Below are positions 1 to 23,450 of a stretch of DNA of 23,450 nucleotides, piece after piece. Positions within the stretch are counted from its first letter, which is position 1. Each line of letters starts with the position of its first letter. Origin of the DNA: Saccoglossus kowalevskii (Eukaryota > Hemichordata > Enteropneusta > Harrimaniidae); contig NW_003123408.1 of NCBI RefSeq assembly GCF_000003605.2, positions 366,356 to 389,805 on the forward strand. Reading direction: 5' to 3'. The notes under the pieces were generated by a model. That model searched no databases and was not told the DNA's origin. It was given only the letters and a program-made list of their open reading frames with translations. The position numbers and the translations under genes are program-made.

Positions 1-78
1 TTGGTAGCTGGATTAAATTCTGACTATGGTTCAGATTTTTCTGATCAAGCCGAGAGCAACAGTGACACAGACATCTGA
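1..78 (+). CDS. 3' end of an unidentified gene (C-terminal 25 codons, 5' part outside window)
   Basis: Frame 1 is open from the window edge to a TGA at 76-78; the other two plus frames hit stops within the first 27 bases or so. The encoded tail is hydrophilic and acidic, rich in Ser and Asp, and ends in SDTDI. A poly(A) signal follows 50 bases later, which fits a last coding exon. No domain is visible in 25 residues, so the protein cannot be named. An acidic Ser/Asp tail is common in nuclear and cytoskeletal adaptor proteins, but that is not evidence of function. It could also be a chance open frame; the correctly placed poly(A) signal is the main argument against that. Confidence 0.5.
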   Translation: MVAGLNSDYGSDFSDQAESNSDTDI

Positions 79-127
79 TATATCATGTTCTGAATATGCA
101 TGTTCTCTACAGCTACTTTGTTGTTAA

Positions 128-133
128 AATAAA
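128..133 (+). terminator. poly(A) signal AATAAA of the gene ending at 78
   Basis: A canonical AATAAA lies 50 bases after the TGA. It is followed at about 160-182 by a GT-rich stretch (GTGTTTATTTGTGTGTGTGTG), the usual downstream element of a cleavage site. Confidence 0.65.
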
Positions 134-224
134 CCGTGCATAGTATATTGTATACAACTTGTGTTTATTTGTGTGTGTGTGCGAAAATTATTGAAAAAAA
201 TGTGCGGGACTGGTAACATTTTAG

Positions 225-258
225 CAGGGCTTGTAACTTTTGAAAGTTACCACCCCTG
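225..258. repeat. short inverted repeat (hairpin)
   Basis: CAGGG and GTAACTTT are mirrored by AAAGTTAC and CCCTG around a TG centre. The inner 8-bp arms are perfect. It lies just past the first gene's cleavage region. It may be a small transposon end or a fortuitous palindrome. Confidence 0.4.
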
Positions 259-1746
259 ATGTCTGGTATGTAATCTGGACAAATTTCCTACACTGGTCAC
301 ACTGGAATTATTTTTTTAATTTGCTCTTGCAATAATCTTGCAGAAATACAAAATCATGGTTTCGGCAGATTATCGACGGTTTTGTTAAAGGAAATTGATA
401 TGTTGCAAAACAATAAAACATGATTACGACAAATCATGTCGTAATCAGTCTGCAATACCACAAGTGTCACGACAGTTTACAACCCCTACAATTGCCGTAA
501 ACTGTACCTCTTCGAGAGATGGCACACCAGGAATGTCTTCTAAAAATAAGGCTAGTTTCAGCAATCGTGGCCAAATTTTCACATTATGAACAGTTACACA
601 CAATAGATTAAACCGAGACGCACACAGACACAGAATTGAAAATGGCAGCAGTCAGGTGATTTTGTTTACGACATTTGCTGTGAATTGTGGGCGTTGGACA
701 CTCGCGTCACCCAATCAGCCTTACACCCTTTTTATGAACGGCACACTCCGTTCCGCTAACAGTGTGACTGGAGTGTTTGTAGCATTATCCTACCGGGCGG
801 GAGGAACATTACAACCTCCAGCGATAATTGTTCCAGGGTGCACATGTATAACGTTTTATGTGAATTATTATGCAAATCAGATAATTATATAATAGAAACC
901 CTAATAATAAGATAAATAAGATGGTAAGCAAGCATCTATGCATGGAGTTTCATCAAAAACCAACGTACGATTCTTCAGATATCAGCGCAACAGTGTGACA
1001 CATGCGTACTAACTGCAAAGACTCATTGTGTGCTTTGCGCACAAGAGTAAAAAATTGCGAGAAGAATTATCTAAATTTGTTCTTATGGCTTTTGTTAGGT
1101 CCATGCATACAAGCATACTGACTTCTATATTTGACTGCCTCAATCATTCATGAATAAGAAGCATCCTATCTGTTACTCTGATTATTCATCCGACAAAATA
1201 TTGGGATAACCACATATACTTATTACAAGCAGGCAGGGGAAAAAAGTAAACAAAGAAAACTCTTGGTAGTAAGCGAAAGTTTGTGGGAGGCATTGTGCCC
1301 TGTTATCCCTTTGTTATGCAAACAAAAGAAAAGCAAACAGCTGGTGTGACCACATCTGGAAACAGAAATTGCTTTGTTCCTAACTCTAGTTGTAAACTGC
1401 TTTGTTTAAGGCAAAATTTTGAGAATTTTCATTCCTTTTAACAAAGTTTGATTTTAGTACAAAACCTGTCAAATACAACTAACGTTATTTCAGGTTAGTT
1501 AGGCATGCCCCAAACTATCAAGGATGTTATCCAGTGGTTTTCAGCCACTAGGTGAATGATTATTTTTCTTGGACAGTGAGCAGACAATCCAAATTATCAA
1601 TACAAAGTCTTCAAAAAAATCAACTTCAGTTTTACAGCCAAGTCCTGCTACTTTATATAAACAAATAAAGGTAACCTTGACCCCGTTAATAAACTCATTT
1701 AAAAAGGGCCCTCAAGAGGAAGTTCAATAGCGTATTTACAACTGTT
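259..1746. other. intergenic DNA without a recognised gene
   Basis: Apart from the hairpins at 421-447 and 472-505, nothing recognisable was found. Open frames here are short and resemble no family. The stretch around 640-900 is less AT-rich, but no exon with acceptable splice sites and homology could be argued. Confidence 0.5.
421..447. repeat. perfect 10-bp inverted repeat
   Basis: TGATTACGAC (421-430) is mirrored by GTCGTAATCA (438-447) with a 7-base loop. A second perfect inverted repeat lies just downstream, ACAGTTTAC (472-480) against GTAAACTGT (497-505). The function is unknown. Confidence 0.5.
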
Positions 1747-1885
1747 CTGATGAAAGCTTTATATAAATGTAATTTCTGGTAAACTTATATTAGAAACATT
1801 CATTTTTTATATTATATTTATTATAATATAAACTTGTAAAAATTCCATTCAGCTTTATGTGAATGCCATTTTTGGTTTCATCAGT
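1747..1885. repeat. AT-rich palindromic element, MITE-like
   Basis: CTGATGAAA near 1750 is mirrored by TTTCATCAG near 1880. Inside, GTAAACTTATATTA is mirrored by TAATATAAACTTGTAA around an ATTATATTTATTATAAT centre. This near-palindromic structure of about 140 bp is typical of a short non-autonomous DNA transposon. No target-site duplication was resolved, so boundaries are approximate. Confidence 0.45.
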
Positions 1886-2057
1886 ACAAATCCGAATATA
1901 AACATTAAACTTACTACATTCAATATTGGATAAAGTTAAAACATTACACGCAACTCACTGAAAGTTGGAGGCAGCAACAGAGCTGCTTTGAACAACAAAT
2001 GAACTGGTCTGAAGTACAAGGTCATCTTTGTGATTCATCGTTGAATGGCGACCACAG

Positions 2058-2126
2058 ACTCTGCAATCTCAATGGTATTTACTGTATTAACAGAGTACAG
2101 ATGAAAATACACATTGAGACTGGAGT
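2058..2126 (+). ncRNA. miRNA-like hairpin A
   Basis: First of four related hairpins. The 5' arm contains ATCTCAATGGTATTTACTGT and the 3' arm contains ACAGATGAAAATACACATTG followed by AGACTGGAGT. Pairs run CTCAATG/CATTGAG, then GTATTT/AAATAC, then CTGT/ACAG at a 4-base loop (ATTA), with small internal loops. Length (69 nt) and interrupted pairing resemble a pre-miRNA. Transcription and strand are not shown by sequence: one A.C mismatch here would be a G.U wobble on the minus strand. Confidence 0.55.
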
Positions 2127-2230
2127 GTAAGTAGTCTTCACAGCAAACTTGTCGATAGATCAAAGTATCTTTCCATGACTTCAAGCTTCAATCAATGTTA
2201 TCTTGCTGTACAGGTGTTTGAAGACACTTT

Positions 2231-2294
2231 CCAGTCAACCTGAATGGCATTTACTGCTGTGAATGTATGCAGTGTAAAGTGCCATTTAGGCTGG
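2231..2294 (+). ncRNA. miRNA-like hairpin B
   Basis: Second hairpin, 64 nt. CCAG is closed by CTGG, CCTGAATGGCA by TGCCATTTAGG, TTTAC by GTAAA and TGC by GCA, with bulges of one to three bases. This is the clearest pre-miRNA-like fold of the four. The 5' arm CCTGAATGGCATTTACTG matches the arm conserved in the other three hairpins. Its G.U wobble favours the plus strand. It is followed at 2291-2302 by a 12-base palindrome, CTGGCCGGCCAG. Confidence 0.6.
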
Positions 2295-2451
2295 CCGGCC
2301 AGAGTCAGTCCACACAATATATCCATCACCCACAAATCAAATGTTTTAGAAACTTTGCGCACAAGTTATGCCTGAAGTAACAACTCCCTGAAAAGACTAA
2401 CTACTAAACTTCCTTTACTCAGAAAATCCAGAAAGTCGTCTTAGTGATAAA

Positions 2452-2521
2452 CGCTCTAATCTCAGTGGCATTTACTGTTCTTTGGCTAAAACAGATGAAA
2501 ATGCACACAGAGATTGGAGCG
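2452..2521 (+). ncRNA. miRNA-like hairpin C
   Basis: Third hairpin, 70 nt. CGCTCTAATCTC pairs with GAGATTGGAGCG over 12 positions with one wobble (plus strand). Inside, GCATTT pairs with AAATGC and CTGTT with AACAG. Where hairpins A and D have a T-A pair (GTATTT/AAATAC), this one and B have C-G, a compensatory change. Confidence 0.6.
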
Positions 2522-2569
2522 GCCAACACAAAATTAGATTAGAAGACTTAAACTTGCTTGGAAGGACCA

Positions 2570-2641
2570 CCCTGCAATCTGAATGGTATTTACTGTATAG
2601 ATTGATACCAACAGATGAAAATACACATCCAGACTGAAGGG
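2570..2641 (+). ncRNA. miRNA-like hairpin D
   Basis: Fourth hairpin, 72 nt. The outer stem is CCCT/AGGG, then TCTG/CAGA, where A and C have TCTC/GAGA (a C-G to G-C swap that keeps pairing). Inner pairs are GTATTT/AAATAC and CTGT/ACAG. Two A.C mismatches would be G.U wobbles on the minus strand, so strand is undecided. The 3' side is about 50 bases from the NTAQ1 poly(A) signal. Confidence 0.55.
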
Positions 2642-2689
2642 TATGCCCCAGGAGAATCTACATCTTTGATGATTAATAAAAGACAGGAC

Positions 2690-2695
2690 TTTATT
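2690..2695 (-). terminator. poly(A) signal of NTAQ1
   Basis: TTTATT on the plus strand reads AATAAA on the minus strand. It lies 175 bases past the NTAQ1 stop codon and is the nearest canonical signal on that strand. Confidence 0.6.
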
Positions 2696-2870
2696 TAAAA
2701 CGATTACAATATAATACAATACAAACTGATGTAAATACATTTACAATTGCAGGAAGAAGTCAAAATTAAGACTTTAACATGCATAGGTCTTCATACAATG
2801 TAAATAGATGGCAACAGTATGAAATAAAGATGTATATATAATGTAAATTTTAACATTTCTGGCAACTTCA

Positions 2871-5237
2871 CTAACCACAAGAAAAATGAAAATTAAAAGC
2901 TTGAAGTGTCATTACTTCCCCAACACCAAAGGAGGGATTTACTGAGATGAAGTCGTTCAAATTCATAATTGATTCTGAAGGATAAAAATAAAGTTTGATA
3001 TTAGGCACCTAGTTTAACTTCTGTTATAAAATTTTATTTCAAACTTTGTCTAAAATTTTATTTACCGTACATTTACTGTTGAGGGGACTTGCCTTTTGTC
3101 TGAATGCACGGGTAGATGGGAGGGGGTGCTAACCATTGCCCATCCTTCAACATGTGCGACCTGTCAGACGCAAAAGTTTCCAGGTATTCGGAAGCTCTGA
3201 TCACTCTAAATTTCCTAGAACGGAATATAATGCACGCAATGCAATCACAATCTAAGCAAAACACTTGTTATCATTCAAGTTTTATCTTGTTCATGTATCG
3301 AGTTTAGAGATGGAAAGATCCTTACCGATGATACTGCTGTTTTAACTGCTCATTACGAAATGTTTGACTGGAATAATCCAAGAATGGGGTCGGAAATTCA
3401 AGGACAGAGTCAAGATCATAAACTTCAGCATTCCCAGTATTACTTTTCTGTATTAATATTACGTGGTAATCCTTAAAAATATCCAATTAACTTAAAAATG
3501 TAACATTGAAAGATTCAATAAATTTAATTGGGGTTCTTTTTTTCTTTCTGTAGACTTGCTTAACAAGTCTATGCATGCATTTATATGCTATGAACAGCTG
3601 TTTATCATACTAAAGAGCATGCACTAACCAAACACTTTTAAAATAATGCACTTTTGTCATTTTCAACGTTTTTTCAAAAGACTTCAAGGTAATTATTAAC
3701 TTTGCAATCAATTGTCAATTTTTAACTGTAAAACTTGAAACCTACCCAGACAACAGGTACATCGGCACTTTGTGCAGCTTTTTGCATCCACAACGGAACC
3801 TACAATTTTAAATGATTGCCATTTATTTTAGATTTGAAAGAATCTTAACCATAAAATCAAATTGTAAATAGAAAATAATTAACTTACTGTTTTGAATTGG
3901 TTTGAAATGAAAACTGCATAACAATCTTCAATCAAATCTGGGTATCTGCTTTGAACATGCTCGCACAGCTTCCACACATTTTCTTCACTATCAAAACCAG
4001 GGAAACGGAAAAACGTCATTTACGAAGACGTAAACAAACCAGGATGATTCAAGCACAACAACCGAATTTAAATTGGCATATTGCCAGAATCGTGTAAAGG
4101 CAATATTCTTTTGCGTGCCTATCAAATTTGTTACAATTTTCCCGCGCGTTTTTGGTCACACTGAACTGCGCCACTGAATTTGCATTTTTTTTACACAGTA
4201 AAACACAGTGTGAAACTGCGTCATTAACAAATTCCGACTTAAAAGAAGGCGCCAACATTCAATTTTACTTCTATTTTCAAAGCACAATTCATCAAAGTTT
4301 GCGGGAATAACTGCGTATGTGAACTAGGTCATCGACGCTCGTAGCTACGGAAAAACCGTTCCATTTTCGGTAATTTATGCAAATTGATTCAATGCAGTAC
4401 ATTCATCGACTCTAATAGAGTTGAATAAAAACGCAGCAACAAATCAGCGTAACATTGAACACTAAGAGAAATACTACTCTAAATCTCATGAATGAACATG
4501 TACGGCTTTCAAGAACACCCAGGCCAATTGTGTTTATGCAAATGTTTGAGGCCTCTCGGTAGTAAACATTTCGTAGTAGAAAAATGGACGACACATGTTG
4601 GGCTCTTTCAAACAAAAAAACACAATTTCAAATGTTAAAATTATCACCACTCTCTTTTAGAAATTAACAAAAAATTGTTTTAATATTGTTGACGTTATGT
4701 ACAATAATATATTATTGAGTTATGTGTGGCCGAAGACTCACTTTATGTCGTTTTTCACGACTTTCGTGTACGACTGTTACAAATTTACGAGTATTTTTCA
4801 AAATGGATGGTGAACAATAACTTTTACACATGTGGGTTCGAATACGTGCAACAAATGACTATAGAAAAATAACACCACTCACCAAAACAATCCTAGACGG
4901 TCGGTAAATTGCCAGAGAAAATTTTCAAAGTGGAATTGTTTTAAAAATGTACGTTTTTGGTCGTTCCCGCGCTGTGTACCACGAGGCCAAAACCCACGCG
5001 ACGCTACGTACTGTGACCCTTGGCCCTCAAAATGCTAACGACTCTCTAGGCGGGAGTCTCAAAATTCGTTTTGTAGATAGAGCAAGTATAAGTGAATTTT
5101 ACAAAATCTGTTCCAAATTATTCCTAAATATGTCAGAATGGTGGTATGACATATCGCGCACAATTTACTCACCAATAACAGGACGTATAAATGCATTCTT
5201 CACGAGGCGGGAACAGAGACCCACATGCTCCAGCCAT
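2871..5237 (-). CDS. NTAQ1: Protein N-terminal glutamine amidohydrolase (NTAQ1/WDYHV1/tungus), complete, six exons, 196 aa
   Basis: Deamidates N-terminal Gln of proteins to Glu, feeding them into the Arg/N-degron pathway; a cytosolic/nuclear enzyme. Minus-strand coding exons: 5237-5173, 3987-3888, 3799-3746, 3471-3326, 3214-3093, 2974-2871. Frames join exactly to 196 residues plus TAG, against 205 in human. Landmarks: YTSCYC then EENVWKLCE at the N-terminus, WDYHV at 73-77, YDLD at 91-94, [20 protein letters not shown], and MNLNDFIS near the C-terminus. The family's Cys-His-Asp triad maps to Cys22, His76 and Asp92. Start 5237 is chosen because it is the in-frame ATG leading into the conserved Cys motif. 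The Cys22 codon is split by intron 1 (TG|T). Introns 1-4 are GT-AG; intron 5 (3092-2975) appears to be GC-AG. It is head-to-head with ALG13. Identity rests on family motifs throughout and is very secure; the extreme C-terminus is the least conserved part. Confidence 0.95.
2975..3092 (-). other. GC-AG intron (NTAQ1 intron 5)
   Basis: On the minus strand the exon ends ACAAAAG and the intron begins GCAAGT, the strong consensus typical of GC donors. It ends in TTATCCTTCAG. Splicing here joins a phase-1 boundary and restores the conserved MNLNDFIS segment. Without splicing, the frame stops after about seven unrelated residues (GKSPQQ then TAA). Confidence 0.8.
3988..5172 (-). other. NTAQ1 intron 1
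   Basis: An 1185-bp intron. The donor ATTG|GTGAGT and the acceptor GTTTTGATAG|TGAAG are both good. No repeat or gene was recognised inside; open frames within it have no visible homology. Confidence 0.8.
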
Positions 5238-5492
5238 TTGTGTGTATGTGCGTAGTCCATAATGCAACGCGACAACGTGACACTCGTTCGAGGCTTTGAA
5301 AAACATATTCCTCGTCCACAGATTGTTAAAATTATTTCACATATTTCAAATTCTTATTTTGTATTTTACCCACGCAATAATATTAATTTCAACAAACTGA
5401 AGTTTAGGATAACTATGAAATGAAATATATTATCAAATACTACTTTACTAAAAATTTCTTCGCGAAAGAGGAGCATAACCTAAAATGGCAAC
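5238..5492. promoter_or_regulatory. divergent (bidirectional) promoter region between NTAQ1 and ALG13
   Basis: Only 255 bp separate the two start codons, and the genes point away from each other. The NTAQ1-proximal part, including its first exon, has more CG dinucleotides than the surrounding AT-rich DNA, as in CpG-type housekeeping promoters. No clear TATA box is placed for either gene. AAAATGGC just before the ALG13 start resembles a YY1-type site, but it also overlaps an ATG. Transcription starts cannot be read from sequence. Confidence 0.65.
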
Positions 5493-5585
5493 ATGGCTGG
5501 TAGAGAGAAGATGGTATTTGTCACTGTGGGAACAACAAAGTTTGACGCGCTGGTCGAGGCTGTTTCATCCCCCAGCATACGTAGA
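5485..5585 (+). other. overlapping out-of-frame upstream ATG of ALG13
   Basis: ATG at 5485 has strong context (A at -3, G at +4) and opens a different frame that overlaps the ALG13 start by 8 bases. In spliced mRNA it runs through exon 1 and stops a few codons into exon 2. It matters only if transcription starts upstream of 5485. Confidence 0.45.
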
Positions 5586-8500
5586 GTGAGTCATGATGTA
5601 TAATCACGCCCGTTAACATGATTCAGAACCATATATATTGACCAACACAGACAGAAACACAAAATTATTGAATGCGTGTATTTGATGGCCGTCCTTGACA
5701 GAAAAAGCCGTTAATATCTAAAACCGCGGGAAGACCCGTTACGTCAGGGTTACGTAATATACTAGTAGTTTGGGTTACAGACACGAATTTACAAAGCCAG
5801 AGCGCGTCCTACGTGTATCTTGTCCGTTGTCGCCAAGAAAAAAATGCCACAAAATCAAAATAAATTTCAGTGATAGTTGGGCACGTTTTCACAACTGGTG
5901 GGTGACAAATGTTCAATTTTACCAATAATACTCGTTTCTATGGCAACGTCAGTAAACAGAAGTGCCACTTTCAACTGAAATGTTGCCGATCTTTGTGTTT
6001 CATCTCTCCATTGAGCTAAACATTATTCAACCTCAAAACGTAGTGGTCTGAGATTCAAAAACACTTTTGAATAAATAAAAGTTGTTGAGATTAAAATCTA
6101 AATAATTTACTTAATAGTTCAACTGTTGAACATTTATACTTACAGGTAATTATTAAATTATGAAATCCATCAATAACTCCTTCAACCTGGACTAGTTCTT
6201 CCTAGCATCATCTTGCTTGCTTGTCCATAATCTCTAGTCTGACCTTGATAACTCATAACAACTAACAGTAACCTTGTTAGAAGAGATTCAATGCCATGCT
6301 AGTCTGAATGTGACTGTGAACCATACAAGATTACTCATACCCTTATAACACTCTTAACTTAAAATCCGAATGTGCTACATTTTCACCTGTTGCGAGTGAA
6401 TTTTTCCGCTGGTGATTCGTCCTCTAGGGTGAGTCACTCTAAGTATGATTCATTCTTGGGTGGAATAATTATATAATTATAATAAAAAAATAATAATTAA
6501 AATTTAAATGAATGTTTTTTTACATTACCCCCTTCTGTGTTTTTATAAGATAAAACCCATGATAGTATTGGATTCTTCAAAGTTAATTTCTCTCCAAACT
6601 ACAGCCAAAACAAAGTCAGCTTGGACATTCAGTTGCGAGACATAACAAAAAAAACGCAGCCAGTGATACATTTTGAAAATAAAAATACAAAATAAACGCA
6701 ATCAGAGGCGCCGACCACGCACGTTGGTAATAACTAGAACGCGTTGTGACACAGTCTCACCAGCCTCTTTCACAGACGCAATATAATTATGCTATTTCCC
6801 AACGCACTTATATTTAATACATTGACGAAAAACACCACAAGAAAAATGTAAATCAGGCTTGTAATTACTAGTAACTCAACTTTTCATCACTGTAAAAGTG
6901 GATAAATTCGAATCAGCCAGCTCATGACCGGAGACGTCCACTCGTCTTCATTGATAACTCGCCAATTCACCATAATCGTGGTGGTGAACTGTTTAGCTGA
7001 TATTTCAAAAGATGGAGATTCAATTCATATTCATCCCAACTTATTTGAATATTCTTTCGGAAATTTGAGACATTGTTCAAAAAATCCTGTACAGCTATAT
7101 GTCTGATGTCAACTGATAATACGTAATTATCCAGCCAGTACTAGAAATTATTGCTGATAGTAAACATGTTTTGTATTAGGAAGTTGGATACTCGAACGTG
7201 TAGTTCCCAGGCGTGTAGTAGACGAGCTTAATCATACTGTCACATGTTTTTCGTCTTAGCCTTCAGTGGCGGATCCAGAGGGGGGGGGGCATGTCCACCC
7301 TCCCAAATGCATGACGATTCATATCATCTGGATTACGCATAGCTTCTCTGCGATTTACACTCCATATATCTTTAGCGAAGCTTGGACCCCCCAATACATT
7401 TTGCTGGACCCGCCACTGTTAGCCTTGTCTTTTCGTCTTAACCGTCGCAGCCCGCTTCAATTGAATGTTTAGTTTGATAATTTATAAACGTATATTCAGT
7501 GTCAGACTGCTGCTTTCAAGTTGTGTTAATACAAAGATGATTTAAACTTGTCCCTTTCTTTGCTAGCGTATTCAATATACGGAAATAGCATGCGTGTGTG
7601 CATTTGCGCGAGTGAAAGATGCAGGTGAGATTTCTCGTCGCAACGCATTCTATTTATTTCCAACGCGCGTGGTTGGCGTCTTTGATTGCGTTTATTTTGT
7701 TCTTTCATACTCAAAATCTATCGCTGGCACCGTTTATTTTGTCATGTCTCACAACTGAATGTCCAAGCTGACTTTGTTTTGGCTGTAATTCAGTCATGTC
7801 ATGTACTATCCTACTCAAACAGAAAGAAACTACAGAAAATAAATTGACTTCAAGTTTAGTTTTCAAGATCACCTCACTAAAAGTTAGTACAGTATTTTTA
7901 TATTGACAATTTCAATATGAACAAGGCCCAAAGATAAAAAAAATAACATTACTATCAGTAATTTCCCAAACCTTTTAGAAAGGAAGCTGAAATATTGTAT
8001 ATTTACTCATTTCTGAAGAATTATCATAGATTATCAACATTTTAGATGGATATTAGACAGAGGTATTCAGAAAAAATAAAATTTAATTCATTTTAAATTT
8101 ATACCTCTGAAATTAATTATTTCTAAAGCAATAGTAGTGATCAAGATGTGATTCAATAGACAATACACAAAATAGTGATAGAGGTTAAAAACAAAAGATT
8201 TATTTCTTTTCTCTTTGAGTGCCAACACAAGGCACCATAAAAAATACATGTAGTTTCATTTATATCTAGTCTGCTTTTTTCTGCACAAAAAGTTGCAATC
8301 AGAAACTGGAAGCAATGTCACACTTTGTTTGTTTGGTTCAAAATTAAGATTGAATTCAGAGAGAATTACAGAAAAAGTGAACAAGTTTACCTCAATTTGA
8401 AACAAACTTGCATGGCACCCAAGCCCTGTAGAAAATGGGTGAAAGGGGAATCTGACCAAGTGAATGTAAATACACGGTCTAATATTAAAATTGCACGACA

Positions 8501-11500
8501 AAATGGACAAGTTTAACATATTCCATGGTTATAAAGTTTCTCTACAAACTATTCCTTCTGTAATAGTTGTCAAGCATTTTGTAATCCTTCACATTCACAG
8601 TTTACCATATTTGCTCTATTAGAAAGCACATATCTTCCAATAAAAGCACATACGATACAAACAACAAATTTTGAGTTATTGTATGCTAAACCATTACCAT
8701 AGCTAATATTTTTTGCACATTGTTGATTGTTTTGTCACTATTTTCAAATACTAGTATATTAAGCTAGAGAAAATTGAACCAAATGATCTTCAACCATGCA
8801 AGATTCTTGATTTAAATGTCCATGGCCAAAACTACCATGCTCTATATGGTGATTGGTCTCAATTAGCCCATCAGTGTTCTTATGGTCTCCCATATTTTTT
8901 TTTAATGCCAAAAAAACTGAAGTATATCCAATGTTATCTTATTTTTATTATCAATATATGAAGAAATAAAATACAGTATACGGCCCCAAATAGTGCCCTC
9001 TACCAGTATATGCTGATAGATCATAAGTCAGATTATAGCACTGAATACCACCCTTTATAGACACATTATATTGTATTTTCTAGGACAGCTTAATACCATT
9101 CTGAATAATTGTGAACAAATGTGACTTTAAAGAAACATTTAACTTTAATTGCCGCAGCTCCATAGCCCATAGTTTTACCTTGCCAATAATGATAATGAGA
9201 TGGCAAAGTATTGTGGTTACAATGTCAGTTGTCGTTGTTAACACTCGACTGGATAATTCAAGTAATTTTTTGTAATATGTAATTTTGTAAAAATTGTGCT
9301 AAAATAGATAAAAAAAATTTAGATATAAATGTAAGTGCAATAATGAAGACAATAGAAGTGCTAATTACATGTATGTCATAATAATATAACAGATGTCAGT
9401 ACCATATAACTACTCTCCAGAATTTGTTGCTTAACTTAAGTAACTTAAGTAATCAGATGTTTTGTTTTCCCTATGTACTGTCTATCATTTTTGGCACCAA
9501 AAATAAGAAATTATTTTTTTCTCGCCAAAGTCATTGCTTGTATATTTTTCTCTCCACAATTTTGCTTAGATCTATTGCTATGCTATTTGGAAACTTTTAT
9601 AATATTCATATCATATTCTATAAGGAACCGGGCAACACCAGTCTGAGTAATAATGGCCCTGTAGACATGAAGGCCTGATAAAAGTGGTACCTAACGATCA
9701 GCAAATTATTGTATTGTTCTATCAAAAGCAGCCTTTGAGTCAGAAACCGAAATGTCACTACCGTAAAATCTGTATTAGAAGCAGCATCCCTAATAGAAGT
9801 CGCACCCATTCTTTTTGAAAAATTGAAAACCAAAAATTCATCATATTTCATATGTGTAGGTGCTCTCATAGAAGCCGCAAACCTCTCTATTGCATTGTAC
9901 CGCTGTTGCCACACAATGGTGCCACCATATACAGCATTTAGAACAGTGACCTCAAAGAGATACTATCATCTAATTTCTTGACTTGTTAATCTAGCAATTT
10001 GTATACCGGTAACTTCATGCTATCCCCGAAAGTTAAACAATCTCTCCTGCTGAACAAATTCACCTCTCGGTCCATCAATAGTAAATCATATGGCATGGTA
10101 TTACTCTTGCCCTTAAAGACCCAATTCACTTGCCCCGGGCAAGTGTGAATTGGAGGTGTGGCTATGCTAATGAGTGTTGTTAATCACTTGCAAAGCCTAT
10201 GACGCATCCTGTTTCAGCGGTCCAACATCACGTGACTTTGATTGACAGTAGTTAATTATTCAAGATTAGTAGCGCGTTCCTTTCCCCTGTTCATGTTTTT
10301 GACTTTTATCCGCCAAAATCTCAGCTCATACACTATTTATTGTCATAAATACTACGCACAGTCACTGCTGTGATATTCATAGTCACGTACATCCACTTCG
10401 GCACGACATAATCGACCTGTAAGTTCGAGAAAACGCATTTTTACCAGAGCTTGGCTGGAGCTGTTTCCTACAGTGTGACAAGCAAGGAAATAATCCCTAT
10501 TGTTTTATAGTATACCTGGGCCTTTAAACTTATCACCAGATACGTGGTAGCAATGTTCCCACTTGTAGGGGAATCCAATTAGTGCTTATGATGGGGAATC
10601 CATTTGCACACATGACTCTCTCTTTACTTTTAAAGGCCTTACAATCATTGGTAACCAGATGAGTAGACCAAAACTCTGCTTCATATCTTCCCTCTCTGCC
10701 CAACAAATACCCCATGAACGTTCAATTTTAAAGGGCAGTAGTTGCTGCGCCGCGCATGTGTGACATGTGTATTGATAAACATTAATTTTCCAACAATCCA
10801 ATGCGTTCTCCTAATGAAAATCACAAGTATGAGGTTTGAACTGGGCGCAACATGCACTAATCACCGCCGGTGACTCTTTCAATACATTCCAATCACCAAA
10901 AAATACCTAATTAAAGCTTGGTAGCGTCTTCGACTGTAACTAATGCAGTCCTCATTTTAGTCTAATTTTTGCATGCTACCATATGACTCCTCACCGCCAG
11001 ATTTCTTGTGATTACTAAACTAATCACTGGATTCAGAAGTAAGCTCAAGCACTCCCTCAGTCTCATTCCCAGTGTTAGATTTTGACTTGTGTTTTTTTGA
11101 TGAAACATCAAACGTGTGAGTGGACATGCTGCAGGAGAGGTATTCCAGTTTGGACACCCCATAAGGTTATTTCCATGTGAAAAGGTGAAAAAGAAATCAG
11201 AAGAAAATGCCTTCCTGTTGTAGGTGGCTATAAAGTGTTCTGGCCATCTTCAGTTTTTGACATCCTGACTTCAGAACTCAAAGGCATCTTTTTGGACTAT
11301 TCAGCAAATGTTAATCAAGTGCGCCCTCTCTGGCAATTTGACACCCGCATTTTGTTTTACGTTCTCATTATCATATTCCTCACCAGCTCTTATTTGGCGA
11401 ATGTTTGAAATTGGGGATTTTTTGTATTCTACAAAAGTCAGATACACAGTCTGTTAGTAAAATCTTACATACAACTTAGTGAGGGAAGGGGTGTATGTTT

Positions 11501-14500
11501 AAATCAAGTCCACAAAACTAGTTTTAAAGAGTTGATTTTGTTTTACAGCAACTAGAAAGTCTTGGTTTCACCCGATTGGTACTACAGATTGGACGTGGTC
11601 AGTATGAACCCGAGTCGTTCATTAAACCAAATTTTCGTATGGATGTCTATAGATTTAAGGATTCTATTGCGGATGACATCAAGGGTGCTTCACTTATTAT
11701 CAGCCATGCAGGTAGAAACTACTGTAAAATAATTTATTTTTGCTTGGAATTAATTTTTTGCTGAAGGAATGATTTAGTGAAAATAAAATCCAGCAAATGT
11801 ATCTTTTTAGCTCTGCTGTCGACTTTGTCGAGCGGAGCTTATCATATGAGTGATTGTCCGCCGTCGTCCGTGTCAATGTTTTACTTTTTCAACTTCTTCT
11901 TGAAAACTACAAGCCTGAATGCTTTGATACTTGGTGTATATGTACCGTACCTTGGGTGGACCTCTCTTAGGTTTGCTCATTTCATGATGATATCTTCAAT
12001 TCTCTAATTTTGGTGAATATTTTTGTCATTTTTGGTAAAAAGTGATATTTTTGAATTCTTGTTGAAAACAGCAAGTCCCATTGCTTTGATACTATACATA
12101 TTGTTCATTTTCTAATGATATCTTCTGTTCTTTAATTGAAATGTGCATTGCTAACAGTGGAGCTATCTCAGCCGACTGGCAGCTTGTTTCCTATATTTTA
12201 CATTCAACTCAGTCAAAAATCAGTGAAAATAAATTCCATACAAAACACCCAAAAAGTCTTTTCAGCGAAAATTAATTCCAGCTAAAATAAAGTATTTCAC
12301 TTTACTAAGCTTCTTTATATTTAGGGTGCATTTTAATAATTTTGTGATACACACGATTGCTCCTTTATTTGGAGGTAGACTCTTGTAATAGATTTTCTGA
12401 AATGTGTATGTTCATGTAAGTCTTATGATGCCTTTTCATTGGTTTGATTGAGAATGATCCTAACATAAAATACACATTTACAGACAGTTTTACTTTCAGA
12501 AGGTTTTGCAACTTGCATTAAAGAGCCTGCCTAAAGACAGTTCCCGTTTGTTCTTATTCAAAAAACAAATGCACACATTCACAGTAACAAAGGATTTTCA
12601 TTTCAGTTCTTTAATTTACTTTGTCAGTTGTTTTGCGTCATGGATTATTCTAATTCAGCTCATCTATGACTCCTATGTCATTTACCATATGGCTGCCATC
12701 ATCAAGAGAAACGATTCCTACTTATTTGATGCCAGTTTTATTTAAAATTGCATATTCTGGTTGTACCAGATATAAAAAGATGGGTTCACACAAAAAAAAG
12801 GTCCCTGATATTGTTAAGTATTGCCATTTTTACGAGTAGACTTCCATGTGCTGAGCTGCATACAGTGATGTGAAGAAGTGAATATATGGAGGGGTTTCAC
12901 AAATGCATTTAATAGCCGGCCATCATTCTGTAACAACAGGCCAAAAAAAAAAAGGCTCTCGGCAGTGTGAAGCGCTTCAGCGAGACGGGTGTAGGCCAGC
13001 TGTTAACGAAACCCCCGATAATAATAATAATAAAAATAACTTTATTGCCTCCGTGTAAAAAGATTTACATAGGATTTACATACATTTACATACTGCAAAA
13101 AAGAGTTTTAAAATAATAACAAGATATATGTAAGAATTGTACAAAAAACAAAACAGAAGAACTTAACTACGATAGTATTTAAATGTTAAATCAATCTTTT
13201 TGTTGTGTAAATATAATTGGCAAGTTCTATAATTATGCCAGGATCTTTGCTTGAGGGTATATATGTGAACTGTATATTTTTTATTATTGGATGAAAGTAG
13301 TGTAATAATTTTTTGGATGAAATTTTTCCTGTGTGTGTTATATTTTGGGCAATTCAATAGAAAATGTTCTTCATCTTCAATTCAATTTGTGTCACAGTTA
13401 TTGCATATTCTTTTATTTATAGATTTCTTAGGAAATGAATATCTGTCTTCCTCTATTGCCAAGTTATGGCTAATTCTAAATTTTGTCAACATTTTCCTCT
13501 GATGAATGTCAAGTTCATTCAAATATGGCTCAAAGATGTATTCTGTTTTAAATTTAGCACATGTTCTCAGTTTGCTATTTTCTAAATTATTTCTTTCCAG
13601 AAACTGGTATACCAGTATTTATTTTCAAGGGTAGTTTTTAAAATTTGATTAATTTGATTTTTTTTGTTTGATAGCGATACGTCAAGATAAACTATTTGTA
13701 ATTTCTAGTCATGTGATCAACTGTCCAGTTTACTGTAGGGGCTTTGTTTGACATGTGTGACATTCCCCACCTTGGCTGCATCCATTTAAATGTGTTTATC
13801 TCAACCACACGCTTCATACACATGCATGCACATTGCTATGTTTTGTATTGGAAACTTATCAAATGCACATATTTGTGGTAACCACTATAAATATTTACAT
13901 ACCTGAACAAAGGAATTACAAGGGTAAGCAACTAAGGTATCTATATGTGCAGTGATGTGCGATGATATGCGAAAAAGATCCTGTTCTGTGTGAATATCAG
14001 TCGAACCAATTATCCATGTATTCAAAAACTCAAAACTCACATAATACATGCTTCGATTTGAACAATTCATCACATCGCTTGATGAAAGCCGCCACGGTAA
14101 TATCAAAATCTTTGTCAGCAGGGGAAAAGTAGGTCAAGACGACCACAATTTCATTCACAGACTTATTTATTAGTATTAATAGATGTATGTTTTTGTCCTG
14201 CAATCATTTCACAAATTGTATGACTTCATATTTAGATCTTAATCGAAAATCACACCCTTTTTCACAGTTCCCTGTTTGTACACATGAACAAGGAATGTGT
14301 GCAATTGATAAAATATGGACAGGCATATGAAGAGACCATTTTCCGTTCACTGCGAGAATCACGTGTTATGCGTGAAATCGAACGTAAAAACAGGACAAAC
14401 AAAGGTCATAGCGTCGTAGTGGCGTCAAACATCGCGTGGGATTCGACAAACGCAAAAATATTTTGGGGGACATTTCCATGCTTAATAATATGCTGTCCAC

Positions 14501-16027
14501 ATTTGATGATAGGCAATTTCGATTAAGTGAGAGTATTCGGAAGCAATATTCCTCTGTCGAAGATCGGCCGGTCGATGTGAGCTACGAAATAAAGAAATTC
14601 GAGTTGAAACTCAAATCGTTCTATTTTTACAGCAGACGTTCGACGCGCGTCTTTCATGCATCTCACGAGATCTCGCAATTGTACGGAAAATCACCTATTT
14701 CAAGCCATCAAAATTGTTAATTGCTAAATAATGTTATTAAATTATACCACTGTTGTCTTAACCTTTTAACAACCAGACTTTCTCGCCACACAATTTTTTA
14801 GAACTTTTTTCTTGTATTTTTCAATATTTTTGGAAATGACACAATTTGAATCAATTTTCAGTTTTTACTCAAAAAATTTGGCTATTTTTGTCCCAGTCTT
14901 CTTAATGAATGTGCAGACTATAAACAGAACTATTTTGTCATAAAAAGAGGTAACTGGTGGTGAAAATGTTAATCTCATAGACATTGGGAGTAATTAACTT
15001 ACATGGTATTCACCCAAAAATATTTCCTCTCCCTCAGGTGCCGGTAGTGTATTAGAAAGTCTTGGTGCTAAGAAACCACTGGTGGTGGTAATCAATGAAC
15101 ATTTAATGGGTAACCACCAGATAGAACTTGCATATAAACTCTACACAGAGGGACATCTACTCTATTGCACTCCTAGGTTAGTGGAACAATATCATAAATT
15201 TTTATAAATGAAATTGTCACAGTGGAGTTTTCATTGGAGTCCTTAGACAGATTGCGTGCATATACCCGGTAATTAAAGATACTTAAAAACTACATATATT
15301 TGAATATATTTTGCGGCTATTCAATGTTTGTGGAAACCAAAATTAGAATAGGTATGTGTATACAAAAGTGATATGACTGAGACGTCATGTTCATTAGTGG
15401 CGTCATCACCCAGCGCCCCTAGAGGCAAAATGATGCCAGGCAAAGAGAACGTTTCGCTGACCAATCAGAATGCAGGAACCGTTACTAGTTACCTGCCCCT
15501 TGTGGCTTGGTACGCCATGACACTTGAGACGAGAACCAGCCCAAAGAGAACTTTTGTCGTCTACTCGTTTTATACCAGATACCCCCCCCCCAGTATTTTG
15601 GGCATTTCGCAGCACAAACGGATGTACGGAGTGACAAAAGCCAGACCTCTGCTCACCCTTTAATGGTTTAGGGTATTGTTATCACAAAAACATAGGGGAC
15701 GGGCAGTTCTCATATTTTCTTCGGATTTGAAATTTTCAACATGCGAGGTAACTTTCCGTGGACATGTCACAATTTTTTTTAGATGGGCTACTGGTAATTA
15801 AAAAACAAAAGCATGCCAAAACAATATGAAAAGTCAGACATACCATGGTCGTATTTGTTACAAGTAAGTAACATTATGTCAAATCCCAAACATAATGACT
15901 TTTTCTTCTTTACAGTGAGTTATTGAAGACATTACAAGATCTTGATGTCTCCAAACTGAAGCCATTCCCTCCTGGACAGCCCGAGAAGTTTGCTGCCTAT
16001 GTTGATCAGTTCTTTGGATTGTCATGA
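5493..16027 (+). CDS. ALG13: UDP-N-acetylglucosamine transferase subunit ALG13, complete short form, four exons, 168 aa
   Basis: Catalytic subunit that, with membrane-bound ALG14, adds the second GlcNAc to GlcNAc-PP-dolichol on the cytosolic face of the ER in N-glycan assembly. Exons: 5493-5585, 11549-11711, 15038-15176, 15916-16027; all introns GT-AG and phases join exactly. Landmarks: VFVTVGTT at 8-15, [22 protein letters not shown] at 83-89 (nucleotide-sugar binding loop of GT-B/GT28 folds), VVVINE then NHQ (111-113), and PPGQPEKF near the C-terminus. Length matches the 165-residue human short form. There is no OTU or Tudor extension. An ATG at 5511 gives MVFVTVGTT; the in-frame ATG at 5493 adds six residues and has A at -3 and G at +4, so either may be used. 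An out-of-frame ATG at 5485 lies just upstream. ALG14 is not in the window. Confidence 0.96.
5586..6599 (+). other. ALG13 intron 1, 5' part
   Basis: Starts with the donor AGA|GTGAGT. No exon, RNA gene or clear repeat was recognised up to the long inverted repeat at 6600. A run of AT-only sequence lies near 6460-6530. Confidence 0.6.
6600..7788. mobile_element. long inverted repeat of about 1.2 kb (foldback-type element)
   Basis: The left arm (about 6600-6893) is matched in reverse complement by the right arm (about 7500-7788). The outer ends are nearly identical for about 40 bases, sharing ACAGCCAAAACAAAGTCAGC and then TTGGACATTCAGTTG. Identity drops inward to roughly three quarters by eye. 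The spacer of about 600 bp holds a separate nested MITE (7264-7418). No transposase frame is seen. It is either a non-autonomous foldback transposon or an old inverted duplication. Lying in an intron, its transcript would form a long imperfect double strand. Confidence 0.75.
7256..7426. mobile_element. hAT-type MITE, 155 bp, with 8-bp target-site duplications
   Basis: The element 7264-7418 begins CAGTGGCGGATCCAG and ends CTGGACCCGCCACTG, so the 15-bp terminal inverted repeats differ at one position. It is flanked on both sides by the identical 8-mer TTAGCCTT (7256-7263 and 7419-7426). An 8-bp duplication and CAG...CTG termini are the signature of hAT superfamily elements. Too short to code for a transposase. 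The intact duplication suggests insertion later than the surrounding inverted repeat. Confidence 0.9.
7789..10112 (+). other. ALG13 intron 1, central part
   Basis: No gene recognised. Around 9770-9875 a short motif recurs (AGAAGCAGCATCC, AGAAGTCGCACCC, AGAAGCCGCAAACC), suggesting a fragment of a dispersed repeat. Open frames near 8256-8519 and 9424-9678 show no recognisable protein. Confidence 0.5.
10113..10527. mobile_element. TTAA-flanked non-autonomous DNA transposon, 407 bp
   Basis: The element 10117-10523 is flanked by TTAA on both sides (10113-10116, 10524-10527). Its ends are AGACCCA and, reversed, AGGCCCA. Next to the left end lies a strong hairpin (10121-10153): CCAATTCACTTGCCC opposite GGGCAAGTGTGAATTGG. 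TTAA duplications are typical of piggyBac and Kolobok superfamilies; which one cannot be decided. No transposase is encoded. Because TTAA is common in AT-rich DNA, the matching termini carry most of the argument. Confidence 0.6.
10528..11548 (+). other. ALG13 intron 1, 3' part
   Basis: Nothing recognised beyond the acceptor TTTTGTTTTACAG before exon 2. Minus-strand open frames at 10533-11162 have no visible homology. Confidence 0.6.
11720..12307 (-). mobile_element. palindromic CTGTAAAA MITE copy 1 with a nested insertion
   Basis: Both outer parts (11720-11804 and about 12190-12307) match, in reverse orientation, the intact copy at 16138-16349, including the segments TGGGTGTTTTGTAT and TCAGCAAAAA. 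Between them lie about 385 bases not present in that copy. The insert starts with AGCTCTGCTGTCGACTTTG and includes a CCGCCGTCGTCCGTG tract; it looks like another dispersed repeat. The MITE begins 8 bases after the exon 2 splice donor of ALG13. Confidence 0.75.
12891..13016. repeat. short inverted-repeat element with GGGGTTTC ends
   Basis: GGGGTTTC (12891-12898) is mirrored by GAAACCCC (13008-13015), and AGCCGGCC inside is mirrored by GGCCAGCT. A poly(A)-rich tract and GAAGCGCTTC lie in the middle. It directly abuts the LINE tail at 13017. Possible MITE; no target duplication was found. Confidence 0.4.
13017..13690 (-). mobile_element. 5'-truncated LINE (non-LTR retrotransposon) fragment
   Basis: Read on the minus strand, it ends in a TTATTATTATTATTATC tail (13017-13034), typical of LINEs with microsatellite 3' ends. 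Upstream is the C-terminal part of a reverse-transcriptase polyprotein (13618-13163), with [18 protein letters not shown] and a preceding [16 protein letters not shown] motif as found after the RT domain of many LINE ORF2 proteins. The frame carries an in-frame TGA at 13384-13382 and a probable frameshift near 13618, so it is dead. The RT domain itself and the 5' part are missing. Confidence 0.85.
13163..13618 (-). pseudogene. degenerate LINE ORF2 C-terminal region
   Basis: 152 codons in one frame, interrupted by the single TGA at 13384-13382 and ending at TAA 13165-13163. A Cys-x2-Cys followed 14 codons later (counting the TGA) by a further Cys, within the EDEEHFLL context, matches the zinc-finger-like tail seen in many LINE polymerase proteins. 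It sits in ALG13 intron 2, antisense to that gene. Non-functional. Confidence 0.8.
13905..14180 (-). other. coding-like segment of unknown origin, antisense in ALG13 intron 2
   Basis: On the minus strand an open frame of about 57 codons begins after a TTGCAG near 14210 and includes [17 protein letters not shown] and [11 protein letters not shown]. It is followed by an overlapping second frame ending FVQ at a good donor (CAG|GTATGT at about 13904). Base composition is richer in GC than the flanks. No family was recognised, and the two frames do not join without a shift or a small intron. It may be a decayed gene or transposon piece. Confidence 0.3.
14338..14700 (+). repeat. duplicated unidentified sequence, copy 1
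   Basis: Matches 16816-17155 in the same orientation over roughly 340 bases, with near-identity in stretches such as GACAAACAAAGGTCATAG and TTCGACAAACGCAAAA. On the plus strand it reads as two overlapping open frames (from 14284 and to 14720) offset at the TTTTGGGGG run near 14460. Conserved peptides between copies include TNKGH and STNAK, then KSF, FHA and ISQL. Differences between copies are mostly non-synonymous in either strand's frame, so selection as protein is not supported. Family unknown. Confidence 0.55.
15177..15915 (+). other. ALG13 intron 3
   Basis: A 739-bp intron, donor CCTAG|GTTAGT and acceptor CTTCTTTACAG. The segment 15373-15663 is less AT-rich than its flanks and contains an open frame without homology, plus a run of C residues near 15583. 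It may be a repeat fragment; none was identified. Confidence 0.7.
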
Positions 16028-16088
16028 TTAAGAAAACTCAGGGAAACAGGGTCTTGATGGTTAAAAAGTTAAATTAATAACCTAATTA

Positions 16089-16094
16089 AATAAA
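16089..16094 (+). terminator. poly(A) signal of ALG13
   Basis: Canonical AATAAA 62 bases past the ALG13 TGA, giving a short 3' UTR. Confidence 0.7.
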
Positions 16095-16137
16095 TTAATG
16101 CTATTAACACATTGCAAGCTGTAAGCCTCCACAGACT

Positions 16138-16349
16138 TACTGTAAAATACTTTATTTCAGCAGGAATTAATTTTTACTGAAAAGGCATTTTGGGTGTTTT
16201 GTATTGAATTTATTTTCACTGATTTTTGCTGAGTTGAATGTGAAATAGAGAAAAAAAATTATATTCGCTGGATTTTATTTTCATGGAATCATCCCTTCAG
16301 CAAAAATAGCAAAAATAAATTCCAAGCGAAAATAAAGTATTCTACAGTA
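16138..16349. mobile_element. palindromic CTGTAAAA MITE copy 2 (intact), 212 bp
   Basis: Starts TACTGTAAAATACTTTATTT and ends with its near mirror AAATAAAGTATTCTACAGTA. Arms also mirror each other further in (GGAATTAATTTT against AAATAAATTCC). If the outermost TA on each side is a TA duplication, this fits a Tc1/mariner-like target, but superfamily is not certain. It lies 110 bases past the ALG13 stop. Confidence 0.8.
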
Positions 16350-16815
16350 CCAATGTCAGTGGACAATGTGTTGAACACAAAGTATCTAAATCTATAAAGT
16401 ATGATAAAGTATGTGATTTTGATAATTTACTTACATATATTGTCCTTCTATAGTGAAATCAAAAATTTATTTTAAAGTCTAGAAACTGAATTTCTAACAT
16501 TTACATCGGTCATTACTATAGCACTATAACAAAAATTAATGTATTTTCCAGTTGCATCGTCATGGATCCCATACAACGGATACAAATGTGTGAAATACAT
16601 TGCTCATTTACACAAAATTTCGAACACAATTCCACTAATTTCTGTGGATGTAATCAAACATTTCTATGCGTCCACTTTTCTCTGTGATGCAATTGGTTAG
16701 ATTGACGCGCACATAGAACTTACAAGATTGCTCGTCAGCAAGTTACTTTTAGTGAATATCTGAATCACATATAAATTTTCAACTTGTTATTCCCCTGTTG
16801 CTACCTAAATAGACA

Positions 16816-17155
16816 ATTTTAGTTCACTGCAAGAGCCCTCATTATGCGTGAAATCGGACACAAAAACAAGACAAACAAAGGTCATAGACTCGTAGTGGTG
16901 TCAAACATTGTGTGTAATTCGACAAACGCAAAAGTATTTGGGGATATTTCCACGCTTAATAATGTGCTGTACACATTTGATGTTGTTTTATTTTGATGAA
17001 GTATGGATATCTCAACACACTTCTGTAAGATCAGCCTTTCTACATGGAGCTTTTCAAGTTCAAGATAAAATCGTTCGATTTTTGCGGCAAACGTTCGGTC
17101 AATGCCTTTCACGCAATGTGCAAGATCTCGCAGTTGAACAAAAAATTACCTATTT
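16816..17155 (+). repeat. duplicated unidentified sequence, copy 2
   Basis: Second copy of the sequence at 14338-14700, here downstream of ALG13. The stretch to about 16998 is in one frame without the extra base of copy 1 at the G run, then meets a TGA. A later frame carries the counterpart of the FHA...ISQL segment. Both copies are therefore broken as proteins, at different places. Confidence 0.55.
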
Positions 17156-17160
17156 ATTTA

Positions 17161-18342
17161 TAATACATTCAAACAATTTTATAAATTAAAATGCAATTTT
17201 TTTCAAGATTTCTATATCATTTTTTTTCTGCATTCAATTTATTTTAAACAAAATGGACAGAGTATAAATTCTATAGAGACATTTGCAATGTAAAAAAAAA
17301 ATGGACGGCTTACATATGTCTTGAGCAGGAATTGTGTTAACCACAAATTCTGCTTATATAAAAAACATATGTGGAACACAAAACTATGAGTACCGAGTAA
17401 TATAGCGTTTTTGAAAAAATGCATAATTCATGGATTGGGATATAAAATGGCCTATGGCAGAAACTGATTCTAGACCCTCAACCACACTATCAACGTTGGT
17501 ATTCAGTTGAGACTTGAAGGCCACTGATTTTAACAAAAACTATATGGTTAATTACTGTAAAACTTCTTCCTCATATGCTAACTTGTAGTAACACTATTGA
17601 GTATCTTGATACATGTACCCATCATAGCGTGCCTCTTTGTTGCACACATAATGGGTAATGAATTGTATTACCGTATTTGTTGTTATGTGCAAATATAAAT
17701 ATATAAATGTAAATAAATATATTATTATGAATGATATCCATGTGTTGTATTAAGATTCTGCATTTGGTATCACATACTTCAGCAAAAATTTGTATTATCT
17801 TTCTTTGTTCATAAATGAAACAGATAGCTAATGATGAATATGAACAGATGGAAAAAACAAAACAAAAAGAACAGCTAAAATAATTCTAAGACAAGGAAAA
17901 CAAAATTTGCTGAAAATATACTACCGGGAGTATTACTAGAACAGTTTGTCCATCTCTGGCACATAAATAAATATATGTGCAACACCAAATGCCATTCTAT
18001 TTTTAGCTTTGTTATAATCGAATACAACATAATCAAGTTTGTTGACAGGAACACTACTCCAGTGGAGCTAATTCAACTGTTTGCTTGTTGAATAAATGTT
18101 TTCGGAAAGGGTTTTTAAATTTTAATATGGTTTAATATTTGTGATTGGTGACAAATTTTTACTTTGGCGTTCAAAGGGTTAAGCCGTGATAAATTTTTAA
18201 TTATGAAAAGATAATTGGTCATAACCCATGATTACACCCAAATTAGGCTTGTATATTCTTTTGCATTTGGGCGTCAACTTCACCACTAGAGGGCGTGTGC
18301 CTGCATGTCTGCTGACAGTACATGTACTTGTAGTTAGTTTAT
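17161..18342. other. intergenic DNA without recognised features
   Basis: AT-rich sequence between the duplicated segment and the hairpin at 18343. No gene or clear repeat seen. Confidence 0.5.
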
Positions 18343-18363
18343 CCACGGTTACTAGAACCGTGG
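18343..18363. repeat. perfect 8-bp inverted repeat
   Basis: CCACGGTT, loop ACTAG, AACCGTGG. The short structure could be a MITE end, a terminator-like hairpin or chance. Confidence 0.4.
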
Positions 18364-18998
18364 TTTATCAGCCATCATGATTTCAATAATTCTGAGACCA
18401 TTCATCTTGATGATATCGCTCAAACACTCGGACGAATTGTCTGGGGTATTAATCCTCCCAAGGCTGTATTTGGTTTCTGAAAATAAAGTTGCGTTTATTT
18501 CTAAAATAGTGTTCACACAAAGTCAGATGAAGATAGAAAATTCTGTTTCGTGAGAATGATCGCTCACACCTATGAACACAAATCCATTCCAGTTTGCTGC
18601 TCATATTCATATTCAACTTGCATTATTTGGCTAACTTTGCATCCTGTGTTTTTAAGAAGAAAAAATCCCCAAATCAATACTGTTCTCATTCATAAACAGC
18701 CATTGTCACATCTCGATTTCCAGCTCCCAGTAAAACATGTGCGATGTCTTTTGTTGGTATGCCCAACTAATTATGTAAAAGATTCATGAATTCATCAAAA
18801 GCATTATTTTGCTATGTTATTCTTACCAGTGTTTGAGTCGTATACGTTCACATTTACAGAAATTACAAAAAATATATTTTGTTAAAAAATGTCAAGAACC
18901 TTCACAAAGCCCCGTGAACAGAATTATGGAGGTAAGACTATTCATATCCAGGCTACTGGCTGGCAGGCGGGTAACATAGCGTACTTTATTCATGTGAC
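18364..18998. other. intergenic DNA without recognised features
   Basis: Short open frame at 18550-18789 without homology; otherwise nothing supported. Confidence 0.45.
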
Positions 18999-19038
18999 AC
19001 CATGGAGGTATACATAGAATGACACATACCTCCATGGT
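18999..19038. repeat. hairpin with CATGGAGGTA stem, copy 1
   Basis: ACCATGGAGGTAT (18999-19011) is mirrored perfectly by ATACCTCCATGGT (19026-19038), loop 14 bases; weaker pairing continues outward (CATGTGAC against GTTACAT). Shares its stem with 19951-20001. Confidence 0.6.
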
Positions 19039-19344
19039 TACATTGATTTAATGAGAGTTTATTCACAGACATCTACGCCAGCCAAGGTTCACAAAAGATT
19101 ATGTTTACATCAAGTTGGCGAAACCGCGCAATTCAGATGATGATTCACAAAAGATTTCTGCGTTTTCTTCTTTGCCCTCAAATATAACTAGGTTTTCAAA
19201 GAAATCTTCACTAATGTTCAAGTATTCATAAATGAGGTACAATCAGTACTATGATATTTATAGTTATAATCATAATCAATGAATGTCCTAATAGTGAAAT
19301 ATGTTGGCTTACTGGATCTCTTGTTAGAGATGCAGGCTAAAGAC

Positions 19345-19620
19345 AGTGGCGACGACACCGGGGCGAGCGCCCTCTCGAAAATAATTCGGGGGTTGCATCA
19401 CCCCTCCCCCAAATCAAGCTGAAGCCTTTTGTGTCAGCAAAATTTGCCCCTCAAATTCAGGAAATATCGTTTCAGAGGGTCTAGATTTCAAAATTGTTCC
19501 GGGACCATGCCTGGTCCCCCTAGTAAGGTCGCGCCTTCGGTGTGAGGAATGGTGAGGACCCCCCCCCCCACACACCCGCAAAGGTTTATCAGGCGCAACC
19601 CTCAGTTAGTCACGTGATCG
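19345..19620. repeat. G/C-run-rich segment, probable transposon fragment
   Basis: Starts CAGTGGCGACGACACC, similar to the CAGTGGCG terminus of the hAT-type MITE at 7264, and contains GGTCGCGCC near 19528 plus long C runs near 19560. A matching right end and a duplication were not found, so it may be a truncated element. It differs sharply in composition from its surroundings. Confidence 0.35.
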
Positions 19621-19950
19621 TTTAGTGAATAAATCTATTACTTACAGTATTGAAAATGTGTTCATCGAAATTGTAGAATAAAACACTAGAAACATATAGG
19701 TTAAAACGAGTTTGTGTAACTTCTCAGGTTTGTTGAACAGGTCTATTAAAGTTTGTGTTTTAAAATTTATAAATTTATACCACATTTACAATTACTGAAA
19801 AAAAGTGAAGAAATCCGAGTGTCCACCGAGTAGTACTCTTTTGATTGGCTGGGTTTGCGCTAATATTAAATTGCTTGAATGTACAACAGACGACAAACCA
19901 TAGTAGTTGTGGTAATATCTGACGTTGATAAACCTGTAAACACCGTATTT

Positions 19951-20001
19951 CATAGGTCTATGCATGGAGGTAGAAAAGAGTTTTTACCTCCATGGTCTAT
20001 G
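19951..20001. repeat. hairpin with CATGGAGGTA stem, copy 2
   Basis: CATGGAGGTA (19963-19972) is mirrored by TACCTCCATG (19985-19994), loop 12 bases. Outer flanks CATAGGTCTATG and GTCTATG extend the symmetry. Same core stem as the hairpin at 18999. Confidence 0.6.
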
Positions 20002-20231
20002 TTGCAGATAATATAAAGGTATAATTTCCGCTCGTTAGCAGTGTATTCCAATGGTTAGCAATCGCCGTTTCATGCTACTTGTTCCTATTACGTTTTTTTT
20101 TTCTCGCGGGTTCCCTTTTTTCTTCATATTCGTCTTCGCTAGACAGTGCGTTGTGAGGTGAGAGCTACGGTACGCATTCATGTGTATTGTTTCCGTTGGT
20201 TTTTATGCAAATTGTGTGTTGTGTTTTCTCC

Positions 20232-20266
20232 CACAGTCCCTCTATATAGAGGATAGAGGGACTGTG
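20232..20266. repeat. perfect 14-bp inverted repeat with 7-base loop
   Basis: CACAGTCCCTCTAT (20232-20245) is mirrored exactly by ATAGAGGGACTGTG (20253-20266). Loop ATAGAGG also allows the alternative CCTCTATATAGAGG pairing. The stem is too short for a typical pre-miRNA; it is more like a small palindromic repeat. Confidence 0.65.
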
Positions 20267-21010
20267 TTCCTCCTATCCTCTGTTGTCTCTGTTCAGCTTC
20301 CTGTGACACGACTATTTACAGATTTACTTGCCCCCAAAAACAACCTGATTTTATGTGTTCATTTTCCTAAAATCAATGGAAAAGTGTGACCAGTAAAAAA
20401 AAACGCTGTCTTTCTTGTACATCTTTATTGTTCTTGAATTTACGAGCATTTTTTTCTTTCAAAACTTTGCATCCATCTCCATCTGTGTCTAACTTGCAAA
20501 TTTGTTTTTAAATAACTCTTCATACACCCACTATGATTATAAATCGGGTCGCTAAATATTCATCTCGATTAACTCTCCCAAAGTTTCCGCTAAAGCACGG
20601 TGGTCGTTGCGCAGCGCATGTTCGAATTTCACGTAAATAAACAATGTACTTTACACGCGTTGTATATGTCGCTATGAGTCCCATATCGAACAGGACGCGG
20701 CACGACTTCCGCCCTTTGAATATTAGTAGTATTTTATTAACAACCATATTTTTTGCAGTGTTTGCAGTCAGCGTCCAATGTTCGGTGCATACCGAAAGTT
20801 TATTAAGACGAAACTAACTGACTATGTAAAAATAATATTGGAAAACAATTCAGAGAAACAATTTTCATTTGAAATAATATCTTGAATATATTTATCCCGG
20901 GATATTTATGTGTAACCAAAATAGAAATGTACTGTTTCATTACGGTAGCAAAAAAGAATAAATTATCTATCTATGATACAGTCTGAGTCAGCTGGTAAAT
21001 GTATCGCTGC
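20267..21010. other. intergenic DNA upstream of the SAFB/SLTM-like gene
   Basis: 20520-20747 is open on the minus strand (75 codons) and less AT-rich, with CG dinucleotides and TTGCGCAGCGCATG. No protein family is recognisable; it may be promoter-type DNA or chance. Confidence 0.35.
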
Positions 21011-21114
21011 AACACGAAAATAATACTTTGACATTTTCTGTTTCAAGAAGGTACGACGAGATGAACACTGACCGAATTCCAGTTGCGAAATATACACGTG
21101 GTCGGCTTATATCG

Positions 21115-21244
21115 TCATATGATTGGCGCAACCAATCGAAAGCATCCAACCTTTCGATACGCCTCCATAGATGGCGCACTCCCCAAGCGACAAATCAACA
21201 TCCGGGGCTTTTTAATTTCGCGCGTCCAGGTTCTTGGCGAGAAA
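21115..21244 (+). promoter_or_regulatory. proximal promoter / 5' UTR of the SAFB/SLTM-like gene
   Basis: Two CCAAT boxes in opposite orientation form GATTGG-CGCAA-CCAATC at about 21120-21136, candidate NF-Y sites about 110 bases before the start codon. CG content is higher than in flanking DNA, and no TATA box was found. Transcription start unknown. Confidence 0.4.
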
Positions 21245-21367
21245 ATGGCTGAAACAATCAAAAAGAAAGTGACCGAATTACGCGTTATAGATCTTCGTGC
21301 TGAACTTGAAAAGCGAGGCCAGGAGAAAGCAGGGATCAAAGCAGTTCTGATCGAAAGATTACAGAAG
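21245..21367 (+). CDS. first coding exon of a SAFB/SLTM-like SAP-domain protein (41 codons, rest beyond window)
   Basis: Encodes MAETIKKKVTELRVIDLRAE followed by LEKRG and an AGIKAVLIERLQK tail, then a donor AAG|GTAAAC in phase 0. The motif LRVIDLRAEL-x(7-10)-G-K-x-VL-x-RL is the SAP DNA-binding helix pair, and the wording closely matches the N-terminus of scaffold attachment factor B and SAFB-like transcription modulator, where the next residues (AIEDEGG in human) start a new segment. Those proteins bind scaffold/matrix attachment DNA and, through an RRM, RNA in the nucleus. The RRM is not in this window, so assignment rests on the SAP domain; Acinus or hnRNP U are less similar by memory. 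Start ATG has A at -3 and G at +4. No exon 2 was found in the remaining 2.1 kb. Confidence 0.78.
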
Positions 21368-23450
21368 GTAAACTTAATTTTTGTACTTTAATTTGGCGAT
21401 TTGCGTGGAATTGAACCCTTGTTGAAAGAATCCAATATGGCGTCGAGACGGAAGCATGACTGATGAAAAATAAAACAAATTCTCAATTTTTGGAAGGAAA
21501 TAGTTCGACTTTATGTTCTTTGATAGGCATGTTTTTTATTGAACCAATCGTGAGTTGTATTGTAGTATATTTAATGGCAATGACAACGTTTAAATTTCAT
21601 AACAAAGTGAAAAATGATCGGGTCCAATGAAGGCTGCCCACAATGGTTCTGGGTGGGGTGTTTAATAGTAAAAGCACCTTCATGTAAATATCCACGCGAA
21701 TTATTTAGCAGTATCGTCGCAAAAGTAGCAGAAATGTTAAGCATGTTAGTTGTTGAGATTTATAATGTTCAACAAATAATTCAAAAAAGTTGGTTTACTA
21801 GTAAAAAAAATTGTGATAAGGCTTGTCATAATTTAAACGTCACATTTGTAGTGTTTTTAAATGGATCTGACCAAGGTCATGTTTTCACTCTGCTATTTGC
21901 ATATTATTATTGAAAATGTAACATTTCGTAATTATGTGAATGTATTGTGTAATCATATTGTTTATAATTATTACTGTTTTGTCTAAGTAGTAAGTTCTGT
22001 GGTCTGAAAACAATGTCATTTGATGTAAGATAACTAGTTGTTTTGCTGCTGCGTTTTTCTCGACAACCATTTTGAATCAGATTTATGTTTCTCAAGGAGA
22101 TTGCATTCCAAGTATTTTTGAACAATTTACCCATTTGTCACTGTTTCGTGCATCAATTCTGTCATAATTTTTAGAAAATTTCATTTTTTCCCTTATTTCT
22201 CCAGGTCAAAATTAGGTTGTTCAGAGTAACCAACACCTGTTCAAGGTTTATTGTGGCTTGTGTAAATGGGCTTAATTGCTTTCATCATTAAAAGTGTTGA
22301 AATTCACTTTCATCTCCAGATTGTTTCTCATCTGCTGAATTACTTGTGTAAAATGCTCAATCATATGCCATTCATGCAGATTTTGATTTTACTATCATTT
22401 TTGCTATTTTGATCCAGTTGAAAACATTAATTTTTGTGTAGTGTTACTTTAGATCTGAAAAGTCACTTCTAAATGTGGAACGCAACCAGGCTATCAAATT
22501 GAGGAACTGCTGAATAGCGTACAAGAAATACATAATTACTAACAAGGTTGTAATTTATCTGTTTTTGGAATAATCAAAATCTGTTTACTAGTAATTGTTT
22601 TTCAATGCAAAATGACAGAAGTCGTAACTAAACAAACTCAAAAGGTAATTAAATTGGTCAAGTGATGTGCTCATGTTGGTTGACAGCTTCTATTTTGGGC
22701 TATGCATGTACTGTAAAATGACTAATTTTCACTGGGTTTAAATTTCACTGATTTACCATTTCAGGCATATTCAGTGGGTCTTAAATTCACGGTTTCGTCA
22801 TTTAGGTAATGTGTCTTATGCTAAATTTTACATATTCACTGTGTTTTAATTTAGCGCATTTTTCCAGTCAGCGAAATAAGCTAAATTAAAACCCAGTGAA
22901 TAATTACCCCCTTTACAGTATTGGTTTTCATTTCCACTTTTAATTTCATGTAGTTTGCATGCATGCAAGGAAAGGAAAAGCAATTGTAGTTAGTTGACAT
23001 GATTGGTATCAACTGTGATTTCCATTATGGAAAAAGTTCCTTAAGGCTCCTCTTACCCTAACACTACACAGTGTAATTCATTATGTCTCCTAAAAGTGAC
23101 CCGAAGAGGGGTATACAGAATTGGGGAGGGGGGAGGCGAATTATTGGAATTATAGGTGAGAAGCTCAAGGACCTCTTACCTCAACATGGTTTTCACAGTG
23201 TTCCAATATTTTCATGATTTGTTTCCAAAACTACTTATCATTTCTCTTGATGATCATAATAATAAGCGTTTTCTGTGTTCTCCCCAGGCCTTTCAAGGAC
23301 TGCAGGCCCGCATCGCTTAGACAAACAGCCGCGTCGCTTTTGTTTCGCCCGCGATCCTTGAAATCCTGCCCGCGATGCTTATTCACGTTGTATTGTTTAC
23401 AGTGTCAGCCTCGTCTAGCACATCTTTAAACAATAACATGTATTGATCGA
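21368..23450 (+). other. first intron of the SAFB/SLTM-like gene (continues past the window)
   Basis: At least 2083 bases. No segment encoding the expected acidic continuation was found, so exon 2 is probably outside. Contains the MITE at 22709-22920. Near 23290-23385 a less AT-rich stretch holds CCCGCATCGCTTAG and CCCGCGATGCTTAT, possibly a repeat fragment. Confidence 0.6.
22709..22920. mobile_element. palindromic CTGTAAAA MITE, related copy 3, 212 bp
   Basis: Begins TACTGTAAAATGACTAATTT and ends with TTTACAGTA. TTCACTGGGTTTAAATTT on the left is mirrored by AAATTAAAACCCAGTGAA on the right. Termini resemble the copies at 11720 and 16138, but internal sequence differs, so it is a related rather than identical family. 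TA lies at each outer edge. Confidence 0.7.

Follow-up and report, generated by a model that had tools for sequence, protein, structure and literature searches.

Genomic context of the hairpin cluster

The window analysed here is a stretch of 23,450 nucleotides from the acorn worm Saccoglossus kowalevskii (contig NW_003123408.1, positions 366,356 to 389,805), numbered from its first letter. At its left edge, a reading frame on the plus strand terminates with a stop at about position 78. The main subject of this report is a cluster of four hairpins that spans 2057-2643 and lies downstream of NTAQ1, on the strand of that gene (minus). NTAQ1 is the N-terminal glutamine amidase (the cut-off of Pfam PF09764 is exceeded by three of the four upstream exon fragments that were tested), and its 3' end comprises the following features.

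2871-2974, minus strand: last coding exon of NTAQ1, 34 residues and a stop codon (2873-2871), read by eye.
2690-2695, minus strand: AATAAA, the last NTAQ1 poly(A) signal before the cluster, about 50 nt before hairpin D.

After this signal, the minus strand has no other AATAAA until 1822, beyond hairpin A. The last NTAQ1 intron (2974-3093, minus) presents an apparent GC donor (AAAG/GCAAGT) and an AG acceptor, and the preceding exon ends at 3093.

Two further genes are encoded on the plus strand, namely one that we take to be ALG13-like, for which the PF04101 cut-off was passed by two of four exon fragments (one fell below it and one had no match), and a gene with a SAP domain that begins at 21245. 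The third ALG13-like exon is flanked by a direct repeat of about 160 nt (14366-14528 and 16842-17002, 78-87% identical). An inverted repeat of 154 nt, 86% complementary, occupies 6597-6750 and 7637-7790, and its two copies, 886 nt apart, probably represent the termini of a mobile element.

Four paralogous hairpins

The initial annotation had described four paralogous hairpins, all in the same orientation, and these are indeed present, as listed here with the products predicted on the minus strand.

2057-2129, minus strand: hairpin A, last in minus transcript order; predicted 3p 2085-2064 (ACAGUAAAUACCAUUGAGAUUG), predicted 5p 2120-2095.
2229-2300, minus strand: hairpin B; predicted 3p 2257-2236 (GCAGUAAAUGCCAUUCAGGUUG), predicted 5p 2291-2267.
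2450-2523, minus strand: hairpin C; predicted 3p 2478-2457 (ACAGUAAAUGCCACUGAGAUUA), predicted 5p 2514-2489.
2568-2643, minus strand: hairpin D, first in minus transcript order; predicted 3p 2596-2575 (ACAGUAAAUACCAUUCAGAUUG), predicted 5p 2634-2609.

The length of the 3p product was set by us at 22 nt, and its start at the base before CAGTAAAT. Exact 13-mers that recur less than 700 bp apart number 13 in the window, 12 of them inside the cluster; this recurrence is beyond chance, since 100 dinucleotide-shuffled windows contained 0.65 of them on average and never more than 5.

Conservation across the four copies is highest in the minus 3' arm, which has the consensus ACAGUAAAURCCAYUSAGAUU and in which CAGUAAAU, on the loop side, is invariant. 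The other arm (minus 5') is common to A, C and D, where it keeps an unpaired UCAU. For each of the two arms, a repeat search returned a direct repeat with three copies, one in each of A, C and D and in register with one another; hairpin B was not recovered among these repeats, and its minus 5p arm is unlike that of A, C and D, with pairing retained. This agrees with the earlier statement that A, C and D share a second arm whereas that of B differs and yet pairs.

With 2-nt overhangs, the predicted 5p product has 25-26 nt; the two arms are separated by 9-12 nt, and the lower stems are paired. In canonical animal microRNAs, some 16 or more pairs are expected to join the arms, around a loop no shorter than 8 nt, and reads should show arms of 20-26 nt with 2-nt 3' overhangs and homogeneous 5' ends. 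In the cluster, the predicted 5p and 3p are joined by 19 consensus pairs, which, like the 9-12 nt that separate the arms, is in line with the expected pairing and loop. A bulge of one base and an internal loop of 4 by 1 in the consensus make the predicted 5p longer than usual, at the upper end of the 20-26 nt range. The CNNC motif, an aid to Drosha in some animals, was searched for as well, and no consistent placement relative to the hairpins was found.

Compensatory changes and conservation profile

In the minus-strand alignment of the four copies, 95 of the 100 cells of the consensus structure are standard pairs, a value reached by none of 500 shuffles, and sliding the partner by 1-3 columns reduces the paired cells from 95% to 30-45%. 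Paired substitutions had been reported previously, and both examples named then (GTATTT/AAATAC against GCATTT/AAATGC, and TCTC/GAGA against TCTG/CAGA) are among the changed pairs. Altogether, both partners have changed, with pairing kept, in 8 of the 25 consensus pairs, compared to 2.8 +/- 1.3 in the shuffles, none of which (0/500) reached the observed number. Similarly, the covariation score was 0.340 vs 0.150 in shuffles (0/500 reach it). The number of additional pair types gives a weaker signal, as 22 of 500 shuffles reach the observed value. In hairpin B, the pair adjoining the first named example is G-U on the plus strand and A-C on the minus strand.

Conservation, which was measured among the four paralogues only, is concentrated in the arms. 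Identity reaches 0.85 in the 3' arm, and 1.0 in CAGTAAAT, and 0.72 in the 5' arm; the lower stems have values of 0.67 and 0.47, the loop 0.30, and the outer flanks 0.24 and 0.17. The divergence of loops and flanks noticed at first sight (0.17-0.30, against 0.72 and 0.85 in the arms) is thus quantified, and conserved arms with diverged loops and flanks form the profile expected of a microRNA family. In these tests of structure and conservation, the cluster looks like a microRNA cluster, albeit one with a long predicted 5p and a strand asymmetry that differs from hairpin to hairpin.

Other structured RNAs may also be considered, such as hairpins repeated along an extended NTAQ1 3' UTR or within some other noncoding RNA, which would bind a protein or steer 3'-end processing. 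The location is in favour of such elements: the AATAAA at 2695 precedes the cluster by about 50 nt on the strand of the gene, and, with the next AATAAA at 1822, a longer 3' UTR would include all four hairpins. However, protein-binding hairpins often conserve their loop, whereas a diverged loop between two conserved arms is a microRNA trait; moreover, zero Rfam families of any type match. We consider such elements quite improbable.

A different possibility is that a near-palindromic cluster is used from both arms or from both strands. It draws on the retention of both arms, unpaired UCAU included, in A, C and D, and on hairpin B, whose remade minus 5p contains AAUGGCAC while its other arm keeps the CAGUAAAU seed. 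We would accord this dual use only a small probability. The retention of the other arm in A, C and D, which is not required of a 3p guide, was counted against a minus-strand microRNA cluster with a 3p guide.

Folding and the probable strand of transcription

The hairpins are near-palindromes and can fold on either strand. Against 200 dinucleotide shuffles per hairpin and per strand, folding z-scores were -4.4 (A), -4.4 (B), -6.1 (C) and -2.8 (D) on the plus strand, and -5.4, -3.9, -6.1 and -6.0, respectively, on the minus strand. One shuffle in 200 folded as well for B and one in 200 for D, both on the plus strand, and none (0/200) in the other six cases. All four hairpins thus fold both ways, with the stronger consensus on the minus strand and a better fold of B on the plus strand.

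Indeed, the consensus fold reaches -29.7 kcal/mol on the minus strand vs -23.2 on the plus strand. Individual hairpins are mixed: A is nearly even (-24.0 minus vs -24.9 plus), as is C, with its z-score of -6.1 on each strand; B is better on the plus strand (-24.9 minus vs -30.7 plus); D, with -28.3 kcal/mol on the minus strand vs -18.3 on the plus strand, contributes the largest share of the difference. The preference is therefore for the minus strand by the consensus and D, and for the plus strand by B. Single folds with flanks of 0, 10 and 20 nt sum to -114.3, -142.8 and -149.8 on the minus strand, and to -110.5, -128.1 and -140.0 on the plus strand. This asymmetry is modest, and much smaller than that of the let-7 hairpin of the same genome, which folds at -53.6 on one strand vs -34.4 on the other, 19 kcal/mol apart.

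A hairpin model built from the cluster scored A, B, C and D, all of them training members, at 89.7, 79.5, 77.4 and 86.2 bits on the minus strand, and at 31-40 bits on the plus strand. After these four, the next-best match in the window obtained 11.5 bits (E 0.4). Elsewhere in the window, a strong hairpin with 29-bp arms, 90% complementary, and a 12-nt loop (22833-22902) is among the strongest folds; its match to the cluster model is not convincing (9.4 bits, E 1.6).

The initial annotation had assumed a microRNA cluster on the plus strand. In such a cluster, the guide would be either the 5p AAUCUSAAUGGYAUUUACUGU or the 3p ACAGAUGAAAAURCACA. All four hairpins do fold on that strand (z -2.8 to -6.1), B clearly better than on the other, and CAGATGA, which is loop-proximal on the plus 3' arm and common to A, C and D, offers a possible seed. 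On the contrary, the consensus fold is weaker there, D folds 10 kcal/mol worse, the 5p seed region varies among the four copies, and the 3p seed is absent from B. Transcription of the microRNA cluster from the plus strand is consequently held to be unlikely, and the earlier orientation is to be corrected in that the stronger consensus structure is on the minus strand (-29.7 vs -23.2 kcal/mol). The minus strand is more likely to be the transcribed one, because its consensus fold is stronger and because the invariant part of the best-kept arm falls at the 3p seed position.

Copies elsewhere in the genome

Near-palindromic tandem copies can arise without any function, and the cluster might be a functionless repeat, that is, a local and decaying array of a palindromic element or a MITE. 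The genome searched comprises 572,110,611 bases in 4830 contigs. The 584-bp cluster used as query gave one match, itself, so that the hundreds of dispersed copies that would have indicated a MITE or a tandem repeat were not encountered in this 572 Mb genome. The conserved 21-mer occurs 19 times with up to two mismatches, four of these occurrences being the cluster itself; the 15 other sites, with one or two mismatches, compare with 3 for the reversed pattern, which is an argument for a repeat. With E values up to 10 allowed, the hairpin model matches none of these 15 loci, two of which include some N, and their 90-nt folds are weaker, from 0 to -20.2 vs -24.5 to -31.7 for the cluster. Over the 12 core letters of the partner arm, these loci exhibit 4-7 mismatches; the true copy B has 5, so B-like copies are not separable by this measure. 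Tandem Repeats Finder did not find a tandem array at the cluster. Further copies were not found in the flanking DNA, a result of little weight, as 26,035 of those 30,000 bases are N.

The flanks of the four hairpins are also unrelated, and pairing was kept through changes on both sides, which both argue against a repeat. With one match of the cluster, 0 of 15 loci fitting the model and no array detected by Tandem Repeats Finder, the alternative of a MITE or tandem palindromic repeat raised by the initial annotation is not supported, and we regard it as even less probable than a structured element of another kind. Based on the full-cluster and 21-mer queries, and very diverged copies aside, a dispersed family is unlikely.

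Two candidate relatives within the window were also considered. A possible fifth, decayed copy at 2719-2753 in the NTAQ1 3' UTR resembles part of D in both directions, but its scores (25 and 27) are within background and it has no model match. Indeed, local alignments between the hairpins and the rest of the window yield best scores of 24-27, scattered and on either strand. An origin from the last NTAQ1 exon, in which the minus-strand CTTCATCTCAGTAAATCCC recalls the joined arms, was rejected as well, as the local alignment with the window did not single it out.

The mitochondrial contig of the same assembly (17,037 bases) carries COX1 on the strand opposite COX2 and COX3. The 10 ATA codons of COX1 fit Ile, and its single AAA stands at the first place of a KK-E stretch, where Lys is expected. 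For S. kowalevskii, PMC3121625 reports the COX1 inversion, AUA as Ile and AAA as Lys, so that this contig points to the same species.

Relation to known families

At gathering scores, Rfam 15 (4227 families, those derived from miRBase among them) produced zero matches in the window; the let-7 of the same genome exceeds its Rfam cut-off (67.4 vs 53.5 bits). Weak matches in 1700-2800 number eight, including mir-2013, MIR3627, mir-605 and snoR101, with a best score of 19.2 bits vs 70. These families were rejected, being far below their thresholds, and none of them matches more than one hairpin. We know of no microRNA with the seed CAGUAAA. According to PMC11701678, the processing for Rfam 15 covered every miRBase alignment, and roughly 200 of them were left out, mostly because they consisted of a single unique sequence. 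A miRBase family with four such members would thus be expected in Rfam. Taken with the absence of any Rfam 15 match, this suggests that the cluster is probably not a miRBase family. It is thus likely new relative to miRBase families, a statement that covers neither MirGeneDB nor sequences left ungrouped by miRBase.

The arm strings, written in RNA or DNA letters, were not found in the PMC literature, a collection with few supplements and outside the sequence databases. The microRNAs of S. kowalevskii have already been surveyed, as PMC3247247 and PMC3145563 indicate, both of which cite Campo-Paysaa and others (2011). In the portions of PMC4592253 available, the microRNAs of the sko-mir/mir-4818 to mir-4823 range appear by name only, and in those of PMC8728216 no acorn worm is named.

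A putative microRNA cluster

A microRNA cluster, on either strand, is the best explanation of these observations and a quite probable one; its restriction to a lineage is probable too. As to the more specific form with a minus-strand transcript and a 3p guide, we favour it with some reserve. The candidate microRNA family of the initial annotation is accordingly retained, as a microRNA cluster is still the best explanation and the repeat alternative is unsupported, whereas its strand is likelier minus and its guide likelier 3p. The evidence base consists of four paralogous sequences from one genome.

Under the minus-strand reading, a primary transcript would be produced either as a longer NTAQ1 3' end or as a transcript of its own. 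Drosha would cut at the base of each hairpin and Dicer near the loop, and Argonaute would retain the 3p strand, of which the 21-letter arm consensus given above represents the sequence. All four 3p products would have the common seed CAGUAAA, so that messenger RNAs bearing TTTACTG sites may be repressed.

Lineage-specific microRNA families are used to trace how animals are related, and for the chordates the hemichordates form an outgroup of key importance. If the proposal is true, a four-copy family would supply a further marker for hemichordates, and an example of a new microRNA family expanding through local duplication just behind a protein-coding gene. Should MirGeneDB or a list for the species already contain it, the cluster would be ordinary.

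Comparison with known systems

Among families considered above, mir-2013 (RF03853) is a microRNA precursor family whose entire length aligns with hairpin C on the minus strand; however, the score is 19.2 bits vs a gathering score of 70 (E 0.64) and hairpin C only is concerned. AAUGGCAC, the start of the miR-183/263 family (seed AUGGCAC), is contained in the predicted minus 5p of B (2267-2291). However, AAUGGCAC begins 5 nt inside the predicted 5p of B and is absent from A, C and D, and no Rfam family matches the cluster at its gathering score.

MicroRNA families restricted to Saccoglossus exist in miRBase and MirGeneDB. The cluster would share with them both the species and the gene class, if it is a microRNA cluster, and no Rfam 15 family matches it.

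Compared to canonical animal microRNA clusters, the cluster differs by its predicted 5p of 25-26 nt and by a strand asymmetry far below that of let-7. It resembles them in its hairpins, which are imperfect, about 75 nt long and paired in the lower stem, with arms conserved and loops diverged, and in the presence of several paralogues on one strand within less than 600 bp.
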